Source: Coriobacteriales bacterium (GTDB lineage Bacteria > Actinomycetota > Coriobacteriia > Coriobacteriales > UMGS124). Taken from it: a stretch of 46,073 nucleotides of DNA. The stretch lies in assembly GCA_017515595.1 (NCBI GenBank), contig JAFWFL010000100.1, forward strand, positions 1-46,073, in the 5' to 3' direction. A program made the translations under genes and the position numbers. Shown one piece after another: positions 1 to 46,073 of this stretch. Numbering within the stretch: position 1 is the stretch's first letter; each line of letters starts with the position of its first letter. The notes beneath the pieces are model-generated. The model searched no databases and was not told where the DNA came from. It saw only the letters and a list, made by a program, of their open reading frames with translations.

Positions 1-31
1 ACGCATCCTTACAAAGTACACATTTTTTACC

Positions 32-52
32 ATATGTCAAACCACCGTCCCC
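32..52. repeat. 21-bp dispersed intergenic repeat, copy 1
   Basis: A 21-base string starting atatgtcaaaccaccg is found here and again, identical and in the same orientation, at 23516-23536 just after uvrC. Both copies are intergenic. It looks like a short dispersed repeat; its function is unknown. The rest of 1-141 shows no convincing gene. Confidence 0.6.
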
Positions 53-141
53 CGTCCCTCTGTGTTATTCCGCCATCTTTGGCACAACCTATAGTAGAAT
101 AATGTTTTAAATTCCCCATCGAATGAATCCCAAACGATCTC

Positions 142-300
142 GGTAGATTTTTGAAAATGATATAAGACCTCTTAAAACGGGGCTCTTAAAACGGGGCTTC
201 AACACATTTAGTTCTGAGCGTTTTTATAAGGCGAGAGCGAAGAACTCAATGTGTTGAAGCCCCGTTTTAAGAGGTCTTATATCATTTTCAAAAATCTACC
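142..300. repeat. Perfect 53-bp inverted repeat next to oppF stop
   Basis: The left arm (142-208) and right arm (248-300) are perfect reverse complements over 53 bases, except that the left arm carries an extra 14-base unit (ctcttaaaacgggg at 169-182, repeated at 183-196). The loop is 39 bases, with GTTCT (211-215) able to pair with AGAAC (241-245). The right arm ends exactly one base before the oppF stop codon. The transcript of the opp operon would therefore run straight into a very stable hairpin. It could act as a terminator or 3' stabiliser, or be a mobile inverted-repeat element; no U-tract is seen. Confidence 0.85.
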
Positions 301-1335
301 CTACAGATCGATTGAAGATTCCTTGATAGGGAATGGCTCGGCGAAGTGGCAGGCGCAGAAGTGGCCGTTGCCTATTTCTTTGAGCTCGGGTTTTTCTTGC
401 GAGCACAGTTCTTTGGCAATGGGGCACCTTGTGTGGAACCTGCAGCCGCTTGGCGGGTTGATGGGCGACGGCGGGTCACCGGGGAGCACTATGCGCTCAC
501 GGGCACGCTGCACGTCAGGGTCTGGTATGGGTACCGCACTCAAAAGAGACTGCGTGTAAGGATGATACGGCGTCTGGTATAGGCTTCGCCAGTCGGACAC
601 CTCAACAATATTGCCCAGATACATAACAGCCACGCGGTCAGAAATGTGCTGAACAACCGAGAGGTCATGGGCAATAAAGAGATATGTGGTCCCCGTCTGA
701 GTCTGAAGATCCTTAAGCAGGTTCAATACCTGGGCCTGAATTGACACGTCCAATGCCGAGACAGGCTCGTCGCAAATAATAAGCTCAGGCTTCATCGCAA
801 AAGCGCGCGCAATACCAATGCGCTGGCGCTGTCCGCCGCTGAACTCGTGCGGGTAGCGGTTTGCATGCTCAGGATCAAGACCTACCATCTCGAGAAGCTC
901 CCGGATGTAATTCTCACGCTGGGTACGGTCCTTCATAATACCGTGAATTACGAGAGGTTCCGAGATAATCTCGCTAATGGTCATACGCGGGCTCAGACTC
1001 GCGTATGGGTCCTGGAATATATACTGCACTTTGCGGCGATAGTCCTTAAGAGCTGAGCCCTTAAGATTACCTATCTCTTTGCCGTCAAAAAAGACGTGCC
1101 CTGAGGTAATGCTTTGCAGGTGCATGATGCAGCGCGCAGCAGTGGTTTTGCCGCAACCAGATTCTCCTACAAGACCAAGGGTTTCTCCGCGAGAAATAGA
1201 AAACGAGATGTTGTCTACGGCCGAGACCTTGCCGGCCATTCTCGAAGCAAAAACTCCGCTTGCTGCCGGGAACTCCTTGCTGAGGTTCTGTACATCAAGA
1301 ATAATATCTTTTTGAGCAGCTTCAGTTGTTGCCAT
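301..1335 (-). CDS. oppF: Oligopeptide/dipeptide ABC transporter ATP-binding protein OppF/DppF
   Basis: ATPase subunit that drives peptide import, paired with OppD on the cytoplasmic face. The 344 residues show Walker A GESGCGKTT (57-65), the ABC signature FSGGQRQR (165-172) and Walker B LIICDEP (185-191). The C-terminus has the family extension with LPGDPPSPINPPSGC and clustered cysteines (CRFHTRCP), which is typical of OppD/OppF ATPases. The ATG overlaps the oppD stop by one base (TAATG), so translation is probably coupled. It is the last gene of a five-gene minus-strand operon and ends in TAG. Substrate cannot be read from the sequence; oligopeptide versus dipeptide is open. Confidence 0.93.
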   Translation of the reverse strand: MATTEAAQKDIILDVQNLSKEFPAASGVFASRMAGKVSAVDNISFSISRGETLGLVGESGCGKTTAARCIMHLQSITSGHVFFDGKEIGNLKGSALKDYRRKVQYIFQDPYASLSPRMTISEIISEPLVIHGIMKDRTQRENYIRELLEMVGLDPEHANRYPHEFSGGQRQRIGIARAFAMKPELIICDEPVSALDVSIQAQVLNLLKDLQTQTGTTYLFIAHDLSVVQHISDRVAVMYLGNIVEVSDWRSLYQTPYHPYTQSLLSAVPIPDPDVQRARERIVLPGDPPSPINPPSGCRFHTRCPIAKELCSQEKPELKEIGNGHFCACHFAEPFPIKESSIDL

Positions 1336-2516
1336 TACTGCTCACCTCCCGTTGCGGTCTTGCTTGCGCTCTGTGAACCGGCCGAGGCAGGCCCGCGGAG
1401 AATATTGGGATTCGTGCGGGATGTCTCGGGCTGATGCGCGCGAATAAAATCTTTATCATCGGCAAAGTGACAGAACGAGTAATGTCCCGTTTCGTCGGTA
1501 TACTTCTCGGGCTTTTTATCAAAGCAGATTTGCTTCGCATAGGGGCACCGGGGAGCAAACGGGCATCCTGCCGGGAGATCAATAAGGCTCGGCGGGTTGC
1601 CCTTAATGGGCGTGAGCGGCTTCTTCTCGTCTATGGTCTGCTCGGGAATCGAGTTGTGCAAACCCCAGGTATAGGGATGTATAGGCTCGTAGAAAATCTG
1701 ATCTGCCGTACCAAATTCAACGGGGCGGCCCGCATACATAATCATGATCTTATCGGCCATGTCGGCAACTACGCCGAGGTCGTGGGTAATCATGATGATG
1801 GCATTGCCGTTGCGTTTTTGCATCTCCTTCATAAGCTCAATAATCTGAGCCTGAATGGTTACGTCAAGCGCCGTTGTGGGCTCGTCGGCAATGAGAATAT
1901 CAGGGTCGCAAGAAAGCGCCATGGCAATCATAACGCGCTGACGCATACCGCCCGAGAACTGGTGCGGGTAATCCTTCACTCGTTGATCAGGATTGGGAAT
2001 TCCCACCATGTCGAGAAGCTCAATCGCCCGCTCCATCGCCTGCTTTTTGGTATACCCGCGATGGATGCGCAGGCTCTCGCCAACCTGTTTGCCAATGCGG
2101 TAAACAGGGTTAAGCGAGCTCATGGGATCCTGGAACACCATGGCAATGTCATTACCGCGGATTGCTTCCATCTCTTTTGATGACATCTTGAGCAGGGACT
2201 GTCCGCGATACCGCACGTCTCCGCCTTCGATTTTGCCGGGCGGCATTTGAATGAGACCCATAATGGTCATAACGGTGACCGACTTGCCGCTTCCCGACTC
2301 GCCTACCACGCCAAGCGTCTCGCCGGGATCAAGCGTGTAACTTACGCCGTCAACTGCACGCACAATGCCGTCGCGGGTGTGGAAGTACATCTTGAGGTCA
2401 TCGACTTCGAGAAGATGCGAACCTTCCGGGATTGGCTTGAGCTTAAGGTCATTCGCCTGGATTCCGGGCGCTTTTACGTCTTTCTCTTTATTGAGATTCT
2501 TAACTTCTTCGCTCAT
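1335..2516 (-). CDS. oppD: Oligopeptide/dipeptide ABC transporter ATP-binding protein OppD/DppD
   Basis: First ATPase of the peptide importer. The 393 residues carry Walker A GESGSGKS (72-79), signature FSGGMRQR (187-194) and Walker B ILIADEP (207-213), followed by the OppD-type C-terminal region with CPFAPRCPYAKQIC. An approximately 30-residue charged, lysine-rich leader precedes the ABC domain, and the protein ends in a low-complexity tail rich in Ser, Ala and Thr. Both are longer than usual for the family and are probably flexible. It starts 6 bases after the oppC stop and overlaps oppF, so it belongs to the same transcript. Confidence 0.93.
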   Translation of the reverse strand: MSEEVKNLNKEKDVKAPGIQANDLKLKPIPEGSHLLEVDDLKMYFHTRDGIVRAVDGVSYTLDPGETLGVVGESGSGKSVTVMTIMGLIQMPPGKIEGGDVRYRGQSLLKMSSKEMEAIRGNDIAMVFQDPMSSLNPVYRIGKQVGESLRIHRGYTKKQAMERAIELLDMVGIPNPDQRVKDYPHQFSGGMRQRVMIAMALSCDPDILIADEPTTALDVTIQAQIIELMKEMQKRNGNAIIMITHDLGVVADMADKIMIMYAGRPVEFGTADQIFYEPIHPYTWGLHNSIPEQTIDEKKPLTPIKGNPPSLIDLPAGCPFAPRCPYAKQICFDKKPEKYTDETGHYSFCHFADDKDFIRAHQPETSRTNPNILRGPASAGSQSASKTATGGEQ

Positions 2517-2522
2517 TGGTTA

Positions 2523-3599
2523 TCACGCATCCTTCATCTTGACGTCGAGTGCATCGCGCAAACCGTCGCCTAAAACGGTGAATGCGAGAACCGTAGACAG
2601 AATTGCAAGACCCGGGCACATCATAAGCCAGGGAGCCGTTGAGAGGTACGTCTTGCCGTCAGAAATCATATAACCCCAGGAAGGAGTAGGCGGCTGGACG
2701 CCCATACCCAGGAACGAAAGCGCCGACTCGGTAAGAATGGCGCCACCAATTGACATGGTTGCATAAACAATGATGGTTGCGACCGAGTTGGGGAAGATAT
2801 GGCGAACAATGATGCGCCAGTCTCCCGCGCCCATGGCACGCGCCGCGTCAATAAAGTCGTTCTCTTTGACCGAGAGAATCGCGCTTCTAAAGACACGCGC
2901 AATGCTTGGCCAGCCCAAAATACCAATCGCGAGGAACACGTTTTGGAATCCCGGGCCAAACACCGCGAGAACCGCAATAACAAACAATACATACGGGAAC
3001 GCAAGGAAAATATCTGCCAGACGCATGATGAGCACATCCCAAATGCCACCGTAATAAGCGGCAACTGCGCCCATGATGAGGCCAATAAGCACTGCGATAC
3101 TCGTAGCAAGCAAACCTACCGAGAGCGAAATCCTCGAACCGTAAATAATGCGTGACATTACATCGCGGCCGAGAAGGTCTGTGCCAAAGGGATGATATTC
3201 ATCCTGAACACCGCTGTTGGGGTACTTCTCGGCGTTGACCTGGTACACATTAATATGTTCCATCTCGCCGGTTGTGAGATTCTTTTTGTCAGTGGTTCCG
3301 TCAAAAATACCGAGATTCTCAAGGCCTTTAATACGCGGCGGCAAAAGCGACCGTGCGGCTGAGGTGGAAGAATCGATATCTGTGGGCGAACCAAAGGTCT
3401 GGGGAACCCAAAGATCTGCACTCAGTGCGATGATGACAACAAAGATAATCCAGACAGATGCAATAAGCGCCAGTTTGTTGCGGCGGAGCCTTCTGAATGC
3501 GTCGCCCCAGAGTGTACGCTGTGGCTTTGTTGAATCCTTAGATGCTTCGAGTGCATTCTCTTGTGGAGCAACATAGTCTTCTGCAAGTTCGTATTTCAT
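2523..3599 (-). CDS. oppC: Oligopeptide/dipeptide ABC transporter permease OppC/DppC
   Basis: Inner-membrane permease of the peptide importer, 358 residues. It has a short N-terminal OppC-type region (RRLRRNKLALIASVWIIF), then the binding-protein-dependent permease domain, and the EAA loop ARAMGAGDWRIIVRHIFPN that docks the ATPases. Between the first membrane segment and the GTDLLGRDV motif lies a loop of roughly 85 residues, which is longer than in enterobacterial OppC and should face outside. A GGGAGG ribosome-binding site lies within the end of oppB. Family assignment is firm; the substrate is not known. Confidence 0.92.
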   Translation of the reverse strand: MKYELAEDYVAPQENALEASKDSTKPQRTLWGDAFRRLRRNKLALIASVWIIFVVIIALSADLWVPQTFGSPTDIDSSTSAARSLLPPRIKGLENLGIFDGTTDKKNLTTGEMEHINVYQVNAEKYPNSGVQDEYHPFGTDLLGRDVMSRIIYGSRISLSVGLLATSIAVLIGLIMGAVAAYYGGIWDVLIMRLADIFLAFPYVLFVIAVLAVFGPGFQNVFLAIGILGWPSIARVFRSAILSVKENDFIDAARAMGAGDWRIIVRHIFPNSVATIIVYATMSIGGAILTESALSFLGMGVQPPTPSWGYMISDGKTYLSTAPWLMMCPGLAILSTVLAFTVLGDGLRDALDVKMKDA

Positions 3600-3602
3600 A
3601 GT

Positions 3603-4697
3603 TTATTTACCTCCCTTTGCAGATGCGCCATAACGAATGCGCGGGTCGAGGAAGGCATAACTTACGTCAACTATAAGGCTGATCACCATAACCACAATAC
3701 AGATAATTGACACGCCGCCCAACACAATTGGCCAGTCTCTTTGCATAATCGCCTGGTATATTGTTAATCCTATACCGGGCCAGTTAAACACCGTCTCGGT
3801 AAGAATAGCGCCAGAAAGCATGCTGCCAAAGTCGATACCAATATACGTAACAACCGGAATAAGGGCGTTCTTAAGCGCATGGTGCACAATAACCTTGCGC
3901 GACGAGAGACCCTTGGCAACAGCTGTGCGAATGTAGTCAGAGTTCATAACATCGAGCAGCTGGGAGCGCATAATACGGGCGGTATACGCCGTCGATACGC
4001 TCGCGAGGGTAATGGCCGGCAAGATATAATGGAGGTATTCGGGGAATGCCGAGTTGGCCCCCGCTCCAGATATTGGCAGTATTTTTAAATTCACACCAAA
4101 CAAGAGTTGTAAGAGCATGCCGAGCCAGAACGCGGGCATAGCTACCAGAATTGATGTTGAGAGGGTAACGAGAACATCCCAGAACGAGTACCTCTTAATG
4201 GCCGAGATAACACCCGCACCAATACCTACGATAATCTCAACAACGATGCCGCAAAGCGCAAGCCTGATGGTATACGGATACTTTTCCAAAAAAATATCGG
4301 CAACCGGGCGGCGCTTTTGATATGAGTTACCAAGATTACCTTGCAAAAGACCGCTTATGTAATATACATAGCGATCCCAGACGCTCTCGGGTTCTGCATC
4401 TTTGGAATTGCTTACCGGCTCGCCCTTACTGTTGACTGCGCGCTTAACCATCTGGGGATTGCCGTCTTCATCATAAACCTGCTGGCCGTTCTCGTCTAAA
4501 ATAGGAAATTCCTGAGTTTTAACAAGGTGGTTGGCAATCCTCAGCTGAAGTTCAACTTCCGGAGAAACCGCTTTTTCGCCCGTAATGAGCTTAATGGGGT
4601 CACCCGGAACAACGTTTTGCAGCACAAACAAAATTACAGTTACACCAATAAAAACCGGTATAAACTGGAGAATGCGCTTTAAAATATAGCGTAGCAT
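3603..4697 (-). CDS. oppB: Oligopeptide/dipeptide ABC transporter permease OppB/DppB
   Basis: Second permease of the importer, 364 residues. It opens with the family N-terminus (MLRYILKRILQFIPVFIG), which is membrane segment 1, and has the EAA loop AVAKGLSSRKVIVHHALKN. The usual length is about 305-340 residues. The extra length is a hydrophilic insert at about residues 60-110, with tracts such as DENGQQVYDEDGNPQ, in the extracellular loop after the first membrane segment. OppC has a matching long loop, so the two may form an enlarged docking surface for OppA. A strong GGGAGGGGG ribosome-binding site precedes the ATG. It is separated from oppA by a hairpin at 4780-4805. Confidence 0.92.
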   Translation of the reverse strand: MLRYILKRILQFIPVFIGVTVILFVLQNVVPGDPIKLITGEKAVSPEVELQLRIANHLVKTQEFPILDENGQQVYDEDGNPQMVKRAVNSKGEPVSNSKDAEPESVWDRYVYYISGLLQGNLGNSYQKRRPVADIFLEKYPYTIRLALCGIVVEIIVGIGAGVISAIKRYSFWDVLVTLSTSILVAMPAFWLGMLLQLLFGVNLKILPISGAGANSAFPEYLHYILPAITLASVSTAYTARIMRSQLLDVMNSDYIRTAVAKGLSSRKVIVHHALKNALIPVVTYIGIDFGSMLSGAILTETVFNWPGIGLTIYQAIMQRDWPIVLGGVSIICIVVMVISLIVDVSYAFLDPRIRYGASAKGGK

Positions 4698-4779
4698 GAA
4701 ATCCCCCTCCCTGAGGCGCTACCCCCAGGGCGAAACACGGCTTTACGTTACTCAAAACCGTGTACGTATCAAATCAACT

Positions 4780-4805
4780 GGGGGGTCTCACTTGGGAGAC
4801 CCCCC
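4780..4805 (-). terminator. Hairpin between oppA and oppB (attenuator)
   Basis: A perfect 10-bp stem (GGGGGGTCTC with GAGACCCCCC, 6-base loop) lies in the 175-bp gap between the oppA stop and the oppB start. There is no long U-tract. Such hairpins commonly stop part of the transcription after the binding-protein gene, or protect its mRNA 3' end, so that more OppA than permease is made. Confidence 0.7.
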
Positions 4806-4872
4806 ACGGTCACCTAAGTTTACTGTGCCGTATTACTTGGGTTATACGGCCTTATATGAAGAGCCAATAACC

Positions 4873-6534
4873 TTATGCAGAGAGCCAGCACTTGGTGAAG
4901 TCGATCATCTGGAGTGAGCCGACATAAAGGTTGTTAACACGGTTGGAGCAAACAATGGTGTGACGGTAGAACATAAGAGGAATTACCGGGAAGTCCTCGG
5001 CGATCATGCGGTTAACTTTCTGAAGAGCAGCAATGCGCTCGGCGTCGTCAACAATGGCACGGGCTGCGCTCAGAGCCTCGTCAACAGCGGGGTTGCTGTA
5101 CTGTGAACGGTTGTCGCCGTTGCCGGTGTAGAACATTGGGTAGAGATAGTTGTCCATGATGGGATAGTCGGCAATCCAGCCCAAACGGCCAATCTGATAA
5201 TCGCCGTCCTGAAGCTTTTGCAGATAAGATGCCCACTCGACAGCTTCCATCTTAGCTTCTACGCCAATTTCCTTGAGGTTTGCCATAATGAGCTGCATAA
5301 TGTCCTCATGGCCGCTGCCCGAGTTGCAGTTCAGGATGATGCTGAAGGAGTCAACACCGAGATCCTTCTTGGCGAGCTCAATCTCTTCCTTAGCCGCTGC
5401 AACATCATACTTGGCAGCTTCCCATGCTCCGGCTTCATAACCGGCAATACCGGGGGTAATGAAGTTGTCGGCAGGAACGCGGGTGCCCTCAAAAATGGTA
5501 TCGCAAATTGCCTGGCGGTCAATGGCATAAGAAACAGCCTTGCGCATATGAGCATTCGAGAAGATCTTGTCCTGGTTGTTGCAGGTGAGGTAGTAAATTG
5601 AGTCCTCAGGGCCAAGGAGGGTTTCTTCGCCGGGGTTCGCGGTATAACCGTCGGGTGCAACACCATACTGAGCGGCTACTGCAGAAATGCGGCCGTTAGG
5701 AATCTGGGTATTGTCGAGGTTGCCGGCTTCGAACTCCAAGTAAGCGGTGTCGATGTCGAGAAGGATCTTGAAGTCGACGCCGTCGATGTGAGCCTTATCG
5801 CCCCAGTAAGCGTCATTGCGAACGATCTTGATGTACTGGCCGCTCTCCCACTTGCCATCCATCTTGAAGGCACCGTTACCAACGGGTGCCCACTGATAGG
5901 TAGCCATATCTGAAGCTGCGCTCTCGGGAACAGGAGCGGTTGCGAGATGCGAAACAACATAGGGGAAGTCTGCGTAGCTAAAGCTCAGATGAACTACGAG
6001 GGTATAGTCATCCTTGGCCTCCATGTTAAGCGTTGCGCCCTTAACACCGGCGACAACGTCATCATAACCCTCTACCATGCTCAGGTGGTAAGAAACAACT
6101 GATGGGTTCTCGGGATCGGTCAAGGGGCTGCAGAGACGGTTCCATGCATAAACAAATGACTGAGCGGTTACCGGCTCGCCGTTGTGGAAAGTAGCTCCCT
6201 CGCGCAGATGGAAGGTGAACTCGGTAGCGTCTTCATTGGCTTCCCAGCTGCTGGCAGCCTTGCCAATAAGCTTGCCCTGCTGTCCGTCATAGGTGGTCAA
6301 GGCATCAAAGAGAGCATTGCATACCTGCATACCCTGGTTCTCTTGTACGTTGTAAGGATCAATAGAAACCGGGTCAGTCAGATAATAGTTTAAGGTACCG
6401 CCGTCTACTGCAGCATCGTTTGCAAAAGCGACAGATGCATCAATGCTCGGCTTTGCCATAGCAAGAGCAGCTCCTGTTGCGAGTGCACCGGCAATGAATG
6501 AACGGCGGCTCATGGTAAAGGTATTCTGTGACAT
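4873..6534 (-). CDS. oppA: Peptide ABC transporter substrate-binding protein (SBP family 5), Tat-type signal
   Basis: Extracellular solute-binding protein of the peptide importer, 553 residues, first gene of the opp operon. The N-terminus has a twin-arginine motif (MSRRSFIAG), a hydrophobic stretch rich in Ala and Gly, and a possible cleavage site after AFA near residue 38. The mature part shows the SBP_bac_5 pattern (SIDPYNVQENQG; EPVTAQSFVYAWNRL; VGNGAFK). There is no lipobox cysteine, which is unusual for a Gram-positive binding protein; how it stays at the cell surface is not evident. The ribosome-binding site AAGGGAG fits the chosen ATG. It could equally be a DppA-type or other family-5 binder. 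Confidence 0.9.
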   Translation of the reverse strand: MSQNTFTMSRRSFIAGALATGAALAMAKPSIDASVAFANDAAVDGGTLNYYLTDPVSIDPYNVQENQGMQVCNALFDALTTYDGQQGKLIGKAASSWEANEDATEFTFHLREGATFHNGEPVTAQSFVYAWNRLCSPLTDPENPSVVSYHLSMVEGYDDVVAGVKGATLNMEAKDDYTLVVHLSFSYADFPYVVSHLATAPVPESAASDMATYQWAPVGNGAFKMDGKWESGQYIKIVRNDAYWGDKAHIDGVDFKILLDIDTAYLEFEAGNLDNTQIPNGRISAVAAQYGVAPDGYTANPGEETLLGPEDSIYYLTCNNQDKIFSNAHMRKAVSYAIDRQAICDTIFEGTRVPADNFITPGIAGYEAGAWEAAKYDVAAAKEEIELAKKDLGVDSFSIILNCNSGSGHEDIMQLIMANLKEIGVEAKMEAVEWASYLQKLQDGDYQIGRLGWIADYPIMDNYLYPMFYTGNGDNRSQYSNPAVDEALSAARAIVDDAERIAALQKVNRMIAEDFPVIPLMFYRHTIVCSNRVNNLYVGSLQMIDFTKCWLSA

Positions 6535-6609
6535 ACTTTACTCCCTTCTTAAAATCCTATACTTCCGAACTAACTTTTATGTTTAACAAAAAGCTAGTAC
6601 AACGTGCTC

Positions 6610-6615
6610 ATTATA
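6610..6615 (-). promoter_or_regulatory. Possible -10 box for the opp operon
   Basis: On the minus strand TATAAT (6615-6610) lies 76 bases upstream of the oppA ATG in an AT-rich gap. No good -35 box was found at the normal spacing, so this is only a candidate. Confidence 0.35.
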
Positions 6616-6751
6616 CAAAGTATTCATGCCATGAAAAGTATTAACACCGAGTTGTATTAAAGAACCAGGCAATGCACACGCTTTGATTTAAAACGAGTGA
6701 GTGCAGAAGGCTTTACAAGTGCAGAATTATGTCAGAATCATAGGTAGTTAA

Positions 6752-6780
6752 CAAAAAAGGGATGCACAAGGCATCCCTTT
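6752..6780 (-). terminator. Rho-independent terminator after secG
   Basis: On the minus strand a 10-bp stem (AAAGGGATGC/GCATCCCTTT, loop CTTGT) is followed by a run of T (TTTTTTGTT). It lies just after the secG stop and should end the pgk-tpiA-gpmI-secG transcript. Confidence 0.85.
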
Positions 6781-6808
6781 AGCTTCTTTTATACGCTCAG
6801 TTCTGACT

Positions 6809-7105
6809 TTATGCAGCAACGTGGCCAAGCGGGAAGATGAGCATAAAGATGAAGAGACACAAAACAAATACCACGGCGCAAGCAATGGTAATGCGGTCAA
6901 GGTTCTTCTCGACCGTGCCGGTACCGCCCATGTTAGAATACATGCTGCCGGCAATCATGTCGCTCACACCGGTGCCCTTGCCGGAGTGCATAAGAATAAA
7001 AACTACCAGGCCAATGCCCGAGAGAAACCAGACAATGGTAAGAAAGATAACAAGCGGTGACACAGTAACTCCTAAACTAACAACATTATGATAAAAACCA
7101 AGCAA
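6809..7105 (-). CDS. secG: Preprotein translocase subunit SecG
   Basis: Small membrane partner of SecYE that assists Sec-dependent export. The 98 residues have two membrane segments (about 16-38 and 72-92) linked by the family's glycine-rich loop (LMHSGKGTGVSDM ... GGTGTVEKNLDRIT). Its place directly after gpmI in a glycolytic cluster is a common arrangement in Gram-positive bacteria. The gap to gpmI is 15 bases, so it is probably cotranscribed. A terminator follows. The identification is firm. Confidence 0.93.
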   Translation of the reverse strand: MLGFYHNVVSLGVTVSPLVIFLTIVWFLSGIGLVVFILMHSGKGTGVSDMIAGSMYSNMGGTGTVEKNLDRITIACAVVFVLCLFIFMLIFPLGHVAA

Positions 7106-7120
7106 GCTAGTTTAGCATGT

Positions 7121-8671
7121 TTATTTCCACTTGACTAGTGATTTTCCCGTCCAATCTTGCGGCTGCGTAATGTCTACAAGATCGAGCAAAGTGGGAGCTA
7201 TATCGCAAAGGCGTCCTTGTGCATCCTGATCTATCTCAACACCGTCTGCAACCACAATAAACGGTACGCGGGCAAGCGTGTGAGCCGTCATGGGTTTGCG
7301 GCTGCCATCTGCTTCTATGGTAAACATGCAGTCGGCATTTCCGTGGTCTGCGGTTACAAGCGCAACGCCGCCTTTTTGGCGGATCGCGTTTACAACCTTG
7401 CCCATGGCCGCGTCGGTGGCTTCAATCGCCTTAACGGCTGCTTCCAGAACACCGGTGTGGCCAACCATATCCGGGTTCGCAAAGTTTACTATATAAATAT
7501 CTGCCGCATCGTTCTCAATGGCCTGCGCCAGCGTCTCGCTCACTTCCGGAGCGCTCATCTGGGGCTGAAGGTCATAGGTTGCAACCTTTGGAGATGCGAT
7601 AAGGCACCTTTGTTCCTCTTCTTTAGGCTGCTCCACGCCGCCGTTAAAGAAAAACGTCACGTGCGCGTACTTCTCGGTCTCTGCGGTATGGTACTGCTTG
7701 AGACCTGCGCTTGCTATGACGTCAGCCAGAACGTTTTTGGGATTTGTCTTGGGAAACGCAATGGGCACGGTAAGCACGGCGTCGTACTCGGTCATGCACA
7801 CAAACGTGACCTCGGGCACGCGCTTGCGGTCAAAGCCATCAAACGTTGCATCAACAAAGGCATGAGTGAGCTGGCGCGCGCGGTCAGGCCTGAAGTTAAA
7901 GAAGACAACCGCGTCTCCGTCTTGCACACCGCGCGTGTCGCACACAAAGGGAATTACAAATTCATCTGTCACACCGTTGTCGTAGCTCTTTTGAATACCC
8001 TCGACAGCAGGGAGAACTTCTGAGCCGCGTCCCAGAACAATGGCATCCCAGGCACGCTCCACACGCTCCCAGCGCTTGTCGCGGTCCATCGCATAATAAC
8101 GGCCCGAAACGGTTGCAATATGGGCGTCGCAGTTTTGTGACTGCTCAGAAATATTGGCGCAAAATGCCGAGAGGCCCCGTACATACTCAATGGCTGAGCC
8201 CGGCGGAACATCTCGTCCGTCGAGAAACGCGTGCACGCTTACATGCTGCACTCCGCGGCCGGCTGCCATCTTAATGAGGGCTTCTCCGTGAGCCTGCTGA
8301 GAATGGACTCCGCCGTCAGAGACAAGACCCATAAGATGAAGCGTAGCGCCTGACTGTGCCACGTCATCCATGGTTTTGCAGAGAACCTCGTTCTTAAAGA
8401 GCTCGCCCGTCTCGATCGCATGATCTATGCGCATGAGCTCCTGCATAACCACGCGACCGGCGCCAATGTTCAGGTGTCCTACCTCAGAGTTTCCCATTTG
8501 CCCGTCTGGCAGACCCACGTCTTTGCCGCTAGCGCCTAACGTGGTAAACGGGTACTTTTGCAGCAAGGCATCAAGGTTTGGTGTATTGGCAAGCGAGATC
8601 GCATTGGCCTCACTGGGCTCGGCCCAGCCAAAACCGTCCATAATGCAAATCATTGCAGGCAGATTACGCAT
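7121..8671 (-). CDS. gpmI: 2,3-bisphosphoglycerate-independent phosphoglycerate mutase
   Basis: Interconverts 3- and 2-phosphoglycerate in glycolysis, using two manganese ions and a phosphoserine intermediate. The 516 residues match the usual length of about 510. The metal-binding start MDGFG (Asp12) and the nucleophile region GNSEVGHLNIGAGR (Ser62) are visible, as are HAFLDGRDVPP, the NFRPDRARQL block and VTADHGNAD near the C-terminus. The ATG overlaps the end of tpiA by 8 bases, so translation is probably coupled. Confidence 0.95.
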   Translation of the reverse strand: MRNLPAMICIMDGFGWAEPSEANAISLANTPNLDALLQKYPFTTLGASGKDVGLPDGQMGNSEVGHLNIGAGRVVMQELMRIDHAIETGELFKNEVLCKTMDDVAQSGATLHLMGLVSDGGVHSQQAHGEALIKMAAGRGVQHVSVHAFLDGRDVPPGSAIEYVRGLSAFCANISEQSQNCDAHIATVSGRYYAMDRDKRWERVERAWDAIVLGRGSEVLPAVEGIQKSYDNGVTDEFVIPFVCDTRGVQDGDAVVFFNFRPDRARQLTHAFVDATFDGFDRKRVPEVTFVCMTEYDAVLTVPIAFPKTNPKNVLADVIASAGLKQYHTAETEKYAHVTFFFNGGVEQPKEEEQRCLIASPKVATYDLQPQMSAPEVSETLAQAIENDAADIYIVNFANPDMVGHTGVLEAAVKAIEATDAAMGKVVNAIRQKGGVALVTADHGNADCMFTIEADGSRKPMTAHTLARVPFIVVADGVEIDQDAQGRLCDIAPTLLDLVDITQPQDWTGKSLVKWK

Positions 8672-9458
8672 TAAAAACTCCCTTTACAAGATCTATAAAT
8701 GACTCAGCTTCAAGAGAAGCTCCGCCCACAAGAACGCCGTCAATGTCTTCGCAAGAGGTAAACAGATTCACGTTGCCCGGACGCACCGAGCCGCCATAAA
8801 GCACGCGCGAAGCATCTGCCGCAGCCTCGCCCCAGAGCTCTTTGAGAGCGCCGCGAATAGCAGCTGCGACCTTCTGAGCATGCTCGGGAGAAGAAGTAAG
8901 ACCGGTTCCTATTGCCCAGATGGGCTCGTAGGCAATGACAATACCCTTGGCCTGCGCGGGAACACCCTCAAGCGAAGCCTTGAGCTCGTCTACCACGAAC
9001 TCGATGGTTTTGTCTTCTTCGTAAACAGCAAGCGGCTCGCCTACGCACAGCATGGGCTTAATGTCATGAGCGAGAAGAGCTGCGCACTTGTGTGCGACAT
9101 CAGCGCTTGTCTCGCCAAAAAGCTCGCGGCGCTCGGAGTGGCCAATGATGCACCAGCCGCACTCGAGGTCTTTGATCTGCGAAACAGAAACCTCGCCGGT
9201 AAAAGCGCCTTCGTCTTCCCAGTAGCAATCCTGGGCGCCTACCTGCACAAATGAGTGGTCAAACGCAACCACGTTGGTCACGCCGCGCAGAGCGGTAAAC
9301 GAGGGGCAAATAACTATATCTGCGATGTCTTTGTACTCGCGGTCAATGAGGTCAACAATGCGCTGGGCAACCTGGACCGACTCAGCATAGGTCTTGTGAA
9401 GCTTCCAGTTACCCGCAATAATGGGAATGCGTTTTCCTGAGTAATCAAAACTGATCAT
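8664..9458 (-). CDS. tpiA: Triosephosphate isomerase
   Basis: Interconverts dihydroxyacetone phosphate and glyceraldehyde 3-phosphate. The TIM-barrel motifs are present: substrate lysine in AGNWKLHKT, catalytic histidine in CIIGHSERRE, catalytic glutamate in IAYEPIWAIGTG, and the phosphate loop LYGGSVRPGN. The start used here (MISFDYSGKR) gives 264 residues. An upstream ATG at 9482 would add eight residues and overlap the pgk stop; both are possible. It sits between pgk and gpmI with overlaps, as one operon. Confidence 0.94.
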   Translation of the reverse strand: MISFDYSGKRIPIIAGNWKLHKTYAESVQVAQRIVDLIDREYKDIADIVICPSFTALRGVTNVVAFDHSFVQVGAQDCYWEDEGAFTGEVSVSQIKDLECGWCIIGHSERRELFGETSADVAHKCAALLAHDIKPMLCVGEPLAVYEEDKTIEFVVDELKASLEGVPAQAKGIVIAYEPIWAIGTGLTSSPEHAQKVAAAIRGALKELWGEAAADASRVLYGGSVRPGNVNLFTSCEDIDGVLVGGASLEAESFIDLVKGVFNA

Positions 9459-9474
9459 ATTCGAAGTCTTTTTG

Positions 9475-10665
9475 CTAAACACTGGGTATCGCCTCGATTC
9501 CGGGAAGTTCTTTGCCTTCTACCAGCTCCATGCTTGCGCCGCCACCGGTAGATATAAAGGTCATGCCGTCCTGGAGACCAAACTTCTTAACGGCCGCAGC
9601 CGAGTCGCCGCCGCCCACAATGCTTGTGCATTCTTTGTTTGCAGCGATTGCCTCGCCCACGGCGCGGGTGCCGGCTTCGAATGCCTTCATTTCAAAGACA
9701 CCCATGGGGCCGTTCCAAAATACCGTCTTAGCTGCGGCAAGTTTTTGAGCATAGAGTTCCTGGGTCTTGGGACCAATGTCGAGGCCCATCCAGCCCTCGG
9801 GGATATTGTCTGCATCAACAATTTGAGTATTGGCATCCTCGGCAAAAGCGTTTGCCACCACGTAGTCTATGGGGAGCACAAGCTCGCAGCCACGCTCTTT
9901 GCAGGCCTCGAGCATCTGTCCTGCGCGCTCAATCCAGTCTGGCTCAACAAGAGAAGAACCAATTTCTTTGCCCTGCGCCTTCATAAAGGTGAAGCACATA
10001 CCGCCGCCAATAAGGAGCGTGTCTACCAGCTCAGAAAGATGCTCGATAACGCCAATCTTGTCTGAGACTTTTGAGCCGCCAAGGACGGCAACAAAGGGAC
10101 GGTGGGGCTTCTCGATCATGCCGGTAATGGTCTCTACCTCGCGGGCAAGCAAAAGACCTGCATAAGCCTTGAGGAACTTTGTAACGCCCACAACCGAGGC
10201 ATGAGCACGGTGAGCAGAGCCAAACGCGTCGTCAACATAAATGTCGCCAAGCTTGGCAAGCTCTGCGGCAAACTAGGGATTGTTCTTTTTCTCGCGCGCA
10301 TCAAAACGCACATTCTCAATGAGCATGATGTCGCCGTCTTCGAGTTTGTTCGAAGCTTCTACGGCAGCCTCGCCAATGACGCTGTCACAGTAAACAACAT
10401 CTTTGCCCAAAAGCTCGCCCAGGCGTACGGCCACGGGTTTAAGCGAATACTGCTCTTCAAAGCCCTCGCCTTTTGGCCTGCCCAGATGGCTCATGCAAAT
10501 AACGCGCGCGCCCTTCTCCAACAGGAGCTTAATGGTGGGAAGCGCAGCAAGAATACGCGTGTCGTCTGTTACTACGCCTTCTTTAATGGGCACGTTAAAA
10601 TCGACGCGAATCAAAACTCGTTTGCCGGCAACATCAACATCTGCGATGCTTTGTTTTTGTGCCAT
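9475..10665 (-). pseudogene. pgk: Phosphoglycerate kinase, frame interrupted by an in-frame TAG
   Basis: Makes ATP from 1,3-bisphosphoglycerate and is normally essential for glycolysis. The frame is continuous for 397 codons except for a TAG at codon 131 (plus-strand cta, 10273-10275). The N-terminal piece (10273-10665, 130 residues) has the substrate-binding start [11 protein letters not shown] and MSHLGRPKG. The C-terminal piece (to 9475) has LGGSKVSDKIG and the nucleotide loop STGGGASMELVEG. Codon 131 falls in NNP-stop-FAAELAKLGDIYV, where homologues usually have Glu, so a single G-to-T change (GAG to TAG) explains it. No bases are missing. The ribosome-binding site AAGGAGG is strong. Sequencing error, readthrough, or a real nonsense mutation backed by a second pgk are all possible. 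Confidence 0.9.
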
Positions 10666-10756
10666 AACAACCTCCTTGCCGTCATATGTCTGACAAACCG
10701 GATTACGTGCGAAACATAATAGTTAACATAGTATAACTCAGTTTCTAACACAAAAC

Positions 10757-10787
10757 GCGGCCCACGCCACAAAATGACGCAGGCCGC
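10757..10787 (-). terminator. Terminator-like hairpin after gap
   Basis: On the minus strand, GCGGCC and GGCCGC form the base of a stem with partly paired inner bases, followed by GTTTTGTGTT. It lies between the gap stop and the pgk start, and suggests that gap and pgk are separate transcription units. Confidence 0.6.
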
Positions 10788-10806
10788 TAAAAACGCAAAT
10801 TACTTG

Positions 10807-11829
10807 CTATTTAACCATTTTCTTTGCAAGGTCCAAAAGCCTGCAGGAGTAGCCCATCTCATTGTCATACCAGGAGAGAACCTTTACAAACGTGCCCTTG
10901 CCGCCCAGAACCATGGTGCAGCCGGCGTCAAAGATGCTCGAGGCCTTCTCGCCAATAATATCGCAAGATACAAGCGGCTCCTCTGAGTAGTCGAGAATAC
11001 CCTTGAGAGCGCCGTCTGAAGCAGCCTTCATTGCGGCGTTGACTTCTTCTTTGGTGACTTCTTTCTTGAGCTCGCATACGAGGTCAACCATTGACCCGTC
11101 GGGCGTGGGAACGCGGGCGCACATACCGTCAAGCTTGCCGGCAATCTCAGGAATAACCAGGCCAACGCACTTGGCGGCGCCGGTTGAAGTGGGAACAATA
11201 GAAACGGCGCCGGCGCGGGCACGACGCAGGTCCTTGTGGCTGCCGTCAAGAATCTTCTGGTCAGAAGTATAGGCATGAACGGTGGTCATCATGCCGCGGA
11301 CAATGCCAAACTCGTCGTTCAGAACCTTGGCTACGGGAGCCAGGCAGTTGGTGGTACATGAAGCGTTACTTACAATGTTCATGGTTGCGGGATCATAAAC
11401 ATCATCATTTACGCCCATAACAATGGTAGCGTCAATTTCGCCCTTAGAAGACGGCGCGCTCAGAGCAACCTTCTTGGCGCCGCAGTCGATGTGTTTCTGG
11501 AGCTCAGAAGAAGTCTTAAACTTGCCGGTGCACTCCAAAACCACTTCTACACCCAGCTCTCCCCAAGGAAGCTCAGGCAAACCCTTAGGATCGCGTGCCG
11601 AGAGACCCTTAATGCGCTTCTCGCCGTCAACAATGAGGTCAATGCCATCAAGTGCAATTTCATGCGCGCACTTGCCATGAACGGAATCTCTGCGAATAAG
11701 CTGGGCCACACACTCGGCCTTGCCCATATCATTAATGGCTACAACTTCAATATCAGGGTCATCAAAAGCTGCGCGCAAAACAACACGACCAATCCTGCCA
11801 AGTCCGTTAATGCCAACCTTAACTGCCAT
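10807..11829 (-). CDS. gap: Glyceraldehyde-3-phosphate dehydrogenase, type I
   Basis: Oxidises glyceraldehyde 3-phosphate to 1,3-bisphosphoglycerate with NAD in glycolysis. The NAD-binding start is VGINGLGRIGR, the catalytic cysteine lies in SNASCTTNCLAP (about residue 155), and the C-terminal WYDNEMGYS motif is present. The open frame extends upstream to 11937, but the start at 11829 (MAVKVGING) has a clear AAGGAGG ribosome-binding site and gives 340 residues, the usual length. It lies downstream of whiA, with a 114-base gap, and upstream of pgk. Confidence 0.95.
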   Translation of the reverse strand: MAVKVGINGLGRIGRVVLRAAFDDPDIEVVAINDMGKAECVAQLIRRDSVHGKCAHEIALDGIDLIVDGEKRIKGLSARDPKGLPELPWGELGVEVVLECTGKFKTSSELQKHIDCGAKKVALSAPSSKGEIDATIVMGVNDDVYDPATMNIVSNASCTTNCLAPVAKVLNDEFGIVRGMMTTVHAYTSDQKILDGSHKDLRRARAGAVSIVPTSTGAAKCVGLVIPEIAGKLDGMCARVPTPDGSMVDLVCELKKEVTKEEVNAAMKAASDGALKGILDYSEEPLVSCDIIGEKASSIFDAGCTMVLGGKGTFVKVLSWYDNEMGYSCRLLDLAKKMVK

Positions 11830-11943
11830 GAGTGTCCTCCTTAGCAACACGTGTCTCTTTGCCCGGCATTTTTGCGCGGGCAATTTTTGCCGTACTCGGG
11901 CGTGCATAACTATAGCGCTTTGCGCCCATAAATGCATACACTG

Positions 11944-12906
11944 TTAACTATGCCCTTTTTGCTCCTCGTTTATCTTGAGATTTGCATTATAGTCGGTGAG
12001 AAGCTCTTGCAAGCGCCGTACACGGTGGTAGACGGCGCTTTTTGAGAGCGGCGGAATTGATGCTTCGCCGAGTTCTCGCAAAGAAAGCTCGGGATGATCG
12101 CGCCTCAGTTCACAAAAATCCCTCAGTGCGGGAGGCAGATGCTCTATGCCAATCTTGCTGTCGAGCTCATCTATAAGCTCTTGCTGGTCGCTCGCCGCTG
12201 TAGTCGCTTTTCTTTGGTTTGCGAGCTCTGCGTTAACGAGCCGGTTGGTTGAGTTGCGCAAAGATTTGACCATGCGTGCGTCTTCAAAGGCGCAAACGCT
12301 CTTTTTGGCGCCCGCAACCACCAAAAACGCGGTTATTTCCTGAGCGTTTTTGAGGTAAATAACATACGAGCCTCTCCTCTGGCTTACGCGGGCTCTGATA
12401 CCAAAGCGCTTCATAATAACCACGAGGGCATTCGCGAACTGCTGCGTCTGAGAAACGAGCTCAAAGTGCGCGTCTCCGTGGGGGTCTGCCACAAAACCGC
12501 CGCCCATAAATGAGCCGCGCAAATATGCCCGGGCCCACTCTTTGCGCGCAACAAGCGTTGTATCAATATCCTGAGCAATGGTTAAATCTTCATTGAGAAT
12601 GCCCATTTGAACAAGGGCAGGGTTCAAACGTGGCTGCTCAGGAACTACAATCAGGTAGTTTCTTGTTTTATGCAAAACAGAGCGGCGAATGGTAAGCTCG
12701 GTTGTGAGGTTATAGACATTATGTAATAGTTTGATGAGCGTGCGGGCAACCGCGCCTGTCTCGGTAGCTAAAGAAACCCTAAAACGCTTGCCGCTAAAGC
12801 TCAGAGAGCCGCATACGCGCATAATGGCCGAAAGCTCCACCATGTCGCATGCGAGGTCTCCCTCAACACGTGAAAGCTCGTCTTTTACCTCAGCGGTAAA
12901 CGACAT
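11944..12906 (-). CDS. whiA: Sporulation/cell-division transcription regulator WhiA
   Basis: DNA-binding protein conserved in Gram-positive bacteria. In actinobacteria it acts in cell division and differentiation. The 320 residues begin with the family N-terminus (MSFTAEVKDELSRVE), contain the LAGLIDADG-like domain (AYLRGSFMGGGFVADP) and end in a helix-turn-helix (LSLRELGEASIPPLSKSAV). It overlaps yvcK by 22 bases. The rapZ-yvcK-whiA order is the classic conserved cluster. Confidence 0.93.
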   Translation of the reverse strand: MSFTAEVKDELSRVEGDLACDMVELSAIMRVCGSLSFSGKRFRVSLATETGAVARTLIKLLHNVYNLTTELTIRRSVLHKTRNYLIVVPEQPRLNPALVQMGILNEDLTIAQDIDTTLVARKEWARAYLRGSFMGGGFVADPHGDAHFELVSQTQQFANALVVIMKRFGIRARVSQRRGSYVIYLKNAQEITAFLVVAGAKKSVCAFEDARMVKSLRNSTNRLVNAELANQRKATTAASDQQELIDELDSKIGIEHLPPALRDFCELRRDHPELSLRELGEASIPPLSKSAVYHRVRRLQELLTDYNANLKINEEQKGHS

Positions 12907-13958
12907 GATTCAACAACTCCCCGCAATATCTGCCCAAGCTTTTGGGTATTATGCCAGGTTGGACGTTCTTTATCATGAAAATCCCGCACAATAATGGTGG
13001 GTACGCGCTTCTCTAACCGGAGAATCATGTCATCAGTTACCTTAACCGGCCTAAAATACCAGTCCGGATCAGGATTATGCATGGTGTTTGGCAGAATCTT
13101 CCATGCGCGCTCTGCCGCTGCGTTACGAATCTGCTCTCCGGTAATAGCCTGGAATGAGCGCGTTGCCAATCCCAAATCATGCTCTACGTGGCGGTGTACA
13201 ATGAGTACGTCAAGACTTCCTTCCAAACCGTGTTTTAAGAGGGCGTCTACATACTCCTCAAGATTAAGGCCCCAGGTTTCGCCTTGCATGTCGGCCATTG
13301 AAGCAATGTAAACCTTGAGAGCTTTTGTTCTTCTGAGCGCGCTGAGAATACCCGGTACCAGGAGGTTGGGAATCACGCTTGTAAAGAGCGAGCCCGGTCC
13401 CAGGACAACAATGTCAGCATCAAGAATAGCCTGCGCAGCCGGCTCATACGCGTTGCAAAAACTGGGAGAAATCCACACTTTTTTAAGCGCGCAGGGTCCC
13501 GTGCCAAGCGTTGCCTGCCCGGTGAACTCGTGTCCGTCGCGCGTAAGACCGCAAAGAACAATGTCGTCAAGGGTCGAGGGCATAACGTGACCCTGGCAAT
13601 GGAGAATTTGCTCGCAAATCTGTATAGCCTCAATAAACGAGCCGGTTTGCATGGTAAGAGCCGTAAGCAAGAGATTGCCCATGGCGTGGTTATCTGCAAA
13701 CGCAAAGCGCTTCCCCAGCGACTGGGGCAGCGGCGCGTACTCGTTTTCTGCCATAGCTACCAGGCACTTTCTGATATCGCCCGGCGGGTTGATACCGGTT
13801 TCCTTGCGGAGAATACCCGTGGAGCCTCCGTCATCAACCATAGAAACAATAGCGGTGATATCGCAGCCAAAAGAACGCAGCGCACGTATGGTGTTCGGTT
13901 GTCCGGTGCCACCTCCAACCGATACCGCACGCACGGGTTTATCCAAAAAAACGCTCAT
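12885..13958 (-). CDS. yvcK: Gluconeogenesis/morphogenesis factor YvcK family (CofD-like)
   Basis: Member of the YvcK family, needed in Bacillus for normal shape and growth on gluconeogenic carbon; it binds UDP-sugars. The 357 residues begin with the nucleotide-binding loop SVGGGTGQPNTIRAL, then VSMVDDGGSTGILR, and later VLGPGSLFTSVIPNLL, all hallmark motifs. It lies 3 bases after rapZ and overlaps whiA, so the three genes are one transcription unit. Confidence 0.92.
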   Translation of the reverse strand: MSVFLDKPVRAVSVGGGTGQPNTIRALRSFGCDITAIVSMVDDGGSTGILRKETGINPPGDIRKCLVAMAENEYAPLPQSLGKRFAFADNHAMGNLLLTALTMQTGSFIEAIQICEQILHCQGHVMPSTLDDIVLCGLTRDGHEFTGQATLGTGPCALKKVWISPSFCNAYEPAAQAILDADIVVLGPGSLFTSVIPNLLVPGILSALRRTKALKVYIASMADMQGETWGLNLEEYVDALLKHGLEGSLDVLIVHRHVEHDLGLATRSFQAITGEQIRNAAAERAWKILPNTMHNPDPDWYFRPVKVTDDMILRLEKRVPTIIVRDFHDKERPTWHNTQKLGQILRGVVESCRLPLR

Positions 13959-13961
13959 AAG

Positions 13962-14903
13962 CTAACTCCGTTGTCCATGGACATGCTTAGAGATATCCCT
14001 ATGAGATATCGAAACATTGTAGCCCTGGTCAATAAGGCGCTTGCCGGTTTGCTCGGCAATGGTAACGCTCCTGTGCTGGCCTCCTGTACACCCAACAGCA
14101 ATGGAGAGATGCTGTTTGCCTTCATTTACATAGCCCGGCATCACAACATCAAGCAGGTTGTACCATGCTTCCAAAAACTTTTTTGTCTCGTTCGACGACA
14201 TAACGTAATCACGCACGGGATCATCAAATCCGGTAAGATCGCGCATGTGGGGATCGTAGAAAGGGTTTGGCAAAAAGCGCACGTCAATTACCAAATCTGC
14301 ATCAAGCGGAATGCCGTATTTAAAACCAAACGAGCAGACCGAGACGTTAATTCCCTGACGAATGGGTTTCTCGGAAAACTGGCTGATAATGCGCGACCGC
14401 AGCTCCTGAGCACGTAAATCGCTTGTGTCAATGACAATATTCGCAATCTCTTTGATGCTGCCCAGGCGCTCGCGTTCAAGCGCAATGGCCTGCGAAACGG
14501 TGATGCCTTCTTCAGCCAAAGGATGTCTGCGCCGCAAAGAGCTGTAACGCTTGCGCAGAGCCTCGTCATTCGCGTCCAAAAAGAGCACTTCATAGGCGAT
14601 CTCACGCTCTGTGAGGCACTCGAGTTCATCTTTAAGCCGGGTAAAAAAGCCCTCGGTACGCACATCACAAACAACCGCGAGTCGCTTGTTGGCCTCAAGC
14701 GGAAGTCCCACAAGTACGGTAAGCGGCACAATCATGCTTGGCGGGAGATTGTCAATGCAATAGTATCCCAGGTCCTCCAGGCAATGGAGCGCCTCGGTGC
14801 GCCCGGCTCCGCTCATTCCGGTCACAATCACTACGTCAGGATAATATACCTGATCTTCTTCTTTTATGTCTTCTTCCTGCATATTGGATATCTCGTTTTC
14901 CAC
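13962..14903 (-). CDS. rapZ: RNase adapter protein RapZ (nucleotide-binding, YvcJ family)
   Basis: P-loop nucleotide-binding protein. In enteric bacteria RapZ steers RNase E to small RNAs controlling amino-sugar synthesis, and its Bacillus homologue is YvcJ. The 313 residues have Walker A GMSGAGRTEA (29-38), DLGYYCIDNLPP, and the conserved C-terminal domain with DVRFLPNPFYDP and GCTGGQHRSV. An N-terminal acidic extension of about 20 residues precedes the P-loop domain. It heads the rapZ-yvcK-whiA operon and is divergent from the LRR gene. The RNA role is by homology only. Confidence 0.92.
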   Translation of the reverse strand: MENEISNMQEEDIKEEDQVYYPDVVIVTGMSGAGRTEALHCLEDLGYYCIDNLPPSMIVPLTVLVGLPLEANKRLAVVCDVRTEGFFTRLKDELECLTEREIAYEVLFLDANDEALRKRYSSLRRRHPLAEEGITVSQAIALERERLGSIKEIANIVIDTSDLRAQELRSRIISQFSEKPIRQGINVSVCSFGFKYGIPLDADLVIDVRFLPNPFYDPHMRDLTGFDDPVRDYVMSSNETKKFLEAWYNLLDVVMPGYVNEGKQHLSIAVGCTGGQHRSVTIAEQTGKRLIDQGYNVSISHRDISKHVHGQRS

Positions 14904-15024
14904 GGCTCCCCTATCCGCGAAGATTTATACACGCAACTATATTGTAGCTTATGATAGTATATACTTTTATCGAAACAAAAGCAGCAACGAGTATTATGCT
15001 TTTAAATATATGGGGGTTATGTAC

Positions 15025-16710
15025 ATGCGGTGCCCAACATGCGACCATAAAATAAAGCGCAACGCCACGGTTTGTCCAAACTGCGGTACTTCTGTGGGCT
15101 CCTCCCAGGCCATTTTTGGCGGAGCAGCCCGTGCGGTTCGCGAATCTTGGGGCCTCCCTACCACAACAGACGAGCCGTCTGACAACCCGCGCAAGGTCTC
15201 GGGTTATATCATGTTCATTTTGGTCGCGCTTGCCCTTGTCGCCATCATGCTTTTGGCCATTGTTGCACTTCAAGCTACGACTTCTGCCTCACGGGGTGTC
15301 TTGATAGATTCCGAGAACTTCCCCGGTGACTTTTTGCGCCAAACCGTTGCGGCTTATGATGATAATCAGGACGGCCGGCTCTCTATTGAAGAGGCGCGCA
15401 ATATTACGAGCATAAATCTCTCGTCAAAGAATCTCGACAATCTGGCAGGAATTGAATATCTTCCCTTCCTTGTTTCGCTTAACGCAAGCAACAATAACCT
15501 GGTTTCTTGCAATCTCAGCAACTTCAGCCGGCTCGAATCTATAAACCTTTCTCAGAATAAACTCGCAGATCTCCAAATACACGGAATTCCTTCGCTAAAA
15601 TCTTTAGATGTCTCTGACAACATGCTTACCGCTCTTGATGTTTCCAGATGCGCAAACCTCGAGTCACTTAAGTGCACCAATAACCAGATTGCCCGGCTTG
15701 ATCTTTCCAAAAATTTGAATATTTCACAGCTTGAATACGATCCCGGACAAAACATAAAGATACCGCTTATACACTACTTCTTTGCTGATGAAGCGCTCAT
15801 TACATCGCTCTACGCCTATGACCTTGACCATGATAATGCGCTCTCTCTGCGCGAACGCCAGGGAGTGACCTCGCTCTCCATGAACGGGAGCGGCCTCGCA
15901 AGCCTCGAAGGACTCACCTGGTTCGAGAATCTTGTACAGCTTGATGTCTCGAACACCCAGCTGAGTAAGCTCGACTCGGCTTGTATTCCGCCAAGTTTAG
16001 TATCGCTTACGGCTTACGGTTGCAATATTAAAAAAGTCTCGCTTACCGGCTTGCAGCATCTGAGCCTGCTCAACCTCGCAAACAACCCACTCACCTCACT
16101 CGATCTGAGCCCGCTAACAAGCCTCACAACACTCCAGGCCTCAGAGTGTAAACTCCGCGGAACCCTTCATCTTGAGTCAAACATTGCGCTTGTCTCGGTT
16201 GATGTCTCCTCAAATCCCAATTTAACCGAGGTTTCTGTTCCCTCTACTGCTTCGCTTACAGCTGCCGGTTCAATTGTCACCGATAAAAAGTGCAAGATTA
16301 CCTATGTGCCCCTTACGCCCGTAGAAAAAGAGGAAATCTCTGAAGAAGACGATTATGCCGAGATGGCAGATTATGAAGCAGAAGTATATGAGGAAGAATC
16401 CTTTATAGAAGAAGAGCTTATAGAAGACGAGAATATTGAGCCGGAAGAGGAAGACTCTGAAGAAGAATCTCAAGAAGAGCCCAACGGAGAGCCTGTAGAA
16501 GAATCCGTTAATGAAGAATCAGCCGAGGATAAACCACCTGCAGAAGATTCAACCCACGAACCCCAAGAAGTAACTACGTCCACAGAACCCTCTCCTGAAG
16601 ACAATACAGAATCCGAGACCTCCAAAGAAGAAATAACCCAAGGCTCCGGCTCCGAGCAAGGCGATTTCCCCGGCAAAAACCCACCCACTCAGAAGACATT
16701 CTCTGCTTAA
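15025..16710 (+). CDS. Membrane-anchored leucine-rich-repeat protein with N-terminal zinc ribbon and acidic tail
   Basis: Unnamed envelope protein, 561 residues from the start used here. It opens with a zinc ribbon, CPTCDHKIKRNATVCPNCG (3-21), then one membrane segment (about 60-82). Two calcium-loop-like motifs follow (DDNQDGRLSIEE at 112-123 and DLDHDNALSLRE at 266-277). Each is followed by irregular leucine-rich repeats (LNLANNPLTSLDLS type). The last 130 residues are Glu/Asp/Ser/Pro-rich. The open frame runs upstream to 14866, but GGGGG at 15012-15016 suits the ATG at 15025. The ribbon should be cytoplasmic and the repeats outside. A function in adhesion or surface recognition is a guess. 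Confidence 0.8.
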   Translation: MRCPTCDHKIKRNATVCPNCGTSVGSSQAIFGGAARAVRESWGLPTTTDEPSDNPRKVSGYIMFILVALALVAIMLLAIVALQATTSASRGVLIDSENFPGDFLRQTVAAYDDNQDGRLSIEEARNITSINLSSKNLDNLAGIEYLPFLVSLNASNNNLVSCNLSNFSRLESINLSQNKLADLQIHGIPSLKSLDVSDNMLTALDVSRCANLESLKCTNNQIARLDLSKNLNISQLEYDPGQNIKIPLIHYFFADEALITSLYAYDLDHDNALSLRERQGVTSLSMNGSGLASLEGLTWFENLVQLDVSNTQLSKLDSACIPPSLVSLTAYGCNIKKVSLTGLQHLSLLNLANNPLTSLDLSPLTSLTTLQASECKLRGTLHLESNIALVSVDVSSNPNLTEVSVPSTASLTAAGSIVTDKKCKITYVPLTPVEKEEISEEDDYAEMADYEAEVYEEESFIEEELIEDENIEPEEEDSEEESQEEPNGEPVEESVNEESAEDKPPAEDSTHEPQEVTTSTEPSPEDNTESETSKEEITQGSGSEQGDFPGKNPPTQKTFSA

Positions 16711-16711
16711 G

Positions 16712-16878
16712 ATTCAAGGATACGGTTGCTCAATTCTTGTACCACAATACTTAATATATTAATATTTGCAGGTAAAACGCTTGTCTCATAAAGCAAGGGT
16801 TTCTCGGCAAGAGAAATATGCATCCGTATCCTTGAATTTGAAGCAGAGAACGTCTCTCTAGCAACCGTATCCTTGAAT
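16712..16878. repeat. Inverted repeat after the LRR gene
   Basis: A 19-base string (attcaaggatacggttgct, 16712-16730) recurs in reverse complement at 16860-16878, with a further partial copy (atccgtatccttgaattt) at 16822. It starts one base after the LRR stop codon and fills most of the gap to the convergent SIMPL gene. It could act as a bidirectional terminator or be a decayed mobile element. Confidence 0.75.
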
Positions 16879-16888
16879 TTGGATTCGA

Positions 16889-16927
16889 GTGACAGAGGGT
16901 CGTGCTTTTTGTCATCTCACAGAACGA
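16889..16927. repeat. Dispersed 38-bp repeat, shared with 27133-27170
   Basis: The stretch containing gacagagggtcgtgc and tgtcatctcacagaacg matches, in reverse complement and with few differences, bases 27133-27170 downstream of the glp-like operon. It is followed by a GGAACCGTCCCC-type string with ccgttct/agaacg repeats up to about 17000. This is an intergenic repeat family of unknown role. Confidence 0.55.
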
Positions 16928-17000
16928 GATGGTTTTGCGAGAAAAGAACGAAGGAACCGTCCCCTCGTTCTGTTCTCATTCGTTCCCTCTCGTTCTTCGT

Positions 17001-17840
17001 TTATGCGTCGAATATCTCGAATGCCACGGTTACGGTGGCGCTGATCTTTACAGTGCCGGGGTCAATGGCAATTGACTTTTGCTCGGCGCCAAAGGCTGCG
17101 GCCGAGGCTTCCTCGACCATAACGGAGTCATAGGCTGAACCGTTTACATAGCGGTAGCTCTGGTTGTCGCGGCCCTCGGTGATAGAAACCGCGTTGCCCA
17201 CAACGCAACCTGATGTCTCGGCCAAAGAAACTGCTTTTGCCTGTGCCTGGCTGTATGCTTTTGCAAGAGCTTCCTGGTAATATGCATCGTAATCGCTGCA
17301 ATAGTAAGAAACACCGTTTACGGTATTAGCGCCGGCGCCGGTTGCGACAGATATAATAGAGCCAATGGACTCAACAGGAATCTTCTTGACTTCAACCGAG
17401 ACATCAATGCGGTAGCCATTAATGGTTGCTACATTGGTTGAATAATCATACATGGGATACATGTTAAGGTTTGATGTGCTGATCTGGTCCTCGGGGACGC
17501 CGGCTTCTTTGAGTGCCGCATTGATGGCGTCAATAAGATCTGCCGCCTCGTCCTGGCACTCTACTGCTGTGTCTTTTTGCACATAAACACCCATAGAAAT
17601 ATCTGCCACATCAGGAACAGCATTAAGCGAATCTGTTCCGGTTACATTGATAACATGCGACTGAGCAGCAATAGTCTCAACGGAATTCACCAGTGAGTCA
17701 ACGTTTTGCATTCCCCAGCTGTTGAGCATCTGAGCATCAGAAGAGCAGCCCGTACCGCAAAGCAACATAGAGCCCGCCAAAACAGAAGCCGCGACAAATC
17801 CGCCGCGCGTTAAAGACGTCCTCAAATTTGACTTAATCAT
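17001..17840 (-). CDS. SIMPL-domain (DUF541) lipoprotein
   Basis: Secreted lipoprotein of the SIMPL/DUF541 family, whose molecular role is not well defined. The start at 17840 (MIKSNLRTSL) has the ribosome-binding site AAAGGCGG and gives 279 residues; the open frame extends to 17918 without good support. A signal peptide ends in a lipobox LCGTGC (Cys about 32). The SIMPL domain follows with VTGTDSLNAVPDVADISMGV and the VPEDQISTSNLNMYPMYDY block. It is convergent with the LRR gene and has no operon partner. Confidence 0.85.
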   Translation of the reverse strand: MIKSNLRTSLTRGGFVAASVLAGSMLLCGTGCSSDAQMLNSWGMQNVDSLVNSVETIAAQSHVINVTGTDSLNAVPDVADISMGVYVQKDTAVECQDEAADLIDAINAALKEAGVPEDQISTSNLNMYPMYDYSTNVATINGYRIDVSVEVKKIPVESIGSIISVATGAGANTVNGVSYYCSDYDAYYQEALAKAYSQAQAKAVSLAETSGCVVGNAVSITEGRDNQSYRYVNGSAYDSVMVEEASAAAFGAEQKSIAIDPGTVKISATVTVAFEIFDA

Positions 17841-17949
17841 AAAAACCGCCTTTCTATTAGTAAGACAAAAGTACACTGCAATATTTACTTTGGCTGTGTT
17901 ACCGGTACTTGTCCCCACATAACGTTACCTTTGTAGCACATAGTTGAGA

Positions 17950-18098
17950 CAATGGTTAAAACAGTGCAAGTTTTGACGGGTACCAGCATGATCAATCATC
18001 GAATGATTTACATTACCTGGGGTTTTGCCGAAAAACTCTTTAAATCATGTCTTTCCTCATGCTAGTAACCGTCATAACTTGCATTGTTTTAACCATTG
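17950..18098. repeat. 149-bp inverted repeat in the SIMPL/M4 intergenic gap
   Basis: Arms 17950-17991 and 18057-18098 are reverse complements at 38 of 42 positions, and the outer ends read caatggttaaaac and gttttaaccattg. The middle contains short pairs (aatcatcgaatgattt). It lies between two divergent genes, upstream of both, so it does not resemble an ordinary terminator. Apart from it and a possible promoter, the gap 17841-18318 shows nothing coding. Confidence 0.8.
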
Positions 18099-18270
18099 AT
18101 CAGTCTTGAAATAAGAATCACTCTCAATATCCCAAAACTGTTCAACCTGAACCCAGTATACCCGTCTCCCGTAGGCATCCTGTGAAACTCAAACGTAAGA
18201 ACGGGGTATTTTTTTCGAAGCCTTTGTGAGAAATAAGATAAATTCAAAAGAACTTTATATTTTAGAATTG

Positions 18271-18276
18271 TATAAT
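18271..18276 (+). promoter_or_regulatory. Possible -10 box for the M4 protease gene
   Basis: TATAAT at 18271-18276 sits in an AT-rich stretch about 43 bases before the ATG at 18319. No clear -35 box is seen. It supports the 18319 start, because the ATG at 18292 would lie only about nine bases after the predicted transcript start. Confidence 0.4.
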
Positions 18277-18318
18277 TTGCAACGAGTCTGAATGCATACC
18301 AGTGAAGCGAGGGGGACT

Positions 18319-20205
18319 ATGTTAGGATCAACTCGAATGCAAGGTGGCGGTACAGGTAAAGCCAGACCTTTATCTCAGAAGTGCCGGGTGATTCTCGCAG
18401 CATTTCTGGCTTCTTTGGCGCTTGCTGCCGCGGTTTTCTCGCCTGCTTTATTGGCTCAGGCTGCCGAGAACGGACTCAAGGGGTTATCGACCTTTTGGGA
18501 TTCCCAGACTCAGGAATCGCCGGACGGCGAACCTTCAACGCTCCCGGGCGGAGGCGCCGGGTCAGACAATCTCCCTGACAGCCAGTATAATACAATACCC
18601 CAGCTTACAAGCGATGATATTCTCCGCATGAACCATGGCAACGTTACGATGCTCTACACAAACGGGTATCTCACTTTTTTGCAGGGCACATTCTATGACG
18701 GAGAGGTAACCAACGTCGAGGAAGGCATTGAGGCGCTTTTGGGCATTGCTTCTCTTGTGGGCCTCAGCAAAGGTTCAGAGTTTTATGGGGTTTACGGAGA
18801 TACCAACTCTTACGGGTACACAGTCTATACCCTGAAGCAGCGCTATGGCGACATTACCATCAAAGATGCAATTCTCAAGATTGTTGTGGGACCTGACAAC
18901 CATACGGCCGGTCTCGTGAGCTCGTTCACGCCAAATGTTGGCATTGCTCCCGCGAGCGAGGAGACTTCTATTTCTGCAAGCGACGCAGAAGCCGTTGTTC
19001 AAAGGAAGTATAAAAGGCGCGAACTGACGTTTTACTCTGAATATACCAGGCAGACCTCAGTAACCATTGCCAATGTCGCTTACCATGCGTGGGCTGTTTT
19101 TACGAGCTATCCTAATGATATTACCGCTCCTGAAGGCCACAACTATCTTGAGCACATCATTGGATACGACGGCTCCTACCTTATGAATGTGCCGGTTACT
19201 TCGCCCGAGGAGATTATTCTTGGTGACAATGCCATCACCGAGCAGGCGCTTGCCTGGTTTGACGGCATGGAGCCCGCTACCTATACCGGAACGGTCACGC
19301 TCCATGACGGAACCACAAAAGAAATCACCGTACCCGTGGTTCGCGACGCAAACGGCACCTATTACCTCGCCGATGCTTCTCGGCATATCCTTCTTGCTGA
19401 TTGTTATTCTTATCTTTACCGCACAAACATTGTGCCTTGGACCTCGCAGGACAATACCGGCTGGCCAAACCATTACCTCATCACATATAACACGTATATC
19501 CAGGTATACGACCTCTTTGCCGCCCGCGGGCAGGTTTCTGTCGACGGCTTTGGCGCTCCCATTCTCATTCTCACCAATCTCTGCGACTCAAACCGCAATC
19601 CCGTAAACAATGCAAACTACATGGGCATGAGCGGCGGCTGGGCGCTGTTTGGCGCGAGCGAGATCAATGATTACGGCGAGTGCATTGACGTCGCAGCTCA
19701 TGAATACACTCACGGAATCTCCGAGTACTCTCGCGGCGGCGATATTTATCAAAACGAGACAGGCGCCATTAACGAGGCTTTGAGCGACATCATGGGCAAC
19801 ATTTGCCAGTACCTGAGCGGCGACACCACTGATACCGAGTGGCTTATTGCCGAGAGGAGCGGCGTTACCCTGCGCAGCATGAGCTTCCCCTGGCTGTATC
19901 ATAAACCGGTCACCATTGGCGGCAAGTATTATATTGAACCCACAGATTCGCCCGATATTGACAACGACCTTGGCGGCGTCCACAGCAACAGCCTCCTTTT
20001 GGGCAATGTGGCCTGGCGTCTTATAGACAGCGGCATGGACCCTGAAGAGGCGTTTAGCCTTTGGATGGACGTCATCAGGCTCATTACGCCGTACTCGGGG
20101 CTTCGCGAAATACACGCCGCGCTCCTTTTTGCCGCCGAGATGCACAATCTCGACATTGAGTGGTTTGGTTTGATAGACATGTATTGTGAACAGGCAGGTT
20201 TTTAA
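18319..20205 (+). CDS. Secreted M4-family (thermolysin-like) zinc metalloprotease
   Basis: Exported neutral protease, 628 residues from ATG 18319 (GAGGGGG just upstream); an ATG at 18292 is an alternative. A signal peptide (LAAFLASLALAAAVFSPALL) is followed by an inhibitory prodomain of FTP/PepSY type (YTLKQRYGDITIKDAILKIV). The catalytic domain has HEYTH (about residue 461) and the third zinc ligand in NEALSDIMGN. The expected active-site histidine near the C-terminus is plausible in GGVHSNSLLLGN. No wall anchor is seen, so it should be released. It probably shares a transcript with the secreted protein 27 bases downstream. Confidence 0.88.
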   Translation: MLGSTRMQGGGTGKARPLSQKCRVILAAFLASLALAAAVFSPALLAQAAENGLKGLSTFWDSQTQESPDGEPSTLPGGGAGSDNLPDSQYNTIPQLTSDDILRMNHGNVTMLYTNGYLTFLQGTFYDGEVTNVEEGIEALLGIASLVGLSKGSEFYGVYGDTNSYGYTVYTLKQRYGDITIKDAILKIVVGPDNHTAGLVSSFTPNVGIAPASEETSISASDAEAVVQRKYKRRELTFYSEYTRQTSVTIANVAYHAWAVFTSYPNDITAPEGHNYLEHIIGYDGSYLMNVPVTSPEEIILGDNAITEQALAWFDGMEPATYTGTVTLHDGTTKEITVPVVRDANGTYYLADASRHILLADCYSYLYRTNIVPWTSQDNTGWPNHYLITYNTYIQVYDLFAARGQVSVDGFGAPILILTNLCDSNRNPVNNANYMGMSGGWALFGASEINDYGECIDVAAHEYTHGISEYSRGGDIYQNETGAINEALSDIMGNICQYLSGDTTDTEWLIAERSGVTLRSMSFPWLYHKPVTIGGKYYIEPTDSPDIDNDLGGVHSNSLLLGNVAWRLIDSGMDPEEAFSLWMDVIRLITPYSGLREIHAALLFAAEMHNLDIEWFGLIDMYCEQAGF

Positions 20206-20232
20206 CGTATCTTAAAAGAACGGAGGAACAGT

Positions 20233-21456
20233 ATGAAAAAAGAATCTGCTTTTAAAGGTTTGGTTGGCAAATGCATGGGAGTGGCGCTCGCGCTCTCTAT
20301 GCTCCTCACCGCCGGCCCGGCTTTGGCAAATGAGGGACTCAACATCAATACCGTGAGCACAACCCAGGGTGCAGGCTTATTCTGGTCTTCTCAGGACAAG
20401 CCAAAGCAAACCGGCGAGGTAGTTGCCCTTGATGACCTTAACATCTCGATCACCGTTGACGAATACACCTCAATTGTCCAGGAAAACGACTTTGTTTATG
20501 TCTACACCAAGCTCGACGGCTATGTGCCTTACGTCATTATTGGCTATTATGATATGACCGTGAGCAAAATGGCAAGTACCTTTACGAGCTACATGAAGGG
20601 CGAATACCCGGATCTTAAAGTCACAGAGCTAAACGAGAAACTCTCGCTTGGCGACAAGAACTGCATAAAGGCAGCCTTTGAGTACAAGGTAAACGGTTAC
20701 ACCTTTGTTGACACCCGTTACTTTGTTGAAATTGGCAAATACACCTATATGTTCGGGTCAAAAGAAGTCCCCGGGAGCGATGATCTGATCCCTGAAGGGT
20801 ATCTCGAAGGAATCGTTAAAAGCGCTGCTATGCTTGCCGGCGGTTACAGCGATTATGCTCTTCATGTAGATAAAGACAAGGGCCTGCAAGGTTCTCAGCC
20901 TGTCTCGACCAGCACTGAGAAGCAGGAGCCTAAGCAGCAGGACCCCGAGCCCAAAAACGAGCCAAAGACTCCCGAACCTCAGGAACCCGAGCCAACCGAT
21001 GAAGGCATGATTATATTTGAAGAAGCCCGCGCCGGTTATGAAGGCGCTTGGGTTACCTTTGGGGACGGATTCCAGCTTTATGTTCCAAAGAACTGGGTAG
21101 AAGTTGAAATTACTGACGAAGAGCTCCAACAGGGCGTTCTTTACTTTGCCTATGAACCTGACCGCCTTGCCGACCCGCCTTTTGTTGAGGTAGATTTCTT
21201 CTACAACAGCGACGGCTTTACCACCGTTGAAGAGATAGCTAACGGCCTTGCAAGTGTTGGTTGCGAGGTTGAAGGCGTTCTCAACGTAAACGGAATGCAT
21301 GTTGCCTCATACGAGAACACAAGTAATGACATTGGCGGTATTATGTTCTTCCATCCCGAGACTACCGACTACATTATTGTTGTTTTAACCGGCTCGTATT
21401 CTGTAAACTATCCTGTTGATGCAACCATTCTCTGCTCGCTGAGCCCGCTTGAGTAA
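20233..21456 (+). CDS. Secreted two-domain protein of unknown function
   Basis: Not recognised as a named family. It has a signal peptide (VALALSMLLTAGPALA, cleavage near residue 33), an N-terminal globular domain (about 55-200), a linker rich in Pro, Glu and Lys (about 222-260), and a C-terminal domain (about 265-407) containing FGDGFQLYVPKNW. That C-terminal domain resembles the small secreted domains of Coriobacteria that read as stress/lipid-binding-like modules; this is only an impression. The mature N-terminus carries GLFWSSQ, close to FWDSQ in the M4 protease just upstream, hinting at a shared sorting or processing signal. The ribosome-binding site CGGAGGA is good. Confidence 0.75.
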   Translation: MKKESAFKGLVGKCMGVALALSMLLTAGPALANEGLNINTVSTTQGAGLFWSSQDKPKQTGEVVALDDLNISITVDEYTSIVQENDFVYVYTKLDGYVPYVIIGYYDMTVSKMASTFTSYMKGEYPDLKVTELNEKLSLGDKNCIKAAFEYKVNGYTFVDTRYFVEIGKYTYMFGSKEVPGSDDLIPEGYLEGIVKSAAMLAGGYSDYALHVDKDKGLQGSQPVSTSTEKQEPKQQDPEPKNEPKTPEPQEPEPTDEGMIIFEEARAGYEGAWVTFGDGFQLYVPKNWVEVEITDEELQQGVLYFAYEPDRLADPPFVEVDFFYNSDGFTTVEEIANGLASVGCEVEGVLNVNGMHVASYENTSNDIGGIMFFHPETTDYIIVVLTGSYSVNYPVDATILCSLSPLE

Positions 21457-21471
21457 ACACGGAGACCGCTC

Positions 21472-23481
21472 GTGGAAGATAAGATTTCTTCGCAACGATA
21501 TACCGAACTTTTATCTTCTTCCGAGCGCGTTGTTTTGGATGATCTCGAGACCGGCAACTCAGGTTTAGACCTTAAAGCCCAGATATCTCAGGTTCCCACT
21601 GACCCGGGCTGTTATTTATGGAAAGGGTCACGCGGAGAAGTTCTCTACGTAGGGAAAGCCAAAAATCTGCGTGCCCGCATGCGCCAGTACATTCTGGGCC
21701 AAGATGAGCGCATTAAGATTCCCTTCCTCATGGAGCAGGTCAAATCTTTTGAGTACATTGTTGTCGCGAGCGAACACGAGGCGCTTGTTCTCGAGATCAA
21801 CCTTATCAGGCAGTACATGCCGCCCTTTAATGTTGACTTTAGAGACGACAAGTCTTACCCCTTTATCGCGATTACCGAGGGCGACGCCTTCCCGGCCATC
21901 AAGTTCACACGCGAGAAGCACAAGGCCCATACCAAGTATTTTGGGCCGTATACCAATGCCCACGCGGCTCGGGAGACCATAGATTTAGCCCGCAAAATTG
22001 TGCCGCTTTGCACGGCTACCTGCGTTGAGTGGAAGCGTGTGCAGCGGCTTTTGGAAGCTGATCCTTCTTTGGCGGACGTCGCTCCCCTTACGCTCGCTAC
22101 CGGCAGGCCGTGCTTTGACTCGAGCGTAGGCCTTGGGCCGGGTGTTTGCTGCGGGAGCATTACCGCGGCTGAGTATCACAAAAATGTTGCTGCTATCGAG
22201 CGCTTTTTACAGGGCAGACGCAAGGAGTTTGAAGACGCGATTACTCAGGAAATGCAAAACGCGGCACTTGAGCTCAATTTTGAGAAGGCCGCGCGCTGCC
22301 GCGACCGTCTGCAGCTTATGACTCACACCGGCCAGCGTCAGCAGGTGGTTTTCTCGGCACCTATAGATATTGATGTCATTGGATTCTTTAGGGAAGAGAC
22401 GCTTGCGGGCGTGCACGTGTTTGCGGTGCGTGAAGGCAGAGTGGTGCGGAGCTGCGAATTTGTGCTCAACAAGGGCCTCGATGTCCCTCAGGATGACCTC
22501 ATGCGCGGCTTTATTGAGCGCTATTACTCTGAAGGCGCCGAGATACCCCATGAGGTGGACATTGCCGAGAACCTCCCTGATGAGGAGATTATTTCTCAGT
22601 GGCTCTCCCAAAAGCGCGGGCACAAGGTTATTTTGCATGTTCCCAAACGCGGAGAAAAACACAACCTCCTCGAGCTCGCCGAGCGAAACGCCCGCCATAC
22701 GCTGCTGCGCTTCTTTATGCGCACAAGCTATGCTGACCAGCGCACGAACGACGCGTTGCTCCAGCTCGAAAGCGCTCTTGCGCTGCCCGAGCCTCCCATG
22801 CGCATTGAATGCTTTGATATTTCTACCATTCATGGAAAATTTACCGTTGCCTCGATGGTTGTCTTTACCAACGGAAAGCCTGATAAATCACAGTACCGCC
22901 GGTTTAAAATTCACTCCGTGACCGGAGAAGCCAATGACTTTCTCTCGATGCAGGAGGTCTTGGGCAGACGCTATTCTCCGCAGCGCATGGCAGACGAACG
23001 CTTTGGATCAAAGCCTGATTTGCTCATTGTCGATGGTGGCAAGCCCCAGCTTACAGCCGCAATAAGTCAGCTCGAAGAACTTGGACTCGATATCCCCGTA
23101 GCCGGACTTGCGAAGAGCGACGAGGAGCTCTTTGTGCCCTGGTCGCAGGATACTCCTATTGTGCTCCCGAGCGGTTCAGCATCTCTCTACCTGGTTAAAC
23201 AGGTTCGCGACGAGTCGCACCGCTTTGCGATTACCTTCCACCGTGAGCTCCGCGATAAAGCAATGACTGTAAGCGTTTTGGACGAGATACCCGGCGTTGG
23301 TCCAAGCCGCAAAAAGGCTCTCCTCAAATCATACGGTTCAATGAAGCGCCTCCGCGCCGCCTCCGTAGAAGAACTGGCATCAGTCCCCGGCATCTCCCCC
23401 CAACTAGCCCAAACCATCTGGGAAACCCTCCGCCTCTGGGACGACGAACGCATCAGAATAGCCTCCCTCGTTGAGGACTAA
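21472..23481 (+). CDS. uvrC: Excinuclease ABC subunit UvrC
   Basis: Nuclease of nucleotide excision repair, which cuts both sides of a lesion bound by UvrAB. The 669 residues (GTG start, GGAG upstream) show the GIY-YIG domain (DPGCYLWKGS, VLYVGKAKNLRAR), the UvrB-binding UVR motif (LELNFEKAARCRDRLQLM), the RNase-H-like C-terminal nuclease (DISTIHGKFTVASMVVF, LLIVDGGKPQL) and helix-hairpin-helix motifs (DEIPGVGPSRKKALL). The cysteine-rich region between the first Cys pair and RPCFDSSVGLGPGVC has an insert of roughly 20 residues compared with E. coli. It starts 16 bases after the secreted-protein gene. Confidence 0.94.
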   Translation: MEDKISSQRYTELLSSSERVVLDDLETGNSGLDLKAQISQVPTDPGCYLWKGSRGEVLYVGKAKNLRARMRQYILGQDERIKIPFLMEQVKSFEYIVVASEHEALVLEINLIRQYMPPFNVDFRDDKSYPFIAITEGDAFPAIKFTREKHKAHTKYFGPYTNAHAARETIDLARKIVPLCTATCVEWKRVQRLLEADPSLADVAPLTLATGRPCFDSSVGLGPGVCCGSITAAEYHKNVAAIERFLQGRRKEFEDAITQEMQNAALELNFEKAARCRDRLQLMTHTGQRQQVVFSAPIDIDVIGFFREETLAGVHVFAVREGRVVRSCEFVLNKGLDVPQDDLMRGFIERYYSEGAEIPHEVDIAENLPDEEIISQWLSQKRGHKVILHVPKRGEKHNLLELAERNARHTLLRFFMRTSYADQRTNDALLQLESALALPEPPMRIECFDISTIHGKFTVASMVVFTNGKPDKSQYRRFKIHSVTGEANDFLSMQEVLGRRYSPQRMADERFGSKPDLLIVDGGKPQLTAAISQLEELGLDIPVAGLAKSDEELFVPWSQDTPIVLPSGSASLYLVKQVRDESHRFAITFHRELRDKAMTVSVLDEIPGVGPSRKKALLKSYGSMKRLRAASVEELASVPGISPQLAQTIWETLRLWDDERIRIASLVED

Positions 23482-23515
23482 AGACTTCCTCTGGGAGAAC
23501 AACTTTACAGAGGTA

Positions 23516-23536
23516 ATATGTCAAACCACCGTCCCC
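23516..23536. repeat. 21-bp dispersed intergenic repeat, copy 2
   Basis: Identical to 32-52 and in the same orientation. It lies 35 bases after the uvrC stop. Here it is followed by TGAC, so that GTCA...TGAC brackets the unit, giving it a short inverted-repeat character. Confidence 0.6.
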
Positions 23537-23590
23537 TGACATAAAACCGTCATCCTGAATCTGTCACCCTCCCACTGTCATAACCAAGAA

Positions 23591-23956
23591 TTAATTTATC
23601 TCTTTGGTGGCTATTACGTTTACGCCGGTGTTGCAGATGTTCTCTAAGATTATGTCTCCAATATTGATGGGCGGGGTTACATCGATCTCTCTCAGCGCTG
23701 CTATACACTCGGGAATGAGTTTTTTAGGAACCGGAGATTCGGTTCTAACGGAGAGTGGCATTTCTCGGCCTGTTACTCGTACGAGTGATGTTACGGTGCG
23801 CTTAGGGTCAGTGGCTTCATCAAGCCCATAGGCGATGCCTCTTTTGCAAGCATTACCGCTTACCTGAGTCGCAACTCCATCTGTGACGGTCACTTCGAGA
23901 TCACAGCCTACCGGACAGTTAACGCATACATAGTGTCTGATTTCTTGTTTGCTCAT
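23591..23956 (-). CDS. DUF1667 cysteine-rich protein, partner of the glp-like oxidoreductases
   Basis: A 121-residue DUF1667 protein with conserved cysteines in CVNCPVGCDLEV (CxxCxxxC) and a fourth in GNACKRG. The pattern suggests an iron-sulphur cluster. It overlaps the upstream oxidoreductase by 4 bases and is the last gene of the three-gene operon. In this family context the protein is thought to serve as a small electron-carrying subunit with the two flavoproteins; that is inferred from neighbours, not shown here. Confidence 0.88.
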   Translation of the reverse strand: MSKQEIRHYVCVNCPVGCDLEVTVTDGVATQVSGNACKRGIAYGLDEATDPKRTVTSLVRVTGREMPLSVRTESPVPKKLIPECIAALREIDVTPPINIGDIILENICNTGVNVIATKEIN

Positions 23957-25251
23957 GAGTTCTGACCTGCCTCAATATGAATCTCTGCCGTGGCGTGTCC
24001 CGCAAGAAGCTGCGCGTTCAGGTGAATCTCGACCATCTCGGCCGGAATCAGAATAGGACGCTTAAAGGTTTTGACCGTCTCGCCGTCGACCTTAACGCTA
24101 ATAGTTGGCTTATGGTAAATATCCCTTACTCTGAAGCGCAGCAGCAGGTCATCATGCGCGGCGGGCGTCACAAGCTGAGGAACCACGTAACCCACGCCGT
24201 TACCGGGCACTATACGCGTTGTCGCTGTCTGCTGCTCAGGAGCTCCTTCGTTCTGGACATAAGCAGCTGCCGAGCGGCCCGCGCGCTCGCCCTCGTCGCT
24301 CACAAAGTCAACAAGGTCGTGCACATGGAGTACGTTACCGCATGAGAAAATACCAGGCACAGAAGTCTGGTACTGCTCGTTCACTATAGCGCCTTGTGAC
24401 CCGCGGTCCAGGGAGATTCCGGCAGCGCGGGAGAGGTCATTCTCGGGAATAAGTCCTACCGAGAGCACAAGCATGTCGCAGCTCACGCGTTCTTCTGTTC
24501 CGGGAATTGCCTGCTTTGTGGGCTTATCAACCTCGCTAACTCCCACAGCTTCAATGCGGTCGCGCCCGTATACATTGGTCACGGTCTGCAGAAGCCTGAG
24601 CGGAATTCCGTAGTCATCGAGGCACTGCACAATGTTACGGCGTAATCCGCCCGAGAAGTGCGAGCGGTTAAGCACCATCTTAACGTGGGCGCCTTCATAT
24701 ACGAGGCGGCGCGCCACAATGAGGCCAATGTCGCCCGAGCCAAGCATAACAACCTCTTTACCGGGGACAATTCCCTGGAGGTTGATCAAGCGCTGCACGG
24801 TTCCCGCAGTATATACGCCTGCGGGTCGGGTTCCGGGAATGCGCAGGGCGCCGCGGGTGCGCTCGCGGGAACCCATTGCGAGAATGATGGCTTTAGCCTC
24901 AACATGGGCAAGGCCAAATTCAGGAGAAAGCACGCGGAGCGTAGTGTTTGGTTCGATCGAAAGAACGGTAGCTGCATAATTGATGTTGATTCCGCGCTGC
25001 AAAGCGGCTGCATACTCGCGGTGAGCATACTCCGGGCCCGAAAGCTCCTCTTTGTAGCGCTGCAGGCCAAAGCCGTTATGAATGCACTGTTTGAGAATAC
25101 CGCCCGGCGCGTCTTCGCGCTCAAAGACCATGATGTCATGAACGCCCGCGTCATAGGCCGAGACCGCCGCCGCAAGTCCGGCCGCTCCGGCTCCGATGAT
25201 CGCGATATCAGTTTTAAAAGTGGTGGGGTTTCCACAAAGCGTCTGAGCCAT
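23953..25251 (-). CDS. NAD(P)/FAD-dependent oxidoreductase (GlpB-like partner)
   Basis: Flavoprotein of 432 residues with an FAD-binding Rossmann motif near the N-terminus (IIGAGAAGLAAAVSAYDAG), a GSGDIGLIVARR motif for the second nucleotide (about residue 175), and the C-terminal FAD motif GIFSCGNVLHVHD. This is the pyridine-nucleotide-disulphide-reductase fold without a visible redox-active CxxxxC pair. It starts immediately after the GlpA-like gene and overlaps the DUF1667 gene. It probably forms a complex with both, passing electrons from glycerol-3-phosphate oxidation onward. Confidence 0.88.
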   Translation of the reverse strand: MAQTLCGNPTTFKTDIAIIGAGAAGLAAAVSAYDAGVHDIMVFEREDAPGGILKQCIHNGFGLQRYKEELSGPEYAHREYAAALQRGININYAATVLSIEPNTTLRVLSPEFGLAHVEAKAIILAMGSRERTRGALRIPGTRPAGVYTAGTVQRLINLQGIVPGKEVVMLGSGDIGLIVARRLVYEGAHVKMVLNRSHFSGGLRRNIVQCLDDYGIPLRLLQTVTNVYGRDRIEAVGVSEVDKPTKQAIPGTEERVSCDMLVLSVGLIPENDLSRAAGISLDRGSQGAIVNEQYQTSVPGIFSCGNVLHVHDLVDFVSDEGERAGRSAAAYVQNEGAPEQQTATTRIVPGNGVGYVVPQLVTPAAHDDLLLRFRVRDIYHKPTISVKVDGETVKTFKRPILIPAEMVEIHLNAQLLAGHATAEIHIEAGQNS

Positions 25252-26742
25252 TTAGCATGCGCCTCCCATCGAGATATGCGGAAGCTCGTTCAAAAACCCA
25301 CGCTCGCCAAGGATCAAGCGAGAATCATGAGACCCTTTGCAGACCTGGGTAAGCTCAATCCCGTGTTCCTTTGCAATGAGCTCAATGGTGAGCGGGAGGC
25401 AGAATCCTGCCTGGCAGCGGCCCATGCCAGCGCGCGTACGCCACTTGATGGCATCAACGGTACGTGCAGGAACAGGCGAACGGAGAGCCTCAACAATCTC
25501 GGCCTCGCTTACCTGCTCGCAACGGCAGACAACTCTGCCCCATGCGGGATTTTCTGCAACAGCTAAAGCAATTTCGCTGTCAGACATGGTCGAGAGGTGC
25601 CTCGGTGCATCGCGATGGTCAATATAAGCGGGCTTCTCGGCAGCTTGGAGACGCTCTGAGATGATCTCGGCAAAGTATTTGCCAACTGCAGGGGCGGCGG
25701 TGAGACCGGGAGAATCAAAGCCGCAGATATTAAAGAATCCGGGCGCGTCGGCGGGCTCGCCCAGGTGGAAGTCGGGCGACTCAACACAGGTTGAGCGCAG
25801 GCCGGCGAAGTTGGTAATAATGTCTCCGGCAGGGATTTTGACCCATGTTTTGCTCGCGTCTTTAAGAATCTGAGCGAGGCCTTCATTAGTGGTCTGTGTC
25901 TCATATGTATGCTCGCGCGCAACAGCGTTGGGGCCAATGAGCAGGTTGCCCTCTACCGTGGGCGAAACCAAGACGCCCTTGCCGGCAGCTGTGGGTACCT
26001 GGAAGACGGTCGAAGTGAACGCGTTGCCCCAAATTTTGTCGAGCAGCAGGTATTCGCCGGCGCGTGGGGTGATCTTAAAGTCGTTCTCTTTGCTTACGTA
26101 GCTGTTGAGAAGACCGGAGTTGAGACCGGCGGCATTGATAACGATGCGGGCTTCAAGAGTTTGAGAAGTACCCTCCGGGTTGTCGATTATGAGCTCCCAG
26201 TTATTCTCGGCACGACGGATATCGCTCACACAGGTATCAAACTTAAAAGTGACTCCGTTGCAGGCGGCTGTCTCGGCAAACGCAAGAGTAATGCCATAAG
26301 GGTCAACAATACCGCCGGTAGGAACCCAAAGTGCAGCAACGGCAGCGGGGTTAAGGAGAGGCTCCTTCTCGTGAAGCTCATCTGACTCGATGATTCTGAG
26401 ACCCTCAACACCGTTGGTGATACCGCGGGCATAGAGCTTCTCGATATTCGGACGCTCTTCTTCAGAGAAAGCGACTACAAGAGAGCCGTTTTGCCTAAAG
26501 TCAAACCCAAGGTCGCGTGCGAGACCGGGGTACATACGCGAGCCCTCAATGTTGAACCGTGCCTTAAGCGTTCCCGGCTCGGGGTCATACCCGCCATGCA
26601 CGATCCCGCTGTTAGCACGCGTAGTCCCGGTGGCAATGTCATAAGAAGCATCAACCACCAAAATATTCAGATCATACCGAGCCAAAAAGTGCGCACAAGC
26701 ACACCCCGCAATTCCGGCCCCAACAATTACAACATCATACAT
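25252..26742 (-). CDS. glpA: GlpA-like FAD-dependent glycerol-3-phosphate dehydrogenase with BFD [2Fe-2S] domain
   Basis: FAD oxidoreductase of 496 residues, likely oxidising sn-glycerol 3-phosphate to dihydroxyacetone phosphate under anaerobic conditions. The N-terminal FAD motif is VVIVGAGIAGCACAHFL. The DAO fold includes RANSGIVHGGYDPEPGTLK. A C-terminal BFD-like iron-sulphur domain has VCRCEQVSE and RCQAGFCLP. The ribosome-binding site AGAGAGG fits this start. It is the first gene of a three-gene operon. Other DAO-type substrates cannot be excluded. Confidence 0.87.
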   Translation of the reverse strand: MYDVVIVGAGIAGCACAHFLARYDLNILVVDASYDIATGTTRANSGIVHGGYDPEPGTLKARFNIEGSRMYPGLARDLGFDFRQNGSLVVAFSEEERPNIEKLYARGITNGVEGLRIIESDELHEKEPLLNPAAVAALWVPTGGIVDPYGITLAFAETAACNGVTFKFDTCVSDIRRAENNWELIIDNPEGTSQTLEARIVINAAGLNSGLLNSYVSKENDFKITPRAGEYLLLDKIWGNAFTSTVFQVPTAAGKGVLVSPTVEGNLLIGPNAVAREHTYETQTTNEGLAQILKDASKTWVKIPAGDIITNFAGLRSTCVESPDFHLGEPADAPGFFNICGFDSPGLTAAPAVGKYFAEIISERLQAAEKPAYIDHRDAPRHLSTMSDSEIALAVAENPAWGRVVCRCEQVSEAEIVEALRSPVPARTVDAIKWRTRAGMGRCQAGFCLPLTIELIAKEHGIELTQVCKGSHDSRLILGERGFLNELPHISMGGAC

Positions 26743-26913
26743 ACAAACCTCTCTGCCAATAAAAATCGAACAGAACAGACAAGTAGAATTCTATCTCAAA
26801 TTAATCCAAATAATCAAACAAAATCAAAAAGCCTTCTCCTAGAAGGGCTAGGTGGCATTTTGGAGAACATAGGAACCATCCCACTCCCGTTCCTTTCCTC
26901 CGTTCTCTTCTTA

Positions 26914-27125
26914 CAAAACCATCCCGTGCAGAGAATTTGCCAATTCATAACAACTCAAACGCATTTAAGTTGTCTATTAAGAAGAACAAAAATAGCTTGC
27001 CGAGAAAAACCCGCAGGTCAGAAATGCGGGCTTCTCGGCATATCGTGTTGTATTTTGAATTTATGGCTACTTAAACGCATTTGAGTAGTCATAAATTGGC
27101 AAATTCTCTGCACGGGATGGTTTTG
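26914..27125. repeat. 212-bp inverted-repeat element, copy A of a two-copy family
   Basis: The element is bounded by caaaaccatcccg and cgggatggttttg. Inside lie about 44-base inverted arms (starting tgcagagaatttgcc) that hold the near-palindrome ACTCAAACGCATTT. The centre is a GC-rich hairpin (26999-27039; GCCGAGAA ... TTCTCGGC around a CCCGCA/TGCGGG stem). Copy B at 29139-29326 shares the arms and the central hairpin, but lies in opposite orientation as judged by the CCCGCAGGTCAG loop side. No gene is inside. The architecture fits a miniature transposable element or a structured RNA. The rest of 26743-27267 holds only the 38-bp repeat and the nagB terminator. Confidence 0.85.
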
Positions 27126-27132
27126 GAAAGTC

Positions 27133-27170
27133 TCCCGTTCTGCGAGATGACACAAAGCACGGCCCTCTGT
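27133..27170. repeat. Dispersed 38-bp repeat, reverse copy of 16889-16927
   Basis: Reads cgttctgcgagatgacac ... gccctctgtcatt. It is the reverse complement, with a few differences, of 16889-16927. It directly adjoins the right end of inverted-repeat copy A. Confidence 0.55.
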
Positions 27171-27198
27171 CATTGGCGCTACTGGAGCTTATGTTTTA

Positions 27199-27239
27199 CA
27201 AAAAGACAGGGGCCAGATCATTTGGAGATCTGGCCCCTG
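27199..27239 (-). terminator. Rho-independent terminator after nagB
   Basis: A perfect 13-bp stem (CAGGGGCCAGATC with GATCTGGCCCCTG, 7-base loop) is followed on the minus strand by TCTTTTTG. It lies 28 bases after the nagB stop. Confidence 0.88.
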
Positions 27240-27267
27240 GTTTGTTTCGCTTTATTCAGCTGCTGTT

Positions 27268-28071
27268 TTACAGGCGCTCGGCCTTCTCGATGTCGAGGAA
27301 GTACTTGTAGGTGTCTACGGTGAGTTCACCACAGGCGGCTTCGTCGCAGGCTATGATGGCGCCGTTGTGCATTTGGAGGGCGCTGCAGGTCCACTTTTGT
27401 GAGACGCCGCCTTCTACGGTTGCGGCGAGAGCGCGGGCCTTGTTGTGGCCGTTAATGAGAATAAGAACTTCCTTGGAGTCTGTTACCGTTCCAACGCCAA
27501 CCGAGAGCGCCTGCGAAGGAACAGCCTCGGGGTCGTTTCCAAAGAAGCGCGAGTTCACAATGCGTGTATCAGTGGTAAGGTTCCTTACGCCGGTACGAGA
27601 AGCGAGCGAGGTGTACGGCTCGTTAAAGGCAATGTGGCCGTCTACACCAATACCGCCCATAAAGAGGTCGATTCCGCCGTATGACGCGATCTTCTCCTCA
27701 TAAGCCTTGCACTCGGCCTCAGGATCATCTGTCATACCGTTAAGAATGTTGATATTCTCGGGCTTCATGTCTACCAGGTGATTAAATAAGTTATCATGCA
27801 TAAAGTACCAGTAGCTCTGATCATGATCATGAGGAAGGCCCAGATACTCGTCCATGTTAAAGGTTACAACGTTGGCAAAGCTCAGCTCTCCGGCTTGGTT
27901 TTGTCTTGCGAGCTCCTTGTATACGCCAATGGGGCTCGAACCGGTGGGGAGACCCAGCACAAAAGGACGTCCGGCTTCAGGACCCGCGTTGTGCGCCTTA
28001 ATCTTTGAGGCAATATAATCGGCTGCCCACTTGCACATTTTCTGATAATCTTCCTGGATAACTACACGCAT
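27268..28071 (-). CDS. nagB: Glucosamine-6-phosphate deaminase
   Basis: Converts glucosamine 6-phosphate to fructose 6-phosphate and ammonia in amino-sugar use. The 267 residues match the family length. Motifs are [13 protein letters not shown] (phosphate loop), the catalytic aspartate in FNMDEYLGL, and [14 protein letters not shown] with the catalytic His and Glu. It is monocistronic by spacing: a 347-base gap with an inverted repeat separates it from the NusG-like gene upstream, and a strong terminator follows. Confidence 0.94.
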
Positions 28072-28265
28072 GGTAATACACTCGCTTTCTTTATTAAGTA
28101 CAGCTTCTTAACGGTATCCTCGGCATAGCACACGTTTGACTTACTTCCCTACCAAAAAACTATTGAGAAATTCTATTCAGAAATTGAGCATTGTCAAATA
28201 CCTCTTAAGGAACACAGAGGTGCGAAGCATCATCCGGTCATATCAAATTAATGAAGGTGTAATTC

Positions 28266-28391
28266 AGTGTCACAGATCACTCTTTAGAGATTTGCACAGA
28301 TTGCCGTAAACGAGAGGCGCTCTGCCACAGATCCTCTCGAAAACAGCAATCTGTGTCAACGGACCTCCACTAAAGAGGGATCTGCGCCACT
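28266..28391. repeat. 126-bp inverted repeat between the NusG-like gene and nagB
   Basis: Three nested inverted pairs are seen: outer agtgtcacagatcactctttag (28266) with ctaaagagggatctgcgccact (ending 28391), middle GCACAGATTGC (28303-28313) with GCAATCTGTG (28347-28356), and inner CGAGAG with CTCTCG. It begins 27 bases after the NusG-like stop on the minus strand. It could be a terminator or attenuator, or another mobile inverted-repeat element. The rest of 28072-28418 shows no gene. Confidence 0.75.
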
Positions 28392-28418
28392 AAACACCAA
28401 CTTTTATCTTATATGCCC

Positions 28419-28997
28419 CTATGAACAGTTACATGTCTCAACTTTGCGTTCCTCGACGCTCGGAACTTGGTCTCCGGCATCGGGCTTGGTATTCTTTGCA
28501 ACAATTTCGAGGCCAACTTTTACCATGACGTTTCTGCCGCAAATGGGAATCTCGAGCCACGCGAGGCGCTTGTGTCGGTCTATGTCTTTAATGTTGCTGG
28601 TAAATCCTTTGAGCGGCCCCTCGAGAATAATAATGTTGTCACCCTCCTGGAGGCCTCTTGACATTCTTAATATATTATCGCCCGGAGCAATAAACGCCTT
28701 AATATTCGCCTCTTCTTCTGGAGAAAGCGCAGTAGCCGGCTCCTCGCCCTGGCTGAGAATCTTAAGCGCATCAGGCAGAGCATAAACTGCCTGCTTGAGC
28801 TCATTCACACTCTGGGTCTCCACAAACACATACCCGGGAAATAAAACGTCAATCTCAGTATGCCACACACCCTGACGCTTACGCTGAATCTCCCGCGCAG
28901 GAACAAACGCCTTCCAAAGGTGAGAGTTTTCAGCCCTGCCCAGGCGCTTTGCGACCTTCTCTTCCTTTTTAGCAAAAATCTGAACCACAAGAATCAT
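28419..28997 (-). CDS. NusG-family transcription antiterminator paralogue (LoaP-like)
   Basis: A 192-residue NusG paralogue. The N-terminal NGN domain has VVQIFAKKEEKVAKRL and VLFPGYVFVET, and the C-terminal KOW segment has LQEGDNIIILEGPLKGF and a hydrophobic core ending in MVKVGLEIV. The last 20 residues (rich in Pro, Glu, Cys) are outside the fold. Housekeeping NusG normally sits beside secE and rplK, which is not the case here. The gene resembles the specialised NusG paralogues (LoaP, UpxY type) that control one long operon, but no such operon follows directly. Confidence 0.85.
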   Translation of the reverse strand: MILVVQIFAKKEEKVAKRLGRAENSHLWKAFVPAREIQRKRQGVWHTEIDVLFPGYVFVETQSVNELKQAVYALPDALKILSQGEEPATALSPEEEANIKAFIAPGDNILRMSRGLQEGDNIIILEGPLKGFTSNIKDIDRHKRLAWLEIPICGRNVMVKVGLEIVAKNTKPDAGDQVPSVEERKVETCNCS

Positions 28998-29138
28998 CCA
29001 TTTGCTCCAAACACGTCACACAATAAACACCCGCATGTTAGCACATCCGAACATACGAGATTATCCCATTTTGAAGAAATTACTCATCTCACGCTTGAGT
29101 GGGACTATTGTTCTTAGGAGACTGTCCAAAACTATCTC

Positions 29139-29326
29139 TTGCAGAGAAATTTCCGATTCATGACAACTCAAACGCATTTGAGTAGTTTGTTTTTCTATAT
29201 TCAACCCAATATGCCGAGAAGCCCGCGCCGCTGACCTGCGGGTTCTTCTCGGCCAGTTCTTCTTTGCTCTCCTTAGGAGACTACTCAAATGCGTTTGAGT
29301 AGTCATGAATGGGCAATTTCTCTGCA
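29139..29326. repeat. 188-bp inverted-repeat element, copy B of a two-copy family
   Basis: Outer arms begin tgcagagaaattt (left) and end caatttctctgca (right), each about 45 bases and holding the palindrome CTCAAACGCATTTGAG. The central hairpin (29213-29253) reads GCCGAGAA ... TTCTCGGC. Aligned to copy A (26914-27125), arms and hairpin match, with the central segment inverted. The element lies between the NusG-like gene and the EamA gene. The rest of 28998-29467 shows nothing coding. Confidence 0.85.
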
Positions 29327-29467
29327 CGAACAAAGCGTAGGGCCAATTAAGGTGCTGAGGATGTTGATATGTCATCATGCCCGAAGCAATGCTAAAGGGC
29401 CAGGCTGTTTGACACACTATTGTGATAAAGTGACTGGTTGTTTGACACGCTCTCGAGTGGGGCGCTC

Positions 29468-30343
29468 TTATTCTTTTTGCTTCTGTGTTGGTTGAATCTC
29501 ACTCATTATAGCTGCTCCTATGATGAGAACAGCTCCTATCCACCCGGCGACTCCCATGGCTTCGTGCAAAAAGAACGCCGAGCAAAGAACCGACACAACG
29601 GGTTCGAGATAGCCGAGAATAGCGACCGTCTGTACCGGGAGGCTTCCCATTCCACTGAAATAGAGGCAGTACGCAACACCTGTGTGTATCATTCCAAGCA
29701 TAAGGATAATAAGGATTGATTGCATATCCCACTCCAGGGTGGCTCCCCAATTTCGCACCAAGACATACGGGAGAATTGTCACAGCAGATATCGCGAGTTG
29801 AATGACAGATTTATAAAGAGCCGGTATATCATGAATTTTGCGATTACAAATGATTATGATCACAAAGCATATCGCCGCCACAAGCGCCATTACCACGCCG
29901 GATATACTGCCAACCGAGCCGTTCCATACGCCTGAAACTAAAATGATTCCAACAAATGCCGTCACTACATAGGGCATCTTCCTTTTGTCCAGCTGTTCCT
30001 TGAGCACAACCGGGGCAATCAATATCACAATAATCGGGGCCATATAGTTACACAAGCTCGCTATAGCCACCGTTGTCTGCATATAAGATGCAAACAAGAA
30101 AATCCAGTTGAGTCCAAGGCTGACGCCAGCTATGACCAGCCATTTAAGATTCTCACGAATAGCGAAACGGTCAAGATGTTTGCGCCTCATCCTTAGATAC
30201 AAAAGGATAAAAACGGAGCCAAGCGCTCCCCTGCACATTGCCACAATCTCACTCGGAATACTGACGTAGCGCAAGAACATCCCAATTGTTCCGTAAAGAA
30301 CAACCGAGACAATATACTTTGTCCTCTCAACCGCCAGATTCAC
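29468..30343 (-). CDS. EamA/DMT-family transporter
   Basis: Integral membrane transporter of the drug/metabolite family, 291 residues, with about ten predicted membrane segments arranged as two EamA repeats. Examples are YIVSVVLYGTIGMFLRYVSI at the start and GVAGWIGAVLIIGAAIMSEI near the end. The substrate is unknown; the family includes exporters of amino acids and other metabolites. It starts with GTG, and its GAGAGGG ribosome-binding site lies inside the first unit of the 35-bp tandem repeat at 30351. Confidence 0.88.
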   Translation of the reverse strand: MNLAVERTKYIVSVVLYGTIGMFLRYVSIPSEIVAMCRGALGSVFILLYLRMRRKHLDRFAIRENLKWLVIAGVSLGLNWIFLFASYMQTTVAIASLCNYMAPIIVILIAPVVLKEQLDKRKMPYVVTAFVGIILVSGVWNGSVGSISGVVMALVAAICFVIIIICNRKIHDIPALYKSVIQLAISAVTILPYVLVRNWGATLEWDMQSILIILMLGMIHTGVAYCLYFSGMGSLPVQTVAILGYLEPVVSVLCSAFFLHEAMGVAGWIGAVLIIGAAIMSEIQPTQKQKE

Positions 30344-30350
30344 CGCTAAA

Positions 30351-30453
30351 CCCTCTCAACCTTTCGCGCGAACTTCTCGTATAGACCCTCTCAACCCTTC
30401 GCGCAAGTCTCTCGTATAAACCCTCTCAACCTTTCGCGCGAACTTCTCGTCTC
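30351..30453. repeat. Three 35-bp tandem repeats between the eamA and vanZ-like genes
   Basis: Units beginning ccctctcaacc recur at 30351, 30386 and 30421, an exact 35-base period, each followed by ttcgcgc. The first unit provides the ribosome-binding site of the EamA gene. The third unit encodes the last residues and stop of the VanZ-like protein. A weak fourth copy (cctctcaacc at 30323) lies inside the eamA start. Copy number may vary between strains. Confidence 0.75.
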
Positions 30454-30971
30454 TCTCGGCATTTTGCGAGAACCAGATACAGAGCATATCCAATTAAGGC
30501 GCCGAGGGTGTTGTTGATTATGTCGTCAAGCTCAAAGAGGCCTGTTCTGGTGAGGAGTTGGGCTAATTCTATACATATTGATAATGACAGAGCTAGAGGG
30601 GGGACGGTCCAGTTGTACTTTTTAATCAAAACCGGCAGTATTGCACCTATGGGGATAAACATAAGAATGTTTAAGATATTTTGTTCTACCATGGTTTTTG
30701 AGCCGCGCATGATTGCTCTGTAGGACCAGAACAAATCGAGCTCATAGTGAAAATCGCTCGATTGCACCCGATCAAAAATTGTCATGGTCAAAACAAAACA
30801 CAGATAAAACGAGAATATCATCGCAGAAGGAATACTGGGACCTTTAATCAAGCGTGCCTTATATGCGATAAATCCAATGAGCCCTACCACTATGGCGACG
30901 CCGGTCCAGATTAAAACGTTTTGCAGAGTAATGCTCGAAATAGCTGACTGAAGAATGACTGGTCCTCCCAA
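30426..30971 (-). CDS. VanZ-like family membrane protein
   Basis: A 181-residue membrane protein with four or five hydrophobic segments and the VanZ signature (NILNILMFIPIGAILPVL; LFELDDIINNTLGALIGYAL). VanZ gives low-level teicoplanin resistance in enterococci; most homologues have no proven role. The predicted start is TTG at 30971, directly overlapping GGGAGG. An ATT five codons later would be better spaced from that site, so the start is uncertain. It lies upstream of eamA on the same strand. Confidence 0.8.
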   Translation of the reverse strand: MGGPVILQSAISSITLQNVLIWTGVAIVVGLIGFIAYKARLIKGPSIPSAMIFSFYLCFVLTMTIFDRVQSSDFHYELDLFWSYRAIMRGSKTMVEQNILNILMFIPIGAILPVLIKKYNWTVPPLALSLSICIELAQLLTRTGLFELDDIINNTLGALIGYALYLVLAKCRERREVRAKG

Positions 30972-31077
30972 AACTCAACATCTAACATAATATCTGCAGG
31001 CATTATAACACGCCCGTACCCAGCTCAAAATAAAAGCATTTCTCGAACAATCCAATGTCGAACCTCTGCATTTTTTA

Positions 31078-31285
31078 CAACCCGCTGCCACGAACTCGAC
31101 CGTTTGCACAACCCGCTGCCACAAACTCGACCGTTTGCACAAAGCTTTCTGCCAGAGCCACCCCGCAGCCTATTAAAATGCCAGTTAATTTAAATTTCAA
31201 TCGGAGAAACCCACGCTATTTGTCTCATTAAATGTGCAAACGGTCGAGTTTGTGGCAGCGGGTTGTGCAAACGGTCGAGTTTGTG
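31078..31285. repeat. Inverted repeat with 31-bp tandem units in the left arm
   Basis: The left arm holds two 31-base units (cccgctgccac...ctcgaccgtttgca at 31081 and 31112) differing by one base. The right arm (31234-31285) carries their reverse complement, nearly two units long (gtgcaaacggtcgagtttgt twice). The arms flank about 93 bases. The gap 30972-31596 between the VanZ-like gene and the ABC operon holds this element and a possible promoter, and otherwise shows no gene. Confidence 0.85.
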
Positions 31286-31456
31286 TTGGATCGTTGACAA
31301 AAATTCCGGTCAGGGAGAAGCACTTTGTCTCAAAGTTAAGGATCAGAACTTATTCAAGAACCCATTGAGCGGCTTTTGGGTGTTCTTGCTGCTTGCCGCT
31401 TACTGGTTACTGGGGACTAATTTTTGGGGCTTTCGCTCTGGGGGAATTTGTTATAG

Positions 31457-31462
31457 TATAAT
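31457..31462 (+). promoter_or_regulatory. Possible -10 box for the ABC/GDPD operon
   Basis: TATAAT at 31457-31462, in an AT-rich stretch 135 bases before the binding-protein ATG. No convincing -35 box was found. Confidence 0.35.
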
Positions 31463-31596
31463 GCGTAGCATTATTGCATCATGCTTGTTGGATTGCTAAG
31501 AAGCATTTTTGCTTGAGGGAGGTGGTTTGCCCGGAGAGGTCCCATAGGTAGCGTGTTCCCTGTACAGTATTCTCAAGTGTGAAAGGAGAAAACCGC

Positions 31597-32670
31597 ATGA
31601 AAAAGTTGATATGCATATTATCGGCTTTAGTACTGATGGTTGCGGGTGTATCGTTTGCGCTCGCAGCTTCACAGAGTGTAGATCTCAATAGTTTCACTTT
31701 GGAAGAGATTGTAGATAAGGCCAAGGCAGAAGGACATGTTGAGTCAGTAGGTATGCCAGATTCTTGGGCAAACTGGGGCGACAGTTGGAAGGGCTTGACT
31801 GACGAGTACGGCATCAAGCACACTGACGAAGACATGAGCAGCGCTGAGGAACTCACCATGTTCAAGAACGATAAGACTCGTGACATTGGTGACGTAGGCC
31901 TCGCATTTACCCAGCAGGCAATTGACAATGACCTGGTACAGTCATATAAGACAACCTATTGGGACAGCGTTCCCGAGTGGGCAAAAGACAAAGACGGTCT
32001 TTGGATGATTGCTTACACCGGCTGCACAAGCTTTATTTACAACAATGATCTTTGCAAGGACCCCATGCCTACAAGCTGGGCCGACGTTCGTAAGGGCAGC
32101 TACAAGCTCACCATTGGCGACGTAGTTGGCGGCGCAACCGGACAGGGCGTTGTTGTAGCAACTGCTTATGCCTTTGGCGGAGACCTTGATAACCTTGAGC
32201 CCGCATTTGAGTTCTGGACAGAGATGGCTAAGGCCGGCCGTATTGACAGCGGCGACATCCTCCTTGCCAGGATCCAGGCCGGCGAAGTTGAGTGCGGCGT
32301 ATCCTGGAGCTACAACGTTCTTACCTACAGGGATTCTACTCCTAACTACAAGCTGACCGTTGGCATTCCTTCTGACGGTTCAATTCTTGTTGGCTATGCA
32401 AGCGTTATCAGCAAGAACGCCGACAACCCGTTCGCAGCTGCTCTCGCTCGCGAGTACATCTTCTCCGATAAGGGCCAGATCAACCTTGCTAAGGCAGGCG
32501 CTATTCCTACCCGTACCAATGTTGAGATCCCCGACGAGATTGTTAAGACTACCTTTGATCCTGCTTCCTATGCAAACGCAGTAGGCATCTCCGACGCCAA
32601 GCATTACGCTGAGGTATGCGAAGAGATTTCTGACTGGTGGGCAGAGAACATTATTCCGTTGCTGAACTAA
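31597..32670 (+). CDS. ABC transporter extracellular substrate-binding protein (iron/2-aminoethylphosphonate/spermidine-type)
   Basis: Secreted solute-binding protein; the start at 31597 has GAAAGGAG upstream and gives 357 residues. The signal peptide ends near residue 24 (VAGVSFALAAS), with no lipobox cysteine. The fold has IAYTGCTSFIYNNDLCKDP, PTSWADVRKGSYKL and a long PFAAALAREYIFSDKGQ segment, as in the family with AfuA, PhnS and PotD. Specificity cannot be read off. As the operon ends with a glycerophosphodiester phosphodiesterase, a phospholipid-derived glycerophosphodiester ligand is a candidate. Confidence 0.85.
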   Translation: MKKLICILSALVLMVAGVSFALAASQSVDLNSFTLEEIVDKAKAEGHVESVGMPDSWANWGDSWKGLTDEYGIKHTDEDMSSAEELTMFKNDKTRDIGDVGLAFTQQAIDNDLVQSYKTTYWDSVPEWAKDKDGLWMIAYTGCTSFIYNNDLCKDPMPTSWADVRKGSYKLTIGDVVGGATGQGVVVATAYAFGGDLDNLEPAFEFWTEMAKAGRIDSGDILLARIQAGEVECGVSWSYNVLTYRDSTPNYKLTVGIPSDGSILVGYASVISKNADNPFAAALAREYIFSDKGQINLAKAGAIPTRTNVEIPDEIVKTTFDPASYANAVGISDAKHYAEVCEEISDWWAENIIPLLN

Positions 32671-32688
32671 TATAAAAGCACAGTTGCA

Positions 32689-32723
32689 GGGGGCGCATAG
32701 CTTTTATGCGTCCCCTCTTTTTT
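32689..32723 (+). terminator. Attenuator hairpin between the binding-protein and permease genes
   Basis: GGGGCGCATA pairs with TATGCGTCCCC (one bulged T) and is followed by TCTTTTTT, a classic terminator shape, in the 72-base gap. It probably cuts expression of the membrane and ATPase genes relative to the binding protein. Confidence 0.8.
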
Positions 32724-32742
32724 ACAGGAGGAAAGCTCTGTC

Positions 32743-33630
32743 ATGGATGGCAAAAAGAGAGTGGCGAAATCAAAGCTATCAACATACCGGTATTACTTTT
32801 TGATTGCATTGGTTCCCTTTATAATTCTTGTGGCAATGTATGAAGTTATGCCACTCATTATGCTCGTGATCGACAGTTTCCAGCTTGACAAGGATCCTTC
32901 TGTAGCATTCTCGCTTGATAACTACACCAAGATTTTCTCGACTTTGAGTTATCAAAAAGCGATGGAGAACAGCTTGGTCATTACCTTGATTTCAACCGGC
33001 GTGGGAATTGTTGTTGCATTTTTGGGAGCCCGGGCAGCCCATGAATCTCACGGCAGGTATAAGCGCTTCTTTATGGCAGTCTTAAACATGACTTCCAACT
33101 TCGCCGGCGTTCCTCTCGCTTTTGCTTACATGATTTTGCTTGGCAATGCCGGCGTCATTAAGCAGATTGCCAACATGTACGGCATTGAGTTTATTCAAAA
33201 CTTTGATCTTTATACGAGCAACGGCCTGACCATTATGTATATCTACTTCCAGATACCGCTTGCGACGTTGCTCTTAATCCCCGCATTTAACGGCATCAGA
33301 AACGAGTGGCATGAGGCCAATGAGCTTCTCGGCGGGAATACCGCTCAATTCTGGCTGCGTATTGGAATCCCCATTTTGATTCCGAGTCTCTTCTCGACCA
33401 TGAGCGTATTGTTTGCGAACTCGCTGTGCGCTTATGCTACGGCGTATGCGTTGCTCATGAACAACTTCTCGTTGCTACCGCTTAATATCTCGGCGTCGTT
33501 TGTGGGAGATATTAAGACAAAACCCAAGCTAGGCGCTGCACTTTCTGTGGTAATGATGCTCATGCTCTGCATTGTTATCCTCTTTAACAACTTCATAACC
33601 AAGAAAACAACCAAGTGGGAAGGCAGGTAG
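32743..33630 (+). CDS. ABC transporter permease 1 (PotB-like)
   Basis: Permease of 295 residues with six membrane segments, starting YYFLIALVPFIILVAMYEVM, and an EAA-type loop NEWHEANELLGGNTAQFWLRIGIP (about residues 186-209). The AGGAGG ribosome-binding site lies about ten bases upstream. It ends in TAG. It is the second gene of the five-gene importer operon and forms a heterodimer with the next gene. Confidence 0.88.
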   Translation: MDGKKRVAKSKLSTYRYYFLIALVPFIILVAMYEVMPLIMLVIDSFQLDKDPSVAFSLDNYTKIFSTLSYQKAMENSLVITLISTGVGIVVAFLGARAAHESHGRYKRFFMAVLNMTSNFAGVPLAFAYMILLGNAGVIKQIANMYGIEFIQNFDLYTSNGLTIMYIYFQIPLATLLLIPAFNGIRNEWHEANELLGGNTAQFWLRIGIPILIPSLFSTMSVLFANSLCAYATAYALLMNNFSLLPLNISASFVGDIKTKPKLGAALSVVMMLMLCIVILFNNFITKKTTKWEGR

Positions 33631-33636
33631 AGTGAA

Positions 33637-34446
33637 ATGAATAAACATTCGCACAAATCTGCCTACATAGTCATGACGTTGGTCATCATATGGCTCGTGC
33701 TTCCCCTGTTGGCGACAATAATCTACTCCTTGTTTGAGGACTGGACCGGGATTATTCCCAAAGGGTTTACGCTCGCCAATTATGAAAGTATTTTTACCAA
33801 TGAAGACTTTTTGACTTCAATGTATCAAACTGTTTTGATATGTATCATTCCTATATTTATTACGGTTCTGATTATGCTTTTGGCGCTGTTCGTGGTAACA
33901 GTTTATTTCCCCAAGATAGAAAAATACGTTCAAATACTCTGTATGATCCCATACACCATTCAGGGCATCATTTTGTCGGTTTCGATTTTGATACTTTATG
34001 CAAATTCGGAATCGTTCTTTGGCAACCGAATGGTCATGTTACTGGGAGCATATTGCATCATAATTCTGCCCTACATTTATAACGGAATTCGTAACGGCAT
34101 GCGTGCCATTAACATGAACATGCTCTTGGAAGCTGCCGAGATGCTCGGCGAAAGCAAGATCAAGGCGTTCTTTAAGGTCATTGTTCCCAATATCATTTCT
34201 GGTATCACTGTTTCAAGCTTACTCGCGGTCAGCCTGCTGTTTGGCGATTACGTTATCATCCGCAACCTCTCGAGTACCGACGTTAACAACATGCAGCAGT
34301 TCCTCTATCAAACCATGAAGAGATCGAGTACTGAGGCATCGGCGGTATTTGTTGTGATTATGCTCATTACCTTCCTCATAGCTGCGATTGTGCTCACCAT
34401 TCAGAGCCGGAGCTCGTCCGAGAAACTAAAGGAGACTGGTAAGTAA
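33637..34446 (+). CDS. ABC transporter permease 2 (PotC-like)
   Basis: Permease of 269 residues with six membrane segments (from VMTLVIIWLVLPLLATIIYS) and the EAA loop LEAAEMLGESKIKAFFKVIVP. It starts 6 bases after the previous stop, so it is translated from the same transcript. The pair of permeases plus one ATPase is the layout of the spermidine/iron/phosphonate ABC class. Confidence 0.88.
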   Translation: MNKHSHKSAYIVMTLVIIWLVLPLLATIIYSLFEDWTGIIPKGFTLANYESIFTNEDFLTSMYQTVLICIIPIFITVLIMLLALFVVTVYFPKIEKYVQILCMIPYTIQGIILSVSILILYANSESFFGNRMVMLLGAYCIIILPYIYNGIRNGMRAINMNMLLEAAEMLGESKIKAFFKVIVPNIISGITVSSLLAVSLLFGDYVIIRNLSSTDVNNMQQFLYQTMKRSSTEASAVFVVIMLITFLIAAIVLTIQSRSSSEKLKETGK

Positions 34447-34447
34447 T

Positions 34448-35458
34448 ATGTCGTACATATCGTTTGAAAACATTAACAAGCAGTTTGGGACAAACCATGT
34501 TCTCAAAGATATTAACCTTGAAGTAGAAAAAGGACAGCTTGTAACGCTTCTTGGCCCCTCGGGCTGCGGAAAGTCTACCCTCCTTCGCTGCCTCGCCGGC
34601 TTGGAGCAGGTAACGAGCGGCAAGATATTTCTTGACGGACAGGATATCACCGACATCCCGCCAAGGCGCCGCGGCATTGGCATGGTCTTCCAGGCGTATT
34701 CTCTGTTCCCCAACTTGACGGTTTATCAAAATGTTGCGTACGGTCTCAAAATTAAGAAGATGTCTAAGCTTGAGATCGAGCAAAAAGTAACGCAGATGCT
34801 CGACATTGTGGGATTGAGCGATAAGATTAAGCAGTATCCCGCGCAGCTCTCGGGCGGACAACAGCAGCGCGTGGCCCTTGCGAGGGCTATGGTAACCGAG
34901 CCCAAGGTCCTCTTGTTGGACGAGCCTTTGAGCGCAATCGACGCACTTTTGAGAAAGAACCTCCAGATAGAGATCAGGCGCATTCAGAAGCAGCTTGGCA
35001 TCACCACCATCTTTGTTACGCATGACCAGGACGAGGCTATGACCTTGTCTGACAAGATTCACCTCTTCCATGACGGGAAGATTGAGCAGTCGGCCACGCC
35101 GGAAGAGATTTATGCGCACCCGGCAACAAAGTTCGCCGCGTCATTTATTGGCAACTACAACCTGCCTGTTGTCGCTGAGTTTAACAAGGCATTCCAATGC
35201 GATTTCCAGAATGAGAGTATTGCCATCAGGCCTGAGATTATTGTCTTAAGTAAAGAGCCTGTCGAGAAGACCGAGCAGACGCTTGTGAGCCAGGGCGTCA
35301 TTAAGGGCTACACTCCGCATGGAAGCCTTACCAGGTATAATGTTGATTTTGACGGTCTGCAGCTGAATGCCGATGTTCTCTTTAACAACAATATGGCATT
35401 TGACGTTGACGACCGGGTTTACGCATCAATTGCTAAAGACCAGATTAACTGTTTTTAA
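34448..35458 (+). CDS. ABC transporter ATP-binding protein (PotA/FbpC-like)
   Basis: ATPase of the importer, 336 residues. Walker A is GPSGCGKST (36-44), the Q-loop lies in VFQAYSLFPNL, signature LSGGQQQR is at 134-141, and Walker B VLLLDEP is at 154-160. The D-loop reads LSAIDALLR, where Leu is usual before Asp. A C-terminal TOBE-like domain (about 240-336) follows. It starts 1 base after the previous stop with AAGGAG inside that gene. The substrate is not readable. Confidence 0.9.
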   Translation: MSYISFENINKQFGTNHVLKDINLEVEKGQLVTLLGPSGCGKSTLLRCLAGLEQVTSGKIFLDGQDITDIPPRRRGIGMVFQAYSLFPNLTVYQNVAYGLKIKKMSKLEIEQKVTQMLDIVGLSDKIKQYPAQLSGGQQQRVALARAMVTEPKVLLLDEPLSAIDALLRKNLQIEIRRIQKQLGITTIFVTHDQDEAMTLSDKIHLFHDGKIEQSATPEEIYAHPATKFAASFIGNYNLPVVAEFNKAFQCDFQNESIAIRPEIIVLSKEPVEKTEQTLVSQGVIKGYTPHGSLTRYNVDFDGLQLNADVLFNNNMAFDVDDRVYASIAKDQINCF

Positions 35459-35482
35459 GAGTTTTGTTGGAGTCTGAAACAT

Positions 35483-36202
35483 ATGAAGATTTTTGCACAC
35501 CGGGGATATAGCGGAAAGTATCCCGAGAACACTATGCTTGCCTTTAAGAAAGCCTATGAAAGCGGAGCCTACGGCATTGAGCTCGATGTCCAGGAGACTC
35601 TCGACGGTGAGATTGTTATTATTCATGACGAGACACTCGACCGCACCACAACGGGAAGCGGATACGTGAAGGATCACACGCTTTCCGAGCTATTGCAGCT
35701 TGAGGCATCAGCGGCGATGCATGAAGAGTATCCCGGGATGCGGATTCCCACGCTGAAGGAATACTGCGAGTGGGTAAGCACCACTCCCCTTGTGACCAAT
35801 ATTGAGCTCAAGACGAGTATTATCTACTACAAGAATATAGAAGAAAAAGTTGCCGAGATGATTAAAGAGTATGGGCTCGAGGATCGCGTGATTTTCTCGT
35901 CATTCAACCATCTCTCGGTAGTCAAGATGAAGCAACTCCTCCCCGAGTGCCCTGCAGGAGCCCTCGTAGAGCTCATAGACCTGGCCAATGCAGGGCCCTA
36001 CTGCAAAAACCTCGGCTTTGAGTACTACCACCCTGATGTGGATTTGCTCTCAAAAGAAACGGTAGAGAATTGCAAGGAAAACGGCATTAGCATCAACGTC
36101 TGGACCGTCAACGACATCAAAGTCTTCAACAAAATGCAAGAATGGAACATAGACGGCGTCATCACCAACTATCCGCTCGAGTTCGTAAAACTGAGCAAAT
36201 AG
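35483..36202 (+). CDS. Glycerophosphodiester phosphodiesterase
   Basis: Hydrolyses glycerophosphodiesters such as glycerophosphocholine to sn-glycerol 3-phosphate and an alcohol. The 239 residues show the catalytic pattern: HRGYSGKYPENT near the start, ELDVQETLDG, VIIHDETLDRTT, and VWTVNDIKVFNKM near the C-terminus. There is no signal peptide, so it is cytoplasmic, and would act on imported substrate. It is the last gene of the ABC operon, 24 bases after the ATPase, like ugpQ at the end of the enteric ugp operon. The glycerol 3-phosphate made could feed the GlpA-like operon at 23.6-26.7 kb. Confidence 0.92.
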   Translation: MKIFAHRGYSGKYPENTMLAFKKAYESGAYGIELDVQETLDGEIVIIHDETLDRTTTGSGYVKDHTLSELLQLEASAAMHEEYPGMRIPTLKEYCEWVSTTPLVTNIELKTSIIYYKNIEEKVAEMIKEYGLEDRVIFSSFNHLSVVKMKQLLPECPAGALVELIDLANAGPYCKNLGFEYYHPDVDLLSKETVENCKENGISINVWTVNDIKVFNKMQEWNIDGVITNYPLEFVKLSK

Positions 36203-36271
36203 ACTCATCGGTTAGAGTTTCGCAAATATTAGTGTGACAGAGTATGACTTTTGGATGATTGGGCAGGTTGT

Positions 36272-36766
36272 TTAAAACTCTATGCCTGCCCGGGCTTTTG
36301 TTCCTTGGTCGTAAGGATGCTTGAGGTTTTGAATATACGAGACGTAATCTGCTTTATCAACCAGCCATGCGGGGGCATCTCGGCCGGTGATGACTACCTC
36401 GCAGTTCTTCTCGGCCACGCTTTCTAGCTTTTCTCTTGATAGTAATCCTGCGTTTAGCGCGTAGAGGGCTTCATCCAAAACTATAAGGAATGCATCTGAG
36501 CTTAAAGCAGCGTCCAAGAGCCTGTCATACTCAAGAGCTGTCTCTTTTAACTGCGCTTCGCTCATCTGGAAGGTAAACCCGTAGTTAACCGGAGCATGAA
36601 GCACTGTGACTCCCGGAGTATTCCTCAGGATTTCAATCTCTCCGGAACTGTCATCCTTAAGAAACTGGATGAACAATACCGGGTATCCATGCCCCGCCGC
36701 TCGCACCGCCATTCCAACAGAAGCAGAAGTCTTGCCTTTTCCCTGCCCAAATATCACATGAATCAT
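36272..36766 (-). CDS. cobO: Cob(I)yrinic acid a,c-diamide adenosyltransferase
   Basis: Adenosylates corrinoids in adenosylcobalamin synthesis (CobO/BtuR family). The start at 36766 (MIHVIFGQGKGKTSASVG, P-loop GQGKGKTS at 7-14) gives 164 residues, matching the family; the open frame extends 25 codons upstream into an inverted repeat and is unlikely to be used. Further motifs are IVLDEALYAL, VVITGRDAP and the C-terminal KHPYDQGTKARAGIEF. It stands alone with no other corrin gene near. Confidence 0.92.
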   Translation of the reverse strand: MIHVIFGQGKGKTSASVGMAVRAAGHGYPVLFIQFLKDDSSGEIEILRNTPGVTVLHAPVNYGFTFQMSEAQLKETALEYDRLLDAALSSDAFLIVLDEALYALNAGLLSREKLESVAEKNCEVVITGRDAPAWLVDKADYVSYIQNLKHPYDQGTKARAGIEF

Positions 36767-36798
36767 ACTATCACCGCGTTCAATACACCCTAATCTCT

Positions 36799-36860
36799 TG
36801 ACAAAAGGTGCGTCTTTTGTCAGGTTTTGATCCCCGGACAAAAGGACGCACCTTTTGTCA
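36799..36860. repeat. 62-bp inverted repeat upstream of cobO
   Basis: The arms gacaaaaggtgcgtc(ttttgtc) at 36799-36820 and gacaaaaggacgcaccttttgtc at the right form a near-perfect 22-bp stem with a 17-base loop. Both ends carry GACAAAAGG. It sits 33 bases upstream of the cobO start on the minus strand, in its leader. It could be a hairpin in the leader RNA, a regulatory site or a dispersed repeat. Confidence 0.8.
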
Positions 36861-36962
36861 GGTTCTTCGCTCTTCTTACTAAAACCAATAATAACTTACA
36901 ACAGATAGAGAAGACAGGAGACGGTTTATGTCATTAAGCACAGAAAACCATCCCTTTTAACA

Positions 36963-36992
36963 CCATTCAGGGGAGAATTTCTTCTCCCCTGA
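36963..36992 (-). terminator. Hairpin after the FAD reductase gene
   Basis: TTCAGGGGAGAA pairs with TTCTCCCCTGAA across a short loop. It lies downstream of the minus-strand FAD gene stop. No U-tract follows, so it may be a weak terminator or 3'-end stabiliser. Confidence 0.6.
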
Positions 36993-37040
36993 ATTACTCT
37001 ACCTATGCTTAATCAATCTTGATCAGGCAGAGGGTCCTGT

Positions 37041-38690
37041 TTATGCATCCCAAGGAGCAAGTGCAGAGGCATGACGGGCTGCGATGCGGCCAAAGACCAT
37101 GTTCTCGGCTACGTTGCCGCCGGTAATACCATATGCATGGCCAAGGATGTTGCCAAATGAACCGGCTGAATACAAACGCGGGATGGGGTTCTCGTCCCAA
37201 TCGACTACCTGGGCGTTCTCGTTACGCTTAGCACCACCATAGGTAGCGCAGCCACCGGGATATACCGGGAATGCGTAGTAAGGCGGATTCTCAATGGGTG
37301 TTCCCATTCTGTCTGCCGGGCGTCCAAATTCTGTATCTTCGCCGGCAGCAATCATGCTGTTGTAGTTTTCTACCGTTGCCTTGAGAGTTTCGCCTTCCAT
37401 CCAGTCGCCCCACTGATCCTGGGCGTTGATCTCTTGTGCCAGTTCTTCAAGGGTGTCTGCCTTTAAGATCCAGCCCTTCTCGAGCTCGGCCATGTTGTCG
37501 TCTGACCATTCATATCCGCCAAGCTCAGCGGGGAATCCGGGTGCGTAATTGCCGCGAGCGCTTCTGTCTCCGGATTGCGGGCCCATGCGTCCTGCGTCAA
37601 AGCCCGTCTGGTCAAAGATGGTCCATGAAGGAATATGATCATAATCGCAAATTGTCTCGTTGAACGGCAGGTAAGCATGCCATCCGTTGTGCGGGTTTGA
37701 CCCGGCATTCTCATTGTGCCAGCGCTTGCCTTGCTTGTTCACGTGGATATATGAACCCTTGCAGTTCATGCCCGAGATACCCCACGGGAAATCAGGGGTC
37801 TGCTTGGCGGGAGCAAATACTGCGCCGCCGCTGTAAAGATCCATGTGCCACAACTGTGCGCCAACACGTGCAACCATCTTAATGCCGTCGCCGGTGTTGT
37901 ACTTCCAGCCGTAGAACTTCGCGGGCTTGCACTTTAAGTACATGTTTTTCATTTCGTCGTTCATCTCAAAGCCGCCGGTGCAAATAACGGTTCCCTTGCG
38001 GGCCTTAACGGCCTTCTTGGTCTCGTCGGCACCAATATAGGTGTAGCAGCCAAGGATTTCTTTGGTTACGGGATCCTGGATAAGCTCCTCGTCATGGCAA
38101 TCAAAGACAACCTCAATGCCCAATTCTTCGCGAACGGCATTCAGGGTCTCAAATGCCTGCATACCGAGGCCTTCTGAATTTGCAACACCCATTCCCTCGG
38201 CGCCCGGGAGATTGTCATACTCGCATGTCTTACCCATATAGGTAAAGTTATCATTTACATTCCAAGCATAGCCCCATTTATCGCAATACTCGGTGTTGCG
38301 CATAGCTTCATCAACCCAGGCTGTTGCCAAAGCCTCGGAGGTCTGGCCATGGGTAGCGTTTACAATGTATTGAATAGCCAATTCCCTGTCTTGCGGCCAG
38401 CAGAAAGCGCCCATGTTGTAGCTGCTGTTTCCGCCGCCACGGAACGGAGCCTTCTCGAGAATCAGGACGTCAGATTGTCCCTCGTCTTTGGCAGTAAGAG
38501 CGCACCACATTCCGGCGCCGCCATAACCAATAACCAGAACGTCGGTTTCATAGTCCCAAACCTCAGGAATCTCAGCTGCGCCTTCTGCAACTGCAGATGT
38601 GCAACCCAAAACAGCGGCACCAGCGGCTACAGTCGAACCTGTTACGAGACCTGATTTCAAGAAATCCCTACGCGATAACTGATTATCCAT
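37041..38690 (-). CDS. Tat-exported FAD-binding reductase (fumarate/urocanate-reductase type)
   Basis: Exported flavoprotein of 549 residues that probably reduces an organic acceptor outside the membrane, as in the flavocytochrome c fumarate reductase family. A twin-arginine motif (SRRDFLKSG) is followed by a hydrophobic region and a possible lipobox VLGC (Cys30). FAD motif VLVIGYGGAGMWCALTAKDEG is near residue 50, and the C-terminal motif LYSAGSFGNILG is present. There is no haem-binding CxxCH, so electrons must come from another protein. The ribosome-binding site AAGGAGA fits this start. The substrate is unknown. Confidence 0.88.
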   Translation of the reverse strand: MDNQLSRRDFLKSGLVTGSTVAAGAAVLGCTSAVAEGAAEIPEVWDYETDVLVIGYGGAGMWCALTAKDEGQSDVLILEKAPFRGGGNSSYNMGAFCWPQDRELAIQYIVNATHGQTSEALATAWVDEAMRNTEYCDKWGYAWNVNDNFTYMGKTCEYDNLPGAEGMGVANSEGLGMQAFETLNAVREELGIEVVFDCHDEELIQDPVTKEILGCYTYIGADETKKAVKARKGTVICTGGFEMNDEMKNMYLKCKPAKFYGWKYNTGDGIKMVARVGAQLWHMDLYSGGAVFAPAKQTPDFPWGISGMNCKGSYIHVNKQGKRWHNENAGSNPHNGWHAYLPFNETICDYDHIPSWTIFDQTGFDAGRMGPQSGDRSARGNYAPGFPAELGGYEWSDDNMAELEKGWILKADTLEELAQEINAQDQWGDWMEGETLKATVENYNSMIAAGEDTEFGRPADRMGTPIENPPYYAFPVYPGGCATYGGAKRNENAQVVDWDENPIPRLYSAGSFGNILGHAYGITGGNVAENMVFGRIAARHASALAPWDA

Positions 38691-38789
38691 GTCTTTCTCC
38701 TTCCGCTACGCTCCTCGTTTACTGACTGCAAGTTCTTCTCGCCATCAGCCCGAGCTCATACAAATAATACATATTCAGTCAGTACGCTG

Positions 38790-38806
38790 TCAATAATTCT
38801 TATTGA
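38790..38806. promoter_or_regulatory. Palindromic operator-like site
   Basis: TCAATAA-TTC-TTATTGA is a perfect palindrome with 7-base arms, 100 bases upstream of the FAD reductase start and 200 bases upstream of the divergent SLATT-like gene. It could bind a dimeric regulator. The rest of 38691-39006 shows only AT-rich promoter-like DNA. Confidence 0.45.
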
Positions 38807-39006
38807 TTTTTAATCAAGCATGTAGTGAGTAGTTTCTGTTCACAGAGGTGTCTCAGAAACAGGCTGAATGCTCGTTGAACCATGCTGTCTCTTGACAAGC
38901 GCACGGGCAGAGATTTTGTATTAAAATAGTGTCTGGGACTATGGCATTGTTAGCGTAAACGCACTAGGTACGTATGAGATATTTGCACAATTCAGGAGGG
39001 AGTTTC

Positions 39007-39732
39007 TTGAACATATTTACGGATTGGGATAGAAAGCGCAGTATCAATAAAGAAGTATTTTCGACAGAGCTGCCAAGTTCAAGCTATTCCTTCTCAACGG
39101 ACGAAAATACCAATAAGATTTTAGAAGAGTGGAGTATAACTTGGGGTAATGATTACCCTTTGTTTAAAAGCTATTTTATTGAGCAATTCAAGCAAAGCAG
39201 CTCTAGGGCAGACCAAAATCGAGATTACAATTTTTGGGGCAAGAGGAGAATTGTGCGCATATATAACTTTCTCATCCTTGCACAATTGTTGTACATCATC
39301 TTTCTTCTTGCAGTTTTCTCTTCTCCCCTTTGGATTGGTCTTATAAACAGTATCTTCAGTACATATTTCAAGCCCACATTTCTCCTGGATTCTATACAAC
39401 TTGATGGTGGTTTGATTGCCGGTATTGAGGCGGTTCTTCTAACATCTTTTGCTATTGTTTTTATTTCAAAGAATACCTGGCTAAATGTAAAGAAATACCA
39501 GGAAACTTGGGCCAGACACCGTTTAACTCAATACCGGCTGCTGCATGAGATGCTGCGCTTTCTTGATAAAACGAATCCTTATAACAACCCTGGCAATGAT
39601 AAACGGATGTTTATTGAGAATACCCTGGCGATCCTGGATGAGGACATGCAAATGTTTCATAGGAATCTGACAGATAAGGAAGTCTCCGTTCTCAAAGATT
39701 TCCTTTCTATCCCAGAAACAATTAAAAAATAG
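39007..39732 (+). CDS. Putative SLATT-like two-transmembrane protein, standalone
   Basis: Not clearly named, but it resembles the SLATT/DUF4231 family of two-membrane-segment effectors, which in other genomes are linked to nucleotide-sensing defence systems. From the TTG start at 39007 (AGGAGGGAG five bases upstream; an ATG at 38974 without a site is the alternative) it has 241 residues. The soluble N-terminus runs to about 85, with membrane segments at about 87-112 and 136-156. Next comes the motif YQETWARHRLTQYRLLHEML, then a helical tail with DEDMQMFHRNL. No sensor or partner gene adjoins, so a defence role is inferred. Base composition is AT-richer than neighbours. Confidence 0.6.
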   Translation: MNIFTDWDRKRSINKEVFSTELPSSSYSFSTDENTNKILEEWSITWGNDYPLFKSYFIEQFKQSSSRADQNRDYNFWGKRRIVRIYNFLILAQLLYIIFLLAVFSSPLWIGLINSIFSTYFKPTFLLDSIQLDGGLIAGIEAVLLTSFAIVFISKNTWLNVKKYQETWARHRLTQYRLLHEMLRFLDKTNPYNNPGNDKRMFIENTLAILDEDMQMFHRNLTDKEVSVLKDFLSIPETIKK

Positions 39733-39847
39733 GATTCACCAGAAATGGTCCCTCTATATTGGTAAAGCTCAATTTCATGGAAAACGATCTTTTGAGTCTC
39801 TTCTTGAACAGTATGCTCTCGTGACATTAGATAAGAGAGGGTGTTGA

Positions 39848-40039
39848 ATTCTTGAGGCAGTTATCTTTACAGTTATTAGCCTCGTGGCACATGCCGGTGT
39901 GAAATACTCGATTGACCACCCGGACGTGTACATCGAGAGCATAGGGATCAGAGAAGGCCAAAGATCCTTCGCAAAGAAATACGCCGTGTACCACCACTAA
40001 CCCAATCTGGTAAAGAACCCTTTTGTAAGACAGTTCATA
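39848..40039 (+). pseudogene. Unidentified degraded coding remnant
   Basis: A 50-codon open stretch (39848-40000) without a good start codon reads like protein (HAGVKYSIDHPDVYIES, REGQRSFAKKYAVYHH). After a TAA it continues in frame as PNLVKNPFVRQFILSHTS. Another short protein-like stretch lies just before in a different frame (39739-39846). I do not recognise the family. It may be the C-terminal debris of a lost gene next to the SLATT-like gene. The rest of 39733-40220 is hairpins. Confidence 0.3.
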
Positions 40040-40052
40040 CTCTCACATACTA

Positions 40053-40085
40053 GCCGGCCTACAAGTTCTAATCTTGTAGGCCGGC
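40053..40085. terminator. 13-bp perfect hairpin
   Basis: GCCGGCCTACAAG pairs perfectly with CTTGTAGGCCGGC over a 7-base loop. It is terminator-like in shape but has no strong U-tract on either strand. It lies between the SLATT-like gene and the second FAD reductase. Confidence 0.6.
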
Positions 40086-40114
40086 CAACTATATAGCCTC
40101 GTGTGACAAAATAT

Positions 40115-40159
40115 GGACAGGCATCTCCTTGGTCATTCTGACCGGGGGGATGCCTGTCC
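40115..40159 (-). terminator. Terminator-like hairpin downstream of FAD reductase 2
   Basis: GGACAGGCATC pairs with GATGCCTGTCC. On the minus strand it is followed by ATATTTTG. With the adjacent GGAGGGCT/AGCCCTCC hairpin (40190-40211) it makes a two-step stop for the reductase transcript. Confidence 0.65.
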
Positions 40160-40189
40160 AGTGAATCTTACTTATGTAAAATCAGCGCT

Positions 40190-40211
40190 GGAGGGCTTTT
40201 TTCAGCCCTCC
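40190..40211 (-). terminator. Hairpin directly after FAD reductase 2
   Basis: GGAGGGCT pairs with AGCCCTCC over a loop of six bases. It starts 10 bases after the minus-strand gene stop at 40221. Confidence 0.65.
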
Positions 40212-40220
40212 GGCAGTTAA

Positions 40221-41873
40221 TTACATCATCTCAAGCTCGAACTGAAGCTTGCAGGGCTCGGTTGTGGGCTCGAACTCACCCTTGGCACGGAGACCAGCGT
40301 TGCGACCGGCGATACGACCAAAGATGCAGGTCTCGCCGAGGTTGCCGCCGCCATTGTACATGTCGGGGAAGATGCTGCCAAACTCGCCGCCGGCGAACAG
40401 GCCAGGAATAGGCATTGCATGGGTGTCAAGGATCTCACCCTTGGCGCTGTGACGCGGGCCACCCTGGGTGTTGAAGGACAGAGCGGGGCAAATTTCGATT
40501 GCGTAGAAAGGCGGGGTCTTTACAGGAACGGTGCACTTACGGCCAAAGTCGTCAACTTCTTCAGCATCGACATGTGCGTTGTAGTTGTTAACTGCGTCTA
40601 CGAACTCGCCATTGAGGTTGAACTGAGGAGCGCGAACGCGAATCTTCTCAGCAAGCTCTTCGAGGGTGTCGCCGGAGTATACGGTGCCGTCGGCGATCTC
40701 GTCAGCGTTGCCATCGCTGAAGCCGCTTACGAGCGGGCTGGCGATTTGGTCAGCGTCAACAACGGCGAATGCGGGCATAGGCATAGGCGGAATGATCCAG
40801 CCGCCACCCTGCTTAATGCGGCCGTGACGAGAAGAAGCAGCTTCGTTTACAAAACGTCCGCCAGCAGGGCCAACAAGGATGCCCTTGCGGCTGATGGAAA
40901 CAGAAGTTGCGGAGTTGGTGCCGGGCATATGATAGCCATAGCCAAGGCCGCTGAGGTTGCTCATGTGCCAAAGCTGAGCGCCAATGGCCTGGCACATATA
41001 GATGCCGTCGCCATCATTGCCAACACCGGCGCGAGCATACATATAAGGAATCTGGCAGAATGAAGCAGCCATGGTCGGATTGGCCTCAAAGCCACCGCAG
41101 CACATGCAGACGCCACCCTTAGCGCCAACCTTAACGAGCTCGCCGTCCTTCTCGACAACAACGCCCACTACGGCGCCGTCTTCGCTGAGGATGAACTTCC
41201 TGGCAGGAGCGCCACGCCAAACGGTGAGGTTCTCGCCCAGACGAGCATCAACGGCAGCCTTGAGGGTGAGGTAATACTTGGAGTTAAATGCCCTGGAGTC
41301 CATCATAATAACGTAGCTGTGATCGCTGCCCTCAAGCTCTGGGAACTCGTTCCACCAAGCGATGAGGCCGCCGCGGCCTGATCCCCAAGCGTCATCGTAC
41401 CAGTGCCAAGTTGACTCTCCGCCCCACATGCCCTTTACGTACTCAGTCGGGCAAGCCTCTTCAGGATTCATGCCAATTACGTCTACAAGCCAGTTCCAGT
41501 TGCCGGCAGCGCCCTCGGCATAAGCACGCAGGCACTCGGGGTCATAGTTCTTGTACTCGCCCATAAGGCCCACAAGGTAAGTATTGAATGCATCGGCATC
41601 GTCGGTTGAAAGAACGGCCTGGCCAGAGTAGTAGGTGTTGCCACCAATAGCGTCTTCAGGGGCCTTCTCAACGATGAGGACCTTTGCGCCCTCTTCGTAA
41701 GCAGCAACGGCGGCGTTCATGCCGGCGCCACCCATACCAACGACTACAACATCATACTCGTCGTCGAAAGCTTCGCCCTCGGCAGCAAATACCGGCATGG
41801 CATTGATGGCTGCTGCGGCGCCGGCGAGTGCGGTGCCCTTAACTAGGTTCCTACGCGTGATGTTCTGTGACAT
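40221..41873 (-). CDS. Tat-exported FAD-binding reductase (flavocytochrome c fumarate-reductase type), second paralogue
   Basis: Exported flavoprotein of 550 residues. The Tat signal is ITRRNLVKG followed by an Ala-rich region ending near VFAAEG (residue 33), without a lipobox. FAD motif VVVVGMGGAGMNAAVAAYEEG is near residue 42; further motifs are NTYYSGQAVLS and the C-terminal GLFAGGEFGSIFPDM. There is no haem domain. It is monocistronic, with AAAGGAC as ribosome-binding site. Three GTAATAC sites at exact 20-base spacing lie upstream. It differs enough from the 37.0-kb paralogue that a different acceptor is likely. Confidence 0.88.
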   Translation of the reverse strand: MSQNITRRNLVKGTALAGAAAAINAMPVFAAEGEAFDDEYDVVVVGMGGAGMNAAVAAYEEGAKVLIVEKAPEDAIGGNTYYSGQAVLSTDDADAFNTYLVGLMGEYKNYDPECLRAYAEGAAGNWNWLVDVIGMNPEEACPTEYVKGMWGGESTWHWYDDAWGSGRGGLIAWWNEFPELEGSDHSYVIMMDSRAFNSKYYLTLKAAVDARLGENLTVWRGAPARKFILSEDGAVVGVVVEKDGELVKVGAKGGVCMCCGGFEANPTMAASFCQIPYMYARAGVGNDGDGIYMCQAIGAQLWHMSNLSGLGYGYHMPGTNSATSVSISRKGILVGPAGGRFVNEAASSRHGRIKQGGGWIIPPMPMPAFAVVDADQIASPLVSGFSDGNADEIADGTVYSGDTLEELAEKIRVRAPQFNLNGEFVDAVNNYNAHVDAEEVDDFGRKCTVPVKTPPFYAIEICPALSFNTQGGPRHSAKGEILDTHAMPIPGLFAGGEFGSIFPDMYNGGGNLGETCIFGRIAGRNAGLRAKGEFEPTTEPCKLQFELEMM

Positions 41874-41990
41874 AATTGAAGTCCTTTCTATACTGTGAAC
41901 CTCAGAACGGGATTACCCCGTCTGCCTGCGACCTTTCGCATGCGGCGCAGATACTACTACAAACGATTATGTTTTACAAGCGAGAATTCT

Positions 41991-42037
41991 GTAATACTTA
42001 CAATAATTTCGTAATACTAGTTTAAGTATTGTAATAC
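41991..42037. promoter_or_regulatory. Three GTAATAC direct repeats at exact 20-bp spacing
   Basis: GTAATAC occurs at 41991, 42011 and 42031, each two helical turns apart, in the region 118-164 bases upstream of the FAD reductase 2 start. This is typical of an activator or repressor array that binds one face of the helix. The bound protein is unknown. Confidence 0.55.
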
Positions 42038-42121
42038 ACACATTCTTGGCCGAGAAACACATGCGTACTTTGAATTATTGCAGTTCACCGGGGGTGGCCC
42101 GGTGTATAAAGCTGGCGTTTT

Positions 42122-42234
42122 GCCCACAAGAGCCGATCTTGTGGGCTCGGTGCTTCCCTTCCAGAGTGGTTTTCCTTCGCAAGATTAGGTGGTTTAGGCG
42201 AATTACGTGGTACACATGTTTTATGTGTACCACG
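42122..42234. terminator. Hairpins in the gap after the nucleotidyltransferase-aminotransferase gene
   Basis: Two hairpins are seen: GCCCACAAGA/TCTTGTGGGC (42122-42146) and CGTGGTACACAT/ATGTGTACCACG (42206-42234). The second lies about 30 bases after the minus-strand stop at 42265. The string attacgtggt also recurs inside the gene end (42273), so the second stem is partly built on a local duplication. The rest of 41874-42264 is promoter DNA of the FAD gene. Confidence 0.5.
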
Positions 42235-42264
42235 AGGTTTAGGCGGTTTAGGTTGTTTTCATGG

Positions 42265-44097
42265 TTACGGATTACGTGGTTTACATAGCTGCATAAGCTC
42301 TGCTTTCATTGCTTCCATTAGTGCATTATTGTCGGCCGTGTTCCTTACTGCTATTCGTAAATAATTTCTTCCGTTAGTCTTTGTTGCCAGTTCCTTGACC
42401 AAAATGTTGTGTTTAATCATCAACCGTTTTAGCAAGTCTTTTGGACTTATGCCTTCTTCCAGCTCTATCATAATAAAGTTAGCTTGCGAAGGAATTACGC
42501 GCACACCTGTAATCTTTGCGAGTTCCGCTTGGAATCTCTTTCTTTCTGCGCGGACTTTCTCGAGTGCGACTACATAGTCCTTTTTATACTTCTCTTCGAT
42601 CTGCATGTAGAACTCGGCAAAGGAATTGATGTTCCAAATAGCTACATCCTTCTTCATCTTAGCTATGGTCTCGGTATCACCTGAAGCAAGTACACCAAGA
42701 CGAAGACCCGGAACTCCATAAGATTTTGATATACTTTTCATAACATAAAGGTGTGGATTTGCAGAAAGAACGTCCTGAGTAATCAAAGTGTTGTCTAATT
42801 CATCGGAGAAGTCAGCAAAAGACTCGTCAACAATCAGCTTAATGTTCTTATGCTGAGCCCAATCTATTAAACGACAAAGGCCCGCCTTTGGGATATAGTT
42901 CCCACTGGGATTATCCGGATTAATAAGAATCAGATTGTTTATATCTTTATCCTCAAAATACTCAATCACATCATCAACCGTGTAAGAATAGTCCCAATTA
43001 TCCGGAATAAAATCAACAGAGTTTTCCCGGTCATACCGGTTTGGATACTCTTCAAATGTAGGCCGGATAAATCCTACTTTACCGCTCAAATGACTCAGCA
43101 GACTTTTAATTAATTCTGCAGCGCCGTTACCAACCAGAATATTTTCCTGGTGAACGCTAAAATTCTTAGCCGCCAGAAGACTGTTCACACGCATACCGCT
43201 GGGATACTCCGTTAACAAAATGTCAAAGATTGATTTCAGCTCATCCTTTAACTTCTTTGGCGGGAAATAGGGATTTACCAAATAACAAAAGTCTAGCAGC
43301 TTTGGATATCTCCAATAACCGCCAAATCTGCTCTGAAGCAGCCTTACTCGTTCGTCCTCGTCGGGAGTAAAAATGGACTCCGCAATGTCTAAATCCTGTA
43401 TATCATCAATCTCATACCATCTCTGGCCTTCGAGCCGTTTGGCTTTTATAACAGGTTCATCTAACATGGTAATTACTCGCAGAACCTGTTCATAGTATTC
43501 ATTCTCTCCCAATGCTTCTTGGTAAGCATCAAGAAACGGCACATAGTAATTCTTCGAGAAATGCTTGCTGAACTTGTATATATTTACCGTCTTATAGTAT
43601 TCGCTTATCTCATTAAATTTAAAATGCTTTCCCGGCACAAATGCTTCTATACAATCATCTTCGCTGAGTTTAACGCACGTACCATCCATCCAAGATTCAT
43701 ATTTATCAACAAGAGCTAACGTATCACGAGGATCATTAACCAATGTCTCAAGCACAGCATCCTCAAAGATCAAATCTGACTCAAAGAGTAAGGTATCTTC
43801 CTGACAAAGGAACTCTTTTGCGAGCGCCAGAGAATAAATGTTGTTGGTCTTTTCATATATCGGGTTCTTAATGTATACGATCGGTGTTTTAATATCTAAG
43901 GTGTTGATGTAATCGATGAGTTTTTGACCTTCGTATCCCACCACAATAACGATTCTCGATAAGTGCTGATTCTCGATCTGGTGCAGCATGCGATCAATAA
44001 GCGTTACACCGTTTACCTTAACCATGCACTTTGTATTATTCTTGGTGAGCTCTTTAAGCCGCTTACCCATTCCGGCTGCTAAGATAATCGCTTGCAT
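42265..44097 (-). CDS. Bifunctional nucleotidyltransferase (LicC-like) fused to a PLP-dependent aminotransferase (HisC/CobD-like)
   Basis: A 610-residue fusion. The N-terminal domain (1-245) is a LicC-type NTP transferase: ILAAGMGKRLKEL with signature residues 6-13, the catalytic-metal aspartate region FESDLIF (105-111) and WYEIDDIQDL (227-236). The C-terminal domain (about 265-610) is a class I/II PLP enzyme with NGAAE (324-328), NPDNPSG (393-399), cofactor aspartate in LIVDESF and the PLP lysine in SISKSYG (Lys458). Such fusions could make a CDP-activated amino-alcohol or aminophosphonate head group for a surface glycan or lipid. The ribosome-binding site AAGGAGAGG is good. The exact substrate is unknown. 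Confidence 0.85.
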   Translation of the reverse strand: MQAIILAAGMGKRLKELTKNNTKCMVKVNGVTLIDRMLHQIENQHLSRIVIVVGYEGQKLIDYINTLDIKTPIVYIKNPIYEKTNNIYSLALAKEFLCQEDTLLFESDLIFEDAVLETLVNDPRDTLALVDKYESWMDGTCVKLSEDDCIEAFVPGKHFKFNEISEYYKTVNIYKFSKHFSKNYYVPFLDAYQEALGENEYYEQVLRVITMLDEPVIKAKRLEGQRWYEIDDIQDLDIAESIFTPDEDERVRLLQSRFGGYWRYPKLLDFCYLVNPYFPPKKLKDELKSIFDILLTEYPSGMRVNSLLAAKNFSVHQENILVGNGAAELIKSLLSHLSGKVGFIRPTFEEYPNRYDRENSVDFIPDNWDYSYTVDDVIEYFEDKDINNLILINPDNPSGNYIPKAGLCRLIDWAQHKNIKLIVDESFADFSDELDNTLITQDVLSANPHLYVMKSISKSYGVPGLRLGVLASGDTETIAKMKKDVAIWNINSFAEFYMQIEEKYKKDYVVALEKVRAERKRFQAELAKITGVRVIPSQANFIMIELEEGISPKDLLKRLMIKHNILVKELATKTNGRNYLRIAVRNTADNNALMEAMKAELMQLCKPRNP

Positions 44098-44314
44098 CTG
44101 GCCTCTCCTTTTGCTTTAAACTCGACGGCGTAGTTAGTGTGTTTTTTAACTAACGCAGAAGTGCCTCCTTTTGTTCTTTAATACATTGTAAGAGGCTCTC
44201 TGAGAAATACAAGGGGCTGTCCAAATTATCTGTAAACAAGCTTCAGCTCAATCACTATTCATCCTAGTATAACTTCACAATGGTATTATATATAATATCA
44301 GATTAGGAGGTGCC

Positions 44315-44406
44315 ATGGCTTCAGTGACGGCAAAGCTAAGCCATATCAAGTAAAACAAGTGTTACAAGCAATTGAGAGACTGGGATGTAAAAATGACAAT
44401 ACATAG
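44315..44406 (+). pseudogene. HicA-like toxin remnant (frameshifted, truncated)
   Basis: After AGGAGG (44305-44310) an ATG opens a 12-codon frame that stops at 44353. In the +2 frame, SDGKAKPYQVKQVLQAIERLGC reads like the start of a HicA toxin, but it ends at 44406 just where hicB begins. The RNA-binding core and catalytic histidine are missing. It is interpreted as a frameshifted and internally deleted hicA; the match is short. Confidence 0.45.
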
Positions 44407-44719
44407 AGCTGAAGATTATACCTATAGAGTGTTTTGGTCAGAAGAAGATAATGCGTATATTGGCTTAATTGACTAGTTCCGTCCGCTGTCTCATATAGAT
44501 ACCAACCAATTAGATGCATTTACCAGAATAGTGTCTCTTGTTCAAGATGTTATTGATGATATGGAATCAAATGGCGAACAAATACCTATCCCGTTTTCTG
44601 AGCGTACCTATTCAGGACACATTTCGCTACGTATAACACCGGAGCAGCATCGCAGACTCGCTATAGAATCAGCTGAGCAAGGTGTGTCAATCAACCAGCT
44701 TCTCGTTTCGCGAGTATAA
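44393..44719 (+). pseudogene. hicB: HicB-like antitoxin with an in-frame TAG
   Basis: HicB antitoxin of 108 codons with an amber codon at position 28 (44474-44476). The N-terminal part YTYRVFWSEEDNAYIGLI is the HicB partial RNase-H fold. The C-terminal part has IDDMESNGEQIPIPF and the ribbon-helix-helix SGHISLRITPEQHRRL. Homologues usually have Glu-Phe-Pro after the GL motif, so the TAG again looks like GAG to TAG. The piece from 44531 could be translated alone. With the broken hicA it suggests a decayed toxin-antitoxin pair. Confidence 0.7.
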
Positions 44720-44757
44720 TCTGAATAATACTTTGAGATTTGTCGAGGTTAAACACT

Positions 44758-44807
44758 GAAGCCATCATCCTTAGACTCATGACAGCTTTGATGATGGCTT
44801 CTTTTTT
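44758..44807 (+). terminator. Rho-independent terminator after hicB
   Basis: GAAGCCATCATC pairs with GATGATGGCTTC and is followed by six T. It lies 38 bases after the hicB stop. Confidence 0.8.
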
Positions 44808-44833
44808 GCTAACTCTTGAGTTATCTCGCTGTG

Positions 44834-45814
44834 TTACTCCCCCACCACGCGTTCAAAGAATGTGTCTGGGTGCTGGGGGTCAAATATCTCGTTGGCCCAC
44901 ATTAGTGTTACTAGGTCCTCGGTGTCGCTCAGGTTCGTGATGCTATGCGTGTACCCTGGGAGCATATGCACGGTTTGTATGCACTCTCCTGAGACTTCGA
45001 ACTCTAGCACCTCGTCAGAGCCTATGCGGCGTTCTTGAATGAGCGCGTGTCCCGAGACCACAATAAAGAACTCCCACTTGCTGTTGTGCCAGTGCTGGCC
45101 TTTGGTTATCCCCGGTTTGCTGAAGTTTACCGAGAACTGCTCGTGGTCAGTAGTCTTAAGTAGCTCGGTAAAACTCCCGCGCTCATCGCAATTCATCTTG
45201 AGATCAAACGCAACCTTCTCCGGCGGCAAATACGAGAGATACATCGAGTAAAGCTTCTTCTCAAAGCTTCCGTTAGGTATCGCCGGCATCATAAGATTCA
45301 AAGGCTGGTCATGATATATATTCAGCAACTCAACAATTCTCCCGAGTGTAGCTTTATGAGTCACCGGCGCATAGCAAAAGCGCCCGTTCCCAGAAGGGCA
45401 TGGAGTTAGTCCATCATACTCAACTCCATCAACCACTTCTCCTACACCGGGATACTCGCACTTATGCGGACGTCCTTCCAGTGCGTCATACATTTCTTCA
45501 ATCAGATCATCAATAAACAGCATCTCAAGCTCAACAACAGGATCGTTCACCGTAATAGGCAGATCATGTGCAATGTTGTAACAAAACGTCGCAACCGCCG
45601 AGTTATAGTTAGGTCTCACCCACTTGCCTACTAGATTAGGGAACCGGTACACATACACCGTCGCCCCGCTCTCTTGTGCATACCTAATAAAGAGCTCTTC
45701 TCCATCGCACTTTGACAATCTATACTCAGATGTGCCAAACCTTCCCGCAAGCGTCGCCTGCAGAGAAGAACTGAATATTACAAAATCTGCCTGAGCACAA
45801 TATGGTGGAACGCT
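44834..45814 (-). pseudogene. capF: Truncated CapF-like polysaccharide biosynthesis protein (SDR + cupin)
   Basis: C-terminal part of a CapF-type capsule enzyme: a short-chain dehydrogenase fragment followed by a cupin domain. The frame runs upstream from 44834 through the dehydrogenase strand VIFSSSLQATLAG (about 45750) to near 45814, where homology stops at an IS3 transposase fragment. The cupin part has KGQHWHNSKWEFFIVVSG and HMLPGYTHSITNL with metal-binding histidines. Intact family members are about 370 residues, so roughly 45 N-terminal residues, including the NAD-binding glycines, are lost. A start at TTG 45718 is not supported. Confidence 0.75.
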
Positions 45815-46073
45815 ACCTTGGATATCTTATGCGCACCATAACAGGGAGAACCGATATGTATGAGATCGGTTTCTTTCATGGCGCGTTCTTCCTCTTGGGT
45901 AAAGAGTCTGTTGTTATTTGGTTTCTCACAATGAGCGTAATACGATGACCTGGGAATATGAAGAAACTCACGCTGCTTTGCAACAGAGAGCTGTTTTGTT
46001 ATATCCACAAGGTCGTATAGGTCTTTACCTTCCAATAATTGTGTGCACACGTTTTGAAGATAATCGCGTTCAA
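45778..46073 (-). mobile_element. IS3-family transposase fragment, runs off the window edge
   Basis: The frame is open from beyond the right edge and reads YDLVDITKQLSVAKQREFL, IPRSSYYAH and EEERAMKETDLIHIG, ending in GSPCYGAHKI, which is the N-terminal part of an IS3-type OrfB. Homology ends near 45815 at the junction with capF. The reading frame continues out of register to a stop at 45778. The DDE catalytic core is absent here. The remnant is probably the cause or companion of the capF truncation. Confidence 0.7.

Follow-up and report, generated by a model that had tools for sequence, protein, structure and literature searches.

An intact fusion of a LicC/PntC-type nucleotidyltransferase with a CobD-like PLP enzyme, a candidate CDP-amino-alcohol synthase of gut and rumen bacteria

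Results

A complete fusion gene among degraded neighbours

The window analysed in this work, the whole stretch of 46,073 nucleotides from a Coriobacteriales bacterium (contig JAFWFL010000100.1), carries on its minus strand, at 42265..44097, a complete gene encoding a protein of 610 aa, identified by the ORF call and by Pfam, NCBIfam and PDB matches. The reading frame starts with ATG and has zero internal stops. Residues 1-245 (43363..44097, minus strand) constitute a nucleotidyltransferase (NT) domain of the LicC/PntC type, according to PF12804/PF00483 and to matches with 6pd1 and 1jyk, and residues ~255-605 (42283..43335, minus strand) form a PLP domain of the CobD/SMUL_1544 type, according to TIGR01140, 6oux and Foldseek. 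The Pfam matches themselves cover residues 3-122 (NTP_transf_3/NTP_transferase) and 314-596 (Aminotran_1_2), which agrees with the preliminary description of this DNA, where an NT and a PLP enzyme were proposed to be joined in one polypeptide. The AlphaFold2 model of the fusion had a mean pLDDT of 89.5 and a pTM of 0.83.

That description also placed the gene in a ruined surface-glycan region, a fair account of its neighbours. A WbcJ-type reductase gene at 44834-45718 (minus strand) is truncated at its 5' end and matches positions 199-368 of a 372-position profile, and a small gene at 44393-44719 (plus strand), HicB-like by eye, shows an in-frame stop after 27 codons. From the truncated gene upstream to the end of the contig we observed a broken frame and, by eye, a transposase-like fragment. 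On the other side of the fusion gene lie flavoprotein genes; the window copy is thus an orphan, with neither a LicD nor a reductase gene adjacent to it. Immediately beyond the 3' end of the fusion gene there are direct repeats with a GTTTAGG-type unit (42122-42283) and two perfect short palindromes (42122-42146 and 42206-42234). A promoter and terminator scan gave scores at or below the shuffled background.

The NT half and its pocket

The NT half is, by its sequence, of the LicC/PntC type, with CTP as the putative nucleotide donor. Its solved relatives were the PntC of Treponema denticola (Tde PntC, 6pd1), with E-values of 1.6e-17 for the full protein and 2.7e-17 for the NT half alone, and LicC (1jyk; 1.5e-11 and 7e-13, respectively). 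The GxGxR...K signature of these enzymes and the acidic metal-site residues are present: R13 and K23, equivalent to R15 and K25 of Tde PntC, were found in every row of an alignment of 82 fusions that covers those positions, and E106, S107, D108, W136, E203, E229 and D231 were invariant. D108 aligns with Tde D106, and E229 with LicC E216.

The amine of 2-aminoethylphosphonate (AEP) is held in Tde PntC by Glu104 and Glu196, the corresponding residues of LicC being Asp105 and Asp192 (PMC6697681). E106 (codon at 43780..43782, minus strand) aligns with the amine-contacting Glu104. E203 (codon at 43489..43491, minus strand), selected by alignment and conservation, aligns with LicC D192, and Tde Glu196 falls one column off in the automatic alignment, so that its equivalence to E203 is probable rather than certain. 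As far as the alignment allows us to judge, E106 and probably E203 therefore match the amine-holding Glu pair of Tde PntC.

The PLP half resembles CobD and SMUL_1544

Among the NCBIfam models, the PLP half matched CobD (TIGR01140) best, with 3.8e-51 and 174.2 bits, and HisC second, with 5.6e-43 and 147.2 bits; the curated cut-offs, of 290.55 and 276.55 bits, were not reached in either case. In the PDB the best match was 6oux, entitled 'SMUL_1544, a decarboxylase' (6.9e-44 with the full protein and 2.5e-44 with the PLP half alone), followed by CobD of S. enterica (5.3e-32 and 2.1e-32), and both structures also ranked ahead of HisC in the single-domain Foldseek matches. At the residue level, F427 is the Phe of a 'DESF' motif where HisC has a Tyr (DEAY), and W488-N489-I490-N491 ('WNIN') is as in CobD and SMUL_1544, the motif of HisC at this place being 'YNVS'. 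On these two signatures, together with the score under its cut-off, we rejected membership of the HisC family. No class V AEP transaminase was found in the PLP half, Aminotran_1_2 being its sole aminotransferase-class Pfam match. The type of PLP enzyme, which the preliminary description had left to be compared, is thus CobD/SMUL_1544-like by Pfam, PDB and Foldseek matches, and not class V.

K458 (codon at 42724..42726, minus strand), which aligns with the PLP-binding Lys of CobD, was retained in 79 of the 82 aligned fusions. In the three exceptions, at loci L050, L080 and L081, the position is occupied by Glu or Gln, and their PLP half may therefore be inactive. In the window copy K458 is kept, as are K23, E106, D108, E203 and E229 of the NT domain, so both motif sets are indeed intact, as first described. 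Judged by sequence, then, the PLP half has CobD-type signatures and the PLP lysine, yet it scores below the CobD model cut-off. A further difference is K568, present in 80 of the 82 fusions, where CobD (in its 'ILIR' motif) and SMUL_1544 have an Arg; this replacement implies that the ligand may differ.

SMUL_1544 of Sulfurospirillum multivorans (6OUX) is the closest solved PLP domain and has the CYL-NPY, YPS, DESF and WNIN motifs in common with the fusion; unlike the latter, it is unfused and encoded in a norcobamide operon. CobD, the L-threonine-O-3-phosphate decarboxylase (1LC5), has the same fold and signatures, but it is a stand-alone enzyme of the cobamide pathway and a more distant relative.

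The fusion is a conserved family linked to surface-glycan genes

By tblastn in GTDB genome contigs we confirmed at least 501 stretches encoding the fusion, 80 loci of which were kept for analysis. The fusion is a conserved family and not a local accident, since full-length relatives with ~41-82% identity occur in many genomes. It was present in 4 of the 59 relatives examined, all from the same order and with 58-63% identity, and a sample of 299 genomes from the family to which Butyrivibrio sp. AE3009 belongs contained 32 with the fusion. Many bacteria of the gut and rumen encode it beside surface-glycan genes. Our literature search found no paper on this fusion and no described function for it.

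Neighbouring gene families were clustered, labelled by Pfam and scored within three genes of the 80 fusions. A LicD or a CDP-glycerol-type glycerophosphotransferase (Glyphos_transf) gene was found at this distance in 47 of the 80 loci, an octopine-dehydrogenase-like (OctDH, PF02317) or OCD/mu-crystallin (OCD, PF02423) gene in 35, and a methyltransferase gene in 5; at 22 loci none of the scored neighbours was present, and some contigs are short. A cobamide role is not supported because the scored neighbours are glycan genes rather than cob genes. A conserved Amidohydro_3 (PF07969) gene accompanies the reductase or LicD gene at six loci (L012, L018, L027, L059, L086 and L087).

No more than 150 bp separate most of the reductase genes (33 of 38) from the fusion gene, and several overlap it by 4 bp. 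In the tree of the fusions, in which internal support was moderate, OctDH and OCD genes swap between close relatives (L045/L049 and L046/L047). This alternation of two unrelated families at the same place suggests that they do the same job, the N-alkylation of an amine. Among the 299 genomes, the OctDH and OCD subfamilies occurred in 12, never both together, and 9 of these 12 have the fusion against a background of 32/299 (hypergeometric P ~1e-7, ignoring kinship); in all nine, the reductase gene is on the fusion's contig, within ~3.5 kb. The nearest relatives of the OctDH partners were octopine dehydrogenase (3c7a, 2.6e-36) and N-(1-D-carboxyethyl)-L-norvaline dehydrogenase; they match PF02317 and keep the positions of His212, Arg324 and Asp329 of octopine dehydrogenase, which we take to be its catalytic residues. 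The OCD partners were nearest to imine reductases, including pyrroline-2-carboxylate reductase, and to 4m54.

One fusion-free locus (L118, 4000-11238, plus strand) is a split operon with the order Glyphos, LicD, NT, LicD, OctDH, PLP, LicD. Its PLP enzyme is HisC-like, not CobD-like, which would fit a transaminated precursor, e.g. serinol phosphate.

Possible partners elsewhere in the genome

The preliminary description recommended a search for choline-glycan genes elsewhere in the genome, and such genes are there. Four LicD matches exceeded the cut-off and a fifth was weak; on contig C26, LicD is accompanied by a LicC-choline-kinase fusion, a further LicC-like gene and a transporter-like gene, and contig C94 contains a second gene that is probably a fusion of the same kind. 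C94 also carries an OCD gene (20107-20937) that was matched with 479 bits by a profile built from the OCDs linked to the fusion; it directly adjoins a LicD-domain gene, with genes for an IspD-like cytidylyltransferase and a zinc alcohol dehydrogenase nearby. The search for OctDH gave no match in this genome, nor in control genomes, and is therefore weak evidence for a true absence; in other genomes the family was detected with an alignment query. The presence of this OCD gene and of LicD elsewhere in the genome implies that the window copy, although an orphan, may have partners in trans, and the C94 OCD may be one of them.

Discussion

On balance, we favour reading the fusion as a bifunctional CDP-amino-alcohol synthase whose substrate and product are inferred, the product being most likely CDP-ethanolamine. 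The C-terminal CobD-like domain would decarboxylate O-phospho-L-serine to phosphoethanolamine, and the N-terminal domain would transfer CMP from CTP to yield CDP-ethanolamine. Phosphoethanolamine is nearly isosteric with AEP. LicD-family or CDP-glycerol-type phosphotransferases would then put the phospho-amine on a surface glycan. The nitrogen is probably modified as well in many relatives, either by an OctDH-like or OCD-like NAD(P) reductase, which might for example condense it reductively with a 2-oxo acid, or more rarely by a methyltransferase; in the genome of the window the C94 OCD gene would take the role of the reductase in trans.

The proposed decarboxylation has a precedent in Campylobacter jejuni, where Cj1436 converts L-Ser-P to ethanolamine-P, a known step towards a glycan precursor (PMC11800397). 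The likeness drawn here concerns the type of reaction, and the Campylobacter product is amide-linked instead of CDP-activated. Phosphoserine as the substrate is open to doubt because of K568, the model scores below the cut-offs and the HisC-like PLP enzyme of the split operon. The three relatives that lack the PLP lysine, the 22 loci devoid of scored neighbours and the isolated window copy also count against the overall reading. The complete picture, in which one fused enzyme makes and CDP-activates phosphoethanolamine or a similar amino-alcohol phosphate that, once N-carboxyalkylated as in opines by either reductase family, LicD attaches to the cell surface, is tentative, and we give it somewhat less than an even chance. 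N-(2-hydroxyethyl)alanine phosphate occurs in Proteus O-antigens; a literature search for this compound in Proteus O-antigens found no paper.

If the PLP domain were instead an aminotransferase, it could, for example, convert dihydroxyacetone phosphate to serinol phosphate, with the NT domain making CDP-serinol or a similar compound. Aminotransferases belong to the same PLP superfamily, serinol phosphate is a known surface-glycan precursor that Campylobacter Cj1437 makes from dihydroxyacetone phosphate (PMC11800397), K568 departs from CobD, and stand-alone HisC-like enzymes occur in related operons, once split with a separate NT and OctDH. However, these stand-alone enzymes score best with HisC, whereas the fused domain has the signatures and scores of CobD/SMUL_1544, and we regard this alternative as unlikely. 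Decarboxylation of O-phospho-L-threonine, which would give CDP-1-amino-2-propanol as the activated group, seems to us distinctly unlikely: CobD, the second-best solved match, does act on threonine phosphate, but SMUL_1544 is closer to the fusion, and a branched amino-alcohol should fit a tight PntC-like pocket less well.

The 82% identity of the window copy to sequences from Clostridia-type MAGs, vs 58-63% to those of its own order, and its low GC content (0.40, in a window of 0.49) suggest a horizontal origin. Synonymous sites were saturated in comparisons with its nearest relatives, which leaves room for an older transfer and precludes both a pairwise dN/dS ratio and a test of the window's own branch; pN was ~0.12, similar in both domains, a value that sums up the entire divergence of the sequences and would also accommodate a very recent loss of use. 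The orphan position, with flavoproteins on one side and a truncated wbcJ-type gene on the other, like the deviating GC content, would fit a decaying leftover; nevertheless, the gene is of full length with its motifs intact, pN is low in both domains while synonymous sites are saturated, and the genome has OCD and LicD genes, all of which makes such decay quite improbable.

The preliminary description had likened the gene to the PntC fusion and allowed for an activated amino-alcohol or an aminophosphonate as the product. The comparison holds for the architecture: PntC-AEPT of T. denticola (Tde1415, 6PD1/6PD2) also has an N-terminal LicC-like cytidylyltransferase, the nearest to our NT domain, fused in the same N-to-C order to a PLP enzyme, and the two proteins share Glu at one of the positions that contact the amine, probably at both. 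It differs in having a class V AEP transaminase where the fusion has a class I/II enzyme of the CobD type. That the fusion is itself an AEP cytidylyltransferase-transaminase of this kind is highly improbable, and we reject its membership of that family by the PLP type and the missing PEP mutase, of which none was found in the window's own genome (97.7% complete) and which scored above the cut-off in just 8 of the 50 genomes with the fusion; 6pd1/6pd2 were the top whole-chain Foldseek matches, but with a TM-score of only ~0.39, a rank that rests on domain order. The aminophosphonate proposal is thus not supported, whereas fused activation of an amino-alcohol is supported.

Activation of the LicC/PntC type is known. 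In the Lic-1 phosphocholine pathway, LicC and LicC-choline kinase fusions likewise feed LicD by CTP-dependent activation, although a choline kinase is used there and LicC has Asp at both pocket positions. What is possibly new is the fusion with a CobD-type PLP half and its unusual potential product. If our reading is true, the fusion would represent a third source of CDP-amino-alcohols for bacterial surfaces, beside LicA-LicC choline salvage and Ppm-PntC phosphonates, in which the amino-alcohol would be made from serine and host choline would not be needed. Furthermore, its opine-type reductase partners predict that common bacteria of the gut and rumen display an unusual charged group on their surface.
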